NCBI GenBank assembly: GCA_013298125.1 | Contig: JAAFJP010000007.1 | Location: 62,001 to 126,000 of the forward strand | DNA: 64,000 nt | Source: Cytophagales bacterium | GTDB lineage: Bacteria; Bacteroidota; Bacteroidia; Cytophagales; Spirosomataceae | Direction of reading: 5' to 3' | Shown here: one piece after another, positions 1-64,000 of the stretch | Numbering within the stretch: the stretch's first letter is position 1 | Layout of the letters: every line of letters begins with the position of its first letter | Translations under genes and position numbers: made by a program | The notes under the pieces: model-generated | What the model saw: the letters and a program-made list of their open reading frames with translations, nothing else | What the model was told of the DNA's origin: nothing | The model's database searches: none

Positions 1-774
1 GGTTATTTGGTGTTTGTCTGATTCTACCAACGTATAAATGCCGTTGGGATAAATGCCTTCGGGTTCGTCATAAGCGAGTGAGTCTTTTGAATAATTAATA
101 ATTTTACCTGTAAGTATTTGAATACCAAAGACTTCACTTCTAAAACCTATGCCTCTTTTGTATTGAGCAAATATCAGTTCCTCTTCATTTTTACCTCGCC
201 AGTTCTGTGATTCTAAAATATCTTCATACTTGATTCCTTCGTCCGAAACCACGTTTTTAGCATCTACCAAAAGTTTCTTGTCAATTATCGAAACGACTCC
301 ATTTTTATATGAAATAGTACCCGAATAAATCTGTAATTGCCCAGGCAAAGTCCACGCAATTTTCATGGTTTTTCTTGAAATGGCTGGACCTTCATCTACT
401 TCTTCATTGGCAATTCTTTGAGGATGTTTTTGGGAATTTTTATGCAAAATTTCAAAATAAAGTTTGTGTCTTTCCGCCCCGCCACAAAGCAATAAATCAC
501 CATTTGAAAGGCACATCACACGATGATAGCCATGTCCTTTTTCACGGTTTTCGGGTTTTGTGAGCTGAATAGTAGCCTTTGTTTTTACATTAACCATCCA
601 AACATCACCCCCAGGTTTATCCAAAAAATAGATTTTTGTTCCATCCAAAGACCATTCGGCTCGCTGTCCGAAATTGGTTAATGAAGTAATATGCAGAGGG
701 AGTTTATCAGGCGGAAAACAGCCTTGTGCGTATGTGGAGGTAGAAATGAGTAAAAGTAAGAGGAGTTTTTGCAT
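1..774 (-). CDS. TolB/PD40-type beta-propeller secreted protein (3' end cut by window)
   Basis: The reading frame runs from an ATG at 774 to the window edge without a stop, giving about 258 visible residues; the C-terminus lies outside the window. It begins with a signal peptide (MQKLLLLLLISTSTYAQG) and continues with WD40-like PD40 units such as AEWSLDGTKIYFLDKPGG and TMKIAWTLPGQLQIYSG. The repeats resemble TolB/TolB-like propellers, which are usually periplasmic or surface proteins. The specific role is unknown. It is divergent from the Crp/Fnr gene at 868 with 93 bp between starts. The ORF track omits it because it is open-ended. The family assignment is moderately sure. Confidence 0.72.
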   Translation of the reverse strand, partial: MQKLLLLLLISTSTYAQGCFPPDKLPLHITSLTNFGQRAEWSLDGTKIYFLDKPGGDVWMVNVKTKATIQLTKPENREKGHGYHRVMCLSNGDLLLCGGAERHKLYFEILHKNSQKHPQRIANEEVDEGPAISRKTMKIAWTLPGQLQIYSGTISYKNGVVSIIDKKLLVDAKNVVSDEGIKYEDILESQNWRGKNEEELIFAQYKRGIGFRSEVFGIQILTGKIINYSKDSLAYDEPEGIYPNGIYTLVESDKHQIT

Positions 775-800
775 TATTATTCCTTGATTTTTAGGCTAAT

Positions 801-832
801 TTACAAAAAATGTAATTGCTTCGTTAATTTTG
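801..832 (+). promoter_or_regulatory. Candidate Crp/Fnr operator and -7 box for the 868 gene
   Basis: A 15-bp perfect palindrome TTACA-N5-TGTAA (801-815) lies just upstream of TAATTTTG (825-832), a perfect match to the Bacteroidota -7 element TAnnTTTG. The predicted transcription start is near 840, upstream of the ATG at 868. This supports starting the regulator at 868 rather than at 769, and suggests autoregulation. The operator role is inference. Confidence 0.45.
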
Positions 833-867
833 TAATTTTACCCAACATTTCTAAAAAACCATTCTTT

Positions 868-1443
868 ATGCTTTCTAAACTATACGCTCACATTGCTCAA
901 AGCCTTACTGTTTCCAAAAACCTCAAACAAATTATTGAGCAATATTTTACGTCTTTGCAAATACCCAAAAATACCATTATCGAAGAAGAAGGTAAAGTTC
1001 CACAACATCTATATTTCATCAATGAAGGCTACATGAGGTCATTTTATTATGACAATGACGGCGATGAAGTAACCACTTTCTTGGCTACACCTGAGCAATA
1101 TATGGCATCATTTTTGAGCCTAAGTCAGCAAAAGATTTCTACCGAAAACATAGAAGCAATTACTGATTGTTCGCTCTTAAAAGTCAGTCGAGAAGAATTT
1201 TTAGGAATCATTGAAAAACACCCTGAGTTCAGAGATTATAGTCTGAAAATATTTGAACAGGCATTTTCTGCCATGAATCAACGAGCTAACGATTTAGCCA
1301 CCCTCACGGCGGAACAACGTTATACCCAACTACTTAATAATCAAGGAAATATCCTGCAAAACGTACCCATCCAATACATCGCTTCTTTCTTAGGAATTAA
1401 GCCCCAAAGCCTCAGTAGAATCCGTAAACAAATGATTAAGTAA
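868..1443 (+). CDS. Crp/Fnr family transcriptional regulator
   Basis: A 191-residue one-component regulator. Residues about 20-110 form a cyclic-nucleotide-binding-type beta roll (IIEEEGKVPQHLYFINEGYM), and the C-terminus is a winged helix-turn-helix (IQYIASFLGIKPQSLSRIRK). The CRP-type cAMP phosphate cassette is not apparent, as in many Bacteroidota members that sense unknown signals. The ORF track starts at 769, but that start lies upstream of the predicted promoter; the ATG at 868 gives the usual family length. It precedes the hydroxylase-reductase fusion on the same strand by 66 bp and probably controls it. Confidence 0.88.
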   Translation: MLSKLYAHIAQSLTVSKNLKQIIEQYFTSLQIPKNTIIEEEGKVPQHLYFINEGYMRSFYYDNDGDEVTTFLATPEQYMASFLSLSQQKISTENIEAITDCSLLKVSREEFLGIIEKHPEFRDYSLKIFEQAFSAMNQRANDLATLTAEQRYTQLLNNQGNILQNVPIQYIASFLGIKPQSLSRIRKQMIK

Positions 1444-1452
1444 CAATTGTTA
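1441..1452. promoter_or_regulatory. 12-bp perfect palindrome, candidate operator
   Basis: TAACAATTGTTA is a perfect palindrome overlapping the stop codon of the Crp/Fnr gene and lying about 60 bp before the predicted start (1510) of the fusion gene. The position suits a binding site of the adjacent regulator. Function is inferred from position and symmetry only. Confidence 0.35.
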
Positions 1453-1509
1453 AGTAGCCTGGTAGTTTTAATGCTCAATTTTGTATTGAAATTTAAAATA
1501 ATCAAAACC

Positions 1510-2964
1510 ATGATAACATTCGTTCAACAGTATTTAACCACTGTAATTGCCGCCCTTATGATTATGAGCGTGGCTTATCTTATTTTTTGGAAAGTATTTG
1601 GCAACAAATTGAGTAACCGAAAAATTCAACTTTCAACTCGTGCGGGTTGGTCGCAAATAAAAGGGGAAATCGGGACGACTGCCCTGTCGTTTGTGGGAAG
1701 TACACTTTTTATGCTCGTTATTTTATCGTTTAAAGACCAAGGCATAGCAAAATTTTATGTAGAAACGGGGAAATATGGCGTTCCATACGAAATTATGACA
1801 GTTATTCTCATGGTTTTGATTTCGGATACTTGGTTTTATTGGAGCCACCGAATTATGCACCATCCCAAAATCTATAAGTACGTTCACGCCCTTCACCACA
1901 AAAGTTTAGACGTAAATCCTTATACTTCTACGTCGTTTCATGTTATTGAAGCGATTTGGCTTACCGTCTGGATTTTGCCTTTATCAATGGTAATGCCTAT
2001 TTCAATGACCGCTCTCGGAATCGTGCAAGTTTTGGGAACTTTCAATAACCTAAAATCGCATTTGGGCTACGAACTTTTCCCAGGATTTTTCAATAAAGTT
2101 CCTTTCAATATGCTCGTAACTGCCACCAATCATAGTTTGCATCACACGCAATACAACGGAAATTACGGTCTGTTTTTCAGATTTTGGGATATTCTTTGTG
2201 GAACAGAATTGAACGATACAAGTCATCTTTTTCAAGATATTCACGAAAGAAAAGATGCCGTGATGATAGATAATACAAAATATAAGAATCTGACTATCAG
2301 TAATTTAGTAAAAGAAACGGACGATACTATTTCTTTATATTTTAAACCTTCCGACCAATTTTTTTATGCTTACGAAGCGGGGCAACATCTTACGGTGCGA
2401 GTAAAAGTTAAAGGCAGAACGCACAATCGTTGCTTTTCATTAAGCTCAACGCCAGGGAATGATTTTCTAAGAATTACCGTAAAATTGAAAGGAGAAGTTT
2501 CGCATTGGTTTTATAATGAAGCAAAAATTGGTGATACCATTGAGTCATTGTACCCCGTTGGAGATTTCAAGGCAAACAAGTCTGAAAACTACGTAATGAT
2601 AGCGGGCGGAAGTGGCATTACACCGCTTTACAGCATGATTAAGGATATTTTGAATAAAAATCCCAAAGCTAATATCAAACTTTTGTATGCCAATAAAAGT
2701 GAAAATAGTATCATTTTCAAAAACGAAATTGACGCTCTGACAAAACTATACCCCAATTTTGAATGTCAGCATTTCTTATCGGGTCAAAAGAGAATCAGTA
2801 TCGAAGACCTTGATGTAAACTCAGGAGCAAATTACTACGTATGTGGTCCAGACAGCCTAAAAGAGAGCGTTTTTGATAATTTACACATCGCAGGAGTCAA
2901 CAAAAATAACATTCATACCGAGCATTTTGTGGATGGATATGTGCCTTGGTTTGGGTTGGTTTAG
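1510..2964 (+). CDS. Fusion of membrane fatty acid hydroxylase and FAD/NAD(P)H reductase
   Basis: About 484 residues from the ATG at 1510; the track start at 1447 is a TTG overlapping the operator. The N-terminal ~240 residues are a membrane fatty acid hydroxylase/sterol desaturase domain with histidine boxes HRIMHH (near 113), HALHH (near 127) and HSLHH (near 208) for a di-iron centre. From about residue 255 follows a ferredoxin-reductase-type module: FAD motif RCFSLSST, NAD-binding AGGSGITPLY (near 365) and YVCGPDS (near 443). No C-terminal [2Fe-2S] domain follows. The enzyme would carry its own electron donor and act at the inner membrane on a lipid-like substrate; the substrate is unknown. 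Confidence 0.85.
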   Translation: MITFVQQYLTTVIAALMIMSVAYLIFWKVFGNKLSNRKIQLSTRAGWSQIKGEIGTTALSFVGSTLFMLVILSFKDQGIAKFYVETGKYGVPYEIMTVILMVLISDTWFYWSHRIMHHPKIYKYVHALHHKSLDVNPYTSTSFHVIEAIWLTVWILPLSMVMPISMTALGIVQVLGTFNNLKSHLGYELFPGFFNKVPFNMLVTATNHSLHHTQYNGNYGLFFRFWDILCGTELNDTSHLFQDIHERKDAVMIDNTKYKNLTISNLVKETDDTISLYFKPSDQFFYAYEAGQHLTVRVKVKGRTHNRCFSLSSTPGNDFLRITVKLKGEVSHWFYNEAKIGDTIESLYPVGDFKANKSENYVMIAGGSGITPLYSMIKDILNKNPKANIKLLYANKSENSIIFKNEIDALTKLYPNFECQHFLSGQKRISIEDLDVNSGANYYVCGPDSLKESVFDNLHIAGVNKNNIHTEHFVDGYVPWFGLV

Positions 2965-2978
2965 ATATTTCAAAGCAT

Positions 2979-3012
2979 AAAAAATCCCAAGCCTCTCGAC
3001 TTGGGATTTTTT
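2979..3012. terminator. Bidirectional rho-independent terminator
   Basis: A 12-bp perfect stem (AAAAATCCCAAG / CTTGGGATTTTT) with an 8-nt loop lies between the convergent fusion gene and the TetR gene, with A and T runs on both sides. It can serve both transcripts. Confidence 0.85.
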
Positions 3013-3600
3013 CTACGCTTTCTGCAAAACACTCAAAGCCACGTTCACAATCTCCGCATATTGCGAACGGTCTTTATGTATTTTGGCATCAACCCGCATA
3101 CCGTTGATGAGGCTATAAAAATAATTAGCAATAGCATGAGGGTTATTGCTTGGTGCAAGTTCTTGATTATCAATACCTTTCTGAATGGCAACGCTAAATG
3201 CAGTAATAATATTCTGACGATTTTCTCTTAAAATATCCGCAATTTCATGGTCGTGTGAGGCAAGTTCAATGGCAGTATTTACTATAAAACAGCCTTTACA
3301 ATCCTCATCGCCCACGGTTTCAGCAATGATATTATTCAGTAAAAGTGTAATGGTTTCTTTTAATGATTTATCGCCCTTCATGGCATCAATCATGCCCTGG
3401 GAAGCATTTTTGCGATAATTTTGCAAGGCAATGATAAACAAATTTCGCTTGTCGTGATATGCCCCATACATACTCGACTTACTCATGCCAAAAGCATCAA
3501 TAAGGTCTTGTGTTGAAACGCCAGCGTAGCCATTTTTCCAAAATAAATTAGTGGCGATGTCAATCACTTTTGCTTCGTCAAATTCACGAGTTCTTGCCAT
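3013..3600 (-). CDS. TetR/AcrR family transcriptional regulator
   Basis: 195 residues from ATG at 3600 (MARTREFDEAKV). The N-terminal helix-turn-helix is clear (VSTQDLIDAFGMSKSSMYGAYHDKRNLF), followed by a helical ligand domain containing EDCKGCFIVNT, typical of TetR_C members of this subfamily. The track start at 3645 overlaps the methyltransferase and was not chosen. It is the last gene of a six-gene minus-strand run starting with DoxX at 6202 and may repress that operon through a small electrophile or oxidant ligand; the ligand is not known. Confidence 0.87.
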   Translation of the reverse strand: MARTREFDEAKVIDIATNLFWKNGYAGVSTQDLIDAFGMSKSSMYGAYHDKRNLFIIALQNYRKNASQGMIDAMKGDKSLKETITLLLNNIIAETVGDEDCKGCFIVNTAIELASHDHEIADILRENRQNIITAFSVAIQKGIDNQELAPSNNPHAIANYFYSLINGMRVDAKIHKDRSQYAEIVNVALSVLQKA

Positions 3601-3625
3601 TTTTAATGAGATTTTTGAATAAATA

Positions 3626-4237
3626 TTATCTTTTCTTTCCAACAAATCTAATCACTGAGCCAGTTCCTTTATGAAAACTTCCCTCACTTAATTCTACCTC
3701 TGTTTCTTCTAAAAGGATTACTTCTAAATTACTAAAATCCGCTTTGATTTCTTCTATCGAAAACAACATTCCCAAATCTTTTGGACCACCGACGGCAGGA
3801 TTTCCCGTGTTGTATTTCAAATGAGATTTGCTAAATGCCTCAAAAATTACGATACCACCTTGCTTCAAATATGTACTTAATTTTTGATGATAAATAGATT
3901 TTGTTTCAGCCGAAAAATGGGCATAAATCAAAGCAATGGCATCAAATTGCTCATTTTTGAAACGTATCTCATCAAATTCACCTACTTGGTAATCAATGGA
4001 AACTTGGTTGGTTTTAGCCAACAAATCAGCTTTCTTTTTACCCTCCATACTCAAATCAAAAGCCGAAACTTGCCAACCCAATTGGGCAGCAAAAACTGCA
4101 TTTCTTCCTTCGCCCTCGGCAGGGAAAAGTATGTTTCCTTTTTCAAAAAGTGGTAATTGAGCCTTCAAAAAATTGTTAGGTTCTGTTCCGTAAGCAAATT
4201 CCTCTTTGCCGTATCTTTCATTCCAAAATTCTTTCAT
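3626..4237 (-). CDS. Class I SAM-dependent methyltransferase
   Basis: 203 residues. The SAM-binding motif I region reads [20 protein letters not shown], and acidic motif II follows ([14 protein letters not shown]). The opening [21 protein letters not shown] is typical of small Bacteroidota TehB/thiopurine-methyltransferase-like enzymes that methylate small molecules, sometimes thiols or metalloids. The substrate cannot be told from sequence. It sits 11 nt after the rhodanese-thioredoxin gene and 25 nt before the TetR gene in the same operon, which suggests a part in detoxification. Confidence 0.82.
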
Positions 4238-4248
4238 GTTTTGTATTT

Positions 4249-4932
4249 TTAGTTTGCAAATTCGTGTAACCCACCCATATCCATAAAGCCTTCGTGTTCT
4301 TTTACTTTTTTGCCTTTCTTATACAAATGTAAAGTTGGTAAAGTCTTGATTCTAAATGTTTCACAAAGTTCTTTATCTTTATCAGCATCTATTTTTACAA
4401 TTTTTACATTAGGCATATGTTTGGAAAACATGGCTAATATTGGGTTCATTTTTACGCAAGGCGGACACCATTTTGCTCCAAAATCCACTAAAACTATTTC
4501 TTCGTTGGCAATTAGCTTTTGAAACTCAGCCTTACTCATTCCTTTTTCAGTTGATAAACCTTCTAAGGGTTGTTTCTCATAATTCCACGCTGTTATGCCA
4601 CCCTTCAATTCAAAAACTGTAAATCCTTCTGACCTCAATTGTTTGGCGGCAGATGCACTTCTACCTCCCGAAAGACAATAGACATAAACGGATTTTGATT
4701 TATTGAGGGACTCGCTACGAACCTTAAATTCCGCTTTATTCGTCCAGTCGGCTTGTAAAGAACCTACGATATGACCATTCCCAAACTCCTCTTTGGTACG
4801 GACATCCAATAACTGAATATTTTTGTCTTTGATAGCATTTGCAAAGTCGTTTACCTCTAATACCTGATTATTCTGAGCATTACATGACGTAACGATGAAT
4901 AATGAGCATATCAATATTTTCAAGTTTTTCAT
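4249..4932 (-). CDS. Rhodanese-thioredoxin fusion lipoprotein
   Basis: 227 residues. The signal sequence ends in a lipobox (FIVTSC), so the protein is probably anchored in an envelope membrane. A rhodanese domain follows (about 25-120) with its active-site Cys in [11 protein letters not shown], then a thioredoxin domain (about 130-225) with WCPPC. The fusion suggests transfer of sulfane sulfur or reduction of persulfides outside the cytoplasm; this is inference. It begins 1 nt after the DUF2798 stop region and belongs to the redox operon. Both catalytic motifs are intact. Confidence 0.9.
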
Positions 4933-4933
4933 T

Positions 4934-5164
4934 TTATTCTGTCCAGTTAATTTTTGAGACTAATTTTCGAGCAATTGGTACTACCAATATTGCCACAGGA
5001 TATGCTACTACGAAACTTATCATCCAGCTATTCATCCAAATAGATGCAAAAGATTCTATAAAACCTATTCGTAAAAATGTATTGAAAAATGACATGACAA
5101 AGGTTAGGGGCAATGCCACACAAAACACAAAGACGAATGTCTGATATTTTTTATTTAGTGTCAT
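4934..5164 (-). CDS. DUF2798 small membrane protein
   Basis: 76 residues with two hydrophobic helices (TFVFVFCVALPLTFVMSFFN and SWMISFVVAYPVAILVVPIA), matching the size and topology of DUF2798. The function of this family is unknown. Its start overlaps the end of the thioredoxin-like gene by 14 bp, which indicates translational coupling in the operon. Confidence 0.75.
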   Translation of the reverse strand: MTLNKKYQTFVFVFCVALPLTFVMSFFNTFLRIGFIESFASIWMNSWMISFVVAYPVAILVVPIARKLVSKINWTE

Positions 5165-5762
5165 TTTTAATATGATTGAAAACCTCTATGAGTTCTTTTT
5201 GTAAATCAATGCCTTTGTTTTGAGCGTACCAAGTATGAATTTTAGTGTATTTTTCGGGTTTAGAGGTGTTCTCTTTTCCCCACACTGTCAGTAAATTTTG
5301 GAGTTCTTGGGTTCTGGGTCCCCACTTAAACAGTTGCTCATTAGCTGAATTCAAAAACAATACAACAGGTATCGACTTGCTCACACCATTACTCAAATAC
5401 CTATTCATCAAATCAGGATTTTCGTCTCTTAAAATGGTTCTTACTTGAATCAAAGGATTTAAAATTGATAATTTTTGAAACCAGGGCAACTGTTGAGCTA
5501 CATCTCCACACCAAGCCTCGGTAATTACCAAAATTGTCATGGGTAAAGTCCATTTTTCAATCAAAACACTTAAATCTTGATTCAGAATAATTGTTTTTTC
5601 TAACCTTTTAATTCTATGTAAATTCAATTTTGTGTATTCAATCAAATCAACGGATTGTTCTTCACCCGTTGTAATTTTCATGGCTACCAGAGATTCCGTT
5701 AAGGCAACATATTCTGAATAACTCAATGATTTTTCGATGAAATGGTCTTCTATTTTATTCAT
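5151..5762 (-). CDS. Thioredoxin-like family protein
   Basis: 203 residues with a thioredoxin-fold core (MTILVITEAWCGDVAQQLPW, then SKSIPVVLFLNS with the cis-Pro region). The active-site position reads WCGD rather than WCxxC, so only one cysteine is kept; this is seen in Thioredoxin_9-type proteins, often annotated as thioredoxin family. No signal peptide is seen, so it is probably cytoplasmic. It is the second gene of the operon, after DoxX. The exact redox partner is unknown. Confidence 0.78.
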   Translation of the reverse strand: MNKIEDHFIEKSLSYSEYVALTESLVAMKITTGEEQSVDLIEYTKLNLHRIKRLEKTIILNQDLSVLIEKWTLPMTILVITEAWCGDVAQQLPWFQKLSILNPLIQVRTILRDENPDLMNRYLSNGVSKSIPVVLFLNSANEQLFKWGPRTQELQNLLTVWGKENTSKPEKYTKIHTWYAQNKGIDLQKELIEVFNHIKNDTK

Positions 5763-5812
5763 TTTTTTTAATTAAAATATCAGCCCCAATTGAATGAGAC
5801 TGATACTTTCTG

Positions 5813-6202
5813 TTAAACTAATTCCGCTTTTGCCACAAATATTTGCTTGTAATATCCCCAATAACGATAAATCAAAAATGCCTGTAAAAGTGCTAAAATA
5901 ATCGCCATTGGCACATTTTGAGGTTCTAATGCCAAGTGAAACAATAAAATTTGCAAGTTGATTGGAGCTAAAATACCCAATGCCAAAGGTACAAAATACC
6001 CACTGATTAAGGCTGCCCCAATCAGAATTTCTAAGCTACGAAGAATGGGCCAAAAGTACCCCGCTTTGGTAAGACCCGTCATGTAATCAACGGCTGCACC
6101 GTGCAATTCTGGGTGGGGTGCGAAAGGAAAAAAGTAGTTGATTCCGAATATAAAAAACGGTAATCCTAAAATAACTCGGGCTGCAATGGTTGCGATTTTC
6201 AT
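5813..6202 (-). CDS. DoxX family membrane protein
   Basis: 129 residues with four predicted transmembrane helices and the DoxX-like features of an early FxxGxNYFFPF loop and a long central helix pair. DoxX proteins are small quinone- or thiosulfate-related membrane proteins; in actinobacteria a DoxX works with thiol redox enzymes. Here it is the first gene of an operon with thioredoxin and rhodanese domains, which fits a thiol-redox role, but this is inference from context. It is preceded by the palindromic element at 6241. Confidence 0.8.
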   Translation of the reverse strand: MKIATIAARVILGLPFFIFGINYFFPFAPHPELHGAAVDYMTGLTKAGYFWPILRSLEILIGAALISGYFVPLALGILAPINLQILLFHLALEPQNVPMAIILALLQAFLIYRYWGYYKQIFVAKAELV

Positions 6203-6240
6203 TTTTGTAATTGTTTTGATTTTATAATTGATTTTTACTT

Positions 6241-6401
6241 GGTAACGGGTAAATAATAAGTTGGTCTAATTTACCTGAATTATTTTATTGAGAGTTAAAC
6301 GGTATTTTGATGCGAATAACAGCGTTATTTAAAGAAAAATACCTTTTAAATATCGGTAAAAGAATCAGATAAAAAGACCCACTTATTGTTTACCCGTTAC
6401 C
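6241..6401. repeat. 161-bp nested palindrome (MITE-like or structured leader)
   Basis: The ends form an imperfect inverted repeat of about 27 bp (25 matches): GGTAACGGGTAAATAATAAG at 6241 and its complement ending at 6401. Inside are further nested inverted segments, GGTATTTT...AAAAATACC and AATAAC-AGC-GTTATT, so the whole can fold into one long hairpin. The right arm contains the stop codon of the 6397-7029 gene. It may be a MITE-like insertion, a terminator, or a leader of the redox operon; no second copy was seen in this window. Confidence 0.6.
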
Positions 6402-7029
6402 TTAATTCTGTTCTGATAAATACTCCATAATTCTCGTATTTGATGGGCAAATTGCCGAATTGGTCAAGCGTAACGCCCAATCCATACTGTATTTTCTCAT
6501 TTCCAATTCCTAATCGAAACATCTGAAAGCCTCTTTTAAATTCTTTAAAATCAGTTTCGCCCATCAATTGAGCTCTCGTATAGAGATTCAGTTTATCAGA
6601 TATTTTAGGTCGATATTCGTAAATAATCATAAATTCCGAAGCATAATTTTTCACCAAAGAATGCCTATTATGAATCATCAAGAAACTATTTTTTGAAGGA
6701 AAAATCCCTTGAATACCCGCCGAAGGACCGTAATCTATTTTGTTGTGAAAACCTCCCCCAAAAACTCGGATATTTTTAGTTAATCCATAATACACGTTTG
6801 CCAAAATGATGTGGTACCGATATATTGGGTCATTTTTATCATGCGGCATATTGAAATTGACAATCCCAAAAAATCCAGCTTTACTGTTTTCTGAAAATTT
6901 CTTATTTAAAATTAGCTGGGTATTAATGGCTTCATTTCCTGCCAAAACTTCAACGGGTATCCCCTGCGAATTACCTTTAAATTGTATCAATAAAAGGGTA
7001 ATAATGGTTAGTAATTGTATTTTTTTCAT
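6397..7029 (-). CDS. Putative outer-membrane beta-barrel protein
   Basis: 210 residues with a signal peptide (MKKIQLLTIITLLLIQFKGNSQG). The mature part alternates hydrophobic and polar residues in short amphipathic strands (SKAGFFGIVNFNM, NIRVFGGGFHNKI, KIQYGLGVTLDQF) and ends in a strand close to the C-terminus, as in small Bacteroidota porin-like barrels. No family name is recognised with confidence. It is transcribed toward the redox operon but is separated from it by the 161-bp palindrome. Confidence 0.6.
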   Translation of the reverse strand: MKKIQLLTIITLLLIQFKGNSQGIPVEVLAGNEAINTQLILNKKFSENSKAGFFGIVNFNMPHDKNDPIYRYHIILANVYYGLTKNIRVFGGGFHNKIDYGPSAGIQGIFPSKNSFLMIHNRHSLVKNYASEFMIIYEYRPKISDKLNLYTRAQLMGETDFKEFKRGFQMFRLGIGNEKIQYGLGVTLDQFGNLPIKYENYGVFIRTELR

Positions 7030-7054
7030 TTGTATTGTCTTAATAATTTAATCA

Positions 7055-7093
7055 AAAAGGTGGGCGAAATACAAGACTTCGCCCACCTTTTAT
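7055..7093 (-). terminator. Rho-independent terminator of the SDR gene
   Basis: The stem AAAAGGTGGGCGAA / TTCGCCCACCTTTT with a 9-nt loop lies directly after the SDR stop codon, with a T run on the minus strand. Confidence 0.85.
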
Positions 7094-7843
7094 TTAAAAT
7101 TGAACCATTCCACCATCCACATAAATCTCCGTACCGTGAATAAACGAAGCATCTTCTGAGGCTAAGAACGTTACAGTTTTAGCAATTTCTTCCGATGTTC
7201 CGAATCTTCCCATCGGTACTTGTGGCAAAACTGCCCCTGCAAAACCATTAATTTGCTCTTCGTTCATCCCCGTTTTATTGAAAAATGCAGTATTGATTGG
7301 TCCTGGACTCACCGCATTCAAACGTATTTTTCTGGCTGAAAGCTCTGCCGCAAACGTTTTTACGAATGATTTAACTGCACCCTTTGCCGCTGAATAAACC
7401 GAAGCACCTTGCATTCCCTTTTCTGTTACCACCGAAGTATTCAGTATAACGGAACCGCCTTCGCCCATCAATGGCAAAATGGCTTGCACCGTAAATAATG
7501 TTCCTTTTACTAACACATTAAATTGCTCGTCGAAATGGGCTTCGTCAATTTGCTCAATTGGGGCAAATTTGCCATATCCAGCATTCACAAAAAGCACATC
7601 AACCTTGCCCGTTTTTTGTTTAATTTGCTCTGCAAGGTCTTTAATACTCGACAAATTACTTGCATCAGAAACAAATCCAATGGCATTTCCGCCCAATTCT
7701 TTCAAGGTTTCGTTTACCGTATCGGCATAACGACCCGTGATAATTACCGTTGCACCTTGCTCAATAAATTCTTGGGCAGTTGCCTTTCCGATACCACTTG
7801 TTCCACCCGTTACAAGAGCAATTTTGTTTTCTAATTTTCTCAT
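7094..7843 (-). CDS. SDR family oxidoreductase
   Basis: 249 residues, a classical short-chain dehydrogenase: cofactor motif TGGTSGIGK near the N-terminus, NAG (VNAGYGK), active-site Ser and YSAAK, and the C-terminal SEDASFIHGTEIYVDGG characteristic of glucose-1-dehydrogenase/FabG-like enzymes. The substrate is unknown. It stands alone on the minus strand with its own terminator, and its upstream region has an inverted repeat of GGACT half-sites suggesting control by a repressor. Confidence 0.9.
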   Translation of the reverse strand: MRKLENKIALVTGGTSGIGKATAQEFIEQGATVIITGRYADTVNETLKELGGNAIGFVSDASNLSSIKDLAEQIKQKTGKVDVLFVNAGYGKFAPIEQIDEAHFDEQFNVLVKGTLFTVQAILPLMGEGGSVILNTSVVTEKGMQGASVYSAAKGAVKSFVKTFAAELSARKIRLNAVSPGPINTAFFNKTGMNEEQINGFAGAVLPQVPMGRFGTSEEIAKTVTFLASEDASFIHGTEIYVDGGMVQF

Positions 7844-7876
7844 TTCAATTATTTATTTACACCATTTTGAACCATT

Positions 7877-7913
7877 CAGTCCATAAAGGTATAAATAATG
7901 GACTGATTAGTCC
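7877..7913. promoter_or_regulatory. GGACT-N4-AGTCC operator candidate
   Basis: GGACTGATTAGTCC (7900-7913) is a perfect palindrome with a 4-nt centre, and a further CAGTCC half-site lies at 7877-7882. The group sits in the promoter region of the SDR gene (start 7843), close to a TACCTTTA -7-like element on the minus strand. It probably binds a dimeric repressor, whose identity is unknown. Confidence 0.4.
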
Positions 7914-8001
7914 AAATAAAATAAAAATTATTTTATTAATCAATTAATTATAAAAAAGAATTGATTAGTAATTACTTGTAAATGAAGGAGTTATGATTAT
8001 T

Positions 8002-8829
8002 TCACCCAATATTCCCCCCAACCCGATTATACAAACCCGCTGGTTTCCAAGGCATTGGCTTCTGAAAGTACATTCGTGCGGGAGTCATTACGGGTGCGTA
8101 GCCATGAGATTCCATAAAATCAGAAGCCCCTCTATTTTCTTGTGGAAATGAGGCTATCTTAAATTTTTGAAAACGCTTCTTCATCAATTCAATACCTGCC
8201 TCTGGAGTATTTGCCACAATTAATCCATCACCCAAAGTTGGCAAATAAAATCCTTCGATATTGTTGTTTTGGAGATATACAAAACCCTCCGCCAAAAAAT
8301 CTTCCAAATGTTGCGACCTATCTTCCCCACTAATCGTTCTATCTAAATCAAAAATAGCTTGTTTATAGCCTGATTGATAAGGACTTACGTTTTCTGAAAT
8401 AGCTAAATTTTCAAGATTAATATTTTTATAAAAATCGTAATGACTTTCAGTGATAAACCCTGCTTTCTTGTACACAGGCTCGCCTAATGCCGTAGCAATC
8501 AGGTAGATATTTTCACAATTATGGTTTTGTAAAAATGTCAAAAGGTATTCCGTGATGCCTTTTCCAATCCCTTTATTTCGGTATTCTGAATGGGTAACAA
8601 TCGTTGCTAACCAACCCGTTTTTTCATGTAAAATTGCCGTCCCTGTTCCCACCAAAACATCATCAATCACCACTTTAAAAGGATAACAATAGTTGGCTTG
8701 AAGATAAAAACTTATTGGAATACGAATATCTGTCCAGTCGTGGGGTTGGATGGTTGTTAGAGTATCTAAATCGGAATGATTTAATGGTAATATTTGCATT
8801 AAGACCGCATTTGATTTGTCAATATACAA
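8002..8829 (-). CDS. GNAT N-acetyltransferase with YitH/HolE-like second domain
   Basis: 275 residues; an internal ATG at 8799 would give 265. The N-terminal half is a GNAT domain with the acetyl-CoA loop region HSEYRNKGIGKGITEYLL. The C-terminal half (GYKQAIFDLDRTISGEDRSQHL ... SHGYAPVMTPARMYFQKP) resembles the second acetyltransferase domain of YitH/HolE-type proteins. It would acetylate an unknown amine. Neither start has a recognisable ribosome binding site, which is common in this phylum. It is 41 bp from the nitroreductase on the same strand. Confidence 0.8.
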   Translation of the reverse strand: MYIDKSNAVLMQILPLNHSDLDTLTTIQPHDWTDIRIPISFYLQANYCYPFKVVIDDVLVGTGTAILHEKTGWLATIVTHSEYRNKGIGKGITEYLLTFLQNHNCENIYLIATALGEPVYKKAGFITESHYDFYKNINLENLAISENVSPYQSGYKQAIFDLDRTISGEDRSQHLEDFLAEGFVYLQNNNIEGFYLPTLGDGLIVANTPEAGIELMKKRFQKFKIASFPQENRGASDFMESHGYAPVMTPARMYFQKPMPWKPAGLYNRVGGNIG

Positions 8830-8870
8830 ACTTAATAAAACTCATCGGATTTTTAAGTCAATATCAATTA

Positions 8871-9506
8871 TCAAATATGCATAAACAATTTCTCCTCACT
8901 CCAACGATGCTTGGGCGTTTTTGCCATAAAATCATTTGCAGCATCTCTGTAACCCAATGCTAATAGGACAACGCTACGTAGATTTTTTGATGGTAAGTCC
9001 AATAATTCATCTACTTTGGCAGCCATAAAACCTTCCATCGGTGTAGCATCTATTTCCAAACTTGCGGCAGCCACAATACCCGTCCCCAACGCAATATATG
9101 CCTGTTTTGCCGCCCAGTGATATTGTTCGTCTTGTGGCAAAGAAACGATGGCTTGCATCATGCGGTCTTTAATCCCAAAAGCTAATATTTTTTCCAGGGG
9201 CATACTTGTAGTTTCTGAGTAGGCTTGTAAATATTCATCCACTTTGGCTTCGTCCACCGAATTCCAAGCGGCAAAGACCAACACATGAGAACTTTCCACG
9301 ATTTGAGCTTGTCCATAAGCCAAAGGTTGTAATTGCTTTCTTAACTCTTCACTCTCAATTACGAGTACATTATAAGGTTGTAAACCATAACTTGAAGCCG
9401 ACAAACGAATGGCATCCAAAATAGTTTGTAAGTCAGAATCAGGTAGTTTTTTACCCGTCATTCTTTTGGTGGCATAACGCCAATTTAGGCTTTCAATAAT
9501 ATTCAT
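8871..9506 (-). CDS. Nitroreductase family NAD(P)H-dependent oxidoreductase
   Basis: 211 residues, the normal length for NfsB-type FMN enzymes. Seen features are the opening LNWRYATKRMTGKKLP, SASSYGLQPYNVLVIES at the FMN site, and the C-terminal GYRDAANDFMAKTPKHRWSEEKLF that closes the family. It would reduce nitroaromatics or quinones with FMN as cofactor. It is divergent from an HxlR regulator at 9622, a pairing well known for electrophile- or redox-responsive control. Confidence 0.9.
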   Translation of the reverse strand: MNIIESLNWRYATKRMTGKKLPDSDLQTILDAIRLSASSYGLQPYNVLVIESEELRKQLQPLAYGQAQIVESSHVLVFAAWNSVDEAKVDEYLQAYSETTSMPLEKILAFGIKDRMMQAIVSLPQDEQYHWAAKQAYIALGTGIVAAASLEIDATPMEGFMAAKVDELLDLPSKNLRSVVLLALGYRDAANDFMAKTPKHRWSEEKLFMHI

Positions 9507-9540
9507 GTTTTATTTTCTTTTAAATTATTTGTAAACCTAA

Positions 9541-9591
9541 ACCCAATACTATACTTTTACAAGTAGTATATTAAAACTGTACTAATATAGA
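9541..9591. promoter_or_regulatory. Divergent promoter region with imperfect palindrome
   Basis: The 115-bp gap between nitroreductase and HxlR holds ATACTATAC-N8-GTAGTATAT (9547-9572), an imperfect palindrome of TACTA/TAGTA half-sites, followed by a further ACTAATATAG. HxlR proteins commonly bind such AT-rich dyads between divergent genes; assignment is by position. Confidence 0.35.
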
Positions 9592-9621
9592 AAACCATAG
9601 TATTTTGACAACCAGAACTTT

Positions 9622-9957
9622 ATGATGGAAAATAAATCGAAAAAAGTTTGTCCTGTACAATATTCACTTGATATTTTGAGTGGAAAATGGAAATTACCCA
9701 TCTTGCACGCTTTGCACAAAGCCAGCCCAAAACGGTTCAAAGAATTAGAAAGGGAAATAGAAGGTATCACGCCCACGATGCTCACGACACAGTTGCGAGA
9801 TTTGGAAAAACATGGTCTCATCAGCCGTGAAGTTTTTGCTACTGTGCCACCCACGGTTGAGTATCGCACAACGGAACTTGGGCAAACCTTGAAGCCTTTG
9901 ATTTATGAAATCAAAAAATGGGGAGTACAGCACATGAGGCGGGTTGAGGAGGTGTGA
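9622..9957 (+). CDS. HxlR family winged-helix regulator
   Basis: 111 residues, the standard size. Contains the HxlR signature: an N-terminal Cys in VCPVQYSLDILSGKWKLPIL, FKELEREIEGITPTMLTTQLRDLE as recognition helix, and PPTVEYRTTELGQTL as wing. In this family the N-terminal Cys often senses aldehydes, quinones or disulfide stress. Divergent from the nitroreductase gene, which it most likely controls. Followed by a strong terminator. Confidence 0.92.
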   Translation: MMENKSKKVCPVQYSLDILSGKWKLPILHALHKASPKRFKELEREIEGITPTMLTTQLRDLEKHGLISREVFATVPPTVEYRTTELGQTLKPLIYEIKKWGVQHMRRVEEV

Positions 9958-9963
9958 GAATAA

Positions 9964-10004
9964 AAAAACGCTTGACTATCTCATTGATAATCAAGCGTTT
10001 GTAT
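9964..10004. terminator. Terminator between HxlR and Crp/Fnr genes
   Basis: AAACGCTTGA (9966-9975) pairs with TCAAGCGTTT (9991-10000) across a 15-nt loop. It lies between convergent genes and has A/T runs on both sides. Confidence 0.75.
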
Positions 10005-10026
10005 TTATTTTTTTACATACCAGCCT

Positions 10027-10602
10027 TTACCCCAAAATAGCCTGCCGTCTCAATCGACTTAAAGACTGTTGTGTCATGCCTAAATAATTGGCGATGTAAC
10101 CCAATGGTACACGTTGCAATACATCGGGTTGGTTTTGGAGAAATTGCTCGTAGCGAGTTTTGGCATCTTGAACGACCATCGGGCTGATGTCTCTTACCTT
10201 TTTGGCGTAACTGTATTCTGTAATTTTTTGAATTAATTGACCCCAGTTTGGTAGGTCGTTAAATAATTGAAGATAGCTCTCACGAGAGATTGAATATAAT
10301 TTCACATCAGTCATAGCTTGTATGCTTTCTTGCGAAGATTCTTGGTTAGTGAAACTATTGGTTGAACTTACAAATTGTCCTTCCTTGACAAAATACTTGG
10401 TGTGTTCATCACCATTGGGCGTGATGTAGGCATAGCGACAAACCCCCGCAGTAATCCAACCAATGCGGCGGTTGATTTGACCTTCCCTTAAAAAATAATC
10501 CCCTTTTGCCAATGTCATAGGTTTAAAATGAGATTGAATAGTTACCCATTCGTTGGGTTTGAGGGAGATAAATTGCTCCATGAAATTTCTTAATTCTTCC
10601 AT
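10027..10602 (-). CDS. Crp/Fnr family transcriptional regulator
   Basis: 191 residues. Cyclic-nucleotide-binding-like domain (FKPMTLAKGDYFLREGQINRRIGWITAG) and C-terminal helix-turn-helix (LGYIANYLGMTQQSLSRLRRQ). It follows the MBL hydrolase gene by 53 bp on the same strand. A dyad ATTGA-TTG-TCAAT stands in that gap and could be its own operator. Effector unknown. Confidence 0.88.
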   Translation of the reverse strand: MEELRNFMEQFISLKPNEWVTIQSHFKPMTLAKGDYFLREGQINRRIGWITAGVCRYAYITPNGDEHTKYFVKEGQFVSSTNSFTNQESSQESIQAMTDVKLYSISRESYLQLFNDLPNWGQLIQKITEYSYAKKVRDISPMVVQDAKTRYEQFLQNQPDVLQRVPLGYIANYLGMTQQSLSRLRRQAILG

Positions 10603-10655
10603 TGCTGAAAACTATAAAATATTGATTGTCAATGTTTTATTTATCATTTTCCGTT

Positions 10656-11324
10656 CTATAAAAAGCATTTTTTATCTAATCGCTTGAAAACGGATGATAT
10701 TGGAAAAGGTCCACCATGACCTACAAAAAATTGCTTTGCACCTAATTCGACAACACGTTTTATACTTCGATTGTTTTCATTTTTATCATCAATAAATACG
10801 TGGTAATCGGCTTTTTGTGGAGCAAAAATATTGCCTGCCATCAAATCCCCAACGACGGCATCTCCGTTTTTAAACACGACTGAAATAGACCCCTCTGTAT
10901 GCCCAGGCGTAGGTACAACCATCGCCTCATAGCCAAAAGCATCAAGATTTATGGGTGCATCAATCACAATATCGGGCGTAAATGGTGTGTACCTGCGGCT
11001 CAAAAAAGGTTTAGCTATGTAGCCCAATAAGCATGAAGGGCGGATGTTTTGATTGTATCCTTTTTTCAAAAAATCGGTATCGGCAGCATGGGCAAGGGTG
11101 GGTACTTTGGATGCCACTTTCTTTAAATAATTCGTTGTTCCACAATGGTCAAAATGAGCGTGCGTATGGATAATCAAAGCCAAATCAGAAGGGGCAACGT
11201 CTAATTGATATAAGGCTTTTTCGAGCCTTTGGGCATCATTCGGGCTGCCTGTATCTATCAAAATCGGGTGTTTACCTTTTATCAAATAAGCATTTGAAAG
11301 CGACAATGGAATTTTTACAATCAT
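10656..11324 (-). CDS. MBL-fold metallohydrolase
   Basis: 222 residues. The zinc motif HTHAHFDH is intact, with later ligands in PTPGHTEGS, GDLM and VGHGGP. This matches the glyoxalase II/metallo-beta-lactamase-fold group; the closest type is a small hydrolase acting on thioesters or lactones, but the substrate cannot be told. No signal peptide, so cytoplasmic. Only 1 bp separates it from the propeller lipoprotein upstream, so the two are co-transcribed. Confidence 0.88.
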   Translation of the reverse strand: MIVKIPLSLSNAYLIKGKHPILIDTGSPNDAQRLEKALYQLDVAPSDLALIIHTHAHFDHCGTTNYLKKVASKVPTLAHAADTDFLKKGYNQNIRPSCLLGYIAKPFLSRRYTPFTPDIVIDAPINLDAFGYEAMVVPTPGHTEGSISVVFKNGDAVVGDLMAGNIFAPQKADYHVFIDDKNENNRSIKRVVELGAKQFFVGHGGPFPISSVFKRLDKKCFL

Positions 11325-11325
11325 T

Positions 11326-12684
11326 TTATTTTACCAATTTTAAACAATGACTACCTCGTGTCACCGCAACTTTTGTGCTTGTTCTAATCAATTTACCCTT
11401 ATCAATCCGCCAAAATTCAATAAAACCTTTGGTCGGTTTCGCTTCGTAACGATTATTAAAAATAGCAACGGCAATAGATTTACTGTCTGTGTCAAATATG
11501 GCATCTTCGGGTAACTCGCCTTCAAAACCGTATTCATCGCCCATTAATGCCAATTCGCCCGTTTCGGGATTGATACTTACAAGGCTTAAAGAAGATTGAT
11601 TTCTTGCTCCAAACAAGGCAAAAGGCAAGCCTTGTGGCAAATAAGTTCGTCGCATATTCACCGCCACCGCCATACGTCCATCGGGCGAAATGTCAAAACC
11701 TTCGGGACTCAAACCAACCTCTGCTTTTGACACAATTTGATGATTGCCACCTTTGTCAAAACGCACCGAAACAAGGCTACCTCTTTTATTCAATGTTGCC
11801 CCAAAAAGAGGATTTGTGCCCCAATTAACATCGGTCACTATAAAATGCTTGCCGCTGGGTGTCCAATTACCGACCGACCAATTGTTGGCAACGGACAAAG
11901 GCTGTCCCACAGGTTCTATACCAAGACCGCTTCCTGTTCTTTTTACTTGATAAAAAACAACAGCTTTGTTGTGCATATTTACCGCCAAAACGTCTTCAAT
12001 TGGGCTAAATTCTATGGTTTTTACTCCAAAGTCATTGGGATTATCGCTTGGTTTAACAGCATTGAAAAAAGTACAAGGGAATTTAAAAACGCTGTCAATC
12101 AAACCATTTTTTAAGGTGGCTAAGACGATTTCTTTACTTGTTTCTTTGGTTGAAGTCGTGACCAATATATCGCCCTTGGCATTCACCGAAGCACTACCCA
12201 GACCTAATCCCATAGATTTTTGCTGTACAATTTGACCTGTTGCGATGTCCACGACAGTCATCATTTCACCTTGTGGCAAGGCTTCCCATACGCTTTTGAC
12301 TTTATCGGTAGCTTGTGTAAAGGCTTTACGGGTTTCAGCGATATAAGCTAAATGCCCGTCGGGTGAAGTACCAATAATAGCGGGCCACGAAATGACCGAA
12401 TTGCTCGCAGGTGTACGAGTAAGCGTGGGCGTAGGGGTTTCGTTGAAAGTTATAAGAGTGAGCGAGTCCTCAATCCCCGCTAATTTATTCACTACACCAT
12501 CTCCATAAGCCGTTCCAATTTGGTCGGCATCGGAAGCGACTAAAATTTTGCCTTTAAACTGAGGGGCTATGTTTTGAGCTGTTGTTATGGTTAGATTGGT
12601 TGCACAGCCATTGAAAAAAGCAATACTCGCAACAATGAGTAATAAACTCAAAAGAGTCTGAACGGTACGTTTTATAATTTTCAT
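11326..12684 (-). CDS. Beta-propeller lipoprotein
   Basis: 452 residues. The signal peptide ends in a lipobox (AFFNGC), so the protein is probably membrane-anchored outside the cytoplasm. The body consists of WD40-like/lactonase-type blades (GTSPDGHLAYIAETRK, FSPIEDVLAVNM, WTPSGKHFIVTD, ISPDGRMAVAVNM, FDTDSKSIAVAIFN). The repeats suggest a YncE/YVTN or lactonase-like propeller. With the MBL hydrolase it forms a two-gene operon; both folds occur among lactone hydrolases, but that function is only a guess here. Confidence 0.75.
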   Translation of the reverse strand: MKIIKRTVQTLLSLLLIVASIAFFNGCATNLTITTAQNIAPQFKGKILVASDADQIGTAYGDGVVNKLAGIEDSLTLITFNETPTPTLTRTPASNSVISWPAIIGTSPDGHLAYIAETRKAFTQATDKVKSVWEALPQGEMMTVVDIATGQIVQQKSMGLGLGSASVNAKGDILVTTSTKETSKEIVLATLKNGLIDSVFKFPCTFFNAVKPSDNPNDFGVKTIEFSPIEDVLAVNMHNKAVVFYQVKRTGSGLGIEPVGQPLSVANNWSVGNWTPSGKHFIVTDVNWGTNPLFGATLNKRGSLVSVRFDKGGNHQIVSKAEVGLSPEGFDISPDGRMAVAVNMRRTYLPQGLPFALFGARNQSSLSLVSINPETGELALMGDEYGFEGELPEDAIFDTDSKSIAVAIFNNRYEAKPTKGFIEFWRIDKGKLIRTSTKVAVTRGSHCLKLVK

Positions 12685-12812
12685 CTGAATTTGATTTTAC
12701 ATTTTTATATAAACAAAGGTCGGATGATGTTTAAAAACGTTTTTTACCATTTGGTAAAAATCAAATTATTTAATACCTTTTCTTTGTACTATCATTTTAA
12801 TTTATTCATTCA

Positions 12813-13187
12813 ATGAAAAACTACTTACCCATTATCGTCAAAGCTATTTTAGCTTTATCATTTTTACTCGCAGGTCTTAACAAATTTTTTGGATTTGTTC
12901 AACCCACACCTTCGGCATCTGGACAAGCGGAAGCGTTTTTAGGGATTCTTTTTAGTTCCTATATACGCCCTTTGGTTGGTGTTTTAGAGATTGTCGGGGC
13001 GGTTTTGCTGTTCTCAAAACGGTTTTCGTTTATCGGTTTACTCATTTTATTACCCATTATGGTCAATATTATCGGCTTTCATGTTTGGTATGGCTATTTG
13101 GGTAATGGTAATTTGATAGTAGGAACGGCAGGTTTTCTTGTAGTGGCATATTTTCATAGAGAGGATTTTAAACGTCTTTTGAAATAG
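12813..13187 (+). CDS. DoxX family membrane protein
   Basis: 124 residues with four transmembrane helices; begins LPIIVKAILALSFLLAGLNKFF and contains the IRPLVGVLEIVGAVLLFSKR loop typical of DoxX-like proteins. Function unresolved; the family is tied to redox reactions at the membrane. Upstream an ACCTTTTCTTTG element may be a weak -7 box. It is divergent from the propeller lipoprotein and is followed by a TspO-like membrane gene. Confidence 0.78.
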   Translation: MKNYLPIIVKAILALSFLLAGLNKFFGFVQPTPSASGQAEAFLGILFSSYIRPLVGVLEIVGAVLLFSKRFSFIGLLILLPIMVNIIGFHVWYGYLGNGNLIVGTAGFLVVAYFHREDFKRLLK

Positions 13188-13262
13188 ACAATAATCTTTA
13201 AAATTTGAGTTTAAATTATAATATTTGTAGCATAATTTAATCCCAATTCAATTTTAATCCCT

Positions 13263-14015
13263 ATGAAAAATCTTAGTTTATGGGTGCTATTGACATCCAT
13301 TTTGCAGTTTGTTAGTCCTGGAATTTCCGTCTTAGTTAGTGGACAAAGTAATTTTAACAATAATGACCCCATGATTACGCCCGCAGGATATGCGTTTATT
13401 GTGTGGGGGCTTATCACATTTTTGGGCTTGGGGTATGGCATTTATCAATTCACTTCAAAAAGCCCAAATCAAGCTCTATTTGCTGATATTGGGTTTAATC
13501 TGTGTATTGTTTATACGCTTTTTGCTGTTTGGTTGATAGCCGCAGGGCGTGATTGGCTCGTTTTAACGGTCATTATTTTCGTTGCGATGTTCTATTTTCT
13601 AACCCTTGTTTTTGGTAAAGTTTTACAAAATTATAGCCACCTGACATTGATAGAAAAGGGGCTTCTTTATGGTCAAATCGCTGTTTATGTAGGGTGGGCA
13701 ACGGTTGCTATTTTTGCGAATACAGCATCTGCCATTAAATTTTATGGAGTATCAGACTTGGGTCAAACAGGCATGATTTGGCAAGCCCTGATTTTGTTGG
13801 GTGCCTTAGCCAATGCCGTATTTTGGCTTAATAAATTTGATGGAAGTGTGCCTTATGCCCTCACAATTGTATGGGCTTTGGTGGGCGTATATATGGGGTT
13901 GTTGAGATTTGAAGATACCGCAGCCTTAAAAATCATCAGTCTTTCAGCCGTTGTCATTGTGATAGGTTTGGTATTTTATTTCAATAAAGGTTTATTGCGA
14001 TTGGGTAGGGTGTAG
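13263..14015 (+). CDS. TspO/MBR-related tryptophan-rich membrane protein
   Basis: 250 residues with about seven transmembrane helices. The segment ITPAGYAFIVWGLITFLGLGYGIYQ is the hallmark of proteins annotated as TspO/MBR-related in Bacteroidota. It is longer than canonical TspO (about 160), so porphyrin or cholesterol binding should not be assumed. It begins 75 bp after the DoxX gene on the same strand and ends at a strong terminator. Confidence 0.65.
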   Translation: MKNLSLWVLLTSILQFVSPGISVLVSGQSNFNNNDPMITPAGYAFIVWGLITFLGLGYGIYQFTSKSPNQALFADIGFNLCIVYTLFAVWLIAAGRDWLVLTVIIFVAMFYFLTLVFGKVLQNYSHLTLIEKGLLYGQIAVYVGWATVAIFANTASAIKFYGVSDLGQTGMIWQALILLGALANAVFWLNKFDGSVPYALTIVWALVGVYMGLLRFEDTAALKIISLSAVVIVIGLVFYFNKGLLRLGRV

Positions 14016-14038
14016 AATTTTAGAATAAATTATAGCAT

Positions 14039-14079
14039 ACAAAAATCCCCTCAGTTTATAAATTGAGGGGATTTTTGTG
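14039..14079. terminator. Bidirectional terminator
   Basis: ACAAAAATCCCCTCA pairs with TGAGGGGATTTTTGT across a 10-nt loop between the convergent TspO-like and SDR genes. Confidence 0.88.
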
Positions 14080-14085
14080 AAAATA

Positions 14086-14958
14086 CTACTTCTGTACTGA
14101 CAGCATTCCAGCAATACCAAAGTTGCCATAAAGACCCGCTGTTACTTGTCCCAAATGCTCATTGTATTTACTCACGTGGTCGCCCATTCCGATAAAATCT
14201 ACCGTAGTTCTGAATGGTTTTTCACCATAAGGCATATCAATCAATTCTGCAAAAGCATCTGCCACACGTTGTGGGTCTTGTTGTGGATTGTTGGCTAAAA
14301 CATTCCCAAAATTTTCGCCCATTTTCTGTGGAGCGTGGATAAAATCACCATAGCTGGCAGCTTGGCTGGCATCACTTGGGAACATCAAATTTTCAGCAAA
14401 AGCTGTTGGATAACCACCTGGTTCTACTATACAGTTTTCGATTCCAAAAGTTGAAAGTTCTACTCTATAATTTTCAGCAAGAGCCTCCAATGCCCATTTT
14501 GAGCTTTGATACAAACCATAAAAAGGTAAGGTGATTCTACCCAAAAGGCTTGACGTATAGACAATTAAGCCCGATTTTTGTTGTCTGAAATAAGGTGCAA
14601 CGGCACGGTTCATACGTTGCACGCCAAAGACATTTACTTCGTACATTTTTTGGAAATCGGCAGTAGTAAAAAACTCAATCATACCAGCCGAACCAATCCC
14701 TGCATTGTTCATCAATACATCTAAACCTCCTAATTTTTCGATGGCAGTGGCTACGCCATTGGTCACGCTGTCGTCATTGGTTACGTCCAATTCTACGATA
14801 ATTGCTCCTAATGAAGCTAATTCTGCGGCTGTATTTTTGTTACTACCTGCCACATCACGCATAGCTGCCGCTACTTGATGGCCCTTTTCGATTAGTTTTT
14901 TTACGGTCAAAACACCAAAACCACCACTTGCTCCTGTTAATAATATTTTCTTACTCAT
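14086..14958 (-). CDS. SDR family oxidoreductase
   Basis: 290 residues. Motifs: LLTGASGGFG cofactor loop, LDVTND, MNNAGIGS, and the catalytic YQSSK. The C-terminus is longer than in FabG-like enzymes, as in retinol-dehydrogenase-like or ketoreductase SDRs. Substrate unknown. Its promoter core (TAATTTTG on the minus strand) is closely similar to those of the porin and pirin operons, and the AraC gene 15064-15963 stands immediately upstream. Confidence 0.88.
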   Translation of the reverse strand: MSKKILLTGASGGFGVLTVKKLIEKGHQVAAAMRDVAGSNKNTAAELASLGAIIVELDVTNDDSVTNGVATAIEKLGGLDVLMNNAGIGSAGMIEFFTTADFQKMYEVNVFGVQRMNRAVAPYFRQQKSGLIVYTSSLLGRITLPFYGLYQSSKWALEALAENYRVELSTFGIENCIVEPGGYPTAFAENLMFPSDASQAASYGDFIHAPQKMGENFGNVLANNPQQDPQRVADAFAELIDMPYGEKPFRTTVDFIGMGDHVSKYNEHLGQVTAGLYGNFGIAGMLSVQK

Positions 14959-14996
14959 TGTTAATGTTGTTTAAATTTTTATCGTTTTTGATGATA

Positions 14997-15004
14997 CAAA
15001 ATTA
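14997..15004 (-). promoter_or_regulatory. -7 box of the SDR gene
   Basis: On the minus strand TAATTTTG (TAnnTTTG) is followed by TATCATCAAAA, matching the core in front of the porin gene (TATCTTTG, then TATCATCAAAA). The segment farther upstream resembles the porin/pirin element only weakly. Confidence 0.55.
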
Positions 15005-15063
15005 GACCACAACAACAGGCTGTAATAGGTACAATTTAAAGGGCTTTGGGTATGATTTAAAGA

Positions 15064-15963
15064 TTAGGTATTTTTCCGATAATCACTCGGTGAAATACTC
15101 GCCATTTTCTTAAAAAATTTAGCAAAATGAGTGCTGTCGGTGAAGCCCAGATTATAGGCAATTTCGGAGACTGTTTTTTGAGAGTTTTTGAGTAATGCCT
15201 GAGCCTCGGCAAGGGTTCGGTCTTGAATCCAGTCGGAGGCGGATTTGCCACTTTCTTCTTTGATAACGTTGCTCAGGTAATTAGGATGTACGTGCATAGC
15301 ATCGGCTATTTCTTTGATGGACAGCACTTTATCCGATTTCCCCAGTAAAAGATGCTTGAAATTTTCATTCAAAATCATCTTAAACTGATTCAGCAATTCC
15401 ATTGACCTACTGGATGCTTTGATACTGACTTGATGCGACTGTAAAAGCTCTTTGCTTTTGTACAATAAAATAGAAAGATGGTTAGAAAGTATGGCTTTTT
15501 TGAAAGATGAGTGTCCTTTGTATTCTTGAATCATGGTCTCAAACATCCTTATCATATCCGCTTGAATATCAGTATTTAGCTTCATCACGGGCGTAGTTTC
15601 GTTCAACAAAAAGGGAAATTGTTGAAATAAATCGCCCGTAAAGTTTTGTTTTAAGAAGGTTTCGGTGAAAGTAACCATGTAGCCTTCCAAAGGAATTTCG
15701 ATATGAAAAGATTTTAAATGCCCTGGATTAGTAAAATAAAATGAGCCTTCGCCCAAGGCAAAGCTCTGTTTATCAATGGTATAGCTCGATTTTCCACCTG
15801 TGATTAGTAGAAAGGCAAAATAATCGGTACGGAACATGGGCGAGACTTTCGCCCCGCTTCCGTGCAGCCCCGCAAGGCTATGCACAGTCATTTCAAAATC
15901 TTGTTCCAATGGTAAGCCGATGGACTTAAAAAAATCTTGAAGAGTTCTGAAAATGGTTTCCAT
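15064..15963 (-). CDS. AraC family transcriptional regulator
   Basis: 299 residues from ATG at 15963 (METIFRTLQDFF). The track extends to 16029, but that extension runs through the terminator at 16012-16048, so the shorter start is preferred. The N-terminal half is a cupin-like sensor domain; the C-terminal ~100 residues carry two helix-turn-helices (IKEIADAMHVHPNYLSNVIKEE and VSEIAYNLGFTDSTHFAKFFKK) and end in SPSDYRKNT. It lies between the SDR and the DoxX/porin operon and is the obvious candidate to control the related promoters around it. Confidence 0.9.
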   Translation of the reverse strand: METIFRTLQDFFKSIGLPLEQDFEMTVHSLAGLHGSGAKVSPMFRTDYFAFLLITGGKSSYTIDKQSFALGEGSFYFTNPGHLKSFHIEIPLEGYMVTFTETFLKQNFTGDLFQQFPFLLNETTPVMKLNTDIQADMIRMFETMIQEYKGHSSFKKAILSNHLSILLYKSKELLQSHQVSIKASSRSMELLNQFKMILNENFKHLLLGKSDKVLSIKEIADAMHVHPNYLSNVIKEESGKSASDWIQDRTLAEAQALLKNSQKTVSEIAYNLGFTDSTHFAKFFKKMASISPSDYRKNT

Positions 15964-16011
15964 GTTTGGGAGGTAAAATATGAGAGGATTGACAAATGTA
16001 CTATAAAACGC

Positions 16012-16050
16012 AAAGAGGGTCAAATTCATAGTGAACTTGACCCTCTTTTT
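16012..16050. terminator. Terminator after the DoxX gene
   Basis: AAAGAGGGTCAA (16012-16023) pairs with TTGACCCTCTTT (16037-16048). It ends the minus-strand porin-DoxX transcript and separates it from the AraC gene. Confidence 0.8.
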
Positions 16051-16064
16051 ATGAAAAATGACAT

Positions 16065-16433
16065 CTACGAAAGAATACTCGAATATTTTTCTTTATTCAA
16101 GAAAATAGCCAAAGCATTTATAATAACCAAAGCAACACCAATACCTGGCTCTTTTGCTAAATGAAGTTCAAACAAAAGGATGTTTACTACAATTGGAGCT
16201 AATAAAATAAGACCCAACGCACGAGTTTTTGGAATCAATACTAAAATTCCGAAGAGAAGTTCACATACTTTGATAGTGGTCATGTAGCCCGTGCTTCCAA
16301 ACAGCGTCATAAATGTTGCTGGGTCGCCCGTCATTGGTGGTGGAGTTGGTCCGAAATGAAATAAATGAGTGGCTCCGCCAAAGATAAACATAGCTCCTAA
16401 AAGGAAGGCTGGGATTTGTTTTGCGATTTGCAT
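16065..16433 (-). CDS. DoxX family membrane protein
   Basis: 122 residues, four transmembrane helices, opening QIPAFLLGAMFIFGGATHLFHF and containing the central IKVCELLFGILVLIPKTR helix-loop of DoxX-like proteins. It follows the alginate-export porin by only 7 bp and is in the same operon, before a terminator. This is the third DoxX gene of the window. Role presumably in membrane redox, not established. Confidence 0.78.
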   Translation of the reverse strand: MQIAKQIPAFLLGAMFIFGGATHLFHFGPTPPPMTGDPATFMTLFGSTGYMTTIKVCELLFGILVLIPKTRALGLILLAPIVVNILLFELHLAKEPGIGVALVIINALAIFLNKEKYSSILS

Positions 16434-16440
16434 TTTGTGA

Positions 16441-17823
16441 TTAAAATTTAAGGGATGATTTGAATGATAAATAAGTAATATTTTGTCCTTTACCAGTCTC
16501 TTTTACGTACTGTCCCGCTTGAAAATAAGCAAAGTCTGCCGCAAAAGAAATATGATTATTGAGGATGTAATTGGTTTCTAATGAATACTGTGTTCCGATT
16601 TCACGATTTGTGGAGGCATACAGTTTCTCTCGGTTGGGTCTCAACTGTGCCATGCCTGGCGAATACGTACCGTCTTGATTGCTATTGCGTTGCATAAAAT
16701 AAACGCCCGCTTGCAAAAATAACTTTTTTGTTGGATTTAGTTTGATGTACGGGTTAATATTTTCAATATTCGATGAACCAATGGGGGCAGCCAAACCGTA
16801 CGAAGGCTTCGAGAAAATGAGATTGTACGTATTCAAAACATTATCTGTACGGTCTTTATCACCCGAAATATAGTTGCCAGCCACGCCCACAATCACGTTG
16901 TTTTTCTCTGATAATTTGTAGTTTACATCCGCCGAAAGTCCAAAAGCGTTGATTTTTTGTTCATTGAAAGTACCCGTTTGATACGTTCCTTCTAATTCAT
17001 AATTAAACGTTGGATTCTGCGAAAATACCCTAAATCCGTAGTTTTGACGGTTTTCTTTGCCTGCTACGTAGTTGTATTTGCGTTGGTCGGAGGTGAAATT
17101 TAGGAAATAATAATCCAACAAAAATTGCTTTGGTACGACTACCTCATTAGCATATACGCCCATCACAAAATCCTTCAAAGATTCATCGTCAAATGCTTCT
17201 GGTTTTGAAATCACGGGCGACACCGCCAAGAAGTCAAATTTACGTTTGGCATTTTTATATTTCAAAATGGCAGCATCAAAAGTTAAGCGAGTATTTGGTC
17301 CTTCTCTAAATGTTAAAATTCTATTGTTGCCATAACCCATTTCTTGTCTTCCCAAACGTAATTGCCAGTTTTTATTTATATTCCAATCCAAAAATGCTTG
17401 GTGAACGCTCAACGCATTTTCGTCAATTTCAGGCGTTAGCGGATTGGGATTGAACAAACGAAGGGTATTGTTGAGTTGAAAAAATACTCTTACATCCGAC
17501 CCAATTTCTAAATTGGCGTGTGCCATAATTCTGTGCCAAACTTGCCCTGTCGAAACTTCCTTGAAAGTAGGAGGAACATCGCCAAAGTTTTGATTTTCAA
17601 AGTATTGATACACTTCTCTAACCTCACCACCTACCGAAAGAAAGGTGTTTTTTCCCAAAGACATATACTTCAATTTCTCCGTACCAATTTTGGTAGAATC
17701 GTTTTTGAATGCCTTGAAATTATCATTATATCTCAAAATACTGATAGGATTTTGAGGGGCTTGGGCGGTTATGATTTCGGTGGTAAATAATAGTCCTAAG
17801 ACTATCAATATAAACTTTTTCAT
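16441..17823 (-). CDS. Alginate-export-type outer membrane porin
   Basis: 460 residues with signal peptide (MKKFILIVLGLLFTTEIITAQ). The conserved Alginate_exp features are visible: FLSVGGEVREVYQYFENQNFG, HRIMAHANLEIGSDVRVFFQLNN, HQAFLDWN, LRLGRQEMGYGNNRILTFREGPN. In this family the barrel of about 18 strands sits in the outer membrane; many members are not alginate exporters but general channels, so the substrate is open. It heads an operon with DoxX and has a promoter region closely similar to that of the pirin gene. Confidence 0.85.
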   Translation of the reverse strand: MKKFILIVLGLLFTTEIITAQAPQNPISILRYNDNFKAFKNDSTKIGTEKLKYMSLGKNTFLSVGGEVREVYQYFENQNFGDVPPTFKEVSTGQVWHRIMAHANLEIGSDVRVFFQLNNTLRLFNPNPLTPEIDENALSVHQAFLDWNINKNWQLRLGRQEMGYGNNRILTFREGPNTRLTFDAAILKYKNAKRKFDFLAVSPVISKPEAFDDESLKDFVMGVYANEVVVPKQFLLDYYFLNFTSDQRKYNYVAGKENRQNYGFRVFSQNPTFNYELEGTYQTGTFNEQKINAFGLSADVNYKLSEKNNVIVGVAGNYISGDKDRTDNVLNTYNLIFSKPSYGLAAPIGSSNIENINPYIKLNPTKKLFLQAGVYFMQRNSNQDGTYSPGMAQLRPNREKLYASTNREIGTQYSLETNYILNNHISFAADFAYFQAGQYVKETGKGQNITYLSFKSSLKF

Positions 17824-17857
17824 CTTCTTATTTTTAAAATCACTTAAACCTATCGGT

Positions 17858-17940
17858 TTTGATGATACAAAGATACTACCTCTAAATACCCTATTTCAAG
17901 GTAATATTTGCTTGATTAATGGTATTTTTTTCGGTTTTAC
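17858..17940 (-). promoter_or_regulatory. Porin promoter, member of duplicated regulatory region
   Basis: On the minus strand: TACCTTGAAATAGGGTATTT (operator-like, 17879-17903) and then -7 box TATCTTTG (17868-17875). About 80 bp is recognisably the same as the pirin upstream region at 18791-18874. The region overlaps the pirin stop codon by a few bases. Confidence 0.6.
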
Positions 17941-18773
17941 CCTCTAAACGGTAACAATTCCCCCATCTCCCCACGACCATAACGGCGTTTGGTATCAGCC
18001 ATTTGTTCGGGCGTTGTCATCACGAAAGGTCCTCCATAGGTGATTTGTTCGTTTAGTGGTATGCCAGTTCCGAACATAAATTCTAAGCCATTTTCTCCAC
18101 CATTCACTACGATTTGATTGCCTTCTGTCGAAAAATTGACCATACTTTGGGTTAAGATTTTCTGACCATCAGCATCACCCATTCCGTTTAGTGAGTAGAT
18201 AAATGCCATTTCCTGAGCATCCAAGGTGATTGATTTCCCAGCATTCAAAAAAATGTGCAGTAAATTCACTGGCGTAACCATTTGATAATCAGTTCTTTGA
18301 TTTTCAAATTCACCATGAACAATTCTTACTTTATAATCGTCCGTGATTACTTCTGGTACTTCGTTGGGTTTGGCGTGAATAGCTTTGGGTGTTACCAAAC
18401 GATCCTTATCAGCATGGTTTATCCAAATCTGAAAACCGTGGGCTTCGACACCCGTAACTTTCGGAAATTCATCGTGTTGCAAACCTTTCCCCGCCTGACT
18501 GATGTGTAAGCCGCCTGGCTCAACTTCGCTCATATCTCCAAAACTATCACGGTTGATAAAACTGTTTTTGCTATCGGGCAACATATACGTCATTACGGAA
18601 ACCCCTGCGTGTGGGTGAGGACCAAAAACGGGTCTGTCCATAAGATATTCCGTAAAAACCAAAAATGGTTCGATTGGATATTGACTGGCAAACATATCCA
18701 CGCCTTTGAGTCCTGGGAAGGCGGGTTTGAAACTGAGTTTTGTATTGTTTATGATTTGCTTATTCGTTTTCAT
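17937..18773 (-). CDS. Pirin family protein
   Basis: 278 residues, bicupin. The metal site of pirins is intact: GPHPHAGVSVMTYML with ligands His-His, then HISQAGKGLQHDEFP and VEAHGFQIWIN. Bacterial pirins can act as quercetin dioxygenases or redox-linked regulators; which holds here is unknown. Predicted cytoplasmic. It is a single-gene unit sharing its promoter type with the porin-DoxX operon, so the three genes are probably co-regulated by the nearby AraC protein. Confidence 0.92.
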   Translation of the reverse strand: MKTNKQIINNTKLSFKPAFPGLKGVDMFASQYPIEPFLVFTEYLMDRPVFGPHPHAGVSVMTYMLPDSKNSFINRDSFGDMSEVEPGGLHISQAGKGLQHDEFPKVTGVEAHGFQIWINHADKDRLVTPKAIHAKPNEVPEVITDDYKVRIVHGEFENQRTDYQMVTPVNLLHIFLNAGKSITLDAQEMAFIYSLNGMGDADGQKILTQSMVNFSTEGNQIVVNGGENGLEFMFGTGIPLNEQITYGGPFVMTTPEQMADTKRRYGRGEMGELLPFRG

Positions 18774-18790
18774 GTTTTTGTTTGTTTGAT

Positions 18791-18874
18791 TTTGATATTA
18801 CAAAAATAGTGCTTCTAAATAGGGCTTTTCAAGGTATAAATTGCGTTAAAAATGGTGGTTTTTTCGGTTTTGAT
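18791..18874 (-). promoter_or_regulatory. Pirin promoter, member of duplicated regulatory region
   Basis: On the minus strand: TACCTTGAAAAGCCCTATTT (18812-18836) then -7 box TATTTTTG (18801-18808). It matches the porin upstream region along its length, including a CGAAAAAA block at the far end. Confidence 0.6.
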
Positions 18875-18955
18875 TAAATATTATGGAATCACGAAGATTG
18901 TACTATTTGATGAGTAAGTAGTCATTGTAAAAAATCCAACCAAGTTTTTGTAAAC

Positions 18956-18980
18956 TTCACCCCTCATTTTTTCAGCCTCA
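18956..18980. promoter_or_regulatory. Shared 25-bp element, copy 1 (candidate LytTR site)
   Basis: The 25-bp sequence beginning TTCACCCCTCATTTTTTC is repeated exactly at 20817. This copy lies 48 bp before the histidine-kinase gene. Exact conservation between two otherwise unlike intergenic regions points to a regulator site, most simply that of the LytTR protein encoded between them. Confidence 0.65.
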
Positions 18981-19028
18981 AAATAATTATTGCATGAGAA
19001 GTTCTGATTTTTACGTTAGTTTGCATCC

Positions 19029-20039
19029 ATGAAAGCCACTCAGAAATACCTCCTGATTCAGATTGCATTTGCCCTTGCGGTACTGGTCTGTTCGCCTAAA
19101 TTAATTTTCATTTTGGCAGACAATGCACGTTCGTTGCAAAATAATGTAAGTTGGACAGACTTTTGTGTTCAACTTATTTTTAGCTTTATTTTCGCATTAA
19201 TTATTTTGTATCTAAATGATAATCAAGCATTTAATCTTACAAAACGATTGTTATTTTCGTTTCTGATTTATCTATTTTGTACTGTTATTTTTATCCAATT
19301 ACATTTTAAGATTTTAGATATTTCAGAATCCCAAAAAATCATTAGAGTAGGTTATCATTTCCGAAATATGTTCATTTTGTGTATTTCTATTTTGACGATT
19401 CATTTCTTAAAAGCAACTCGTCAAAAACAAGAACTTATTTTAAAAAACAAAACCTTGGAAGCTGAAAATTTGAAGGCACAACTCAACAGTCTTCAACGAC
19501 AATTAAACCCTCATTTTCTGTTTAATTCGCTTAATTCGCTACAATCTTTGATGCGGGAGGACGTGGAGAAAAGTCAAATTTTTGTGCAAAATCTTTCGAC
19601 AGTTTTACGTTATTCGCTTGATTTTCAGAAAAAAGAATTAATAACCGTTTCCGAAGAATTCCAATTATTGGAAGCGTATTTATATTTACTGAAAATCCGT
19701 TTTGGAGATAAAATCAATTTGAAATTTGAGAAAGTTGAACTTGCCAAAGGTTTTTTACCACCTTTGGCTCTACAATTGCTCATAGAAAATGCAGTAAATC
19801 ATAATGAAATCTCAACACAAAAGCCCTTGACAATTCAGGTTATTTATGAAAAAGAATCTTCAACATTAAGTGTGATTAATAATTTTAGTCCTAAGCGTAA
19901 AAACACGTTAGGAGCTGGTCTTGGCTTATTTAACCTTAATAATCGTTACGAATTATTGAGTAAAAAACAAATGGAAATTACACAAAATGAGCATGAATTT
20001 AAGGTAATTATTCCTATTTTGACCAAAGAAAATAAATGA
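19029..20039 (+). CDS. LytS-type sensor histidine kinase
   Basis: 336 residues. The N-terminal ~125 residues hold four transmembrane helices; a short coiled coil follows (KQELILKNKTLEAENLKAQLNSLQ), then the His_kinase domain with the phospho-accepting His in NPHFLFNSLNSLQSLM (near 160) and an ATPase part with LLIENAVNHN and GLGLFNLNNR. No separate ligand domain is seen, so the membrane part itself is the sensor. It overlaps the response-regulator gene by 4 bp (ATGA). Partner: the LytTR regulator that follows. Confidence 0.93.
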   Translation: MKATQKYLLIQIAFALAVLVCSPKLIFILADNARSLQNNVSWTDFCVQLIFSFIFALIILYLNDNQAFNLTKRLLFSFLIYLFCTVIFIQLHFKILDISESQKIIRVGYHFRNMFILCISILTIHFLKATRQKQELILKNKTLEAENLKAQLNSLQRQLNPHFLFNSLNSLQSLMREDVEKSQIFVQNLSTVLRYSLDFQKKELITVSEEFQLLEAYLYLLKIRFGDKINLKFEKVELAKGFLPPLALQLLIENAVNHNEISTQKPLTIQVIYEKESSTLSVINNFSPKRKNTLGAGLGLFNLNNRYELLSKKQMEITQNEHEFKVIIPILTKENK

Positions 20040-20809
20040 ATATTTTAATAATTGAAGATGAAATAGAAGCCGCTAAAAACATCTTGTGGCTTTTGCAAAA
20101 AACTGAACCCAAGGCAGTAGTTGTAGGAACTATTGAAACGGTTTCGGAGGGAATTGAATGGCTAAAAAATAATCCTCAACCCGACCTTATTATCTCGGAT
20201 ATTCAATTAGCGGATGGCATTTCATTTGAAATTTTTGATGAAATAAAAGTGCAATGCCCCGTCATTTTCGCAACTGCTTACAACGAATATGCCCTCAAAG
20301 CCTTTGAAGTTCATAGCATTGATTACCTTCTAAAACCCATTGATGAAAAGGCTCTAAACAAGGCTTTTGAAAAATACAAAACGCTGAAAATCAATTCATT
20401 TGAATATATTTCAGAGAAAATTGGAAATATTTTTCAACAAAATCCTACGATTGAATCACAGTACAGAAAGAGTTTTTTGGTACGTTATCGGGAGAAAATG
20501 TTACCTATCAAAACCGAATCATTCACTTGTTTTCAGACCAAAGAAGGTTTGGTATATGGCAAAACGTCTGACGACAAATCTTACATTATTGAAAATACCT
20601 TAGAAGAATTAGAACTTCAATTACCCCCCAACGATTTCTTCCGTGCCAATCGCCAATTTATCGTTTCAAGAGAATCTATCGTTGAAATAGAATTTTACTT
20701 CAATGGTAGGTTATTACTCAAAACCAACCCTATATCTTCCGAAAATATCCTCATTAGCAAAGAGCGTGTCCCTGTTTTTAAGAAATGGTTTGAGGGATTG
20801 AAGGATTAG
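20036..20809 (+). CDS. LytTR family response regulator
   Basis: 257 residues. Receiver domain 1-120 with acidic pocket IIEDE, phospho-acceptor Asp near 55 (LIISDIQLADG), ATAYNEYA and LLKPI. The C-terminal LytTR DNA-binding domain (about 150-255) reads YREKMLPIKTESFTCFQTKEG ... FFRANRQFIVSRESI. It overlaps the kinase gene. Exact 25-bp copies in front of both the kinase and the following operon indicate autoregulation and control of the secreted operon; the link is inference. Confidence 0.93.
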   Translation: MNILIIEDEIEAAKNILWLLQKTEPKAVVVGTIETVSEGIEWLKNNPQPDLIISDIQLADGISFEIFDEIKVQCPVIFATAYNEYALKAFEVHSIDYLLKPIDEKALNKAFEKYKTLKINSFEYISEKIGNIFQQNPTIESQYRKSFLVRYREKMLPIKTESFTCFQTKEGLVYGKTSDDKSYIIENTLEELELQLPPNDFFRANRQFIVSRESIVEIEFYFNGRLLLKTNPISSENILISKERVPVFKKWFEGLKD

Positions 20810-20816
20810 ACCACAT

Positions 20817-20841
20817 TTCACCCCTCATTTTTTCAGCCTCA
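20817..20841. promoter_or_regulatory. Shared 25-bp element, copy 2 (candidate LytTR site)
   Basis: An exact copy of the 18956-18980 sequence, 113 bp upstream of the dehalogenase-like gene and just after the stop of the LytTR gene. Flanking bases differ from those of copy 1, so only the 25-bp core is kept. Confidence 0.65.
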
Positions 20842-20954
20842 CCCATTTATTCATGGTACTGTATTGAAGTTTTAGAGAATTTTGTAATCAAATTCTTTCA
20901 TAAAATACTATTACTCAAAATCTTCATCTTAGTATTCTTACTAACCAACAGCAC

Positions 20955-21977
20955 ATGAAATTATTATTGAATTCACTGGCAGTTTTTACATTATTAGGAA
21001 ATATATCCTGTAAAAAAGATGATGTCAATGCTCCAACAGTTACGCCTGTTGTCATAAAACCGCCATCCGATACAGTTTCGACAACTTCTGTATATGGAGT
21101 AATCTTACGCACGCCCGAAGCAAGATTTAAAGACTTGAAAGACTATAATTTCCAAGAAAACTACGTTTTTTTGGAAGGAACTGATAAACTCCGAATGCAC
21201 TATATTGACGAAGGAAAGACCAATAAAAAAGTCATTTTGTTATTGCACGGTAATCCTGCATGGGTCTATAATTTCAGAAAAATAGTGCCACTATTGGTTG
21301 CAAAGGGGTACAGAGTAATTGCTCCTGATTTGATTGGTTTTGGTAAAAGTGATAAACCAGCCAATCGAGCGGTGATAACTTACGAAAATCAAGTGGCTTG
21401 GACGGAGAGTTTTGTCAAAAAAATGAACTTAACCGACATCAATTTTCACGTGCAGGATTGGGGCGGATTGATAGGATTGAGAGTTGCTTTACAAAATAAA
21501 TCGCTTTTCTCTAAAATTGCTATTTCAAATACTGCCTTGATGGATGGAACTAATGTTACGCCCTATTTTAGGTCATGGCGTACAGGCTCGCAGACGGTTG
21601 CAACCTATGGTAGCGTGATGGAACAGGCAACTTTCAAGGAATTGAGTGCGGAAGAGGAAGCCGCTTACGATGCTCCCTTTCCAGAGGAACGATTTAAGGC
21701 AGCACCAAGAGAAATGCCCTTGAAAGTACCCATTTCACCAACCGACCCCGAAGGAATCAAAAACGCAACATTTAATCAGGATTTTGCTAAATGGAACATT
21801 CCGATTGTAACCATTTTTAGCATAAAAGATGATATTTTCAAAGGTGAAGAATTGAAAATTCAGCAATTCGTTGGAGCAAAAGGACAGCCACATTCCGTTG
21901 TGAAAGATGCTGATCATTTTATCAGAGAAGACCAACCGCAGGTAATGACGGATTTGTTGAGTACGTTTTTTAAGTGA
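20955..21977 (+). CDS. Haloalkane-dehalogenase-like alpha/beta hydrolase lipoprotein
   Basis: 340 residues. A lipobox-type start (FTLLGNISC) and a Pro/Thr-rich linker of ~40 residues precede an alpha/beta hydrolase fold. Motifs of the haloalkane dehalogenase subfamily are present: oxyanion HGNPAW, PDLIGFGKSDKP, nucleophile Asp168 in VQDWGG, and catalytic His321 in DADHFIRED. The Trp after the nucleophile and the Asn of HGN are the usual halide-binding positions. Known dehalogenases are usually soluble; this one is predicted to be envelope-anchored, and may act on another substrate. First gene of the operon controlled by LytSR (inference). Confidence 0.85.
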   Translation: MKLLLNSLAVFTLLGNISCKKDDVNAPTVTPVVIKPPSDTVSTTSVYGVILRTPEARFKDLKDYNFQENYVFLEGTDKLRMHYIDEGKTNKKVILLLHGNPAWVYNFRKIVPLLVAKGYRVIAPDLIGFGKSDKPANRAVITYENQVAWTESFVKKMNLTDINFHVQDWGGLIGLRVALQNKSLFSKIAISNTALMDGTNVTPYFRSWRTGSQTVATYGSVMEQATFKELSAEEEAAYDAPFPEERFKAAPREMPLKVPISPTDPEGIKNATFNQDFAKWNIPIVTIFSIKDDIFKGEELKIQQFVGAKGQPHSVVKDADHFIREDQPQVMTDLLSTFFK

Positions 21978-22007
21978 TTTTAAAGGTAAGAAAAATATTT
22001 TTCAACA

Positions 22008-22514
22008 ATGAAACGAATAGCTTTAACCATCGTCATTTTCTTATTTTTTACGAAACTGTACGCCAAAACCGATAGCTTAACGGTCTATGTTTTTCTATCG
22101 GAAGATTGCCCAGTTTGTCAAAATCAGACATTACCCTTACGTGAATTATATAAAAATTTTAAGCATAAAGGCGTTGGATTTGTGGCTGTTTTCTCAAATC
22201 CATCCTCGGCAGATTCTACGATTTTATCTTTTCGTGCGAGATACGATCTGGCTTTCCCAGCGGTTTTTGATTCAACCCAAAAAATCGCTAAACGTTTGAA
22301 GGCACAAATTACGCCCGAAGTAGTGGTTGTTAATCATGCTGAAAATGAGGCAGTTGTCTATCGTGGAGCGGTTGATAATGCCTACCCAGCCTTGGGCAAA
22401 CGTAGAACCATTGTTACCGAACATTTCCTCAACGATGCACTGACAGCTTTATTGAAGGGTTCAAAAGAATATTTGTCAAACACCAAAGCGGTGGGGTGTT
22501 ACATTACTTTTTAG
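22008..22514 (+). CDS. Secreted redoxin/thiol-disulfide protein
   Basis: 168 residues with signal peptide (MKRIALTIVIFLFFTKLYAK). Thioredoxin-like fold with CPVC (SEDCPVCQNQTLPLREL), the AhpC/TSA-like core FVAVFSNPSS and cis-Pro region AQITPEVVVV. The C-terminal VYRGAVDNAYPALGKRR is recurrent in Bacteroidota redoxins encoded next to heme c/copper monooxygenases. It lies 30 bp after the hydrolase and 18 bp before the monooxygenase. It may keep the copper or heme cysteines of its neighbour reduced. Confidence 0.82.
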   Translation: MKRIALTIVIFLFFTKLYAKTDSLTVYVFLSEDCPVCQNQTLPLRELYKNFKHKGVGFVAVFSNPSSADSTILSFRARYDLAFPAVFDSTQKIAKRLKAQITPEVVVVNHAENEAVVYRGAVDNAYPALGKRRTIVTEHFLNDALTALLKGSKEYLSNTKAVGCYITF

Positions 22515-22532
22515 TCATAAATAATCAAAACA

Positions 22533-24122
22533 ATGAAACGATTTATCATTTTTTTAATGTCTATTTTGACAGTAAAAACGGCAACGGCTCAAACGCCTAC
22601 TTTTGCCGAAAATATTGCCCCAATTATTTACAACAATTGTACAAATTGCCACCGACAAGGTGAAGTTGGTCCGATGGCTTTTACCAATTATGACGAAGTA
22701 AAATCATGGGGAAAGATGGTGAAATTCGCTACCGAAACCAGATATATGCCACCGTGGAGTCCCGATACAAAATATCGTCATTTTGTGGGAGAAAGAACGC
22801 TCACCGACAGCCAAATCAAGCAAATTAAAGATTGGGTGGACGGTGGAATGCCCCGTGGAGATGTTTCAAAAGAGCCAAAAGTCCCCTCATTTCCAACAGG
22901 TTCGCAAGTGGGTACGCCTGATTTGGTGCTGACAATGCCCGCTGATTATAAAATTCTGGGCAATGGAAAAGATGATTACAAGGTTTTTGTATTACCTACT
23001 AATCTAAAAGAAAACAAAATAGTGCGAGCCGTTGAATTCAGAGCGGGCAATAATAAAATGGTTCACCATGTACGCATGGCTTATGAATCAAAAGGGGCTG
23101 CACGAGCGAAAGACGCACTCACTCCTGAACAGGGTTATGATGGTTTTGGGAGTTTCGGAGTACAGACAGACGGAAGTTTTGATACTTGGACTCCTGGTAA
23201 AAACGTATTACAGTTTCCCGACAATATTGGTCATTCACTCCCTGCCAATTCGGATATTTTGCTTCAAATGCACTACGCTCCTTCCACAATTGCAGGCACA
23301 GACCGTTCGAGTGTTAATTTATTTTTCAAGAATACCCCTGATTTACGTCCCGTGAAAGCATTTGGAATGTTGCACGCTCATTTGACGGGTGGTGCGGCAT
23401 CATTTACTATGCCAGCCAATACTGTAAAGAAATTTTACGCCAGAAGAACCGTTCCCACGGATATGTCGGTGATGAGTATCTATCCCCATGCTCATTTGTT
23501 GTGTAGAAATTGGGAGGCTTTTGCCACCACACCAACGGGCGATACCATCAAATTGATAAAAATTAACGACTGGAATTATAAATGGCAGGGTGATTATACG
23601 TTGCCGAAGATGATAAAAATACCGAGTGGCTCAATCGTTCATGCGTATGCGACCTATGATAATACAGCCAATAATTATTTGAATCCAAACAGTCCGCCAA
23701 AGTTGGTAACACTTGGTGAAGGAACGGCGGACGAGATGTACGTTTTTGGTTACACTTATCTGGATTATAAGGCAGGCGATGAAGATATTTCACTTGTGAC
23801 TAATTCTGTAACTACTCCTAATACTGTTCTGTCAAATACGGGGCTTCCCTTTGAACATGATACCCGCCTATATCCCGTTTATCCGAACCCGATGAGTCGA
23901 GATTTTTCAGTTGGATTTTATTTGGATAAACCTATGAATGTCAATTTATCAATTTATGATATTTCAGGGCGTTTAGTCAAAACGTTTTTAGATGAAAAAA
24001 TTGCCTCTGGCGACCACATTGTGCCTTTTCATTTGGATAATCAATGGGCTGCGGGAACTTATATTTTCAAATTGCTTGGCGATAATATAGATTTATCACA
24101 AAAAATTGTGGTGACCAATTGA
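22533..24122 (+). CDS. Secreted heme c / copper type II monooxygenase-like protein with T9SS signal
   Basis: 529 residues. Signal peptide, then a cytochrome-c-like segment with CTNCH (residues 36-40), then a PHM/dopamine-beta-monooxygenase-like domain with candidate copper ligands in MVHHVRM, LQMHYAPS and IYPHAHLLCR. The last ~80 residues (LYPVYPNPMSRDFSVGF ... GTYIFKLLGDN) form a type A T9SS sorting domain, so the protein is exported across the outer membrane or attached at the surface. The substrate is unknown. Third and last gene of the operon, followed by a terminator. Confidence 0.87.
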   Translation: MKRFIIFLMSILTVKTATAQTPTFAENIAPIIYNNCTNCHRQGEVGPMAFTNYDEVKSWGKMVKFATETRYMPPWSPDTKYRHFVGERTLTDSQIKQIKDWVDGGMPRGDVSKEPKVPSFPTGSQVGTPDLVLTMPADYKILGNGKDDYKVFVLPTNLKENKIVRAVEFRAGNNKMVHHVRMAYESKGAARAKDALTPEQGYDGFGSFGVQTDGSFDTWTPGKNVLQFPDNIGHSLPANSDILLQMHYAPSTIAGTDRSSVNLFFKNTPDLRPVKAFGMLHAHLTGGAASFTMPANTVKKFYARRTVPTDMSVMSIYPHAHLLCRNWEAFATTPTGDTIKLIKINDWNYKWQGDYTLPKMIKIPSGSIVHAYATYDNTANNYLNPNSPPKLVTLGEGTADEMYVFGYTYLDYKAGDEDISLVTNSVTTPNTVLSNTGLPFEHDTRLYPVYPNPMSRDFSVGFYLDKPMNVNLSIYDISGRLVKTFLDEKIASGDHIVPFHLDNQWAAGTYIFKLLGDNIDLSQKIVVTN

Positions 24123-24172
24123 AGGTACTGTGTGATATTTTAGAGTAACTATATTGTTAATTAACTCCCATT

Positions 24173-24211
24173 AACTTCCCGAAAGTTATTTCTACTTTCG
24201 GGAAGTTTTTT
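24173..24211. terminator. Terminator of the secreted redox operon
   Basis: AACTTCCCGAAAGT pairs perfectly with ACTTTCGGGAAGTT across a 7-nt loop and is followed by a T run. It lies between convergent genes. Confidence 0.9.
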
Positions 24212-24236
24212 ATGAGACATATTTTCGAAATGTTGC

Positions 24237-25091
24237 TCAATTCGCCCGATAATCATTCGGAGTCATTCCTTCCGAAACCTTAAATGCTTTTGTGAAATAA
24301 GAAGGGTCATCAAAACCAAGCCAATAGCTGATTTCTTTGATGTTCATTTCGGTTTGTTTCAAAAGGCTTTTGGCTTCTTGCATCAACAATTGTTCAATCA
24401 AATTTTTAGGACTTTTACCCGTTTCTTCTTTGATTACTTCACTGAGGTATTTGGGCGTAATGTTCAGTTTTTCTGCATAAAAAGCCACCTCTTTGTTTTC
24501 GAGATATTGAGTGTTAATTAAACTACAAAATTCCTTGGCAATTTGTTTTTTTCGGGATGATTTTGAAGTAGGCATTTGGGTTTCAATCATCAATTTTTCT
24601 ATTTTTTCAATCATTGCCATCACCAATGCAGCCACCACCTTGGGTAAATGCTCTTGTGATTTAATAGAAATTAGAGTCTGATTAAAAAACTCAAAATCAA
24701 TGGCACTTAAAGTTATAACGTGCTGAATACCAGAGCGAAAGATAGGAGAGTCCACCAAAGGTTGAGCAATAATGGGTGACATAAAAATCTCTGGGGTAAA
24801 GAAAATGGCCGTATTTTTAAAACTCCAATTATCATCCATCCAATGCCTAATAATACTTGGACCAATGACCAATAAATCACCCGCTTTCAAAGTAAAATCT
24901 TCGATACCTACCCGCAAGTTACGCTCACCCTCATACACAAGACCAATGCCATAAAAATAATTTCGGAAAGGATAATCAGGAGAGTTTTCAGTAAACAAAC
25001 TCTGATTGGCTATAAAGAAGGATTCCTTGGTTTCGGTTTTGAGTACACCCTCTACAAAACGGTGGAATTCAAAGGTTTTTAAATCAGTCAT
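24237..25091 (-). CDS. AraC family transcriptional regulator
   Basis: 284 residues: cupin-like N-terminal sensor (ENSPDYPFRNYFYGIGLVYEG ... LKAGDLLVIGP) and C-terminal AraC domain with EVAFYAEKLNITPKYLSEVIKEETG and IKEISYWLGFDDPSYFTKAFK, ending MTPNDYRAN. No enzyme gene is next to it in an operon, so the target is unclear; it could act on the secreted redox operon, with which it is convergent, or elsewhere. Confidence 0.9.
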   Translation of the reverse strand: MTDLKTFEFHRFVEGVLKTETKESFFIANQSLFTENSPDYPFRNYFYGIGLVYEGERNLRVGIEDFTLKAGDLLVIGPSIIRHWMDDNWSFKNTAIFFTPEIFMSPIIAQPLVDSPIFRSGIQHVITLSAIDFEFFNQTLISIKSQEHLPKVVAALVMAMIEKIEKLMIETQMPTSKSSRKKQIAKEFCSLINTQYLENKEVAFYAEKLNITPKYLSEVIKEETGKSPKNLIEQLLMQEAKSLLKQTEMNIKEISYWLGFDDPSYFTKAFKVSEGMTPNDYRAN

Positions 25092-25167
25092 ACTGTGAGA
25101 TTTTACATAGAAATAGTTAAGAAATAACTTGGATTAATAGAGGGAAATATGAATAAAACTTAGAGAA

Positions 25168-25220
25168 ATAGAGGATTAGAGAAAAGGTGAAATAATAACT
25201 CTAAATCTCTAATCCTCTAT
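25168..25220. repeat. Hairpin after recQ
   Basis: ATAGAGGATTAGAGA (25168-25182) and TCTCTAATCCTCTAT (25206-25220) form a perfect 15-bp stem with a 23-nt loop, 18 bp after the recQ stop. It has no strong T run, so it may be an mRNA-stabilising or weak terminating structure. Confidence 0.55.
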
Positions 25221-25237
25221 GTTTAATTTTTAGTTCT

Positions 25238-27058
25238 CTACTTTACACTCTTCAAAAACGCCTTAATCTCATGAATAAAAACCTCCCCATATTGCTGATA
25301 TTTCTGTTGCCCAACGCCTGATACATTCAACATCGCCTCTTGGGTAGTCGGTTTTTGTTGTGACATATCCGAAAGCGTAGCATCGGAGAATATGATAAAC
25401 GGAGGAATATTTTTGTCATCCGCCAAACGCTTCCGAAGTTCACGGAGTCGTTCAAACAAAGCATCCTTGATAACCTCTTTCTTGGTTTTTTCTTTCGGAA
25501 TAACCGCCTCACGTTCCGCCTGACGTTCTTCAAAAGGTTTATACCGAACCAGTTGCACTTTGCGACCTTCTTTCAAAACCGCCCACGAAGCATTGTTCAG
25601 TCGGTAGGCGTGTCCTTCGTCATACGCAATATCCATCACGCCCGAATTGAGCATTTGTTGGAGATAATCCGCCCACTCGTCAGCCTTCAATTCTTTGCCC
25701 GCCCCAAAGGTTTTTATTTCGTGATAACGGTTGTCAATAATCCGTTTATTGTTCGACCCTCTCAAAATATCAATCACCATCGTCATCGCAATTTTTTCAT
25801 TAGTTCTCGCTACTGCCGAAAGGGCTTTTTGAGCCAATAATGTAGCGTCAAATCGCATAGGAGGGTTTTTGCAGACATCGCAATTACCACAATCTTGGGT
25901 TACTTCTTCGTTAAAATAACTCAATAAAATCCGTCTTCTACAAATTTCGGCTTCGGCATATTGCTTCATTCTGTCCAATTTTGCCTCCTGAACTTCCTTC
26001 ATTTCTGCAGGTAATTCAGAATTTGCAATCATATCTTTTCGCATCATAACGTCTTGATATGTATAGAAAAGCAAGGTCTCTGCCTTCACACCATCACGAC
26101 CCGCCCGACCAATTTCTTGATAAAAACTTTCCACATTTGAGGGCATCGAATAATGAATTACCCAACGAACATTGGATTTGTCAATCCCCATTCCAAACGC
26201 AATCGTTGCCACAATCACCTGCACATCATCACGGATAAAAGCATCTTGCACTTTGGAACGGTCAGCGGCTGGCATTCCTGCATGATAGTATTTTGCTTTG
26301 ATGCCCGCTTTCTGCAAAGCCTCGGCAACGGTTTCTGTATTTTTACGACTCAAACAGTAAATAATACCAGGTTGTCGTGGACGTTCGGAAACAAAGTTTT
26401 GAATAATTTTTATCCGATTTCTGCCTGGCAAAACCGATAGCGAAAGATTGGGTCTATCAAAAGAAGAAATGAAAGTTTTGGCTTCTGGAATACCCAATTG
26501 CGTAAGAATATCCTTGCGAGTAACACGGTCGGCGGTGGCGGTTAAGGCAATCACGGGTACATTCGGGAATGCTTCTTTTAAGACGTGTAATTTGGTATAT
26601 TCAGGTCTAAAATCATGCCCCCACGTGGAAACGCAATGCGATTCATCAACAGCGAATAAGCTGATATTCAGCGATTTAATCCAATCTAAATAACCTTGTG
26701 TAAATAATTTTTCAGGAGAAATATATAACAACTTCAAATCACCGTCACGCACTTGTCTTTCAATGACAGACTGTTGATTTCCGTCTAATGAAGAGTTCAA
26801 ATATGCCGATGGAATTCCGTTAGCTTTGAGGGCTTGCACTTGGTCGTGCATGAGGGCAATCAAGGGCGAAATCACGAGCGTAAGCCCCTGCATAATGAGG
26901 GCAGGCACTTGAAAACACACCGATTTTCCACCACCCGTTGGCATCAAAACCATGGCATCTTGTCCATACAAAACCCAATCAATAATATCGGCTTGAAGCG
27001 GTCTAAATTTATCGTATCCGTAGTATTGTTTAAGGACTTGTTCTTTGGTGAGCGGCAT
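25238..27058 (-). CDS. recQ: ATP-dependent DNA helicase RecQ
   Basis: 606 residues, full length. Superfamily 2 motifs: MPTGGGKSVCFQ (Walker A), AVDESHCVSTWGHDFRPEY (DEAH-type Walker B and aromatic loop), ALTATAD, and QEIGRAGRDG (motif VI). The RQC zinc site is intact (CRRRILLSYF ... CGNCDVC), and an HRDC domain closes the protein (LFERLRELRKRLADDKNIPPF). It unwinds DNA 3' to 5' in repair and recombination. Single gene on the minus strand. Confidence 0.96.
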   Translation of the reverse strand: MPLTKEQVLKQYYGYDKFRPLQADIIDWVLYGQDAMVLMPTGGGKSVCFQVPALIMQGLTLVISPLIALMHDQVQALKANGIPSAYLNSSLDGNQQSVIERQVRDGDLKLLYISPEKLFTQGYLDWIKSLNISLFAVDESHCVSTWGHDFRPEYTKLHVLKEAFPNVPVIALTATADRVTRKDILTQLGIPEAKTFISSFDRPNLSLSVLPGRNRIKIIQNFVSERPRQPGIIYCLSRKNTETVAEALQKAGIKAKYYHAGMPAADRSKVQDAFIRDDVQVIVATIAFGMGIDKSNVRWVIHYSMPSNVESFYQEIGRAGRDGVKAETLLFYTYQDVMMRKDMIANSELPAEMKEVQEAKLDRMKQYAEAEICRRRILLSYFNEEVTQDCGNCDVCKNPPMRFDATLLAQKALSAVARTNEKIAMTMVIDILRGSNNKRIIDNRYHEIKTFGAGKELKADEWADYLQQMLNSGVMDIAYDEGHAYRLNNASWAVLKEGRKVQLVRYKPFEERQAEREAVIPKEKTKKEVIKDALFERLRELRKRLADDKNIPPFIIFSDATLSDMSQQKPTTQEAMLNVSGVGQQKYQQYGEVFIHEIKAFLKSVK

Positions 27059-27116
27059 TTTTTTATGTGATTAAGTGAATTGTAAAGTTACATAAATTTG
27101 ATTATTTACGTAAAAA

Positions 27117-27163
27117 ATAAAACCATCGTTGTGTCAGTAATTTTGACATAACGATGGTTTTAT
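27117..27163. terminator. Terminator between Rpn and recQ genes
   Basis: ATAAAACCATCGTTGTGTC pairs with GACATAACGATGGTTTTAT (one G-U position) across an 8- to 9-nt loop, 20 bp after the Rpn stop codon and upstream of recQ. Confidence 0.8.
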
Positions 27164-27184
27164 AAGGAGAAAAATTGAGAAGAT

Positions 27185-27994
27185 TTATTTATTCTCTGCC
27201 TTCATTTTCTCTACAAATTCTATACTTACAGAAGCTAAATTAGCAATTTTTTCAATTGAAAAATCTGTACCATTTAACAAACTGATTACAAATTGACGTT
27301 TTTGAGCCTCAATGCCCTTCAAATAAAGAACATCTTCTTCGATTTTAATATATTGTGATATTGAGTCCATAACTTGTTGAATATTTAACTCTAATTTACG
27401 AAGTCTTCCTAAGACTAACAACTGTTGGAAGATTTTTTGTTTTTCAAGCGTTTGAGGTTCTAATTGTTCTATTCTTTTAACCACTTCATAAACAATCTTA
27501 GAAGCATTATCGTTTCTGTAATCTCCCAAAATTGCTAAAATCATCTCTTCGGGTATATCAGATTTTAAGAATAATTGAGCATCCAGTTCCTTAAAATCAA
27601 TCAACCGATAATAAAATTTCATGTTCGGATAATCAACTCTTGCTTTCATTGTTAGCTTTTCATCTCCCAAAAATATTACGTATTGCTCTACTCGCAAGTC
27701 ATATTTTCTTACCAATAAATTCCAGTAATCAATCATTCGATGAATCATTTCATGGTCATTAGCCACCTGATATTCAATATGAAGAATAAATTTTTCTCCT
27801 CTATCGTTGGTAATTATTTTTAAGAAATCAGCTTCTCTTTCCTTGGTTCTTTGAAGTTTCAAGACAATCTCTTCTGATTCTTTGATGTTAATTTTCAGTA
27901 TTTTATGAATAAAACTATCAATCGTTGCATCAACGTTTTCTTTAAAGATTTTATCGTATAAATTCCCTTCTTCTTTAATTTCTTTTTTGCTCAT
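27185..27994 (-). CDS. Rpn family PD-(D/E)XK nuclease/putative transposase
   Basis: 269 residues, the usual length. The N-terminal half matches the Rpn/YhgA-type recombination-promoting nuclease core: ETKERE-like stretch with acidic residue in EREADFLKIITND and the ExQ element in FILHIEYQ. Such proteins cut DNA and can raise recombination; several are encoded alone, as here. There are no terminal inverted repeats or transposon partner genes nearby. Confidence 0.82.
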   Translation of the reverse strand: MSKKEIKEEGNLYDKIFKENVDATIDSFIHKILKINIKESEEIVLKLQRTKEREADFLKIITNDRGEKFILHIEYQVANDHEMIHRMIDYWNLLVRKYDLRVEQYVIFLGDEKLTMKARVDYPNMKFYYRLIDFKELDAQLFLKSDIPEEMILAILGDYRNDNASKIVYEVVKRIEQLEPQTLEKQKIFQQLLVLGRLRKLELNIQQVMDSISQYIKIEEDVLYLKGIEAQKRQFVISLLNGTDFSIEKIANLASVSIEFVEKMKAENK

Positions 27995-28082
27995 TAGTGG
28001 TTGGGGTTATTGGACAAAGATAGGTTTTTCAAATGATTTTCACTCAATCAAATAGAATCTATTAATTTTGAATAATATAACC

Positions 28083-28122
28083 CGAAGTTTCCACTTTGGA
28101 CTGTCTCGAAGTAGAAACTTCG
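28083..28122. repeat. Small inverted repeat before the M3 peptidase gene
   Basis: CGAAGTTTC (28083-28091) and GAAACTTCG (28114-28122) form a 9-bp perfect stem just 15 bp before the ATG at 28138. It may be a dispersed hairpin repeat or a leader structure. Confidence 0.4.
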
Positions 28123-28137
28123 ATTTACAAATCAACA

Positions 28138-29871
28138 ATGAACCAAATGCAACAAACCATATCCACCACCCCGCCCGTCCGCAAGTTTTTGGGCGAGGAA
28201 TTTGAACTCACTTCTTGGGAAAGTGTAAAACCTTTTTATGAAAATTTAGTAAAACGCACCATCACAAATGCCGACGATTTACGCAAGTTTTTTGCCGACC
28301 GTTCTGAATTAGAAAGCTATCTTTCTGAAAACTTTGCTTGGCGATATATCAAAATGACTTGTGATACTTCTGACAAAGAAATCAAGGCTCATTTTGACCA
28401 ATTTGTAGGTGAAATCCAACCGCAATTGGCTGAATATGACGATGTTCTGAATCAAAAAACGCTTGAAAATCCATTTTTAGAAGAACTGAAAGATGCTGGT
28501 TTTGACATCACGATTCGAGGAATGAAAAAAGCTACGGAGATTTTTAGAAATGAAAATATCCCACTTTTTACTGAAATCCAGAACCTTTCGAGTGAATATC
28601 AGGCAACCGTTGGGGCAATGACCGTTGAGATTGACGGGCAGGTAAAAACCCTCCAACAAGCCAGCGTTTTCTTGGAAAATACAGATCGTTCTTTGCGTGA
28701 ATCGGTTTATCATAAACTTCAAGAAAGACGTTACGCCGACCATGAAAAGATGGACGAAATTTTCAATAAACTAACTCAAATACGCCATCAAGTGGCTATA
28801 AATGCAGGTTTTGAGAATTTTAGAGATTATTCTTTTGCTTCATTAAAACGCTTTGATTATACCGCCAACGACTGTTTTGTTTTCCACGAAGCTGTTGCCG
28901 AAACAGTTGTTCCGATTTTGAATGACTTGATGAACGAACGTAAAAATGCCTTGAAATTGGACGAACTTCGTCCTTGGGATAGAGCGGTTGATACAGAAGG
29001 TCGCCCCGCTTTGCATCCTTTTAATGGTGGGGAAGATTTACTGAATAAAACCATTGAATGTTTCACAAATCTTGACCCATTTTTGGGTGAATGTCTCCGC
29101 ATTATGAAGCGAATGGGACGTTTAGATTTGGAATCGAGAGTCGGTAAAGCCCCAGGCGGTTATAATTATCCTTTGGAAGAAACAGGTTTTCCGTTTATTT
29201 TTATGAATGCCTCTTCGTTGATGCGTGATGTCATTACGATGCTTCACGAGGGCGGTCATGCAGTCCATTCAATCGTTACTAAGGACCTGACCCTCAATAC
29301 GTTTCGTAATTTTCCATCGGAGGTTGCAGAGTTGGCTTCAATGTCGATGGAGTTGATTTCGATGGATCATTGGGATGTGTATTTTGATAATGAAGAAGAA
29401 CTGAAACGGGCAAAAATCCAGCATTTAGAAGACATCATCAGTACGCTTCCATGGGTGGCAACGGTTGATAAATTCCAACATTGGATTTACGAAAACCCAA
29501 CGCACACCACCGCAGAACGCACGGAGGCATGGACACGCATATACGAGCAATTTGCGGATAGCACCACGGATTGGTCGGGCTTAGAAAAATACAAGGCGAC
29601 CATGTGGCATAAGCAATTGCACATTTTTGAGTTGCCTTTTTATTATATCGAATACGGCATTGCTCAATTAGGAGCGATTGGCGTTTGGAAAAACTACAAA
29701 GAAAACCCTCAAAAAGGCTTGCAAGGCTATCTAAACGCCTTAAAATTGGGTTATACCAAACCGATGGGCGAGATTTATGCTGCTGCCAATATTCCATTTG
29801 ATTTCTCAAAAAATCATATTGCTTCTTTGATGGATTTTGTGAGAGCGGAGTTGGCGGTTTTGAAGGGGTAG
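28138..29871 (+). CDS. M3 family oligoendopeptidase
   Basis: 577 residues from ATG at 28138; the track start at 28096 would translate through the small hairpin and was not chosen. The zinc motif HEGGH is at 370-374 (MLHEGGHAVHS), and the third ligand Glu follows in EVAELASMSMEL. This is the PepF/thimet-type domain architecture with an N-terminal helical part. It digests short peptides in the cytoplasm; no signal peptide is seen. Single gene followed by a terminator. Confidence 0.93.
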   Translation: MNQMQQTISTTPPVRKFLGEEFELTSWESVKPFYENLVKRTITNADDLRKFFADRSELESYLSENFAWRYIKMTCDTSDKEIKAHFDQFVGEIQPQLAEYDDVLNQKTLENPFLEELKDAGFDITIRGMKKATEIFRNENIPLFTEIQNLSSEYQATVGAMTVEIDGQVKTLQQASVFLENTDRSLRESVYHKLQERRYADHEKMDEIFNKLTQIRHQVAINAGFENFRDYSFASLKRFDYTANDCFVFHEAVAETVVPILNDLMNERKNALKLDELRPWDRAVDTEGRPALHPFNGGEDLLNKTIECFTNLDPFLGECLRIMKRMGRLDLESRVGKAPGGYNYPLEETGFPFIFMNASSLMRDVITMLHEGGHAVHSIVTKDLTLNTFRNFPSEVAELASMSMELISMDHWDVYFDNEEELKRAKIQHLEDIISTLPWVATVDKFQHWIYENPTHTTAERTEAWTRIYEQFADSTTDWSGLEKYKATMWHKQLHIFELPFYYIEYGIAQLGAIGVWKNYKENPQKGLQGYLNALKLGYTKPMGEIYAAANIPFDFSKNHIASLMDFVRAELAVLKG

Positions 29872-29875
29872 AAAC

Positions 29876-29917
29876 AAAAATCCCTAACAAATCTTACAAG
29901 TTGTTAGGGATTTTTTT
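29876..29917. terminator. Terminator after the M3 peptidase
   Basis: AAAAATCCCTAACAA pairs with TTGTTAGGGATTTTT across a 10-nt loop, followed by a T run, directly after the stop codon. Confidence 0.9.
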
Positions 29918-30330
29918 ATGACGTAATAAATTCTAAATCAAGGACTTAGCTTTGAAAATTTGTTAGTTCTATATCAGTTTCTGTAGAGTAAGTAGTCCAA
30001 TAAGATTTTAAAAAAAATATAGGATTGATAATCAGTCACTCAAATAGTTACTTCAAATTAAACGACGTTTTTGTTTACCACAAAAGTATCAAAAGAAAAC
30101 AAAGTATTGATTTTTTAAAACTATTGATACCTTTTGATTCTTTGTAGTGAATAAAGTAAACGTCGATTATTAATATTCGACTACTTGTCGTTTATTTATG
30201 TTCATATTTTAATTCGTTCCACAAAACTGTCATAGAACCAAAAATATTACAAGAAGAATTAGTTTGAACGAAACCTTACAAACTCTTTTTTTCTACTTTA
30301 ATACGATACCGACAATAGAGAGCCTTCCCC
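29918..30330. other. Gene-free stretch holding MITE-like copy A
   Basis: No open frame of interest was found. The stretch is AT-rich and contains the palindromic element at 30042-30186. The rest has no recognisable signal apart from being downstream of both neighbours (the M3 peptidase and GH78 genes converge here). Confidence 0.6.
30042..30186. mobile_element. MITE-like palindromic element, copy A
   Basis: A ~145-bp element with ends AAATAG...CTACTT, then inner inverted repeats around AACGACGTTT and AACGTCGA. Its sequence aligns along its length with the reverse complement of 38442-38588 (shared blocks ACCACAAAAGT, TCAAAAGAAAACAA, GTGAATAAA). It encodes no protein. No clear target-site duplication was seen. 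Confidence 0.72.
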
Positions 30331-33072
30331 CTAATACTCAATATTATAAACCCCAGACCCCGCCTCAAATTCAAGCCCTTTATCCGTCTTTTTTACATTT
30401 TGAAAACCTAAACTTGCCATAAATTGTTCCCCCGCATTTGCTCCATTTTTATTTTTGGGTAAAGTGATTGTAGCAGTCGTATTGGCAGGAATTGTGAAGG
30501 TCAATTTTATCTTTCCATCCTCTTTATATTCCCAAGCCGAAGCAATTTCTCCGTAAGGGCTATTCAAGGTTGACTTTGCATATTTCAATTTCGTTGAAGG
30601 CTCTGGTTTCAAATAAAAATGCTTGTAACCCGTTGATTTTGAGTCAATTTCAATTCCTGCAACAACTCTATACATCCAGTCGCCAACGGCTCCGTAGGCG
30701 TAATGATTAAACGAATTCATAGTAATTTCTTGGAAAGTGCTATCTACTTTCTGACCGTCCCAACGCTCCCAGATGGTGGTTGCACCCATTTTTACAGGGT
30801 ATAACCATGAAGGAAATGTTTCCTGTAAAAGTAAATCATACGCTACATCCGTATATCCATTTTTTGTAAGTACATGACATAGATAAGGCGTACCCAAAAA
30901 GCCCGTAGAAAGGTGATTTTTACGGTTTTTTATGTCCTCTACTAAATGTCCAGCCGCTTTACTTTGGAGGTTTTCGGGCAATAATCCAAACATCAAAGCC
31001 AACACATAAGCCGTTTGAGAATCAGAGGCAACCCGTCCAGAAGGCGTTACATAATTTTCATTGAATACTTTTTTGACGTTCTCAAAAACCTCTCCGTACA
31101 TTTTGGCATCGTCATTTTTGCCCAAAGTCAAAGCCGCTTCTTTCAATAAACTGGCGGAATAGGCATAAAAAGCAGTGGCAATATAATCTTCATTGGTATA
31201 GCCGTCTGGTTCAGTAAAACTGCTCATGGCGGGTTTGTAATAAAGCCAATCACCAAACACACTTCCCTTCCTCCAAATGTATGAATCTCCTGATTTTTTA
31301 CGGATATAATCTACGTAGGCTTTCATGCTTGGGTACTGATTTTCAAGGAGTTGTTTGTCTCCGTAGGTCAAATACATCGTCCAGGGAGCAATCACCGAAA
31401 CATCTCCCCAACCTGCCGAAGTTGGCACGGTATTGAGGTTCATTTTGTCTAAAATATTAGGTACTACAAAGGGTACAGAGCCATCTGGGGCTTGGTCGGC
31501 GGCAACATCTTTTAGCCATTTAGTAAAGAAAGCCGATACGTCAAAATTGTAGGCTGCTGTTCTACAAAACGCCTGAGCATCGCCCGTCCAACCCAAACGC
31601 TCGTCTCGTTGTGGGCAATCGGTTGGCACATCCACAAAATTGCCTTTTTGCCCCCACTGAATGTTATGTTGCAATTGATTGACCAAAGGATTTGAACACT
31701 CAAAAGTACCCGTTGGCTTCATGTTTGAGTGAACAACTACGCCCGTGATATTTTCGGGTTTCAAGTCCATGCCTTCGATGGCAACGTATCTGAATCCCAT
31801 GAAGGTAAATCTTGGTTCATACACCTCCTCACCTTCGCCTTTGAGCGTATAGGTGAGCATACATTTCGCCTTTCTGAGGTTTTCAGTATAGAAATCTCCG
31901 TATTTATCCAAGACTTCTGCATGGCGTAAAACGATTTTTGTGCCTCTCGCTCCGCTGACTTTTAGTTTTATCCAACCTACCATATTTTGCCCCAAATCTG
32001 CTACTAAAAGTCCTTTGGGTGTTCGGAATATTTTGATGGGCTTTAACTCCTCAATACGTTCAACTTTTGCCCCTTCCGAGGCAATAAGATTCTTGTTATC
32101 GAACGTTGCAGTTGTTACAGCAGTCCATTTTGAGTCGTTAAAATTAGCCTCATTCCAACCTTTTACCTCACGAGTAGCATCATAATTTTCTCCATCATAA
32201 ATTTCATTTACGATGATTGGACCATCATTGGTAGATTTCCAAGAACCGTCCGAAAGCACCCAATCTTCCGTTCCATCGGTATATTTTACGTAAATCTGGC
32301 ATAATAATCCTAAGCGTTTTCCGTAGTAACCCTTGTTGTTCATCCAACCTAATGTACTCCTAAACCAACCTTCTCCCAGCATTGCACCCACCGCATTTGT
32401 GCCTGATTTTAGCATATTCGTAACATCATAAACTTGGTATTGCAAACGCTTGTGGTAGGCAGTCCACCCAGGCGTAAGCACCTCATTACCAACCTTTTGA
32501 CCATTCAAACTCAATTCATAATATCCGTGACTCGTTACGTAAGCACGGGCGTAAGTAATCTTATTTTTCAAAGCAAAACTTTTTCTCAATAGCCACGCTG
32601 GCGATTTATCCACTTCTGACATTGCTTGTGTGCTTGGTTCAATCCATTGGGCTTTCCAGTCATTGACCGACAACATTCCCATTTCCCACGAGGCAGTGCT
32701 ACTCCAAGCCAACTCACGCCCTTGATTATCCCAGATTTTTACTTGCCAAAAATAAGACTTGCCCGATTGCAAAGCCGCACCTTTATAGACTTGAAGAATG
32801 GACTCGCTCGAAGGCGTTTTACCAGAATCCCAAACAAGGTTTTTCTTATCAAAGGTTTGATTTAAAGATACCCGAATTTGATAGGCATTTTGTAAGATAT
32901 TCTTTTCGGAAGACTTCAATTTCCAACTTAATCGAGGATTTAAAACATCAATACCCATTGGGTTTTGCTTGTGTTCGCAAGTCATTTCAGTAATTTGAAC
33001 TTGCGAAAAAGTGGCAGAAATAATTAGAAAGAAGAAAAAGCAGAAGCCCATAGTTTTTTGAGTAATTTTCAT
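30331..33072 (-). CDS. Alpha-L-rhamnosidase, GH78
   Basis: 913 residues, full length with signal peptide (FFFFFLIISATFSQ). Domains in order: Fn3-like N-terminal region, beta-sandwich carbohydrate-binding part (ARAYVTSHGYYELSLNGQKVG), the catalytic alpha/alpha barrel with the acid/base region DCPQRDERLGWTGDAQAF and TTIWERWDG, and a C-terminal beta domain. It removes terminal L-rhamnose from glycans or glycosides in the periplasm or outside. It is divergent from the GntR/LacI-like regulator at 33205, which probably controls it. Confidence 0.95.
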   Translation of the reverse strand: MKITQKTMGFCFFFFLIISATFSQVQITEMTCEHKQNPMGIDVLNPRLSWKLKSSEKNILQNAYQIRVSLNQTFDKKNLVWDSGKTPSSESILQVYKGAALQSGKSYFWQVKIWDNQGRELAWSSTASWEMGMLSVNDWKAQWIEPSTQAMSEVDKSPAWLLRKSFALKNKITYARAYVTSHGYYELSLNGQKVGNEVLTPGWTAYHKRLQYQVYDVTNMLKSGTNAVGAMLGEGWFRSTLGWMNNKGYYGKRLGLLCQIYVKYTDGTEDWVLSDGSWKSTNDGPIIVNEIYDGENYDATREVKGWNEANFNDSKWTAVTTATFDNKNLIASEGAKVERIEELKPIKIFRTPKGLLVADLGQNMVGWIKLKVSGARGTKIVLRHAEVLDKYGDFYTENLRKAKCMLTYTLKGEGEEVYEPRFTFMGFRYVAIEGMDLKPENITGVVVHSNMKPTGTFECSNPLVNQLQHNIQWGQKGNFVDVPTDCPQRDERLGWTGDAQAFCRTAAYNFDVSAFFTKWLKDVAADQAPDGSVPFVVPNILDKMNLNTVPTSAGWGDVSVIAPWTMYLTYGDKQLLENQYPSMKAYVDYIRKKSGDSYIWRKGSVFGDWLYYKPAMSSFTEPDGYTNEDYIATAFYAYSASLLKEAALTLGKNDDAKMYGEVFENVKKVFNENYVTPSGRVASDSQTAYVLALMFGLLPENLQSKAAGHLVEDIKNRKNHLSTGFLGTPYLCHVLTKNGYTDVAYDLLLQETFPSWLYPVKMGATTIWERWDGQKVDSTFQEITMNSFNHYAYGAVGDWMYRVVAGIEIDSKSTGYKHFYLKPEPSTKLKYAKSTLNSPYGEIASAWEYKEDGKIKLTFTIPANTTATITLPKNKNGANAGEQFMASLGFQNVKKTDKGLEFEAGSGVYNIEY

Positions 33073-33204
33073 GGAATTAAGTATTTTGGAATATTTGAAG
33101 ACATTTTTTCTTAAAAGGATATAAATTTTTACAAGAATAAGTCAAAAAAAGGTTAAAATTGTCATGTAGTCGCCTGTTTGGTGATAATAATGTAGATAAA
33201 AACA

Positions 33205-34215
33205 ATGTACAAACTCAAACTAAATCCCAACGATAAAACGCCCAAATACAAACAAATTATTGAGTCGGTAATGGCAGATATTGAGCGAAATGTTTTAAAG
33301 AAAAACGAGCAATTACCCTCTATTTCTGAACTCAGTGAGGAGTATTATTTGGCTCGTGATACCGTGGAAAAAGCCTATCGTGAATTGCGAGAGAGGGGCT
33401 TCATTACGTCTGTACAAGGGAAGGGATATTATGTGAATAGCGGTGAAAACAAGAAGATGAAAATTCTCTTGATTTTCAATAAATTAAGTTCTTATAAAAA
33501 GCTGATTTACTATGCTTTTTTGAAAGTTTTGGGCGATAAGGCTTCTGTGGATTTACAAATTCATCACTACAACGCCCGACTTTTTGAGGAGATTATTGAT
33601 AAAAACTTAGGGAAATATAATCACTATGTCGTGATGCCTCATTTCTTTCCAGAAGAAGATAAATATTTGGCAATCAAAGTATTAGAGAAAATTCCAAAAG
33701 ATGAATTAGTATTGTTGGATAAAGATTTACTCGATTTCAAGCATGAATGTTTAACGGTTTATCAAGATTTTGAAAGGGACGTTTCGGAGACTTTGGATAA
33801 CGCTAACGACTTAATGGAAAAATACAAAAAAGTCGTTTTGGTGTTTCCGAGTGATGGCAATTATCCCATCGAAATTGTGCGGGGAGTTCGGTATTTCTGT
33901 GTAAATTCAAAGAAGGAATTTATGATGAAAGAAAGCGTTGAAAATGAGATTTTGCAAGCTCAAACGGTATATTTAGTAGTGGAAGAAACGGATTTAGCGG
34001 ATTTAGTCAAAAAAGCAAGAATGTCAAGTTTTATGTTGGGTCAAGATATTGGAATTATCTCTTTCAACGAAACAACCTTGAAGGAATTATTAGGTATCAC
34101 AGTCATCACAACCGACTTTGAAACGATGGGCAGAACGGCGGCGGCTTTGTTATTGGATAATAAAAAAATTAAAGTAAAAAATCCGTTTTATATGATACGA
34201 AGAGAAACGTTATAG
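33205..34215 (+). CDS. GntR-type regulator with LacI-like sugar-binding domain
   Basis: 336 residues. Residues 1-75 form a GntR winged helix (PKYKQIIESVMADIERNV ... SELSEEYYLARDTVEKAYRELRERGFI, VQGKGYYV). The remainder is a periplasmic-binding-protein/LacI-like effector domain (VVLVFPSDGNYPIEIVRGVRYF, IGIISFNETTLKELLGITVITTDFETMGRTAA). This architecture is known from sugar regulators of Bacteroidota. Divergent from GH78, so rhamnose or a rhamnoside is the likely effector (inference). Confidence 0.87.
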   Translation: MYKLKLNPNDKTPKYKQIIESVMADIERNVLKKNEQLPSISELSEEYYLARDTVEKAYRELRERGFITSVQGKGYYVNSGENKKMKILLIFNKLSSYKKLIYYAFLKVLGDKASVDLQIHHYNARLFEEIIDKNLGKYNHYVVMPHFFPEEDKYLAIKVLEKIPKDELVLLDKDLLDFKHECLTVYQDFERDVSETLDNANDLMEKYKKVVLVFPSDGNYPIEIVRGVRYFCVNSKKEFMMKESVENEILQAQTVYLVVEETDLADLVKKARMSSFMLGQDIGIISFNETTLKELLGITVITTDFETMGRTAAALLLDNKKIKVKNPFYMIRRETL

Positions 34216-34344
34216 TTCTGGGTTCAGAGTTTAAACGTTCGTTTTACTCCATCATTCATTCTAACATTGAGTTACATGAAATCAATCACCCGTACATACG
34301 TAAAAAACTACTTGGACCAACAATCAATCAAACAAATGAGTATG

Positions 34345-34352
34345 TATATTTG
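34345..34352 (+). promoter_or_regulatory. -7 box of lipB
   Basis: TATATTTG, a perfect TAnnTTTG element, lies 17 bp before the GTG start at 34370, giving a short leader and supporting that start. Confidence 0.55.
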
Positions 34353-34369
34353 CAGAAATAACGTAAATC

Positions 34370-35104
34370 GTGTCCCAAAACAAATCCACCATATTTCAAA
34401 ATTTAGGTTTAATTGACTACCAAACCGCTTGGGATTATCAAGAAAAACTCCATGCCGAAATCGTAGCTATTAAACTTGAAAACAGAAATTTATCGCCTGA
34501 AAATCAATTAGATACGCCCAACTATATTCTCTTTTGTGAACACCCACACGTTTATACACTCGGTAAAAGTGGTAAACCTGAACATCTTTTATTAGATGAA
34601 AAAGGTTTAGAGGATTATGGAGCCAAATATTACAAAATCAATCGAGGAGGAGATATTACCTATCATGGCAAAGGGCAATTGATTGGCTACCCGATTTTGG
34701 ATTTAGAAAACTTCTTTACGGACATCCACAAGTATATGCGATTTTTGGAAGAAGCTGTTATCAAAACTTGTGCAGATTTTGGGATTGAGGCAGGTCGTAT
34801 TCAGGGGCTTACGGGTGTGTGGATTGACCATATTTCACTCCAAAACCCAAGAAAAATTTGTGCGATGGGCGTAAAGGCAAGTCGCTGGGTAACAATGCAC
34901 GGTTTTGCTTTGAATGTCAATACGGATTTGAGTTATTTTAACTACATTGTTCCTTGTGGTATCGACGATAAAGCGGTTACATCTATGGAAAAGGAATTAG
35001 GTCAAGTTGTTGATTTTCAAGACGTTTCGGATAAAATGTTAAAAAATTTAGAGGAAATATTTGATACAAGCCCCCTAACCCCCAGAGGGGGATATCGGGC
35101 GTAA
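34370..35104 (+). CDS. lipB: Lipoyl(octanoyl) transferase LipB
   Basis: 244 residues from a GTG at 34370. It transfers octanoyl from acyl carrier protein to the lipoyl domains of 2-oxoacid dehydrogenases. Family motifs: CEHPHVYTLGKSG, RGGDITYHGKGQLIGYP, Lys169 in GVKASRW, and the catalytic Cys196 in IVPCGID. The last ~11 residues (SPLTPRGGYRA) are encoded by the left arm and centre of a dispersed hairpin repeat, so the native C-terminus has probably been replaced. Followed by a small conserved gene. Confidence 0.95.
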   Translation: MSQNKSTIFQNLGLIDYQTAWDYQEKLHAEIVAIKLENRNLSPENQLDTPNYILFCEHPHVYTLGKSGKPEHLLLDEKGLEDYGAKYYKINRGGDITYHGKGQLIGYPILDLENFFTDIHKYMRFLEEAVIKTCADFGIEAGRIQGLTGVWIDHISLQNPRKICAMGVKASRWVTMHGFALNVNTDLSYFNYIVPCGIDDKAVTSMEKELGQVVDFQDVSDKMLKNLEEIFDTSPLTPRGGYRA

Positions 35105-35135
35105 ATTTTAATTCCTCCTCTGGGGGTTAGGGGGC
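35068..35135. repeat. Long hairpin repeat overlapping the lipB 3' end
   Basis: AGCCCCCTAACCCCCAGAGG at 35068 pairs with its complement ending at 35135 (24-bp arms, one mismatch, 20-nt loop). It is far more GC-rich than its surroundings, encodes the LipB C-terminus, and lies before the next gene. Confidence 0.8.
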
Positions 35136-35143
35136 TACCAATT

Positions 35144-35551
35144 ATGAAAAAAGATATAGAATTTCCAGTGGTTGAAGGCGTAAAAATTACTATTGCCAGA
35201 CGTTTCAATGAACTCAACGAAGCCGAATGGGATGTTTACTTGATTAACCGTTTGAAGACATCCATTGATACCGTGTTCGTAACGTCTCGTGGGTACGGTT
35301 TTGATAAAGATGGAAGTCCCATCAAAACCTCGGAATTACGTCATTTCCATAAAAATTGTGAGGCAGGTGAGATTATCAAAATTGAGATGATTACCCCCGA
35401 TGTATTTCATTTGAATAATGAATATTGGGTGAGCTACTACATTGGTAATCAGATATTTGACAAAAAATTTATCTTCGTGCCAGATAGTATTCGTGAAGAG
35501 AATTTAATCAAAATAGAACACTTGAATTTGGAAGGTGTTTTGCATGAATGA
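35144..35551 (+). CDS. Conserved hypothetical protein
   Basis: 135 residues. No family name is recognised with certainty. The sequence is mostly beta (GVKITIARRFNELNEAEWDVYLIN, GYGFDKDGSPIKTSELRHF, VFHLNNEYWVSYYIGNQIFDKKFIFV) with a charged C-terminus and no signal peptide or membrane segment. The composition is that of a real gene. It sits 9 bp after the hairpin repeat that follows lipB and is probably read in the same transcript. Confidence 0.75.
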   Translation: MKKDIEFPVVEGVKITIARRFNELNEAEWDVYLINRLKTSIDTVFVTSRGYGFDKDGSPIKTSELRHFHKNCEAGEIIKIEMITPDVFHLNNEYWVSYYIGNQIFDKKFIFVPDSIREENLIKIEHLNLEGVLHE

Positions 35552-35564
35552 AATTTAAAGTATC

Positions 35565-35626
35565 GTAGGGGCGTATCGCATACGCCCGTATTGTTTGTCC
35601 AACGGGCGTATGCGATACGCCCCTAC
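35565..35626. repeat. Perfect 25-bp-arm hairpin repeat
   Basis: GTAGGGGCGTATCGCATACG at 35565 is the start of a 25-nt arm that pairs perfectly with 35602-35626 around a 12-nt loop. It is GC-rich compared with the neighbouring DNA and fills the gap between the hypothetical gene and the exonuclease. Confidence 0.85.
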
Positions 35627-35648
35627 AAAATAAATATCCTTTACAACA

Positions 35649-36374
35649 ATGGATTTCCAAAAACTCGCAAAAAACTTATTATTCATAGACATCGAAACGG
35701 TTTCGGCAGAGGGAGAATTTTCTCGCCTTTCAGACCGCATGAAGGCTCTGTGGCTACATAAAGCCAGTTTTTTGAGTAATCCTTCTAACCTAAACGATGA
35801 AGATTTCTACTTTGACCGTGCAGGAATTTATGCCGAATACGGAAAAATTATCAGCATTGGAGTCGGTTTTTTTCATTGGAACGACGACAACGAAGTCTGC
35901 TTAAAAGTAAAATCTATCAGCTATGACGATGAAGCACAGGTTTTGAGGGAATTTAAAGTCCTCATCGAAAAAAAATATAAGCCTACTTCTTTATCTTTAT
36001 GCGCCCATAACGGAAAAGAATTTGATTATCCGTATATTTGTAGGAGAATGCTGGTCAATGGTATCGACATTCCAAAAGCTCTTCAAATCTCAGGGCGAAA
36101 ACCTTGGGAAATCCCACATTTTGACACCTTAGATATGTGGAAATTTGGTGATAAAAAACACTACACATCACTGGAATTATTAGCCGCTCTCTTTAATATT
36201 CCCAGTAGCAAGATTGAACTCAGCGGTGACCAAGTGAATCATACTTATTACCGTGAAAACGACTTGGCTAAAATCGCCCGATATTGTCGAGAAGACATCA
36301 TCGTTTTAGCTCAATTGTTCTTGAAATTTCAAAATTTGGCATTAGTCGAAGAACGGAACATAGAGAGAATCTAA
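35649..36374 (+). CDS. Predicted 3'-5' exonuclease, PolB-like DEDD
   Basis: 241 residues. RNase H-fold exonuclease with DEDD residues visible in FIDIET (motif I), LCAHNGKEFDYPYI (motif II) and YCREDIIVLA (motif III). This matches the group of predicted 3'-5' exonucleases related to the exonuclease domain of PolB. It probably acts on single-stranded nucleic acid in the cytoplasm. Its partner is unknown; it stands downstream of the hairpin repeat. Confidence 0.85.
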   Translation: MDFQKLAKNLLFIDIETVSAEGEFSRLSDRMKALWLHKASFLSNPSNLNDEDFYFDRAGIYAEYGKIISIGVGFFHWNDDNEVCLKVKSISYDDEAQVLREFKVLIEKKYKPTSLSLCAHNGKEFDYPYICRRMLVNGIDIPKALQISGRKPWEIPHFDTLDMWKFGDKKHYTSLELLAALFNIPSSKIELSGDQVNHTYYRENDLAKIARYCREDIIVLAQLFLKFQNLALVEERNIERI

Positions 36375-36487
36375 TCATTTTTACTCAATTTTACCTTTTA
36401 AAAAGTACCTTTCCGTCTCAATATCCGTCTTATTAACATTCACGTATTAAATTTACAAAACTTAACCTAAGTGTTGGACGATAACCC

Positions 36488-37657
36488 ATGAAAAGACTTT
36501 TTTTAACCCTAACTTTTACGACTTTTTATCTTGCCACATACTCACAAATATTTACTCAACTCAAAGCCGAAAAAGCTCTTCAAAACTACCGAGATAATTT
36601 AGCAACGCTCAGGAAGGAACATACCAACGGAAGAACTCTTCCTGACGTTAAATTCATGTTTTTTGGTATGGGTGACCGCCTGAAAATGATTTATCGAGAC
36701 GGAAATTTGATTAATGCCAAGACTGGTAAAGCACTCAGACGTTGGAAGGTAAAAACAGCCATTATTGTTCCCTCAGAATATTTAGTTCATCTCGAACTCG
36801 AGAATGGTAAAGCCGTTGATATCCAAGAAGATACCCAGGGAGTTTACATTTATGAAAACGGAATGCAGGTAATAATGGCAGAAAGTCGTCTGAGTTTACC
36901 CTCTTTTTCTGACAGAAAATACAGCCTCATTCTCAAAGTCCTGTTGCATGAAATTCTAATAAATGTAAACGAAGGATTGCCCTTAGCTAATTTCTTGGTT
37001 TATCAAAAACCTACGTATCGAGATGCTGCAATGATGACTATGGTTTTGAAAAAAACTGATAACATAAATCTCTTGACCAATTGGGTAATTAACCTAAAAG
37101 AACCTTATGATAGAAGCAGAGAAGGAAGCCCAGAAGTAGATAATTTGGGACAGGCTCTGTACATTATTTCGATGGTCTCAGATAGTAAGCATCCCCTCAT
37201 TGAGAAGATTTTAGAAGAGGCAGAAGGGTATAAAAATAGTGATTATATCGAAGGAAAAACGAGTGATAATTTTCATCCTGTTTATCAAACCAAATGGATA
37301 AAATATGGACTGAAATCTTTGGGTATTTCAGATAACTATAAAATTCCTTTGATGTATGATAATTATTCACCCGTATTTTGGTTGGACTATAAAATCCAAA
37401 ATGTGGGTGGAAGGCAATTTGATGAAGTAACGAGCCTCAATTCTCCCTACCTCACATGGGCGGAGGATCATTTTTATAGTCAAAAAAGGGGTATTGTTTC
37501 TTTGTCAGATTATCCCCTCACGTGGGAATCTGACTCAAAAACAGCTAATTACGCAGGAATGGATGTGATAGGACAAGGTTATGTGCAAGGCAAAATCTGT
37601 GCAACCCACGCATGGCACGCTGCGGAGATGTTTTTGGTGTTAGTGGAACAGAAGTAA
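36488..37657 (+). CDS. Exported hypothetical protein
   Basis: 389 residues with signal peptide (MKRLFLTLTFTTFYLATYSQ). No recognised domain. The mature part starts with short basic segments (KHTNGR-like, DRLKMIYRDG) and a beta region (IIVPSEYLVHLELENG), then becomes helical with Trp/His-rich C-terminus (ATHAWHAAEMFLVLVEQ). An alpha/alpha toroid enzyme is conceivable but not supported by a motif. Convergent with crtZ and separated from it by a hairpin. Confidence 0.7.
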   Translation: MKRLFLTLTFTTFYLATYSQIFTQLKAEKALQNYRDNLATLRKEHTNGRTLPDVKFMFFGMGDRLKMIYRDGNLINAKTGKALRRWKVKTAIIVPSEYLVHLELENGKAVDIQEDTQGVYIYENGMQVIMAESRLSLPSFSDRKYSLILKVLLHEILINVNEGLPLANFLVYQKPTYRDAAMMTMVLKKTDNINLLTNWVINLKEPYDRSREGSPEVDNLGQALYIISMVSDSKHPLIEKILEEAEGYKNSDYIEGKTSDNFHPVYQTKWIKYGLKSLGISDNYKIPLMYDNYSPVFWLDYKIQNVGGRQFDEVTSLNSPYLTWAEDHFYSQKRGIVSLSDYPLTWESDSKTANYAGMDVIGQGYVQGKICATHAWHAAEMFLVLVEQK

Positions 37658-37680
37658 AAGTTGTTAAGTTGCTAATTTTT

Positions 37681-37733
37681 AAGTTGTTAAGTTTTATCGT
37701 TAGCTATTTTATTAGCTTAAAACTTAACAACTT
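37681..37733. terminator. Hairpin between convergent genes
   Basis: AAGTTGTTAAGTTTTA (37681-37696) pairs with TAAAACTTAACAACTT across a ~20-nt loop, following a degenerate run of AAGTTGTTAAGTTGCTAA units. It could end both transcripts. The same AAGTTnnTAAGTT type of repeat recurs between mreB and mreC. Confidence 0.55.
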
Positions 37734-37742
37734 ATCACTTCT

Positions 37743-38180
37743 CTACTCATATTTCTTAGGAGCATACAAAAACCCAAATGCCTCTGCCCCCTCCCGTGTA
37801 TGTACCTTGTGATGTACATAGTGAGCCTTCATAATTCGCTTCATGTAGGGATGTTTGGCAATAAATTTTATTCTGATTCTACGGTGAACGATGACATCAT
37901 GGAAGATGAAGTAAAAAATACCATAAAACGCCACTCCAAGCCCAATCCAGAATAAAAACCAAAGCCCTTCTACATAAGTCCCCAGAGCAAAAGTGGTAAT
38001 TGAAACCACCGCAAAAACAACGGCAAAAAGGTCGTTTTTCTCTAAGGGTTCGTTATGATGAACGTGGTGCGACTTGTGCCACGTCCACATGACACCGTGC
38101 ATAATGTATTTGTGCGTAAACCACGCCACTCCTTCCATGAAAAAAAACGTACCAATCGCCAATAATGCTTTTACTAACAT
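37743..38180 (-). CDS. crtZ: Beta-carotene hydroxylase CrtZ
   Basis: 145 residues. Membrane fatty acid hydroxylase-type enzyme with the four CrtZ histidine clusters: FTHKYIMHG, HKSHHVHH, FHDVIVHRR and HYVHHKVH. It hydroxylates the 3 and 3' positions of beta-carotene toward zeaxanthin, in the inner membrane. This suggests a yellow-orange pigmented organism. No other carotenoid gene lies nearby. Confidence 0.95.
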   Translation of the reverse strand: MLVKALLAIGTFFFMEGVAWFTHKYIMHGVMWTWHKSHHVHHNEPLEKNDLFAVVFAVVSITTFALGTYVEGLWFLFWIGLGVAFYGIFYFIFHDVIVHRRIRIKFIAKHPYMKRIMKAHYVHHKVHTREGAEAFGFLYAPKKYE

Positions 38181-38897
38181 AACTTTATGAAATAGTTAAA
38201 AAATTAAAAGTGTAAAATTAAAAATAGAATACACTGATAATCAAATATTTATGAATTTAGAATAATTGTATAGTTGTATTTGAAAACTCATATAAATACA
38301 GACTTTTTCAAATTATGTGACCAACTACCATTCAAACCAAACGTTTTCAGAATTTGTTTTGCATTTCAAACAAAATTAGGTGTCCAAATCTCTATCCAAA
38401 GCATCAGAATCAAATACTCTTAATTTTACACTCTAATTTTTAAGTAGCAGTATGTAAATAAACGACGTTTATTTTATTCACCACAAAAGAATTAAAAGGT
38501 ATCAAAAGTATCGTGTTTATAAACTATTGTTTTCTTTTGAAACTTTTGTGGTTAAAGAAAAACGTCGTTTAAATTAGATTGACTACTTAATTATTCCTTT
38601 GTGATAAAAACAAAATGTAACTACTGTTTGAAAAACAATAATTTGTTTAGGCAACCCCGTCTGTGCGACCCAGTCGGAACACGATTTTAGGATTTACAGG
38701 ACTTTTATGATTAATCTTGTTAATTTTACTAATCTTAACGGTGCGACGTTTCGCAATCGTGTGCTGAAATAAGAATAAGACAATTTAAAGTTTTTTGAAC
38801 ACTACTTACTGAAACATCATTTCCTCAAATTTAGCCAAAACCTTACCATCAATAAAAGAGATTGTTTTTAGATAAAATATTGAACAATAACCCAAAA
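38181..38897. other. 717-bp gene-free stretch with MITE-like copy B
   Basis: No gene was found. The stretch contains the palindromic element 38442-38588. Around 38650-38765 it holds a less AT-rich segment (GTCTGTGCGACCCAGTCGG ... GTGCGACGTTTCGC) with partly related halves, which resembles a degenerate dispersed repeat. The remainder is AT-rich without signals. Confidence 0.6.
38442..38588. mobile_element. MITE-like palindromic element, copy B
   Basis: 147 bp, ends AAGTAG...CTACTT, with inner palindromes AAACGACGTTT at both sides and an extended imperfect stem (ACCACAAAAG / CTTTTGTGGT). It is in opposite orientation to copy A at 30042. It encodes no protein and probably folds into one long hairpin. 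Confidence 0.75.
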
Positions 38898-39881
38898 CTA
38901 CCGAATAGTTATCAAGCGGTACTGCGTATATTGGTCCTTATTGGGATTGTAAATAATCTCAATTTCACGCAAACCAAAATCCGTTTTTACTTGAAATAAA
39001 TCATAGTCAAAACCGTCTATTTTACCTTGTTTTATGGGTTTTCCATAAACGGTTGAATACATAGCCGAACCTGCATTGCTATTAAATCCTCCCGCTAAAC
39101 CATTCGTATAACATCTATATCCGTCTATTTCCCCCTCGCCATAGAGCAAAATTTCACGCACCGTTTTATCGTCATTCAGTAGTAATTGCATACCTTGATA
39201 TGTTACACCAACACTACGACCTTTTGCGTGTTTTTGGGTTCGTTTTTTGTATAAAGGATATTCATAAAACGTAGTTTCTTTATATATTTTTCCGATGGCT
39301 GCGAATAGCGGATGTTTTGGAAAAAGGGCTTTTTCGTGTTCAGCATTTTTAACGGCAATCCAATCATTGAAAGGTGTTCCCTCTCGTTTGAAACCAATAT
39401 TTGTGGTTGGTACAGTGGTCTTAAATTCTGTTTCAACCCATTTTTTAAAATCAGGATTAAAGCCCGCATTAAGGTCTTCGTGTTCTCCAATTTTATTGAG
39501 TTCCTGAATGGTATGCTCAGAAAAATAGCCCAAAGTTTCATAACCAATTGCCAAAAGCCTTAGAAAATCCACGAAATTATCTGCCAATTCTGTTCCCCAG
39601 CCTTCGTCTGCACTGAGGTGCATATAGATTTGTTTACCCGCTTCGGGTTGCCAAATCCCAACCATCGAACCATTGCCCGTTGAGCCAAATTGTACAAAAT
39701 ACGAGTTCAAATTGGGAATGCCTGACCAATGTGTAATTGCTTCGCCGTCGTCGGCAAAAAGTTCAAAATCACCCCCTGGGAGAGCTTCGTTGGCATTGTA
39801 CCAATCGCAAAATTTTTCCATTCCTTCGGGAATTGGAATAGTAGCGGGAAAACCGTTTTTAATTTCCTGAAATGTACTCAT
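38898..39881 (-). CDS. SUKH (SMI1/KNR4-like) domain protein
   Basis: 327 residues. The first ~110 residues resemble the SUKH/SMI1-KNR4 fold (IPIPEGMEKFCDWYNANEALPGGDFELF, then MVGIWQPEAGKQ and DNFVDFLRLLAIGYETL). The rest is a second, unrecognised domain (SVGVTYQGMQLLLNDDKTVREILLYGEGE). SUKH proteins are often immunity proteins against polymorphic toxins. It is last in a minus-strand cluster of similar genes. Confidence 0.68.
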   Translation of the reverse strand: MSTFQEIKNGFPATIPIPEGMEKFCDWYNANEALPGGDFELFADDGEAITHWSGIPNLNSYFVQFGSTGNGSMVGIWQPEAGKQIYMHLSADEGWGTELADNFVDFLRLLAIGYETLGYFSEHTIQELNKIGEHEDLNAGFNPDFKKWVETEFKTTVPTTNIGFKREGTPFNDWIAVKNAEHEKALFPKHPLFAAIGKIYKETTFYEYPLYKKRTQKHAKGRSVGVTYQGMQLLLNDDKTVREILLYGEGEIDGYRCYTNGLAGGFNSNAGSAMYSTVYGKPIKQGKIDGFDYDLFQVKTDFGLREIEIIYNPNKDQYTQYRLITIR

Positions 39882-39885
39882 TTTG

Positions 39886-40239
39886 TTAATCGTTAAGTTT
39901 CACCATTCTTGGATTATCTTTAAAAACATTCATCCAATGATTTATATCATCTACGCCACCATCTAAGGTATCATATTCTTCATCAAAATAGTTGACAGTA
40001 TCGCTATAATTTTCATAGTCTTCACCGAATTTATAGACGTGTAACACAAACTTTGGTGCGGTTTCATACTTCCCTCTGTTATAATAAGAATAGTCGATTT
40101 GAAACTTTGAGGGTGTTTTGGTAACAATATCATCAAAAGTTGCTAAAAAAATACTTTCTTGGTCGTCTCTCTGCACAATGGTATCTTCAATACTATTCCA
40201 TCCTATTCGTGCAGTTGGGGGTATTATTAATTTCTTCAT
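39886..40239 (-). CDS. Hypothetical protein in immunity-like cluster
   Basis: 117 residues, acidic, no recognised family. It contains FLATFDDIVTKTPSKFQIDYSYYNRGKYE and DGGVDDINHWMNVFKDNPRM; size and acidity would suit a small immunity protein. It overlaps the GNAT fusion by 4 bp and precedes the SUKH gene by 4 bp, so it is part of the same operon. No function is assigned. Confidence 0.65.
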   Translation of the reverse strand: MKKLIIPPTARIGWNSIEDTIVQRDDQESIFLATFDDIVTKTPSKFQIDYSYYNRGKYETAPKFVLHVYKFGEDYENYSDTVNYFDEEYDTLDGGVDDINHWMNVFKDNPRMVKLND

Positions 40240-41135
40240 AATATTTTTATCATTACCACCGTATTCCCCTCTATTTGACGTTCCTCAAATCCACATTTTA
40301 GGTATAATTGATAAGCAAAATTCCTTTTATCGACACTTAAAGACACTTGTTTATAGCCCGATTCTTGCAGTTTCAAAAACATTTTTTCTAATAATTTTTT
40401 CCCAAATCCTTGATTTCTGAAATCAGCATTGATAGCCATACTCAGTTCGGGTGTTTCATTATCAACAAACCCGTAACCCTTTTGTTCTTCCGAAAAAAGC
40501 CTCATCCAGATTGCTCCAACGGGTTTTCTATCTGATTCAATGATAAATCCGAGGTCATGTTTCTGTCCAAAATCTTTGACATAACTATACAATTCTGGAT
40601 AAAAAATAATGGATTTATCAAGTGGTGGACTTCCTTCGGGAACATAAATTGCTTCAAATAAAAAATCCTCTAAAAATGGGTAATCATACACTTCAAGCTC
40701 ACGGATATACGGAGTTTTGGGCTTGTACAGCTCAGTGTCAATTTCGATTTTTAAATCACTTTTCCAATAAGGTACTTTGTCTTTAAACGCCACAATTTGC
40801 ACGCCTACCTTTTCGTCAGAATGTTTGATATATCCTGCCAAATCATCATCTTCGGCATATTGTGCCAAGCCTCCTGTAAACCAATATCCTTCACCAACTT
40901 CTGTGTCAAAATCAAATTTATGATAAACGTACAAATAGAAACGCCCATCGTTTTCCTCACAAATCATGGTTGTTTTACCACTAAAATTAGGTTTATTGTC
41001 AAACGAAAAACCGTAATCATATAAACAAGACGGCACCATTTCGTGCTTGATTCCTTTGGTGAAGAAATCTGTTATGTAGGTGGGCGTGTCCTTTCGGAAG
41101 GTTATGTTTAGGGAGATTGTTGAGACGTTTTTCAT
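40236..41135 (-). CDS. N-terminal unknown domain fused to GNAT acetyltransferase
   Basis: 299 residues. The first ~135 residues (ISLNITFRKDTPTYITDFF ... FYLYVYHKFDFDTEVGEGYWFTGGLAQYAEDD) have no recognised family. From ~140 comes a GNAT domain with the acetyl-CoA loop in AINADFRNQGFGKKLLEKMFL and VSLSVDKRNFAYQLYLKCGFEE. Fused to an immunity-like neighbour group, it could modify a toxin or target; this is inference. Overlaps the next gene by 4 bp (41132-41135). Confidence 0.78.
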   Translation of the reverse strand: MKNVSTISLNITFRKDTPTYITDFFTKGIKHEMVPSCLYDYGFSFDNKPNFSGKTTMICEENDGRFYLYVYHKFDFDTEVGEGYWFTGGLAQYAEDDDLAGYIKHSDEKVGVQIVAFKDKVPYWKSDLKIEIDTELYKPKTPYIRELEVYDYPFLEDFLFEAIYVPEGSPPLDKSIIFYPELYSYVKDFGQKHDLGFIIESDRKPVGAIWMRLFSEEQKGYGFVDNETPELSMAINADFRNQGFGKKLLEKMFLKLQESGYKQVSLSVDKRNFAYQLYLKCGFEERQIEGNTVVMIKIL

Positions 41136-41572
41136 TTATTGATTTCCATATAATCCTTCCGAACAATATGGAAAGAGGTTGTTGTTTCGTCTGGGCTATC
41201 ATCAAAGTTTTCAAAGCAAATACTTATGCCAAATTTGGGCGAATAAAAACCAATGGAAAATGGTTCAACATTTGGGTCGTTTGCCTTAAAAAGTTGTTCT
41301 AATGCTGCGTAAGTCATTGGTATTAAGTTATTTGACAGAAAATTAACAGGAAATTCCGTATAATTAAACGTCTCAATACTCAAAACCGTATTCGCTTCAT
41401 CATATTCAATTTTGAGTCCTAAATCATCAAAAAAATCACTGAATGTTTTAGAATCAGTATCAAAATAGACCTGAAAAAATGGCGAATTCAAATACTTTCG
41501 AACATCTTCACATTTGTCTCCAAACTGAATATCTCCGAAGGAAATGTAGGGGATAAAATCTCTGTTTTTCAT
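41132..41572 (-). CDS. Hypothetical protein in immunity-like cluster
   Basis: 146 residues, acidic, no recognised family. The opening IPYISFGDIQFGDKCEDVRKYL and the central ALEQLFKANDPNVEPFSIGFYSPKFGISICFENFDDSPDE suggest a small alpha/beta protein. Stop-start overlap with the GNAT fusion indicates co-translation. A role as a small immunity protein is possible but unproven. Confidence 0.65.
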   Translation of the reverse strand: MKNRDFIPYISFGDIQFGDKCEDVRKYLNSPFFQVYFDTDSKTFSDFFDDLGLKIEYDEANTVLSIETFNYTEFPVNFLSNNLIPMTYAALEQLFKANDPNVEPFSIGFYSPKFGISICFENFDDSPDETTTSFHIVRKDYMEINK

Positions 41573-41578
41573 ATAATT

Positions 41579-42763
41579 TTAGTTTTTCCATTCTTTCCAC
41601 AAGGCATCATTATCGCATAACCAATTGAAAAAATCGTCTTCTTTTGCGGTTATTCGAGCCACAATTTCTGCCCCCGTTTTAGGAATTTCTTTTTTGAAGG
41701 TTTTTTTATAAAATGCCTGAAATTCTGGATTTGTCCAACGCCCTGAATTATCGTAAAAAGTGGGTTCTTTGTCATATTCTCCCACTTCAACATCATAATA
41801 ACCAACGGCTAACAATTGAATGAAATCATCCATATTTTCCGCCAACACACGGGCAGCACCCGCTTCACCGATTGTCACAACGGGTGCATTTTTTTTATCT
41901 TTTTGCCAAATACAAAAAACACTGTCAGCTCCATTGTCGCCCAGAACTGCCAAAGATTTTGCGGCTTTTCCGTTTACATCTACCAAATGTTGCAGTATAT
42001 TATTGCTGTTATCAATAATTTCAAAATGCCCACTAAGTATTTTTCCAATGTTTTTTTCTGACCAATCCAGCACTTTTTCCCATGATTTAGGTACTTTCAT
42101 GCCTTCTGTGAAGTTATTTATCACTTTTTGTTTCAAAATGGTCGTGTCCAATAGTGCCTTTACGTCTTTCATCATCCAGTCGGGCAAGGGGCTACCGTCC
42201 GCCGTGCGTAATTCCGACACATATTTCTCCAAGAAGTCTTTTTTATCCGTAATTTTCAGATAGCGAATCAAGTAATTATAATTGTAGGCGTTGCTCTTTT
42301 GATTGATACAAAAGGGCAGCAACGAATCCACCGAATCAATACTTTCAAATTTTTGTATAAGGGCTTGTAAATTGGTCAATAAATCTTTCTCAAATATCTG
42401 AATGTCAGTGCCTTTACTGAGTGATTGCCAGTAAGATTTATTGTTAAAAATATCCTCTGATGATAAGTAAAAAAGATTTCCTAAGCCATTGGGAGCATCG
42501 TTTTCTGGAAAACCGAGCGTTTTGTAAACGGAATATGGATACATACCAAAATCCATTTTGAACTCGTATTTCACTTCTGAATTGTCAGAATTTGATTCAA
42601 AATAGAAATTTCGATTCAAATCGCCTTCAATTTTATAAAAGTAAAAACTCTCAATTCCCAAAGTCTTGTTGGTATCTGAATTTATATCTTTTTGCTCAAA
42701 GCCGTTTGATTTGAAAAAAGGAATGATAGTTTTGTTCATTATTTCGTTAAAAATCACCTTCAT
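41579..42763 (-). CDS. DUF4304 and SUKH-like two-domain protein
   Basis: 394 residues from ATG at 42763 (MKVIFNEIMNKTIIPFFKSNGFEQK), which is the usual DUF4304 start; the track start at 42880 adds a poorly plausible hydrophobic leader. The N-terminal ~200 residues are DUF4304-like. The C-terminal ~130 residues (SVFCIWQKDKKNAPVVTIGEAGAARVLAENMDDFIQLLAVGYYDV) look like a SUKH/SMI1-KNR4 domain. Such combined domains are typical of toxin-immunity loci. No toxin gene is next to it. Confidence 0.65.
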   Translation of the reverse strand: MKVIFNEIMNKTIIPFFKSNGFEQKDINSDTNKTLGIESFYFYKIEGDLNRNFYFESNSDNSEVKYEFKMDFGMYPYSVYKTLGFPENDAPNGLGNLFYLSSEDIFNNKSYWQSLSKGTDIQIFEKDLLTNLQALIQKFESIDSVDSLLPFCINQKSNAYNYNYLIRYLKITDKKDFLEKYVSELRTADGSPLPDWMMKDVKALLDTTILKQKVINNFTEGMKVPKSWEKVLDWSEKNIGKILSGHFEIIDNSNNILQHLVDVNGKAAKSLAVLGDNGADSVFCIWQKDKKNAPVVTIGEAGAARVLAENMDDFIQLLAVGYYDVEVGEYDKEPTFYDNSGRWTNPEFQAFYKKTFKKEIPKTGAEIVARITAKEDDFFNWLCDNDALWKEWKN

Positions 42764-42787
42764 ATTTTTATTAGCTAATTTCAAAAA

Positions 42788-43150
42788 TTGGAAGCACAAG
42801 TCGAAACATACAATAGTAACTTTTTTGAAGACGATTTTCATACGTTGTCTTTCAAAGAGAGCAATTTTACGTTTAAACAAACTCGAAATTTAGTCGAAAT
42901 GATTAAATCAAGAATGAATATTTCGCATCTTGTGAAATTAGAGAAAAATGACTTTGAAAAGCCACTATATCTCATGAAAATCATGAAAGATTTGCGGGTT
43001 ATTCTTATCCTTGAAGAATATGATTCTTCACCCCAATATATTGTCACATTCCTTCGCATTATTCGACTAAATCAATTGGAAGAAACCCTTGAATCATTAG
43101 AAATTGAAGCCGCATATTCAGCCCTCAGTTTTTCTGATTTCTTCTGGTAA
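42788..43150 (+). CDS. Possible gene or 5'-truncated fragment, unknown function
   Basis: An open frame of 120 codons from a TTG, or 83 from an internal ATG at 42899, on the plus strand inside an otherwise minus-strand cluster. Its product is rich in Glu, Lys and Leu (KNDFEKPLYLMKIMKDLRVILILEEYDSS, NQLEETLESLEIEAAYSALSFSDFFW), unlike the Ser/Arg-rich translation of the opposite strand. It overlaps the 3' end of the DUF4304 gene by 79 bp. No ATG exists at the N-terminus, so it may be a decayed remnant. Confidence 0.3.
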   Translation: MEAQVETYNSNFFEDDFHTLSFKESNFTFKQTRNLVEMIKSRMNISHLVKLEKNDFEKPLYLMKIMKDLRVILILEEYDSSPQYIVTFLRIIRLNQLEETLESLEIEAAYSALSFSDFFW

Positions 43151-43704
43151 GCCTCAAAAGCATTGTCTGCAATTCTCTGTAAACGCTCCTTGATTTTAGT
43201 GAAATAAAAAGCAGTCAAATTTTCATCATTTTTTATGGCTAAATACCTCAACAAGTCTTCGTGATGCACCAAATAGTTCTGTGTGAGGCAATGGTTTATG
43301 AATACATCAAGCGTTGTAATTGTTGAATAAAATGCCATTATTTTATCCAAAATCTCAATCATTTCTTTCCCTAAAACTTCTAAATCTGAGGTTTTTTCTA
43401 TCAAAAGTCGTTCATCGCCAGTACCTGTGATTGTACTAAAATTATGGCTAAAAATATTATCATATCCTCTGGGTTTTAACTTGATTTCTCTACCCATCAT
43501 ACCTTCAAATTCGGCTGAATAAATCCCACAAATCATCCAAACGTATGCCCCATTTTCAGTATATTCTCTATCGACAGGGAAGTTTATGGAGAACGTAAAA
43601 TCTCTATCAGTTTTATGGAAATACTGTTTTTGCTTCTTGAAACCATGAGATTTCAAGAATGGAGCGATTACGATATTGATTAATTCGTTTAGTTTTTCTT
43701 CCAT
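43072..43704 (-). CDS. DUF4304 family protein
   Basis: 210 residues, full length for DUF4304: opening INIVIAPFLKSHGFKKQKQYFHKTDRDFTFSINFPVDREY, then YVWMICGIYSAEF, and a helical C-terminal half with DVFINHCLTQNYLVHHEDLLRYLAIK. The family is of unknown function and often occurs among SUKH and other immunity proteins. It begins the cluster that ends with the SUKH gene at 38898. The last ~80 bp overlap the plus-strand ORF. Confidence 0.8.
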   Translation of the reverse strand: MEEKLNELINIVIAPFLKSHGFKKQKQYFHKTDRDFTFSINFPVDREYTENGAYVWMICGIYSAEFEGMMGREIKLKPRGYDNIFSHNFSTITGTGDERLLIEKTSDLEVLGKEMIEILDKIMAFYSTITTLDVFINHCLTQNYLVHHEDLLRYLAIKNDENLTAFYFTKIKERLQRIADNAFEAYQKKSEKLRAEYAASISNDSRVSSN

Positions 43705-44108
43705 TATTTTTTAAGTAAAAGATTTGTTATTAATTATCATCCGAAGTCTAAAATGGTGCTGTTATGCCTTTGTGATTTCGTTTTCAAAGTACTACAAATT
43801 AACCCGTTTTTATTATCATTCAGGAATCAAAACATATCTAATTAAATCTCGTACCTCTGTTCGCTTAATTTCTTTATTATCATACACTACTGTTTAAGTA
43901 TAGAATATTTCAAATGTTGGAATGTTCTGTTACAATATACTCACCATCCGTTGGGAATCGTGCGTGAATGTACAAAATTTAGTAAGCATAAAGGATGGTC
44001 TTCAAGAAATGTTGGGTAAAATTACAAAGAATGATCCTCTTTCTTTGAGAGATTTTATTTTTGTAAATTAGTTTAAAAATTAGAAGACCGAAGATAACGA
44101 CAAAGAAC
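43705..44108. other. 404-bp gene-free stretch
   Basis: AT-rich intergenic DNA before a Crp/Fnr gene. The only notable element is a 49-codon frame at 43922-44071. No clear terminator was seen after the DUF4304 start, and no repeat was recognised. Confidence 0.5.
43922..44071 (+). other. Short ORF, possible C-terminal gene remnant
   Basis: 49 codons from ATG. The product ends in LVSIKDGLQEMLGKITKNDPLSLRDFIFVN, which reads like a real helical C-terminus, while the N-terminal part does not look coding. It is below the length cutoff of the ORF track. It could be the tail of a lost gene; evidence is weak. Confidence 0.2.
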
Positions 44109-44702
44109 ATGAAACATCCTGAATATCATATATTTACATCATTAATCGAACGATTATGTGGTGGAATTTCAGAAGAAGAAAAAGAATATTTTTTATCTTG
44201 TTTTCAAATAATAAATTTGCCCGCTAAATACTTTTTTATTCAAGCCAATACCGTTCAGAAAGAGATTGGTTTTGTCGTAAATGGCTTGATTAGAGCATTT
44301 TACGTGGATGATGCAGGTAATGAAATCACGGTAAGATTTGCGGATGAGGGCGATTTTGCGATAGATTATCCCGCCTTTGTGGCTCAACAAAATTGTAAAT
44401 ATTACTTCCAATGTCTCGAACCTACTACTTTGGTAACGATGAATTATGAGCAAATCCAAATCGGTTACAAAGAGTACCACGGCATTGAGCGGTTTGGCAG
44501 ACTCATTGCCGAACAAGTCTTGAAAATGCAGCAAAGCCGAATAGAAAGTTTTTTGTTTGAAACGGCAGAACAGCGTTACCTTAAATTCATCAAAAATAGC
44601 CCTACGCTTTTTAATCGGGTTTCATTATCCATGCTTTCTTCTTATTTGGGCATCGAACGCCCTTCGCTGAGTCGGATTCGTAAAAAGATTTCTCTTCAAT
44701 GA
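44109..44702 (+). CDS. Crp/Fnr family transcriptional regulator
   Basis: 197 residues with a cyclic-nucleotide-binding-like domain (INLPAKYFFIQANTVQKEIGFVVNGLIRAFY) and C-terminal helix-turn-helix (LSMLSSYLGIERPSLSRIRKKI). It stands 74 bp before the NAD(P)-binding oxidoreductase on the same strand, with TGTAACATTTGTGACA in the gap, two TGTnACA motifs that could be a binding site. Confidence 0.88.
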   Translation: MKHPEYHIFTSLIERLCGGISEEEKEYFLSCFQIINLPAKYFFIQANTVQKEIGFVVNGLIRAFYVDDAGNEITVRFADEGDFAIDYPAFVAQQNCKYYFQCLEPTTLVTMNYEQIQIGYKEYHGIERFGRLIAEQVLKMQQSRIESFLFETAEQRYLKFIKNSPTLFNRVSLSMLSSYLGIERPSLSRIRKKISLQ

Positions 44703-44776
44703 TTTTGTAACATTTGTGACAGGTGCATTCATTTATTTTCTATCAATTTTATGTTATTATTTAATCAAAACACAAA

Positions 44777-45418
44777 ATGAAAATTGTAATATTCGGAGCA
44801 TCGGGCTTTTCTGGAAAGGAAATTTTGAAGCAAGCTCTCGCACAAAATCACGAAGTAACGGTGCTTACTCGTTCAAAACAATCCATTGATATTTCTCATA
44901 AAAATCTGACCATTATTGAGGGTAATATACTTGATAATCAAATGGTTAATTCTGTTTTGCAAAATCAAGATGCGGTGATTCAATGCTTAGGAATTGGAGG
45001 GAAAGGTGATGGGAAACCCACTACTTTTATCTCGGATGCTACCCGAATTATTGTGGAGGAAATGGAGAAATCAAACGTCAATCGCCTTGTGTGTATGAGT
45101 AACGTGGGGGCGGGCAATAGCATGGCTTTTCAACCATGGATTTTCAACAAAGTGATTTTGCCGTATTTTATGAAATGGCTAAAAGTAATCATTGACGACA
45201 AAAACATCATGGAGCCAATCATCATGAATAGCCATTTGAATTGGACGATTGTTCGTTGTCCAAATATTGTGGAAAAACCTGCCAAAAATAAGGTAACAGC
45301 GACTTTGGACGGTAAAAATTTGAAGATGTCTATAACCAATGAAGATGTTGCCCATTTTATGTTGAATCAGTTGTGTAATTCAAATTTTGATAGACAAGCA
45401 CCTTCTGTTAGTAATTAG
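44777..45418 (+). CDS. NAD(P)-binding (NmrA/flavin-reductase-like) atypical SDR
   Basis: 213 residues. Rossmann motif IFGASGFSGKEILKQAL at the N-terminus, LTIIEGNILD, QDAVIQCLGIGG and NRLVCMSNVGAG follow the pattern of NmrA-like or biliverdin-reductase-B-like proteins. The Tyr-x-x-x-Lys pair of classical SDRs is absent, as usual in this group. Substrate unknown. Likely regulated by the Crp/Fnr protein in front. Confidence 0.85.
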   Translation: MKIVIFGASGFSGKEILKQALAQNHEVTVLTRSKQSIDISHKNLTIIEGNILDNQMVNSVLQNQDAVIQCLGIGGKGDGKPTTFISDATRIIVEEMEKSNVNRLVCMSNVGAGNSMAFQPWIFNKVILPYFMKWLKVIIDDKNIMEPIIMNSHLNWTIVRCPNIVEKPAKNKVTATLDGKNLKMSITNEDVAHFMLNQLCNSNFDRQAPSVSN

Positions 45419-45433
45419 GATTGAAAAATTTTT

Positions 45434-45781
45434 CTACGATTCCTTCAAAATCTTATCCAATTTCAAGGCTTCTTTGATACTCCCTTTTATCTTCATTCTG
45501 CCCGTGACCATTCCCGCCATTGGATTAAGGTCGCCAAAAACCAAGCGGGCAAAATCTTGGGTCGTGATGCTTACTTCAAAATTAGAAGTGAGGTTATGAC
45601 TGGCGGCTGTACCCTCTATCCAACCTTTGCCTTCGGAGCTTGAACCGTCTATCAAAAAGGTCTGTTGCGTATCTTTGAAATTGAAAGTAAAAACTTCATT
45701 GATTTGCCCTAACACGTTGGTAGTGAGCTTATTTCTTAGAAAATTGACTGCATTTTCAAAGGTTATTTCTGATTTCTCCAT
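45434..45781 (-). CDS. SCP2 sterol-binding domain protein
   Basis: 115 residues. The C-terminal part shows the SCP2 pattern (SNFEVSITTQDFARLVFGDLNPMAGMVTGRMKIKGSIKEALKL). Bacterial SCP2 proteins bind lipids or hydrophobic ligands in the cytoplasm. It is 21 bp after the monooxygenase-like gene in the same minus-strand operon, which also includes a TetR gene upstream. Confidence 0.85.
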   Translation of the reverse strand: MEKSEITFENAVNFLRNKLTTNVLGQINEVFTFNFKDTQQTFLIDGSSSEGKGWIEGTAASHNLTSNFEVSITTQDFARLVFGDLNPMAGMVTGRMKIKGSIKEALKLDKILKES

Positions 45782-45802
45782 GATATGTTTTGATTAAAAA
45801 TT

Positions 45803-46477
45803 TTAGATATGATTGAAATAAAATAAGTTATAAAAACGAAAATCGGGTGAAGCAATTTGTACGGTCTCTTCCAAATTCACGTCCTGAGCTGCCATTTCCG
45901 AAATGGCTTCAATGAGGTGTTCTTCTGAATCCCAAAGTGAATAATTTACCGCCTTTTCGCCATCCAAACTTCTATGAAAATTGGCACTACGGTAACCTGG
46001 GGTTTTGAAAGACGAATCCTCATTGTTTGCCACTACCATTTCCAATAACCTGTATTGTTTGGGTCCAGGGATTGTGGTGATTTCATTGATAAATATCGTT
46101 CCAGTATAATCGGGCGAAATCACTGAATATCCTTGTTCGCTACGGTCATCAGCATAATGTACCTCATAAAACTTACCTTCTCCGCTGTTATCTTCAAGCA
46201 TGGCAAGGGCTTTTGGCGAAAGCATATTCCCCAAATCTGTCATTGCAGACGTGAATCCTTGCTCGCTTTCCCATTGTATATAAGTGCATATCCGTGACTC
46301 GTCGGTAGAGTTTAAGATGTTTGCACTCACAAAGCCCTCATAATCAGACAGTTTGGCAAAGGAATTTTTCAGTTCGTTACCCACTGTGGCTTGATTTTTT
46401 TCGGCTACGTGATAAAAATTTATCTCAGTAGCCAAACTTGTCCCTTTCAGGATTTTGGTTTCATTTGAATGTTTCAT
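45803..46477 (-). CDS. Tandem ABM-like (antibiotic biosynthesis monooxygenase fold) protein
   Basis: 224 residues formed by two ferredoxin-like alpha/beta barrel halves: EINFYHVAEKNQATVGNELKNSFAKLSDYEGFVSANIL ... YIQWESEQGF, and INEITTIPGPKQYRLLEMVVANNE ... RSANFHRSLDGEKAVNYSLWDSEEHL. ABM-fold proteins include cofactor-free oxygenases and heme-degrading enzymes, but many are only predicted. No catalytic residue set can be assigned. Operon with SCP2 and TetR suggests handling of a hydrophobic substrate. Confidence 0.78.
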   Translation of the reverse strand: MKHSNETKILKGTSLATEINFYHVAEKNQATVGNELKNSFAKLSDYEGFVSANILNSTDESRICTYIQWESEQGFTSAMTDLGNMLSPKALAMLEDNSGEGKFYEVHYADDRSEQGYSVISPDYTGTIFINEITTIPGPKQYRLLEMVVANNEDSSFKTPGYRSANFHRSLDGEKAVNYSLWDSEEHLIEAISEMAAQDVNLEETVQIASPDFRFYNLFYFNHI

Positions 46478-46567
46478 ATTTACTTTTTGTTTTAATCATT
46501 TGTTTAAATTACGTATCAAAAAAATAGGCAATGCCCATTTTCAATTTATACATCATGGAATAATTGT

Positions 46568-47206
46568 TTATTTTCCCATGAAAATATAGTTCAAAATATA
46601 AGATTTCACTCTTTCTTTATGCCTTTGGATATAAGATTTATAAGCATCTTCGTCATAATTACTGATACTTTTTATGAGTTCTTTTGAGATGAAAACATAA
46701 TGAATATTGCTCAACACAAAAAATACTAATTCACTTGCAGTAATGGGTTCAATATCGCCGTTCGCAACGGCAATTTCTACTTGTTTTGAAAAAAGAGAAG
46801 TATTAAAAGATTCAATAAGAGTGGATTTATTGAAAACAGTTAAACTATTCATTTTCAATTCATTAGTAATAAATAAAGGTAAATCAGAGTTGTTCTCTAA
46901 AAACTTAAATTCCTCCTCAATTTGCCACTCAATTTTTTCTTTTAAGGGAATATCTTTATTAAAAAATTCGAGTAAAATACCAAAGAATTTATGCAAACTT
47001 TCTTTCATTATTTGCTCAAAAAGTTTGTCTTTGCTTCTGAAATAATAGTTCACCAAAGCCACGTTAGTCTCGGCTTCGGTGGCTATGTCTCTGATGGTGG
47101 TACCTGCAAATCCTTTTTCCATAAAAAGTTTTTGGGCAACCGTTTTTATATGTTCTTCGGTACTTAGGACTGTTTCCAATTTTATGAGTTTTGTTAATGG
47201 TAGCAA
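46568..47206 (-). CDS. TetR/AcrR family transcriptional regulator
   Basis: 212 residues with N-terminal helix-turn-helix (TIRDIATEAETNVALVNYYFRSKDKLFEQIM) and helical ligand domain. It lies 90 bp upstream of the ABM and SCP2 genes on the same strand and likely represses them. The start at 47206 gives a 17-residue leader before the family core, so the true start may be a few codons later. Confidence 0.87.
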   Translation of the reverse strand: MLPLTKLIKLETVLSTEEHIKTVAQKLFMEKGFAGTTIRDIATEAETNVALVNYYFRSKDKLFEQIMKESLHKFFGILLEFFNKDIPLKEKIEWQIEEEFKFLENNSDLPLFITNELKMNSLTVFNKSTLIESFNTSLFSKQVEIAVANGDIEPITASELVFFVLSNIHYVFISKELIKSISNYDEDAYKSYIQRHKERVKSYILNYIFMGK

Positions 47207-47312
47207 AGGTAAAGATTCAATTTGATTTAAACAAATGATTAAAATTAAAATTAACTTCTTTTTATTATGTAGATTTACGAAAAATAAAATTATTCAAAAT
47301 AAATATTCATAA

Positions 47313-48404
47313 ATGACCGAACTATCAAATTACACTGAAACCATAAAAAATCTTAAATCGGCAATTTTAAACAGTAGATACAGAGCTGCCGTATTGGTCA
47401 ATCAAGAAATGTTGTCTTTATACTTTTCAGTAGGAAAACTCATTTCTGAGAAAACAAAACAAGAAAAATGGGGGACAAATGTTTTGGAACGACTTTCACA
47501 GGATTTGCAAAATGAATTGCCTGGATTAAAAGGGTTTGGAGCAACGAATTTAAAACGAATGAAATTGTTTTATGATGAATGGAACTCTCTATTTCAAATT
47601 GATGCAAACAGTAAAAATTTAACTCAATTATCTGATAATGAAACACTTATAATTCGTCCGTTACTGACGGACGAATTACAAATCCTATTTTTACAGGTTA
47701 GTTTCACACATCATTATGAATTATTAATTAAAACCAAAACCCTCGAAGAACGTATTTTTTATATTCAAAAGGTGGCTCAAAACTTTTGGTCTGTTGATAG
47801 TTTAAAACATCATATTAAGGCAAATTTGTATCAGAAAGAAGGTAATTTACCAAACAATTTCACTCAAACCCTTACAGATAGTGATTTAAGAGCAAAGGCT
47901 TTACAATCTTTTAAAGATGAATATTTGCTTGATTTTATCAATATTGAAGACCCCGATGAGGCAGATGAAAAAATGATTGAAAACGAAATTGTAAGAAATA
48001 TCAAGAAATTCCTACTTTCATTAGGGGCTGATTTCGCATTTTTAGGTAATCAGTTCAGGCTTTTAGTTGATGAGGATGAATATTTTATTGACTTGTTGTT
48101 CTTCAATAGAAAATTGCAGTGTTTAGTTGCCTTTGAACTCAAAAAAGGAAAATTTAAACCTGAGTATTTGGGGAAAATGAATTTCTACTTATCGGCACTT
48201 GATGAGTATATAAAACAACCGCATGAAAATCCGTCAATCGGAATAATTCTATGTAAAGAAAAAAACAATAAGACCGTTGAATTTTCTTTCAGAGATTTTA
48301 ATAAATCAATGGGAGTCGCAACTTTCAAAACAACTCACGAACTTCCTGAGCAATTTAAAAATGCTCTCCCTGACGTAGAAACCCTCAAAAAATTAATGGA
48401 CTAA
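47313..48404 (+). CDS. YhcG-type PD-(D/E)XK nuclease (DUF1016)
   Basis: 363 residues. N-terminal DUF1016 helical part (GKLISEKTKQEKWGTNVLERLSQDLQNELPGLKGFGATNLKRMKLFY) and C-terminal nuclease with D...ExK catalytic elements in FIDLLFFNRKLQCLVAFELKKGKF. Family members occur in defence islands and near restriction systems; here it stands alone. Its composition is A/K-rich and it carries its own promoter region, which fits horizontal acquisition, but no mobile ends were found. Confidence 0.9.
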   Translation: MTELSNYTETIKNLKSAILNSRYRAAVLVNQEMLSLYFSVGKLISEKTKQEKWGTNVLERLSQDLQNELPGLKGFGATNLKRMKLFYDEWNSLFQIDANSKNLTQLSDNETLIIRPLLTDELQILFLQVSFTHHYELLIKTKTLEERIFYIQKVAQNFWSVDSLKHHIKANLYQKEGNLPNNFTQTLTDSDLRAKALQSFKDEYLLDFINIEDPDEADEKMIENEIVRNIKKFLLSLGADFAFLGNQFRLLVDEDEYFIDLLFFNRKLQCLVAFELKKGKFKPEYLGKMNFYLSALDEYIKQPHENPSIGIILCKEKNNKTVEFSFRDFNKSMGVATFKTTHELPEQFKNALPDVETLKKLMD

Positions 48405-48428
48405 AAGTTTTTCATAATTACACTCAAA

Positions 48429-49340
48429 ATGCTCAATACCAACATTCCATATTTCGAGAATCTCAGTAAGTTTTATGAAGCCATAAACGTCCCGAAACCC
48501 ATTCACGAGCATTTTGATGTGCGTTTTATTCAGGAAAATCTGAAAACCGTGAAGATGCAAATGCCTTCGTTCAGAAATCCTTGTTTTATGATTTCGATGA
48601 CTTTGAAAGGGCAAGGTAGCGTACATCATGCGGGTACGGAGGCGTTTCGGGTGGGTGATTTGTCAGTGTTTTTTACCGCCCCTGGACAACTCCAAAGTTG
48701 GGATGTACTGCCCGATTGGGAAGGTATTTACGTCATTTTTGCCAAAGAATTTTTTGCCGTAAATCGTATCATTTTAGAGGAAATAAGGGAGTCTCCTTTC
48801 TTTGATATTGACAATCGAGTATCACTTACGCTTGTGCCAGAAGAGGCGGAGGTTTTACTGGATTTATTTCAAAAAATTCAAACCGAAGCAAATGGTAAAT
48901 TTGAAAATCGCTATGAATTTGTGAAATCTTTTATCCGTTTGATGGTAATGTATTTGAACCGTTTTTACGAAAAAAGAATCCAGAATAATCAAAAACCTAA
49001 TCCCCAAGCCTCTGGCATTCTGACAGTTAGAGAATTTCAAGATTTAATTGAGCAAAATTTAAAAACGGATAAAAAACTAAAAACGGTATCAGAGTTTGCT
49101 GATAAACTCAGCGTACACCCTAACCATCTCAATGCTCTTTGCAAAGAAATCTTGGGCAAAACTGCCAGTGAATTACTGCACGATAGCACGCTACTTCAAG
49201 CCAAATCTTTAATCCTAAATTCTGATTTTTCGATGAAAGAAATTGCCTATCAATTGGGCTATGACGAACCCAATTATTTCTTTCGGTTTTTCAAAAAACA
49301 CGTTGGGGTTACACCGAGTGAGTTTAAAGGGAAATTTTAG
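48429..49340 (+). CDS. AraC family transcriptional regulator
   Basis: 303 residues. N-terminal cupin-like sensor (MQMPSFRNPCFMISMTLKGQGSVHHAG ... VGDLSVFFTAPGQLQSW) and C-terminal AraC domain with TVSEFADKLSVHPNHLNALCKEILG and MKEIAYQLGYDEPNYFFRFFKKHVG. It begins 24 bp after the YhcG gene and is followed by a second AraC gene of the same subfamily. Possible targets are the aldo/keto reductase and SDR downstream. Confidence 0.9.
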   Translation: MLNTNIPYFENLSKFYEAINVPKPIHEHFDVRFIQENLKTVKMQMPSFRNPCFMISMTLKGQGSVHHAGTEAFRVGDLSVFFTAPGQLQSWDVLPDWEGIYVIFAKEFFAVNRIILEEIRESPFFDIDNRVSLTLVPEEAEVLLDLFQKIQTEANGKFENRYEFVKSFIRLMVMYLNRFYEKRIQNNQKPNPQASGILTVREFQDLIEQNLKTDKKLKTVSEFADKLSVHPNHLNALCKEILGKTASELLHDSTLLQAKSLILNSDFSMKEIAYQLGYDEPNYFFRFFKKHVGVTPSEFKGKF

Positions 49341-49366
49341 CATCACGAAAATTTATAATAAAATAC

Positions 49367-49374
49367 TACCTTTG
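49367..49374 (+). promoter_or_regulatory. -7 box of the second AraC gene
   Basis: TACCTTTG, a perfect TAnnTTTG element, ends 22 bp before the ATG at 49397. It supports that start over the TTG at 49382 used in the ORF track, which would lie at the transcription start. Confidence 0.55.
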
Positions 49375-49396
49375 TGTTTATTTGAATTTTATAAAA

Positions 49397-50326
49397 ATGG
49401 AGAACATAAGCATAAAGGAATTTTATAAAGAGATATTTGGCGAAAGTGGTTGCCAACTTGACTATTTTTTAGATAGCGAAAGCACAAATGACTTGGGGCA
49501 TTTCAACGTATTTGATAGCGAAAAGTTTTATCACAGTAGTAAGAATAAATCCGAAATGACCTATAACCGAAGGCTGTACTACAAAATTAGCTTGATTAAA
49601 GGTAAAAATTTGGTTGAATTTGCCGATAAAACAGTGATGATTGAAAAGCAAGGAATACTGTTTGCTACGCCTAAAATCCCGTACCGATACGTACCACAAA
49701 CCGAAGAACAGTCTGGTTTTTTTTGTGTATTCACGAAAGAGTTTTTATCCAAATCCAAGACAGGGTTATTGATTGATGAATTCCCAATTTATCAACCCAA
49801 TAGCGATTTTGTTTATCAATTGACTGATGAACAATACCTTAAAATTGAAGAGATATTCAAGAAAATGGATGCAGAATTATCTTCTGACTACGTTTTTAAA
49901 TATGACTTAATCAGGAACTATGTCTTTGAATTAATCCACGCTGGGCAAAAGCTAAAACCAATGGAAAGCAATACAGTGCCGACCAATGCCGCCAGTAGGA
50001 TTTCATCCTTATTTATAGAATTATTGGAGCGGCAGTTTCCGATTGAAAGTGACGCACAAGCCATACAACTCAAAGCCCCGCTTGATTTTGCCAAAGTGTT
50101 GGGCATTCATATCAATCATCTCAATAAAGTATTGAAAGAAACCACGGGCAGAAACACAACAGAAATTATTAACGGCAGAATAACCGAAGAAGCAAAGGTT
50201 TTATTGAAACAAACCCAATGGAATGTTTCGGAGATAGCTTATACTTTGGGGTTTGATGAAGTGGCTTATTTTTCTAATTTTTTCAAAAAACATACTTCTT
50301 TGTCTCCGTTAAAGTATAGAAATTGA
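49397..50326 (+). CDS. AraC family transcriptional regulator
   Basis: 309 residues. N-terminal sensor domain (RRLYYKISLIKGKNLVEFADKTVMIEKQGILFATPKIPYRY) and C-terminal DNA-binding domain (FAKVLGIHINHLNKVLKETTGRNTTEII ... VSEIAYTLGFDEVAYFSNFFKKH). A close paralogue in layout of the preceding AraC protein but clearly diverged in sequence. It has its own promoter, and precedes the aldo/keto reductase by 89 bp. Confidence 0.9.
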   Translation: MENISIKEFYKEIFGESGCQLDYFLDSESTNDLGHFNVFDSEKFYHSSKNKSEMTYNRRLYYKISLIKGKNLVEFADKTVMIEKQGILFATPKIPYRYVPQTEEQSGFFCVFTKEFLSKSKTGLLIDEFPIYQPNSDFVYQLTDEQYLKIEEIFKKMDAELSSDYVFKYDLIRNYVFELIHAGQKLKPMESNTVPTNAASRISSLFIELLERQFPIESDAQAIQLKAPLDFAKVLGIHINHLNKVLKETTGRNTTEIINGRITEEAKVLLKQTQWNVSEIAYTLGFDEVAYFSNFFKKHTSLSPLKYRN

Positions 50327-50415
50327 TTGGATTTTATAATTAGTTGATTGCAATTTATAAGCAAAATGTATTCAAAACTGCTGAACTTTGTACCTCAAAT
50401 TAAACGGTAAACAAA

Positions 50416-51372
<957 letters not shown>

Positions 51373-51398
51373 GATTTGATATTTTTCTTTACTTTACA

Positions 51399-51434
51399 TA
51401 AAAGCCTTCAAATTGATTTTGAGGGCTTTTTATA
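51399..51434. terminator. Terminator of the aldo/keto reductase
   Basis: AAAAGCCTTCAAA pairs with TTTGAGGGCTTTT (one G-U pair) over a 4-6-nt loop, with a T run. The same hairpin plus following promoter is duplicated at 56136. Confidence 0.75.
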
Positions 51435-51510
51435 TTTTATGATTCTTTGAAATATCCACCTCATCCTTTGATTTGTGTACCTAATCAATTTATGGCTTAA
51501 TGTAATTTTG
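51435..51510 (+). promoter_or_regulatory. SDR promoter region, copy 1 of a duplicated leader
   Basis: Contains CTTTGATTTGTGTACCTAAT upstream of -7 box TAATTTTG (51503-51510). This region, with the preceding terminator, is repeated with few changes in front of the 56305 gene, suggesting a common operator. Confidence 0.55.
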
Positions 51511-51536
51511 CACCATCAAAATAAACGAACAGTAAA

Positions 51537-52382
51537 ATGAAAAAAGTAGCATTAATAACAGGAGCAAATTCAGGCGTAGGATTAGCTACGGCAAAAGGTT
51601 TGGCAAAGGCAGGTTTTGATTTAATCCTTTTGGTAAGAAGTAAACAAAAAGCCGAAGCATCGCAAAACGAGATTTTACAAGAATTTCCTACTATTAAAAT
51701 AGACTACGAAATCGCTGATTTAGAGGATGTTAAGTCGGTTATTAAGGCTACTGAAAACATAAAAAAACGATACACCAAAATAGACAGAATTATCAATAAT
51801 GCAGGATATTCGCCTGATGTGATTGAATTCACCAAAGATGGCTACGAAAAATCATTCGTAGCCAATCATTTGGGTCATTTCGCACTGACTACCAATTTGT
51901 TAGATTTATTGGAAGCATCTGGCGAAGGGCGTGTGATTAATGTTTCTTCGGGCGGATATGCCTTCGGGAAAGTGAGTAGAATGTTTGTAAAAAACAATCC
52001 AGATTTAGGCGGTTTTGGAGCATATTGCGATGGTAAATTGGCGAATGTTTTGTTCACCAAAGGTTTAGCAAAAAGAATGACAGGCAAACCTGTTTTGGCT
52101 TTCAGTTTGCACCCTGGCGTAGTAAATTCAAACTTTGGGGCAAATTTTACAGGATTTAGCAAATGGTTCACGGCTTTGGGAAAACCCTTCATGATTACGC
52201 CCGAAAAAGGAGCTATGACTTCCTTATTTTTAGCAACAACGGATTTACCTAATGTGCAAAATCTTAGCGGTGAATATTTTGACAAAAGCCAAGTGAAAGC
52301 AACAAAAAATAAAGATATTACGGAGGAAAATATTGAGTTGATTTGGCAGAAGAGTTTGGAGGCTGTGGAGGGGATTGTTTAA
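51537..52382 (+). CDS. SDR family oxidoreductase (retinol-dehydrogenase-like)
   Basis: 281 residues. LITGANSGVGLATA cofactor motif, INNAGYSPD, INVSSGG and the active-site Tyr-Lys pair in YCDGK. The layout with LAFSLHPGVVNSNF is that of retinol-dehydrogenase-like or WW-domain-oxidoreductase-like SDRs. Substrate unknown. A decayed copy of its last ~60 codons lies at 54727-54932. Ends at a terminator shared with the convergent DJ-1 gene. Confidence 0.9.
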   Translation: MKKVALITGANSGVGLATAKGLAKAGFDLILLVRSKQKAEASQNEILQEFPTIKIDYEIADLEDVKSVIKATENIKKRYTKIDRIINNAGYSPDVIEFTKDGYEKSFVANHLGHFALTTNLLDLLEASGEGRVINVSSGGYAFGKVSRMFVKNNPDLGGFGAYCDGKLANVLFTKGLAKRMTGKPVLAFSLHPGVVNSNFGANFTGFSKWFTALGKPFMITPEKGAMTSLFLATTDLPNVQNLSGEYFDKSQVKATKNKDITEENIELIWQKSLEAVEGIV

Positions 52383-52395
52383 ATAAAAATTGTAG

Positions 52396-52433
52396 AAAAA
52401 ACCCCTCAAAAACTTAATTTTGAGGGGTTTTTA
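52396..52433. terminator. Bidirectional terminator
   Basis: AAAAACCCCTCAAAA and TTTTGAGGGGTTTTT form a 15-bp stem with a 6-nt loop between the convergent SDR and DJ-1 genes. Confidence 0.9.
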
Positions 52434-52444
52434 AATTATATTTC

Positions 52445-53971
52445 CTACTTCACATCCTTCAAACTCTTAATCAAAGCCTGAGTAAACGGAGCCAAATCAA
52501 TTGGTCCACGACTTGTAATTACCCCATTATCAATCACAACAGGTTCGTCAATTACGGTTCCACCTGCATTTTTCAAATCTTCGTGCATATTCCACCAAGA
52601 AGTTATTTTTCGCCCTTTTACTAAGCCTGCATTAATCAAAACCCAAGGGCCATGGCAAATAGAGGCGACAGTTTTATGGTTTTCGTTCGCAGCTTTAATG
52701 AATTTCAAGGCATCTTGGTCGGCTCTAATGGCATCTGGATTCCACGCTCCCCCAGGAATATACACCAAATCATAGTCTTTTGAATTTGCCTCATCTAAGA
52801 ATTTATCAATTTTGATATACCCCGAATTTTGCATCCATTTTACCGTACTAATGTGCGTTGAGCGTTTCTCAGGTACGTAAGCTCCAAACATAGGTGGGTA
52901 ATTAGGTTTGCGTGGTGAAATAATATGAACGGCTGCCCCTCTGTTTTCCAACATTTTTCTTACAAAAGTCAATTCAATTTCTTCCACCCCATCCGATACT
53001 ACAACCGCTACTTTTTTACCTTTCAATTCATCTGGATTTGCCTTTTCATTCAGCATTTGTTTGATGGCTTTGTTGGCATCGTTTGAATCGTTTATCAACC
53101 ATTCTGAGTTTACGCCCATCACGTCATCGGCAGGACCTTCAACTGATAATGAAACCAAATCGGCTTGCTGAATTACCTTCAATAAGGCTTCGCCAACTCC
53201 TTTTGCTGATGCAGGATTTTGCCCCGTCACCAAACGACCATCAACAACCACTTTTTCTTGCCACAAACCCGCTTTCGAGAATTTTGCACCACGCTCTATC
53301 AATTTAGTTTCCAACATAAAAGGCACTACGTTTTCTAATTTCACGGCAACCTCTTCTTCATTTGAAAATGCGTTTATGTTTTTACCATCTACCAAATATT
53401 TACCATTGCTTAATTTGATATTCAACAAGCCCGATGGTCCATGACACACCGCACCAATCGCTCCTCCATTTTCGTAAATTTTTGAAGAAATAGAAGCTAA
53501 TTCTACATTATCGGCATAATCCCACATCGTTCCGTGTCCGCCAGCATAGTATATACCCGTGTATGAGGTCAAATCTACCTCCGAAGGTTTCATTGTATTC
53601 TCTATTTTGTGGTGATAAACTTCATCTTCCCAAAATGCTTTATTTGTGGCATCGTTCAGATTCAAGCCGTCCACAGGAGCTTTTCCACCTTTTGGACTCA
53701 CAAAATCTATTTCAAATCCTGCATTTTTGAACACCATCCATGGGTGAGCCACTTCTGCCAAATGATAACCCGTAGGCAAACCTGTACTGCCCTTTACGCC
53801 ATGGCTCGTTACCACAAATAATATTTTCTTCTTCATGATTTTTTGTTGCGTATCGTCGCCACGATTAGTTGTTGATTTCTCTTGTGCATTTGTGGCGATA
53901 TTCATACCCAAAAAGGCACAAATAAGCATAACCATTGCATTGGCTTTTAAAATATTGATTGAATTTTTCAT
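52445..53971 (-). CDS. Exported tandem DJ-1/PfpI protein
   Basis: 508 residues. A signal peptide (MVMLICAFLGMNIATNAQ) precedes two DJ-1/PfpI-superfamily domains. Domain 1 (about 45-275) is Hsp31-like with nucleophile Cys in GAVCHGPSG and the YAGGHGTMWD loop. Domain 2 (about 320-505) is PfpI-like with ASICHGPWVL and YIPGGAWNPDAIR. Members act as glyoxalase III, deglycase-like or chaperone proteins. A CRP-type palindrome sits 75 bp upstream of the start, next to the Crp/Fnr gene. Confidence 0.88.
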   Translation of the reverse strand: MKNSINILKANAMVMLICAFLGMNIATNAQEKSTTNRGDDTQQKIMKKKILFVVTSHGVKGSTGLPTGYHLAEVAHPWMVFKNAGFEIDFVSPKGGKAPVDGLNLNDATNKAFWEDEVYHHKIENTMKPSEVDLTSYTGIYYAGGHGTMWDYADNVELASISSKIYENGGAIGAVCHGPSGLLNIKLSNGKYLVDGKNINAFSNEEEVAVKLENVVPFMLETKLIERGAKFSKAGLWQEKVVVDGRLVTGQNPASAKGVGEALLKVIQQADLVSLSVEGPADDVMGVNSEWLINDSNDANKAIKQMLNEKANPDELKGKKVAVVVSDGVEEIELTFVRKMLENRGAAVHIISPRKPNYPPMFGAYVPEKRSTHISTVKWMQNSGYIKIDKFLDEANSKDYDLVYIPGGAWNPDAIRADQDALKFIKAANENHKTVASICHGPWVLINAGLVKGRKITSWWNMHEDLKNAGGTVIDEPVVIDNGVITSRGPIDLAPFTQALIKSLKDVK

Positions 53972-54045
53972 CGAAAATTTGTTTTTTTACGATGCAAAAT
54001 TGGGTAAAATCAATGCCTTACCACAGGAAGTAAATCACAAGTTTT

Positions 54046-54063
54046 GTGTGATGTATGTCACAC
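54046..54063. promoter_or_regulatory. Canonical CRP/Fnr-type site GTGTGA-N6-TCACAC
   Basis: A perfect 18-bp palindrome with TGTGA and TCACA separated by 6 bp, as in the E. coli CRP consensus. It lies between the Crp/Fnr gene (54058-54633; it overlaps its 3' end) and the DJ-1 gene, about 75 bp from the DJ-1 start, a typical activator distance. Binding by the local Crp/Fnr protein is inferred. Confidence 0.55.
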
Positions 54064-54633
54064 GTTTGAAGAAGAATTAAACCGACTAAGGGTTTCACGA
54101 GATACGCCCAGATACGCCGCTATTAGCGTTTTAGGGACTTTTTGAAGGAGTTTGGGGTTTAAATTTAGGAGCTGTTCGTAACGTTCTTTGGCACTACTGT
54201 TTAGTAGCGAGAGGATTCGTTGTTGGAGAGCAACATAACCTGCATTAGATTTTTTACGAAAAAAATGTTCAATTTTATGCATTTCTGAACACAGCTTTTC
54301 TCGATTATAAAGTGATAAAGACAGGACTTCACATTCTTCGATACAATCTACGCTAATGGTGGCGGGTGTTTCCTTAAAATAGGCTTGATAATCCGTAATC
54401 CACCAATCTTCAAGGGCAAATTGAAGGATATACTCTTTGCCAGACTCGTCAGTATGATAGGCTTTCAAACAACCTTTTGTTACGAAATAATCATTCAAAA
54501 CACTTTCACCTTCTTGAATTAGGAATTGATGCTTTTTGAGTTTTTTGTAGGTAAAATGAGTTAAAATATACTCGAACTCAGTGTCAGTCAGGGGCGTAAG
54601 TTTTTCTATTTGTTGTCTGAGAGGATGAGGCAT
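54058..54633 (-). CDS. Crp/Fnr family transcriptional regulator
   Basis: 191 residues: cyclic-nucleotide-binding-like domain (YKKLKKHQFLIQEGESVLNDYFVTKGCLKAYH) and C-terminal helix-turn-helix (KTLIAAYLGVSRETLSRF). It is 86 bp upstream of the DJ-1 gene on the same strand, and the canonical palindrome in between supports direct regulation. Effector unknown. Confidence 0.88.
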   Translation of the reverse strand: MPHPLRQQIEKLTPLTDTEFEYILTHFTYKKLKKHQFLIQEGESVLNDYFVTKGCLKAYHTDESGKEYILQFALEDWWITDYQAYFKETPATISVDCIEECEVLSLSLYNREKLCSEMHKIEHFFRKKSNAGYVALQQRILSLLNSSAKERYEQLLNLNPKLLQKVPKTLIAAYLGVSRETLSRFNSSSNV

Positions 54634-54726
54634 TTATTTTTATTTTTAAAACCTTGGCAAATTTATGGATATAATTTTAAAAGATGAATATTTTTAACAA
54701 TTAGGGTTTAGTAACTTGATTATAAA

Positions 54727-54932
54727 CTTTTCCCATCATAACCACCCCCGAAAAAGGTGCTATGACCTCCGTATTTTTAGCAAAACAAGATTTACCAAAT
54801 GTGCAAAATCTTAGTGGAGAATATTTTGACAAAAGCCAAGTGAAAGCTACTAAAAATAAAGACATTACGTAGGAAAATATTGAGTTGATTTGGCAAAAGA
54901 GTGTAGAGGCTGTGAAGGAAATTAGTAGATAA
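54727..54932 (+). pseudogene. Decayed C-terminal fragment of the SDR at 51537
   Basis: The translation matches the last ~60 residues of the 51537-52382 SDR (EKGAMTSVFLAKQDLPNVQN, GEYFDKSQVKATKNKDIT), with a TAG in place of a Glu codon and a frame break at the left boundary near the MITPEKG position. It ends with its own stop TAA. No start exists. It is a remnant of a duplication. Confidence 0.85.
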
Positions 54933-54968
54933 TTTTATTTTTGTATTATCTTTGAAACTATAAATATT

Positions 54969-55144
54969 GAAGCTGTTTAAACTTTCTGTTTTGTTCTAAA
55001 ATTAGCTTTGGAGTCGCACTCGACTTTTTAGATGCAGTTTTATAAAATTCTTGACATATAGCAGAGAGCTACATTGAAAGAATTTTGGAAAGCTGGATTT
55101 AAAAAGAGTCAATTTTGGTCAAAAGAGAAAGTTTAAACAGCTTC
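54969..55144. mobile_element. 176-bp MITE-like element with 19-bp perfect terminal inverted repeats
   Basis: The left end GAAGCTGTTTAAACTTTCT (54969-54987) is the exact reverse complement of 55126-55144. The similarity extends imperfectly for about 10 more bases on each side. The inside encodes no protein. A 3-bp repeat ATT borders both ends and may be a target duplication, but this could be chance. It lies just before the GH16 gene, between it and the SDR remnant. Confidence 0.75.
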
Positions 55145-55185
55145 ATTTTCAGATATTCAATATTTCTAATTTTAAAGGTAATATA

Positions 55186-56045
55186 ATGAAAGTTTCATTG
55201 CTACTATTCTTATTCTTTTGCTTCACAATGTGTCAGAGTAATTCTTCAAAAAAAATACATAGCAATAACGAAATTGATAGTAAATACACATTAGAATTTG
55301 AGGATGACTTTAATGCTGATAATTTGGATACTTCAAAGTGGTTTCCTTATTACTTTCCTCATTGGAGTTCAAAAAAAATGCTGCTGCCAATTATCATATT
55401 AAAGACGGTAACTTGGTTTTGAAAATTATTGAAAAACAAAAACCATGGTGTCCTAAATTGTGTGGAGACTTAAAGTGTTCCTCTTTCCAAACAGGTATTT
55501 TTGCTGGGAAATTGGGTAGCTCGCAAGGGCAAAGTAGATTTAGTCCAGAGTGTACTGTCACAGAAGAACAAGCACCACTAAGGCTATATACTCCACAATA
55601 TGGTTATTTTGAAGTAAGATTAAAAGCAAATATCACCAAAGATGATATGGTAGCATTTTGGATGATTGGATATGAAGATAAGCCAGAACGTTCTGGTGAA
55701 ATATGTGTAATGGAAATTTTTGGAAATGAAATACATGGAGATACACTAATTAATGGTTCTGGAATACATCCTTTTGGTGATAATAATTTAAAAGATGAAT
55801 TTTATAAGGATAAATTGAAAATGGATATTAAAGACTTTCATACTTTTTCGGTTGAATGGCAGATGGATAAAGTAAAGTTTTTTATTGATAATAAACTGAC
55901 GAGAACCATCAATCAATCTCCCAAATATCCGATGCAATTTATGATTGATATTTATGAATTTCCCTCAACAGAAAAAACAAGAGCCGTATCTTACCCAAAG
56001 GAATTAATCGTTGATTATGTTCGTGGATATTCATTAAAAAAATAA
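55186..56045 (+). pseudogene. GH16-like glycosidase lipoprotein, frameshifted
   Basis: Two overlapping frames make one protein: 55186-55422 carries the lipoprotein signal (FCFTMC) and the start of the beta-jelly-roll; the other frame (to 56045) has the rest. They join at an A8 tract (55371-55378), where one more A would restore KNAAANYHIKDGNLVLKI. The GH16 signature position reads GEICVMEIFGNE, with Cys where the usual ExDxxE has Asp. Either the gene is broken, or expression depends on slippage, or this is a sequencing error in the homopolymer. The family name is fairly sure; activity is doubtful. Confidence 0.75.
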
Positions 56046-56135
56046 AGAAAATAACCATAACTTATTGAGGATTGTTAGGAAGCTCAAAAAATCAATTGTT
56101 GAAAAACGCAAAAATTTGGTGAAAGATAAAATAAG

Positions 56136-56262
56136 AAAAGCTTTCAAATTGATGTTTGAGGGCTTTTTTTGTTTTCAATAAACAGTATTTTCTATTCTTT
56201 GAAATGTCCAGTTCATGCTTTGATTTGTGTACCTAATGCCTTTGTTGGATGGTGTAACTTTG
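56136..56262 (+). promoter_or_regulatory. Duplicated terminator-plus-promoter leader, copy 2
   Basis: Repeats the 51399-51510 segment: hairpin AAAAGCTTTCAAA/TTTGAGGGCTTTT (56136-56170), then CTTTGATTTGTGTACCTAAT and -7 box TAACTTTG (56255-56262). It precedes the NADP-oxidoreductase gene. The hairpin also ends the GH16 transcript. Confidence 0.6.
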
Positions 56263-56304
56263 CATCATCAAAATAAAACAAAAACAATTTAAACAAACAG
56301 AATC

Positions 56305-56964
56305 ATGAAAATTGCAGTATTCGGAACAGGGTCAGTTGGACAAGCATTAGCGGGCAGATTAGCGGGATTATCGCACGAAGTTTCGATGGGAACTCGTAAT
56401 GTTCAAAGCACCATCGACGGTGGAAAGGTGAATGAATTTCTAACAAACAATGCTTCTGTAACATTAAAAACCTTCGCAGATGCCGCTCAGGGGGCAGAAA
56501 TGATTGTGTTGGCAACCTTGGGAACGGCAGCTCAAAGTTCTTTGGAAAGTGCAGGAGATATTGCTGGCAAAGTAGTTTTAGACATTACCAATCCCTTGGA
56601 TTTCAGTAAAGGTTTCCCTCCAACATTGTTTTTGAGCAATGATACTTCTTTGGGAGAAGTTTTACAAGCAAAATTTCCAAGCACTCATATCGTAAAATCT
56701 TTGAACACAATGTACAACGGATTGATGATAGACCCACGTTCATTAGGCGAAGACAGTACTGTTTTCGTGAGTGGAAATGATGCAGATGCAAAAGCAAAAG
56801 TAACGGCAACGTTGAAAGAATTTGGTTGGAAAGATTCAGAAATTTTAGACTTGGGCGACATCACAACTGCCCGTGGAACAGAGAGTTTATTACCAGTTTG
56901 GTTAAGAATATTTGGGGCTACTCAAAACGGTTTCTTTAACTTCAAAGTGGCAACTGGTAAATAA
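56305..56964 (+). CDS. NADP oxidoreductase, F420-dependent-like (NAD_binding/6PGDH fold)
   Basis: 219 residues. Rossmann start IAVFGTGSVGQALAGRLAGLSHEVSMGTRN, then MIVLATLGTAAQSS, VVLDITNPLDFSKG and SLNTMYNGLMIDP typical of the coenzyme-F420-dependent NADP oxidoreductase-like family. F420 use is not implied in this phylum; a nicotinamide-dependent reduction is more likely. Shares its leader with the SDR at 51537, so both may respond to the same signal. Confidence 0.87.
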   Translation: MKIAVFGTGSVGQALAGRLAGLSHEVSMGTRNVQSTIDGGKVNEFLTNNASVTLKTFADAAQGAEMIVLATLGTAAQSSLESAGDIAGKVVLDITNPLDFSKGFPPTLFLSNDTSLGEVLQAKFPSTHIVKSLNTMYNGLMIDPRSLGEDSTVFVSGNDADAKAKVTATLKEFGWKDSEILDLGDITTARGTESLLPVWLRIFGATQNGFFNFKVATGK

Positions 56965-57004
56965 AAAATGGGGGTCTCTGCTTTACGAGAGACCCCCATT
57001 TTTG
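56964..57004. terminator. Strong bidirectional terminator
   Basis: AAAAATGGGGGTCTCT and AGAGACCCCCATTTTT form a 16-bp perfect stem with an 8-nt loop between convergent genes. Confidence 0.93.
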
Positions 57005-57006
57005 GC

Positions 57007-57540
57007 TTAATTAGTTGATGAAGTGTGCATAAAAATATTGGGCGTACTGCCTTTGGTATCATACCCTGGTGCGGAGGTCATTCCAATTACTTTCCATTCG
57101 CCTTCAATATTTTGAAAAGTTCTGTGTTCGAGCATGGTTTTGGCTATTCCTTCTTCGGTTTTGAAGGATTTTTTGTATCTCACAAAAGCCAAATCACCCG
57201 AAACTACACTATGAAAATCATCATAAGTATTGCTTGCAGACTCAGGTTTGGGGTTTTCTTTCATCCAATCGCCTACAAATTTTTCTAAATCATTCCAACC
57301 CGTTGCTCTGAGTGTAACATCTTCTTCTACACACATCCAATACACATCAGGCGTATGGGCGAAGTGATTACTCCAAATTTTTACGTCTTTTTTGTAAAAA
57401 TCATCGTTCTCTTGCTTCACCAAATCTTTTAGTTTTTCATTAATTTTAGTGGTGTCTTCCGTTGATGCTTTGGGTTTTTCGTTACAGGCACTTAGTCCCA
57501 AAAATACCGTAAAAGCTAATAATATCAATTCTTTTTTCAT
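57007..57540 (-). CDS. SnoaL/DUF4440-like lipoprotein
   Basis: 177 residues from ATG at 57540 (MKKELILLAF); the track start at 57585 adds a leader before the signal peptide. The lipobox is LGLSAC. The mature domain is NTF2-like/SnoaL (DVKIWSNHFAHTPDVYWMCVEEDVTLRATGWNDLEKFVGDWM ... FRT-like KSFKTEEGIAKTMLEHRTF). Such domains bind small molecules or are scaffolds. Function unknown. Single gene. Confidence 0.82.
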   Translation of the reverse strand: MKKELILLAFTVFLGLSACNEKPKASTEDTTKINEKLKDLVKQENDDFYKKDVKIWSNHFAHTPDVYWMCVEEDVTLRATGWNDLEKFVGDWMKENPKPESASNTYDDFHSVVSGDLAFVRYKKSFKTEEGIAKTMLEHRTFQNIEGEWKVIGMTSAPGYDTKGSTPNIFMHTSSTN

Positions 57541-57651
57541 CTTGATTTGTTGTAAATTAGAAATATGTAACTCATTAAAAAACACGTTAAAGCAAAAAAT
57601 GTTTTATCTTTCCGCTTAGAAAAGAATTAGAATTTAACCAAAAATAAAAAT

Positions 57652-58311
57652 ATGAAATTAATACTAACAGGAGCAACGGGCATGGTAGGCGAGGGCGTTC
57701 TGCACGAGTGCATACAACGTGCGGATGTAAGCCAAATTCTGATTTTGAACCGTAAACCATCAGGCATAACCGACCCCAAAGTGAAGGAGCTTTTGGTGAA
57801 CGATTTTTATAATCTGAGTGATATTGAAACTCAGCTCGTGGGCTATGATGGTTGTTTGTTTTGCTTAGGAACAACATCAGTAGGTAAAACGGATGAAGAG
57901 TTTTATAAAATCTCCTACACCCTCACGATGTCGTTGGCAAACACCTTGGTGAAAGTAAATACGAACATAACCTTTTGTTACATCTCAGGCAGTGGCACAG
58001 ACAGCACCGAAAAAGGTAGATTGGCATGGGCAAGAACCAAAGGCAAAACCGAAAATGACTTGATGAAATTGCCTTTCAAAGGAGTCTATAATTTCAGACC
58101 AGGTTATTTGCACCCAACGCCTGGCATGAAAAACACGTTGAGCTATTACAAATATGTTTCGTGGTTGTATCCAGTCTTGAAACCCATCATGCCCAACTCA
58201 ATGTCCACATTGGCAGAATTAGGTCAGGCGATGATAAATGCTTGTGCGAAGGGTTATGAGAAACAGATTTTGGAGGTAAAGGATATGTTGGTTTTGGCGA
58301 AGAGGTATTAG
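57652..58311 (+). CDS. NAD-dependent epimerase/dehydratase-like protein
   Basis: 219 residues. Rossmann motif LILTGATGMVGEGVLHECI, then CLFCLGTTSVGKTDEEFY and CYISGSGTDSTEKGRLAWARTKGKTE, which place it in the atypical NAD-dependent epimerase-like group (Tyr replaced by Trp near WARTKGK). Probably acts on a small metabolite. Ends in a strong terminator. Confidence 0.87.
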   Translation: MKLILTGATGMVGEGVLHECIQRADVSQILILNRKPSGITDPKVKELLVNDFYNLSDIETQLVGYDGCLFCLGTTSVGKTDEEFYKISYTLTMSLANTLVKVNTNITFCYISGSGTDSTEKGRLAWARTKGKTENDLMKLPFKGVYNFRPGYLHPTPGMKNTLSYYKYVSWLYPVLKPIMPNSMSTLAELGQAMINACAKGYEKQILEVKDMLVLAKRY

Positions 58312-58320
58312 GATATTCAT

Positions 58321-58362
58321 AAAAAAGGCTTGACTAATTAAATTTTAGTCAAGCCTTTTTTA
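58321..58362. terminator. Bidirectional terminator
   Basis: AAAAAAGGCTTGACTA pairs with TAGTCAAGCCTTTTTT across a 9-nt loop between convergent genes. Confidence 0.9.
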
Positions 58363-58365
58363 TTT

Positions 58366-58380
58366 TCTCTCTCTCTCTCT
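58366..58380. repeat. CT dinucleotide microsatellite
   Basis: A run of alternating T and C (about 7 CT units) touches the stop codon of the TPR glycosyltransferase-like gene. It could vary in length by slippage, but lies outside the coding core. Confidence 0.5.
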
Positions 58381-60550
58381 ACTTCAAAGGAATCCCTCGC
58401 TGAGTTAAAAACGTCACCGCATTTTGGTCTCCCTTCGCCACAGCATTTTGCATGGCTTTTATTCCGTTTGGAAAATCTCCGTGTTGTCCGTATTCCAAGC
58501 CAATGTTATAGTCAAAACTTCCGTCTTTTTTATCAGCTAAAATGCCCTTCTCCCATGCTTTGATAGCGTTTTGCCAGTCGCCTTTTGCTTTGTAGGCTAC
58601 CCCCAAATTCTTGAAAGCAACCGTAGCTTTTGGGTCAATTTTAATGGCTTTTTCTAATTCTTTTATTTCTCCGTCGTGGTCGCCTTTGTGATTCAAAATC
58701 GTACTGATATTGATGTGTGGGTCGGCAAATTTAGCATCCAAACTCATGGCGGTTTCATAACGTTTCATGGCTTCATTTTCATTGCCTTGTTTTGCCAAAC
58801 ACAAGCCCATGATGTTGTGGGCAAACTGGTTTTTGTTCTCAGATTTCTCTAAGGCAATTTTCGTTTCATCAATCGCAATATTGTATTTTCCTGTATAATA
58901 ATATGCCGCTCCAAGCATCCAGTGGAGGTTTTGCATTTCTTTGGGCTTAATTTTCAGAGCCGCCTCGAAATTATCAACCGTCAAATCATACTTCTTTTCA
59001 TCAAAATAAATCTGCCCCAAAGCCGTGTGAACATCGGCAGTTTTGAAGGTCGTTTTGTGGGTTTCTTCAAAATAAAATTTGGCTTTTTCGTTGTCTTTTT
59101 TACCAAACCAATACCAACCCATATTACTCGTAACCATCGGGTCAGAAGGGTGTTTTTCATAAATGGGCGTAAATAGTGTCAATGTATCTTTCCATTTAGT
59201 TGATTGATTGAACGAAAGAAACGTCAAACCCAACAAAAGCACCGCCCCAATGCCTGGCATGAGTTTATTGGTGGCAGTTTTTTGATAAAGTCTGTTTGCC
59301 AAAACTGCCAAAATCACCAAAGGTCCAATTGAAGAAACATAAAAATAACGGTCAGCCATTAAGGCACTACCCACAGGCAACACTTGTGAAACTGGGAAAA
59401 TTACGATGAGGAAATAAAGCCCTCCCCACCAAACCAATTTGTTCTTACGTCCCGCCCAAAACAAGGCTATTGCCAATACTAAAACACCCGCAAAGGCAGA
59501 ATAATAAATGGATGGAATTGTTCCCGTAGGTTTTTGTGGATAAGGATAAAAAGCGATGAGGTTGGTAGGTAAAACCATTTTTATCCAATAGTACAAAACG
59601 CCGTAGTTTATCATAAAAAAGCGTTCTGAGAAGGAATAAGCATCAGAAATTACCTTCGTAGCATTAGCCCCAGCATCACTTTGAGCCTTGATGGAGATGA
59701 TACCCGTAATCAAAGAAACGATAAAAAATGGAGCTTTTTCGATACCAATCTTGACGATTTGTTTACGATTTAATAGGAAATAATCCGTAATCAAAAACAC
59801 CACTGGCAAAATCACCGCCATACCTTTTGACAAACACGAAAGAATGAATAAGCCCAAGGCGTACCATAAGTGTTTGTTTTTCCAGTCAGTGATAACCTCA
59901 CCCCCAGCCCCTCTCCTACTGAGAGGGGAGTCGTCGCCGTGGTCGGTGTCCCCACTGACCACAGAAGTATATTTCAAATATTGCCAAAAAGACAAAAGCA
60001 AAAACAAGGTATAAAGCACGTCCTTGCGTTCAGCCGCCCACACCACCGACTCCACGTGTAGCGGGTGAATGGCAAAAAGCACCGAAGTAACCGCCCCAAT
60101 TAAGAAATTAGCACTCAATTTATTCACTACCTTAAACACCAAAATACTGTTTATGATGTGAATAAGCGTATTATTGCAATGATAAACCCAAGCCGTGTCC
60201 TTCACGAGCGAGTATTCGATGTAATACGTGACCATCGTGAGTGGATGCCAGTTACCGAGGTAAAAATCGGAAACGAGTGTCTTGAAATTTTTGAAGGAAA
60301 CCTGTCGTAAATCTTCGTTATTGACGATATAAAACATATCATCCCACACGTAACCATTCTGAAAACCAGGCAAAAAGGCAATTAAAGCACAAACGGCAAT
60401 GATACCCGCCAGAATCCAAAAATTGCGTTCAGTATAAGGAATTGGGGCAATCAAAACTTCGGGTTCTTTAACGATTTTTGCAGCCTGATTGACGTTTTGA
60501 GGCTTTTGAGAGATATTTTTAGGAGTCTGAGATACTTTATTCTTTGCCAT
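58379..60550 (-). CDS. Multi-pass membrane protein with TPR repeats (TMTC/DUF1736-like glycosyltransferase)
   Basis: 723 residues. An N-terminal low-complexity tail (NKVSQTPKNISQKPQNVNQ) is followed by about 10 transmembrane helices with the GT-C-like motif YVWDDMFYIVNNEDLR (the WDD loop acidic pair) and HPLHVESVVWAAERKDVLY. The C-terminal ~240 residues are TPR units (ALGQIYFDEKKYDLTVDNFEAALKIKP ...). The layout resembles TMTC/O-mannosyltransferase-like proteins, so it may glycosylate a protein or lipid outside the membrane. A ~25-residue insert (VVSGDTDHGDDSPLSRRGAG) is coded by a dispersed repeat. Confidence 0.8.
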   Translation of the reverse strand: MAKNKVSQTPKNISQKPQNVNQAAKIVKEPEVLIAPIPYTERNFWILAGIIAVCALIAFLPGFQNGYVWDDMFYIVNNEDLRQVSFKNFKTLVSDFYLGNWHPLTMVTYYIEYSLVKDTAWVYHCNNTLIHIINSILVFKVVNKLSANFLIGAVTSVLFAIHPLHVESVVWAAERKDVLYTLFLLLSFWQYLKYTSVVSGDTDHGDDSPLSRRGAGGEVITDWKNKHLWYALGLFILSCLSKGMAVILPVVFLITDYFLLNRKQIVKIGIEKAPFFIVSLITGIISIKAQSDAGANATKVISDAYSFSERFFMINYGVLYYWIKMVLPTNLIAFYPYPQKPTGTIPSIYYSAFAGVLVLAIALFWAGRKNKLVWWGGLYFLIVIFPVSQVLPVGSALMADRYFYVSSIGPLVILAVLANRLYQKTATNKLMPGIGAVLLLGLTFLSFNQSTKWKDTLTLFTPIYEKHPSDPMVTSNMGWYWFGKKDNEKAKFYFEETHKTTFKTADVHTALGQIYFDEKKYDLTVDNFEAALKIKPKEMQNLHWMLGAAYYYTGKYNIAIDETKIALEKSENKNQFAHNIMGLCLAKQGNENEAMKRYETAMSLDAKFADPHINISTILNHKGDHDGEIKELEKAIKIDPKATVAFKNLGVAYKAKGDWQNAIKAWEKGILADKKDGSFDYNIGLEYGQHGDFPNGIKAMQNAVAKGDQNAVTFLTQRGIPLK
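59892..59964. repeat. Composite palindromic repeat inside the TPR glycosyltransferase gene
   Basis: Two adjacent hairpins, CCCCTCTC-CTACT-GAGAGGGG (59910-59930) and GTGGTCGGTG-TCC-CCACTGACCAC (59940-59964), form a GC-rich block that is read in frame on the minus strand. The translation has repeat-like peptides (DDSPLSRRGAGGE) in a loop between transmembrane helices. The plus strand is open too (NLTPSPSPTERGVVAV). Confidence 0.75.
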
Positions 60551-60689
60551 ATTGTGAGTAAGGGAATTTCGGGTTTCTTAGTTATATGCAAATAGTATGC
60601 AAAACTAAAAAGATTTGTGGGAAATTGATTGTCAATGATTTATATTTGAATCTATTGTATGTTCATGAAGACAAAAGTGAAACAGTAAA

Positions 60690-61175
60690 ATGAATTTGAG
60701 AAAAGAAGATATAACAAAAGAAGAGAAAGAAATTTTAGTTGGACTTTTGAACAAAGAAAGGAGTAAAATTAGCCCTGAAATATTAGCCATTCTCATTTTT
60801 TCACTCATATTTATATTTTTACCAGGAAGAGGGAAACGTCTTTCTATGTACAATGAATATGGCTTTTGGGTAGCCTTCCCCATAGTGTTAGGTATTGGAC
60901 TAATACTTATTTTCTTTGATAAAAAAGAGAAAATAGAAGGTCTAAAAAAAGACATTGCTTCTGAGGAAAAAATTGTAGAGATTTTAAAAATTACAGATAA
61001 AGATACCTCCCTAAAAGATGAATACTTCATTAAAACTGATTCTACTATTTTGACTTTTCAGAAAATTATAGTACAAAAAGAAGAATTTAGTCAGTTGAAG
61101 ATTGATCAAGAGATAGTATTAGAATATGGAGAGAACTCAAAAACCTTATTCAACATAAATCTCAATATAAAATGA
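60690..61175 (+). CDS. Hypothetical membrane protein
   Basis: 161 residues with two transmembrane helices (SPEILAILIFSLIFIFLPG and FWVAFPIVLGIGLILIFF) flanked by a charged N-terminal helix and a C-terminal cytoplasmic beta-rich tail (DEYFIKTDSTILTFQKIIVQKEEF). No family is recognised. It stands between the divergent glycosyltransferase-like gene and mreB, on the mreB strand, with 207 bp before mreB. Confidence 0.65.
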   Translation: MNLRKEDITKEEKEILVGLLNKERSKISPEILAILIFSLIFIFLPGRGKRLSMYNEYGFWVAFPIVLGIGLILIFFDKKEKIEGLKKDIASEEKIVEILKITDKDTSLKDEYFIKTDSTILTFQKIIVQKEEFSQLKIDQEIVLEYGENSKTLFNINLNIK

Positions 61176-61293
61176 TAATGTTTCTTTCTCAATTCCATGA
61201 TACAAAATACCATTTCTGAGACTTTTCCCTCATGTCCAAGTCAAAACAAAAGAAATTTCACCATTCCGTTAATTAATTCTAATGGATTCTCAT

Positions 61294-61301
61294 TAATTTT
61301 G
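61294..61301 (+). promoter_or_regulatory. -7 box of the mre operon
   Basis: TAATTTTG, a perfect TAnnTTTG element, lies 81 bp upstream of the mreB start and gives a leader of about 75 nt. No nearer element was seen. Confidence 0.5.
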
Positions 61302-61382
61302 TACTTTTACAAGAAAATTGACTCAGGGCAATTCTTAATGCCCAATTATTGAACCCCAGATAACAAAGAACTAATCATAAAA

Positions 61383-62408
61383 ATGGGATTATTTAGCTTC
61401 CTAACATCAGACATTGCGATTGACCTTGGTACTGCCAACACGTTAATCATCCACAAAGACCGCATCGTAGTTGATGAACCATCAATTATCGCCTTAGACA
61501 AAGCCACTAATAAGGTTTTAGCCATCGGAAACAAGGCGATGCAAATGCACGAAAAAACCAACGAAAATATCAAAACCATCCGTCCGCTCAAAGACGGAGT
61601 AATTGCCGACTTTACCGCTGCCGAGTTGATGATTCGTGGAATGATAAAAATGATTGATACGGGCAGTCGTTTTTTTACGCCTTCGCACCGCATGGTTATT
61701 TGTATTCCTTCGGGTATTACGGAGGTTGAAAAACGTGCCGTAAAAGACTCTGCCGAACACGCAGGGGCAAAGGAAGTTTATATGGTTCACGAGCCAATCG
61801 CTGCGGCAATCGGTATCGGAATTGACATCGAACAACCCAACGGTTCAATGATTGTGGATATTGGTGGTGGTACTACTGAAATTGCTGTTATTGCCCTTTC
61901 AGGCATCGTTTGTGAGGCTTCTGTACGTATTGCGGGAGATGTTTTTACTCGTGATATTGTTGATTATATGCGTCGTGAACACAACCTTTTAATTGGTGAG
62001 CGTTCGGCTGAATTAATCAAAATTGAAGTGGGTTCGGCTCTACCAGAATTAGAAAATCCACCAGCAGATTATGAAATTCGTGGTCGTGATTTAATGACTG
62101 GTATTCCAAAAGAAATTAAAGTTACGTATTCAGAAATTGCGTACGCATTAGATAAATCAATCTCGAAAATTGAGGAGGCTGTAATGAAGGCTTTGGAGGT
62201 TTCACCACCAGAACTTTCGGCTGATATTTACCACAACGGTATTCACTTAACGGGTGGAGGTGCGTTGTTGCACGGTTTAGATAAGCGTTTAGCTAATAAA
62301 ACAAAATTACCAATCCACATTGCTGACGACCCTCTAAGAGCGGTTGTACGTGGAACGGGCGAGGTTTTGAAGCACTTAGACCACTTCAAGCCAATTCTTA
62401 TTTCTTAA
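61383..62408 (+). CDS. mreB: Rod shape-determining protein MreB
   Basis: 341 residues, actin fold. Phosphate-binding motifs IDLGTANTLI and DIGGGTTEIAV, plus GERSAELIKIEVGSA and ITLTGGGALL-like (IHLTGGGALLHGLD) are all present. MreB polymerises under the inner membrane and guides lateral wall growth with MreC, MreD and others. First gene of mreBCD; the organism should be rod-shaped or curved. Confidence 0.98.
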   Translation: MGLFSFLTSDIAIDLGTANTLIIHKDRIVVDEPSIIALDKATNKVLAIGNKAMQMHEKTNENIKTIRPLKDGVIADFTAAELMIRGMIKMIDTGSRFFTPSHRMVICIPSGITEVEKRAVKDSAEHAGAKEVYMVHEPIAAAIGIGIDIEQPNGSMIVDIGGGTTEIAVIALSGIVCEASVRIAGDVFTRDIVDYMRREHNLLIGERSAELIKIEVGSALPELENPPADYEIRGRDLMTGIPKEIKVTYSEIAYALDKSISKIEEAVMKALEVSPPELSADIYHNGIHLTGGGALLHGLDKRLANKTKLPIHIADDPLRAVVRGTGEVLKHLDHFKPILIS

Positions 62409-62503
62409 AGTTACCAAGTTTCTAAGTTGTTAAGTTATTAAGTTACGGAATTGATTTTCAATAACTTAGAAACTTAGCAACTTATTAATTTAAAAACTTC
62501 CCC
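62409..62503. repeat. AAGTT-rich hairpin between mreB and mreC
   Basis: Degenerate units of the type AAGTTnnTAAGTT (AAGTTTCTAAGTTGTTAAG...) are followed by partly complementary AACTTAGAAACTTAGCAACTT. A weak hairpin can form. The same kind of repeat occurs at 37660-37733. Confidence 0.55.
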
Positions 62504-63349
62504 ATGTACCAACTCGTCCAATTCATATCCCGCCAACGAGCCTTCATTTTGTTCGCATTTTTGGAGGTGTTGAGTCTTTGGCTTTTTTATTCCTACAACA
62601 ACTACCCCAACGCTATCTTCTTCAATACCAGCAACTTCTATGCAGCAAAGGCTCTGAAAACGTCTAATTCGATAAAAGAATATTCAAATTTGAGAGAAGT
62701 AAACACAGAATTAGCGACTGAAAATAAGCGATTGAACGAGATGGTGGCGAAATTACAAGCCGAACAATTATCGAAGTCAATTCTTAATTATAAGGCAGAT
62801 TCAGCCGTGGCGGCACGATTTAAGTTTGTGTTGGCGAAAGTTCAGAATCTTACCACAACGCAATTCAACAATTATATCACAATAGACAAAGGCTCTGCCG
62901 ATGGACTTGCTCCTGGTATGGGGGTCATTTCTTCGACGGGGGTTGTGGGTAAAATCAAATCCTGTTCAGAACATTTCTCGGTAGTGATTTCGGTTTTGCA
63001 CTCTGAATATACAGTTTCTGCGAAATTGAAAAGTAATAATGAAATCGGTTCGGTGAAATGGGGAGGTACAAATCCTGATATTGTAGAAATGACGGATGTG
63101 TCTCGTTATAAGACAGTTAAGTTGAAAGATACCGTGGTTACGTCTGATTTTAACTACGTTTTTCCACCCAATATTACGATTGGTTATGTTAGAAAAGTAG
63201 GTGTAAAAGCTGACCAGACTTTCCACGAAATAGACGTTCAATTAGCCACTAATTTCCATACGCTTGCTTACGTATATGTGATAAACAACAAATTATTAGG
63301 TGAGCAAAAGACCTTGGAAGAGAAGAGTGGGGATGCGAAGGTGAAGTAA
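62504..63349 (+). CDS. mreC: Rod shape-determining protein MreC
   Basis: 281 residues. One N-terminal transmembrane helix (AFILFAFLEVLSLWLFY), a coiled coil (YSNLREVNTELATENKRLNEMVAKLQAEQ), then the beta-barrel core with ITIDKGSADGLAPGMGVIS, VSARL-like repeated strands and YVRKVGVKADQ. MreC links MreB to the periplasmic wall enzymes. 95 bp after mreB. Confidence 0.95.
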   Translation: MYQLVQFISRQRAFILFAFLEVLSLWLFYSYNNYPNAIFFNTSNFYAAKALKTSNSIKEYSNLREVNTELATENKRLNEMVAKLQAEQLSKSILNYKADSAVAARFKFVLAKVQNLTTTQFNNYITIDKGSADGLAPGMGVISSTGVVGKIKSCSEHFSVVISVLHSEYTVSAKLKSNNEIGSVKWGGTNPDIVEMTDVSRYKTVKLKDTVVTSDFNYVFPPNITIGYVRKVGVKADQTFHEIDVQLATNFHTLAYVYVINNKLLGEQKTLEEKSGDAKVK

Positions 63350-63358
63350 TTTTGGGTT

Positions 63359-63504
63359 GTTGGCTCTCAGCTTTCGGCTGTCAGCAATCGACTATGAAAT
63401 AACCATTCAGTATTAACATAAGTAAATAAAGTTGAAAGCCGATTGCCGACAGCTGAAAGCCAACAAAATAAAGCCGACAGCCGATAGCTGAAAGCCGACA
63501 GCCA
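63359..63504. repeat. Inverted repeat cluster between mreC and mreD
   Basis: GGCTCTCAGCTTTCGGCTGT (63362 on) and CGATTGCCGACAGCTGAAAG (63440 on) are partly complementary, with extra direct units AGCCGACAGC/GCTGAAAGCC to 63504. The gap is longer than needed in a mre operon and is GC-rich, so it seems an inserted dispersed repeat. Confidence 0.65.
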
Positions 63505-63511
63505 ATAATAA

Positions 63512-64000
63512 ATGACTCCCAAAAGTATATTTTCACAAGTTCTTGTCTTTGGATTTTACCTTTTGCTACAAATATTTTTTGTAAGGCAATTGGTACTTTT
63601 CAACTATGCCTTCTGTTTCGTATATATCGCTACGATTACGCTTTTGCCTTTTGAAATAAACAGAATAACGTTACTCCTCCTTGCATTTTTTGCGGGATTA
63701 ATGGTTGATATTTTTTACAATACCGTCGGAGCAAATGCTACTGCAATGACCCTAATAGCCTTTTTACGACCCACAGTCATTGATATTTTAACGCCTCAAC
63801 GTGGCTATGACGAACGCCAAACGCTTAGTCTAAATTCAATGGGTCTGACGTGGTTTGTTACCTACACAGCCACCCTCACGGTCATTCATCATTTTGTACT
63901 TTTCTTATTAGAAGCCTCTGATTGGGGGTTATTTTTACCTGTCTTATTGAAGGTAATTTGTAGTACCATTTTCACTACGGCAGTGATTGTGATTATTCAG
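63512..64000 (+). CDS. mreD: Rod shape-determining protein MreD (3' end cut by window)
   Basis: ATG at 63512 (MTPKSIFSQVLVFGFYLLLQIF), open to the window end, 163 residues visible. Multi-pass inner membrane protein with helices FYLLLQIFFVRQLVLF, FCFVYIATITLLPF, LLLLAFFAGLMVDIFYNTVG and others. MreD works with MreB and MreC in lateral wall synthesis. It was not in the ORF track because it is open-ended. Confidence 0.92.
   Translation, partial: MTPKSIFSQVLVFGFYLLLQIFFVRQLVLFNYAFCFVYIATITLLPFEINRITLLLLAFFAGLMVDIFYNTVGANATAMTLIAFLRPTVIDILTPQRGYDERQTLSLNSMGLTWFVTYTATLTVIHHFVLFLLEASDWGLFLPVLLKVICSTIFTTAVIVIIQ

Follow-up and report, generated by a model that had tools for sequence, protein, structure and literature searches.

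In LytTR sites, a unit of 9-11 nt is repeated in tandem after a spacer of 11-13 nt (PMC4847170). For operators of the LytTR Regulatory System (LRS) the gap is in most cases 12 bp and the distance to the -35 element downstream is about 10 bp, and published LytTR sites in this upstream position activate (PMC6193735). An LRS-like arrangement in Bacteroides reads TCCGGTATTCA-11-ACCGGAAATCA, 11 bp, TGTA-19-TATCTTTG, with repeats that end in TTCA or ATCA and 34 bp from the repeat to the -7 element (PMC6193735). The YpdA/YpdB and BtsS/BtsR systems of E. coli pair a LytS kinase with a LytTR regulator and place a tandem direct repeat before the target promoter. The YpdB site, which is GGCATTTCAT twice, holds a TTTCA core (PMC4847170). 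AgrA of Staphylococcus aureus shares the LytTR domain with the system described here, though its half-site and its signalling input differ. Its input is peptide quorum sensing. Two AgrA molecules are bound and bend the DNA strongly (as cited in PMC4847170). Our literature search, which covered open-access papers, found no paper on the operator described below in this group, nor any on LytTR sites in Flavobacterium/Bacteroidetes beyond PMC6193735.

The window, meaning the whole 64,000-nt stretch that we analysed, carries two exact plus-strand copies of a 25-mer, one before a LytS-type kinase gene and one between its LytTR regulator gene and an operon of exported proteins (Table 1). The kinase gene shares 4 bp with the regulator gene, and the two form one operon with the make-up of a LytS/LytTR two-component system, as in the E. 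coli pairs; the E. coli targets are transporters, however, and the window regulator scores 92.1 bits against the NCBIfam BtsR equivalog, below its cut-off of 246. In a close relative (L117/L005), a gap of about 77 bp separates kinase and regulator, versus the overlap in the window. The 25-mers resemble LRS operators in their tandem direct repeats, their period of about 21-22 bp, their location, which leaves about 10-11 bp to the -35/-33 region downstream, and their distance to the -7 element (35 bp in the window, 34 bp to TATCTTTG in Bacteroides), as well as in the autoregulatory and co-regulatory layout that we propose. The system is nevertheless not an LRS, since it has a LytS-type kinase and a receiver-LytTR regulator where the LRS has a membrane inhibitor, and its sites differ in the T-tract spacer, the weaker half-site repeat and the second copy before an adjacent exported operon. 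The first protein of that operon, a putative dehalogenase, scores 313 bits against PRK00870, above the curated cut-off of 265. The sorting tail of the third protein is its sole Pfam domain, and at the operon's end there is an AraC-type gene.

Table 1. Candidate operators, putative promoter elements and genes of the locus, in window coordinates
Feature	Position	Strand	Remarks
Candidate operator copy 1, TTCACCCCTCATTTTTTCAGCCTCA	18956..18980	+	5' of kinase gene
Half-site cores of copy 1, TTCA and CTCA	18956..18959 and 18977..18980	+	21 bp apart
Putative -7 element TTAGTTTG	19016..19023	+	One mismatch to TANNTTTG; 35 nt after copy 1
LytS-type histidine kinase	19029..20039	+	PF06580 by domain match; membrane N-terminus; sensor domain unassigned
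LytTR response regulator	20036..20809	+	Receiver PF00072 and LytTR PF04397; proposed binder
Candidate operator copy 2, identical 25-mer	20817..20841	+	Begins 8 bp past regulator stop codon
Putative -7 element GAATTTTG	20877..20884	+	One mismatch to TANNTTTG; 35 nt after copy 2
Predicted lipoprotein, haloalkane dehalogenase subfamily	20955..21977	+	NCBIfam PRK00870; first gene of proposed target operon
Exported thioredoxin-like/redoxin protein	22008..22514	+	
Exported protein with CxxCH motif	22533..24122	+	Type IX secretion sorting tail (Por_Secre_tail)
AraC-type protein	24237..25091		End of exported operon

An earlier note on this DNA had placed an identical 25-bp element 48 bp before the kinase gene and 113 bp before the dehalogenase-like gene, and both distances are exact when measured to the ATG codons at 19029 and 20955. 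Its further statements, that a LytTR gene lies between the copies and that the rest of the intergenic sequence is different, also hold: the flanks differ right outside the 25-mer (AAAC-box-AAAT at copy 1, ACAT-box-CCCA at copy 2), and because identity ends at both box edges a long duplication is excluded. The note had named many copies elsewhere, lacking a LytTR link, as an outcome that would speak against a regulator site. Across the 5.85-Mb assembly, a search with up to 3 mismatches and two positions free found the 25-mer at these two places only, so this outcome did not occur, and the reversed 25-mer gave no match in the whole assembly at the same mismatch settings. Such a single-locus box is notable because the assembly holds 56 LytTR domains. 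Many of these domains sit in short open frames of 110-150 aa, giving a LytTR-rich regulator set. A third match, to an 18-mer with 2 mismatches at 43117, lies within coding sequence and was judged to be due to chance. The looser pattern TTCA-N8-TTTTT[CT]-N3-[CT]TCA occurs without mismatch at 12 places in the same genome, and the ten extra places were rejected as regulon members, all of them being within ORFs and without a -7 box at the right distance.

The boxes are kept in related genomes. G035, with a regulator 93% identical, preserves the entire locus together with both boxes, one of which has a single change. G002 belongs to the same genus and has a regulator that is only 46% identical, yet both boxes, in diverged form, occupy the same positions there (TTCACCCCCAATTTTTTCAGCTTCA ahead of the kinase, TTCATCCCTCAGTTTGTCAGTTTCA behind the regulator), while its genes downstream of the regulator differ from those of the window. 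In three-way alignments, conservation is highest in the box and poor in its flanks. This comparison, which the earlier note had proposed, thus found diverged boxes at both positions beside strongly diverged regulators. It also bears on whether the second box arose as a recent copy, by gene conversion or a small duplication, with no regulatory role. Such an origin would fit the full 25-bp identity, which extends to spacer bases that differ among relatives. It is very improbable, however, since both boxes exist in G035 as well, and in G002 with changes of their own, and the flanks diverge. Degenerate boxes also occupied the same two positions among the 118 distinct LytTR loci that we scanned. 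They start with TTCA, followed by about 8 variable bases, then TTTTTC, then three more bases and a closing TTCA.

Across 57 regulator clusters, the conserved core takes the form TTCA-N17-TTCA, a direct repeat whose period is exactly 21 bp and whose half-sites are separated by a T-tract. The earlier note had overlooked this degenerate tandem repeat, the putative functional core of the element, and also that each copy has a -7 box at the same distance. TTCA pairs with period 21 were found in 19 of 90 regions upstream of kinases and in 25 of 118 downstream of regulators; this was the sole peak, most other spacings occurring in about 1-2 regions. With regulators clustered at 70% identity, period 21 remained in 9 of 51 kinase-upstream and 10 of 57 regulator-downstream regions. 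Other spacings averaged 1.1 and 1.5 in this clustered set, and resampled sequence averaged 1.0 and 1.6, with highest counts of 5 and 8. In most of the 57 clusters a TTCA box could not be recognised. Reverse-strand TGAA repeats near the orthologues gave no peak at 21. Through this peak across relatives, the element agrees with the 9-11-nt repeats and 11-13-nt spacers of LytTR operators. Within the window only the TCA cores repeat clearly and the remainder of the repeat is weak, and the 25-mer contains a second internal repeat with a period of about 14-15 (CCCCTCA/AGCCTCA); we read the window box with period 21 because the relatives show it. A search around 30 LytTR loci of this genome for generic repeats of period 21, with the -7 box at the same distance, gave no peak, so we do not extend the box rule to the paralogues.

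Perfect Bacteroidota -7 boxes (TANNTTTG) in the relatives cluster 33-35 bp after the repeat. A locus-independent search of 151 family genomes for TTCA-N9-TTTTC-N3-TTCA-N30..35-TANNTTTG returned 22 matches and none for the reversed pattern. In the same genomes, control spacings of 24-29 bp and 36-41 bp gave 1 and 4 matches, three of the latter with same-looking boxes at 36-37 bp, and a period-22 control gave 2. The 22 matches come from related genomes in 9 genera and are not independent events. A LytS-type kinase lies within about 4 kb of 20 of them, two (L200, L201) by weak similarity only. The repeat is therefore found at a near-fixed distance just upstream of -35/-33 and is linked to a LytTR regulator gene, which in the window lies between the copies and is indicated elsewhere by the nearby kinases.

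The TANNTTTG box spans -12 to -5 (PMC9723704), which places the predicted starts in the window at about 19028 and 20889. Copy 1 is thus close to a near-leaderless kinase start, and the predicted leader of the exported operon is about 66 nt long. With starts at these positions, both copies would be absent from the leaders of the operons they precede, which argues against a box that acts as RNA, whether as leader element, terminator or attenuator. Copy 2 does start just past the regulator stop, as in many relatives, but neither copy folds beyond shuffled sequence (z -1.2 and -0.1) and no Rfam family matches, so we regard a role as RNA as extremely improbable.

The same geometry informs the sign of regulation. 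The boxes might bind the LytTR regulator as a repressor or mixed switch, giving negative autoregulation; position alone does not fix the sign, and copy 1 is near the almost leaderless kinase start. This is unlikely, however, since the site is upstream of -33 rather than over the -7 element or the start, and a near-fixed spacing to a poor -33 region is typical of activation, published sites so placed being activating (PMC6193735). Given the box spacing and the published LytTR layout, the cognate regulator most likely activates both promoters. Counting against this reading, each -7 box in the window misses one consensus base.

The protein that binds the boxes might also be another one, either a second LytTR protein or the AraC-type protein encoded at the operon end. 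A paralogue is conceivable because the genome has 56 LytTR domains, and the AraC-type gene is close at hand. We nevertheless consider another binder quite improbable: in distant relatives the boxes flank cognate kinase-regulator genes, the period and layout match those of LytTR sites (PMC4847170, PMC6193735), the box occurs at a single locus of the genome, and the AraC gene is not kept beside it in most relatives.

We therefore estimate a probability of roughly 85% that the 25-mers are a paired operator of the LytTR regulator encoded between them, which would activate both promoters. That regulator very probably binds them, and the system most likely switches on itself and the neighbouring exported operon. 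The reading as a regulator site, which the earlier note had put forward along with autoregulation and control of the three-gene operon, is well supported by diverged orthologous loci that keep the boxes, by the LytTR-like period and by the promoter-proximal position, though this falls short of proof. Beyond the sites themselves, we infer the identity of the binder, its phosphorylation and activation over repression. A signal at the LytS-type kinase would lead to phosphorylation of the regulator, and two regulator molecules could then bind the tandem half-sites, whose TTCA/CTCA cores lie two helical turns apart with the T-tract between. Bound directly upstream of the weak -33 region, the regulator may bring RNA polymerase to the -7 box that lies 35 bp downstream. 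Activation of the kinase-regulator operon would amount to positive autoregulation, with co-induction of the three exported proteins, namely the dehalogenase-like lipoprotein, the thioredoxin-like protein and the protein with a type IX secretion tail.

The cargo behind the regulator-downstream box varies among relatives and consists mostly of exported or membrane proteins: DUF3500 lipoproteins together with HupE/UreJ proteins, a fatty-acid hydroxylase group that also comprises a lipoprotein and a beta-lactamase-family protein, or an HlyD/RND pump. Because this cargo differs between relatives, the order kinase, regulator, box and exported cargo may, as a tentative suggestion, represent a portable module in the LytTR-rich Bacteroidota of this family, in which the paired box and the -7 distance stay, the cargo is swapped, and each such regulator, one of dozens of paralogues, has an operator private to it. 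These genomes are rich in LytTR proteins, for which our literature search found no described targets. A checkable rule, TTCA-N17-TTCA followed by 33-35 bp to TANNTTTG, allows this kind of regulator to be assigned to promoters from sequence and gives the exact bases to mutate. In the window, the box would link a LytS-type kinase to an exported dehalogenase-like operon.

Two further elements were observed at other loci. A sister box family, GGCTTTTTCCGTTTCA, has the same -7 spacing and occurs in other genera of the family, where it sits next to one or sometimes several LytS-type kinases (L190, L191, L192, L195-L198). Downstream boxes located past the regulator stop at L121, L123, L124, L130 and L104-L106 are preceded by GACGA and followed about 40-50 bp later by CGTC, flanks that are possibly an additional inverted element.
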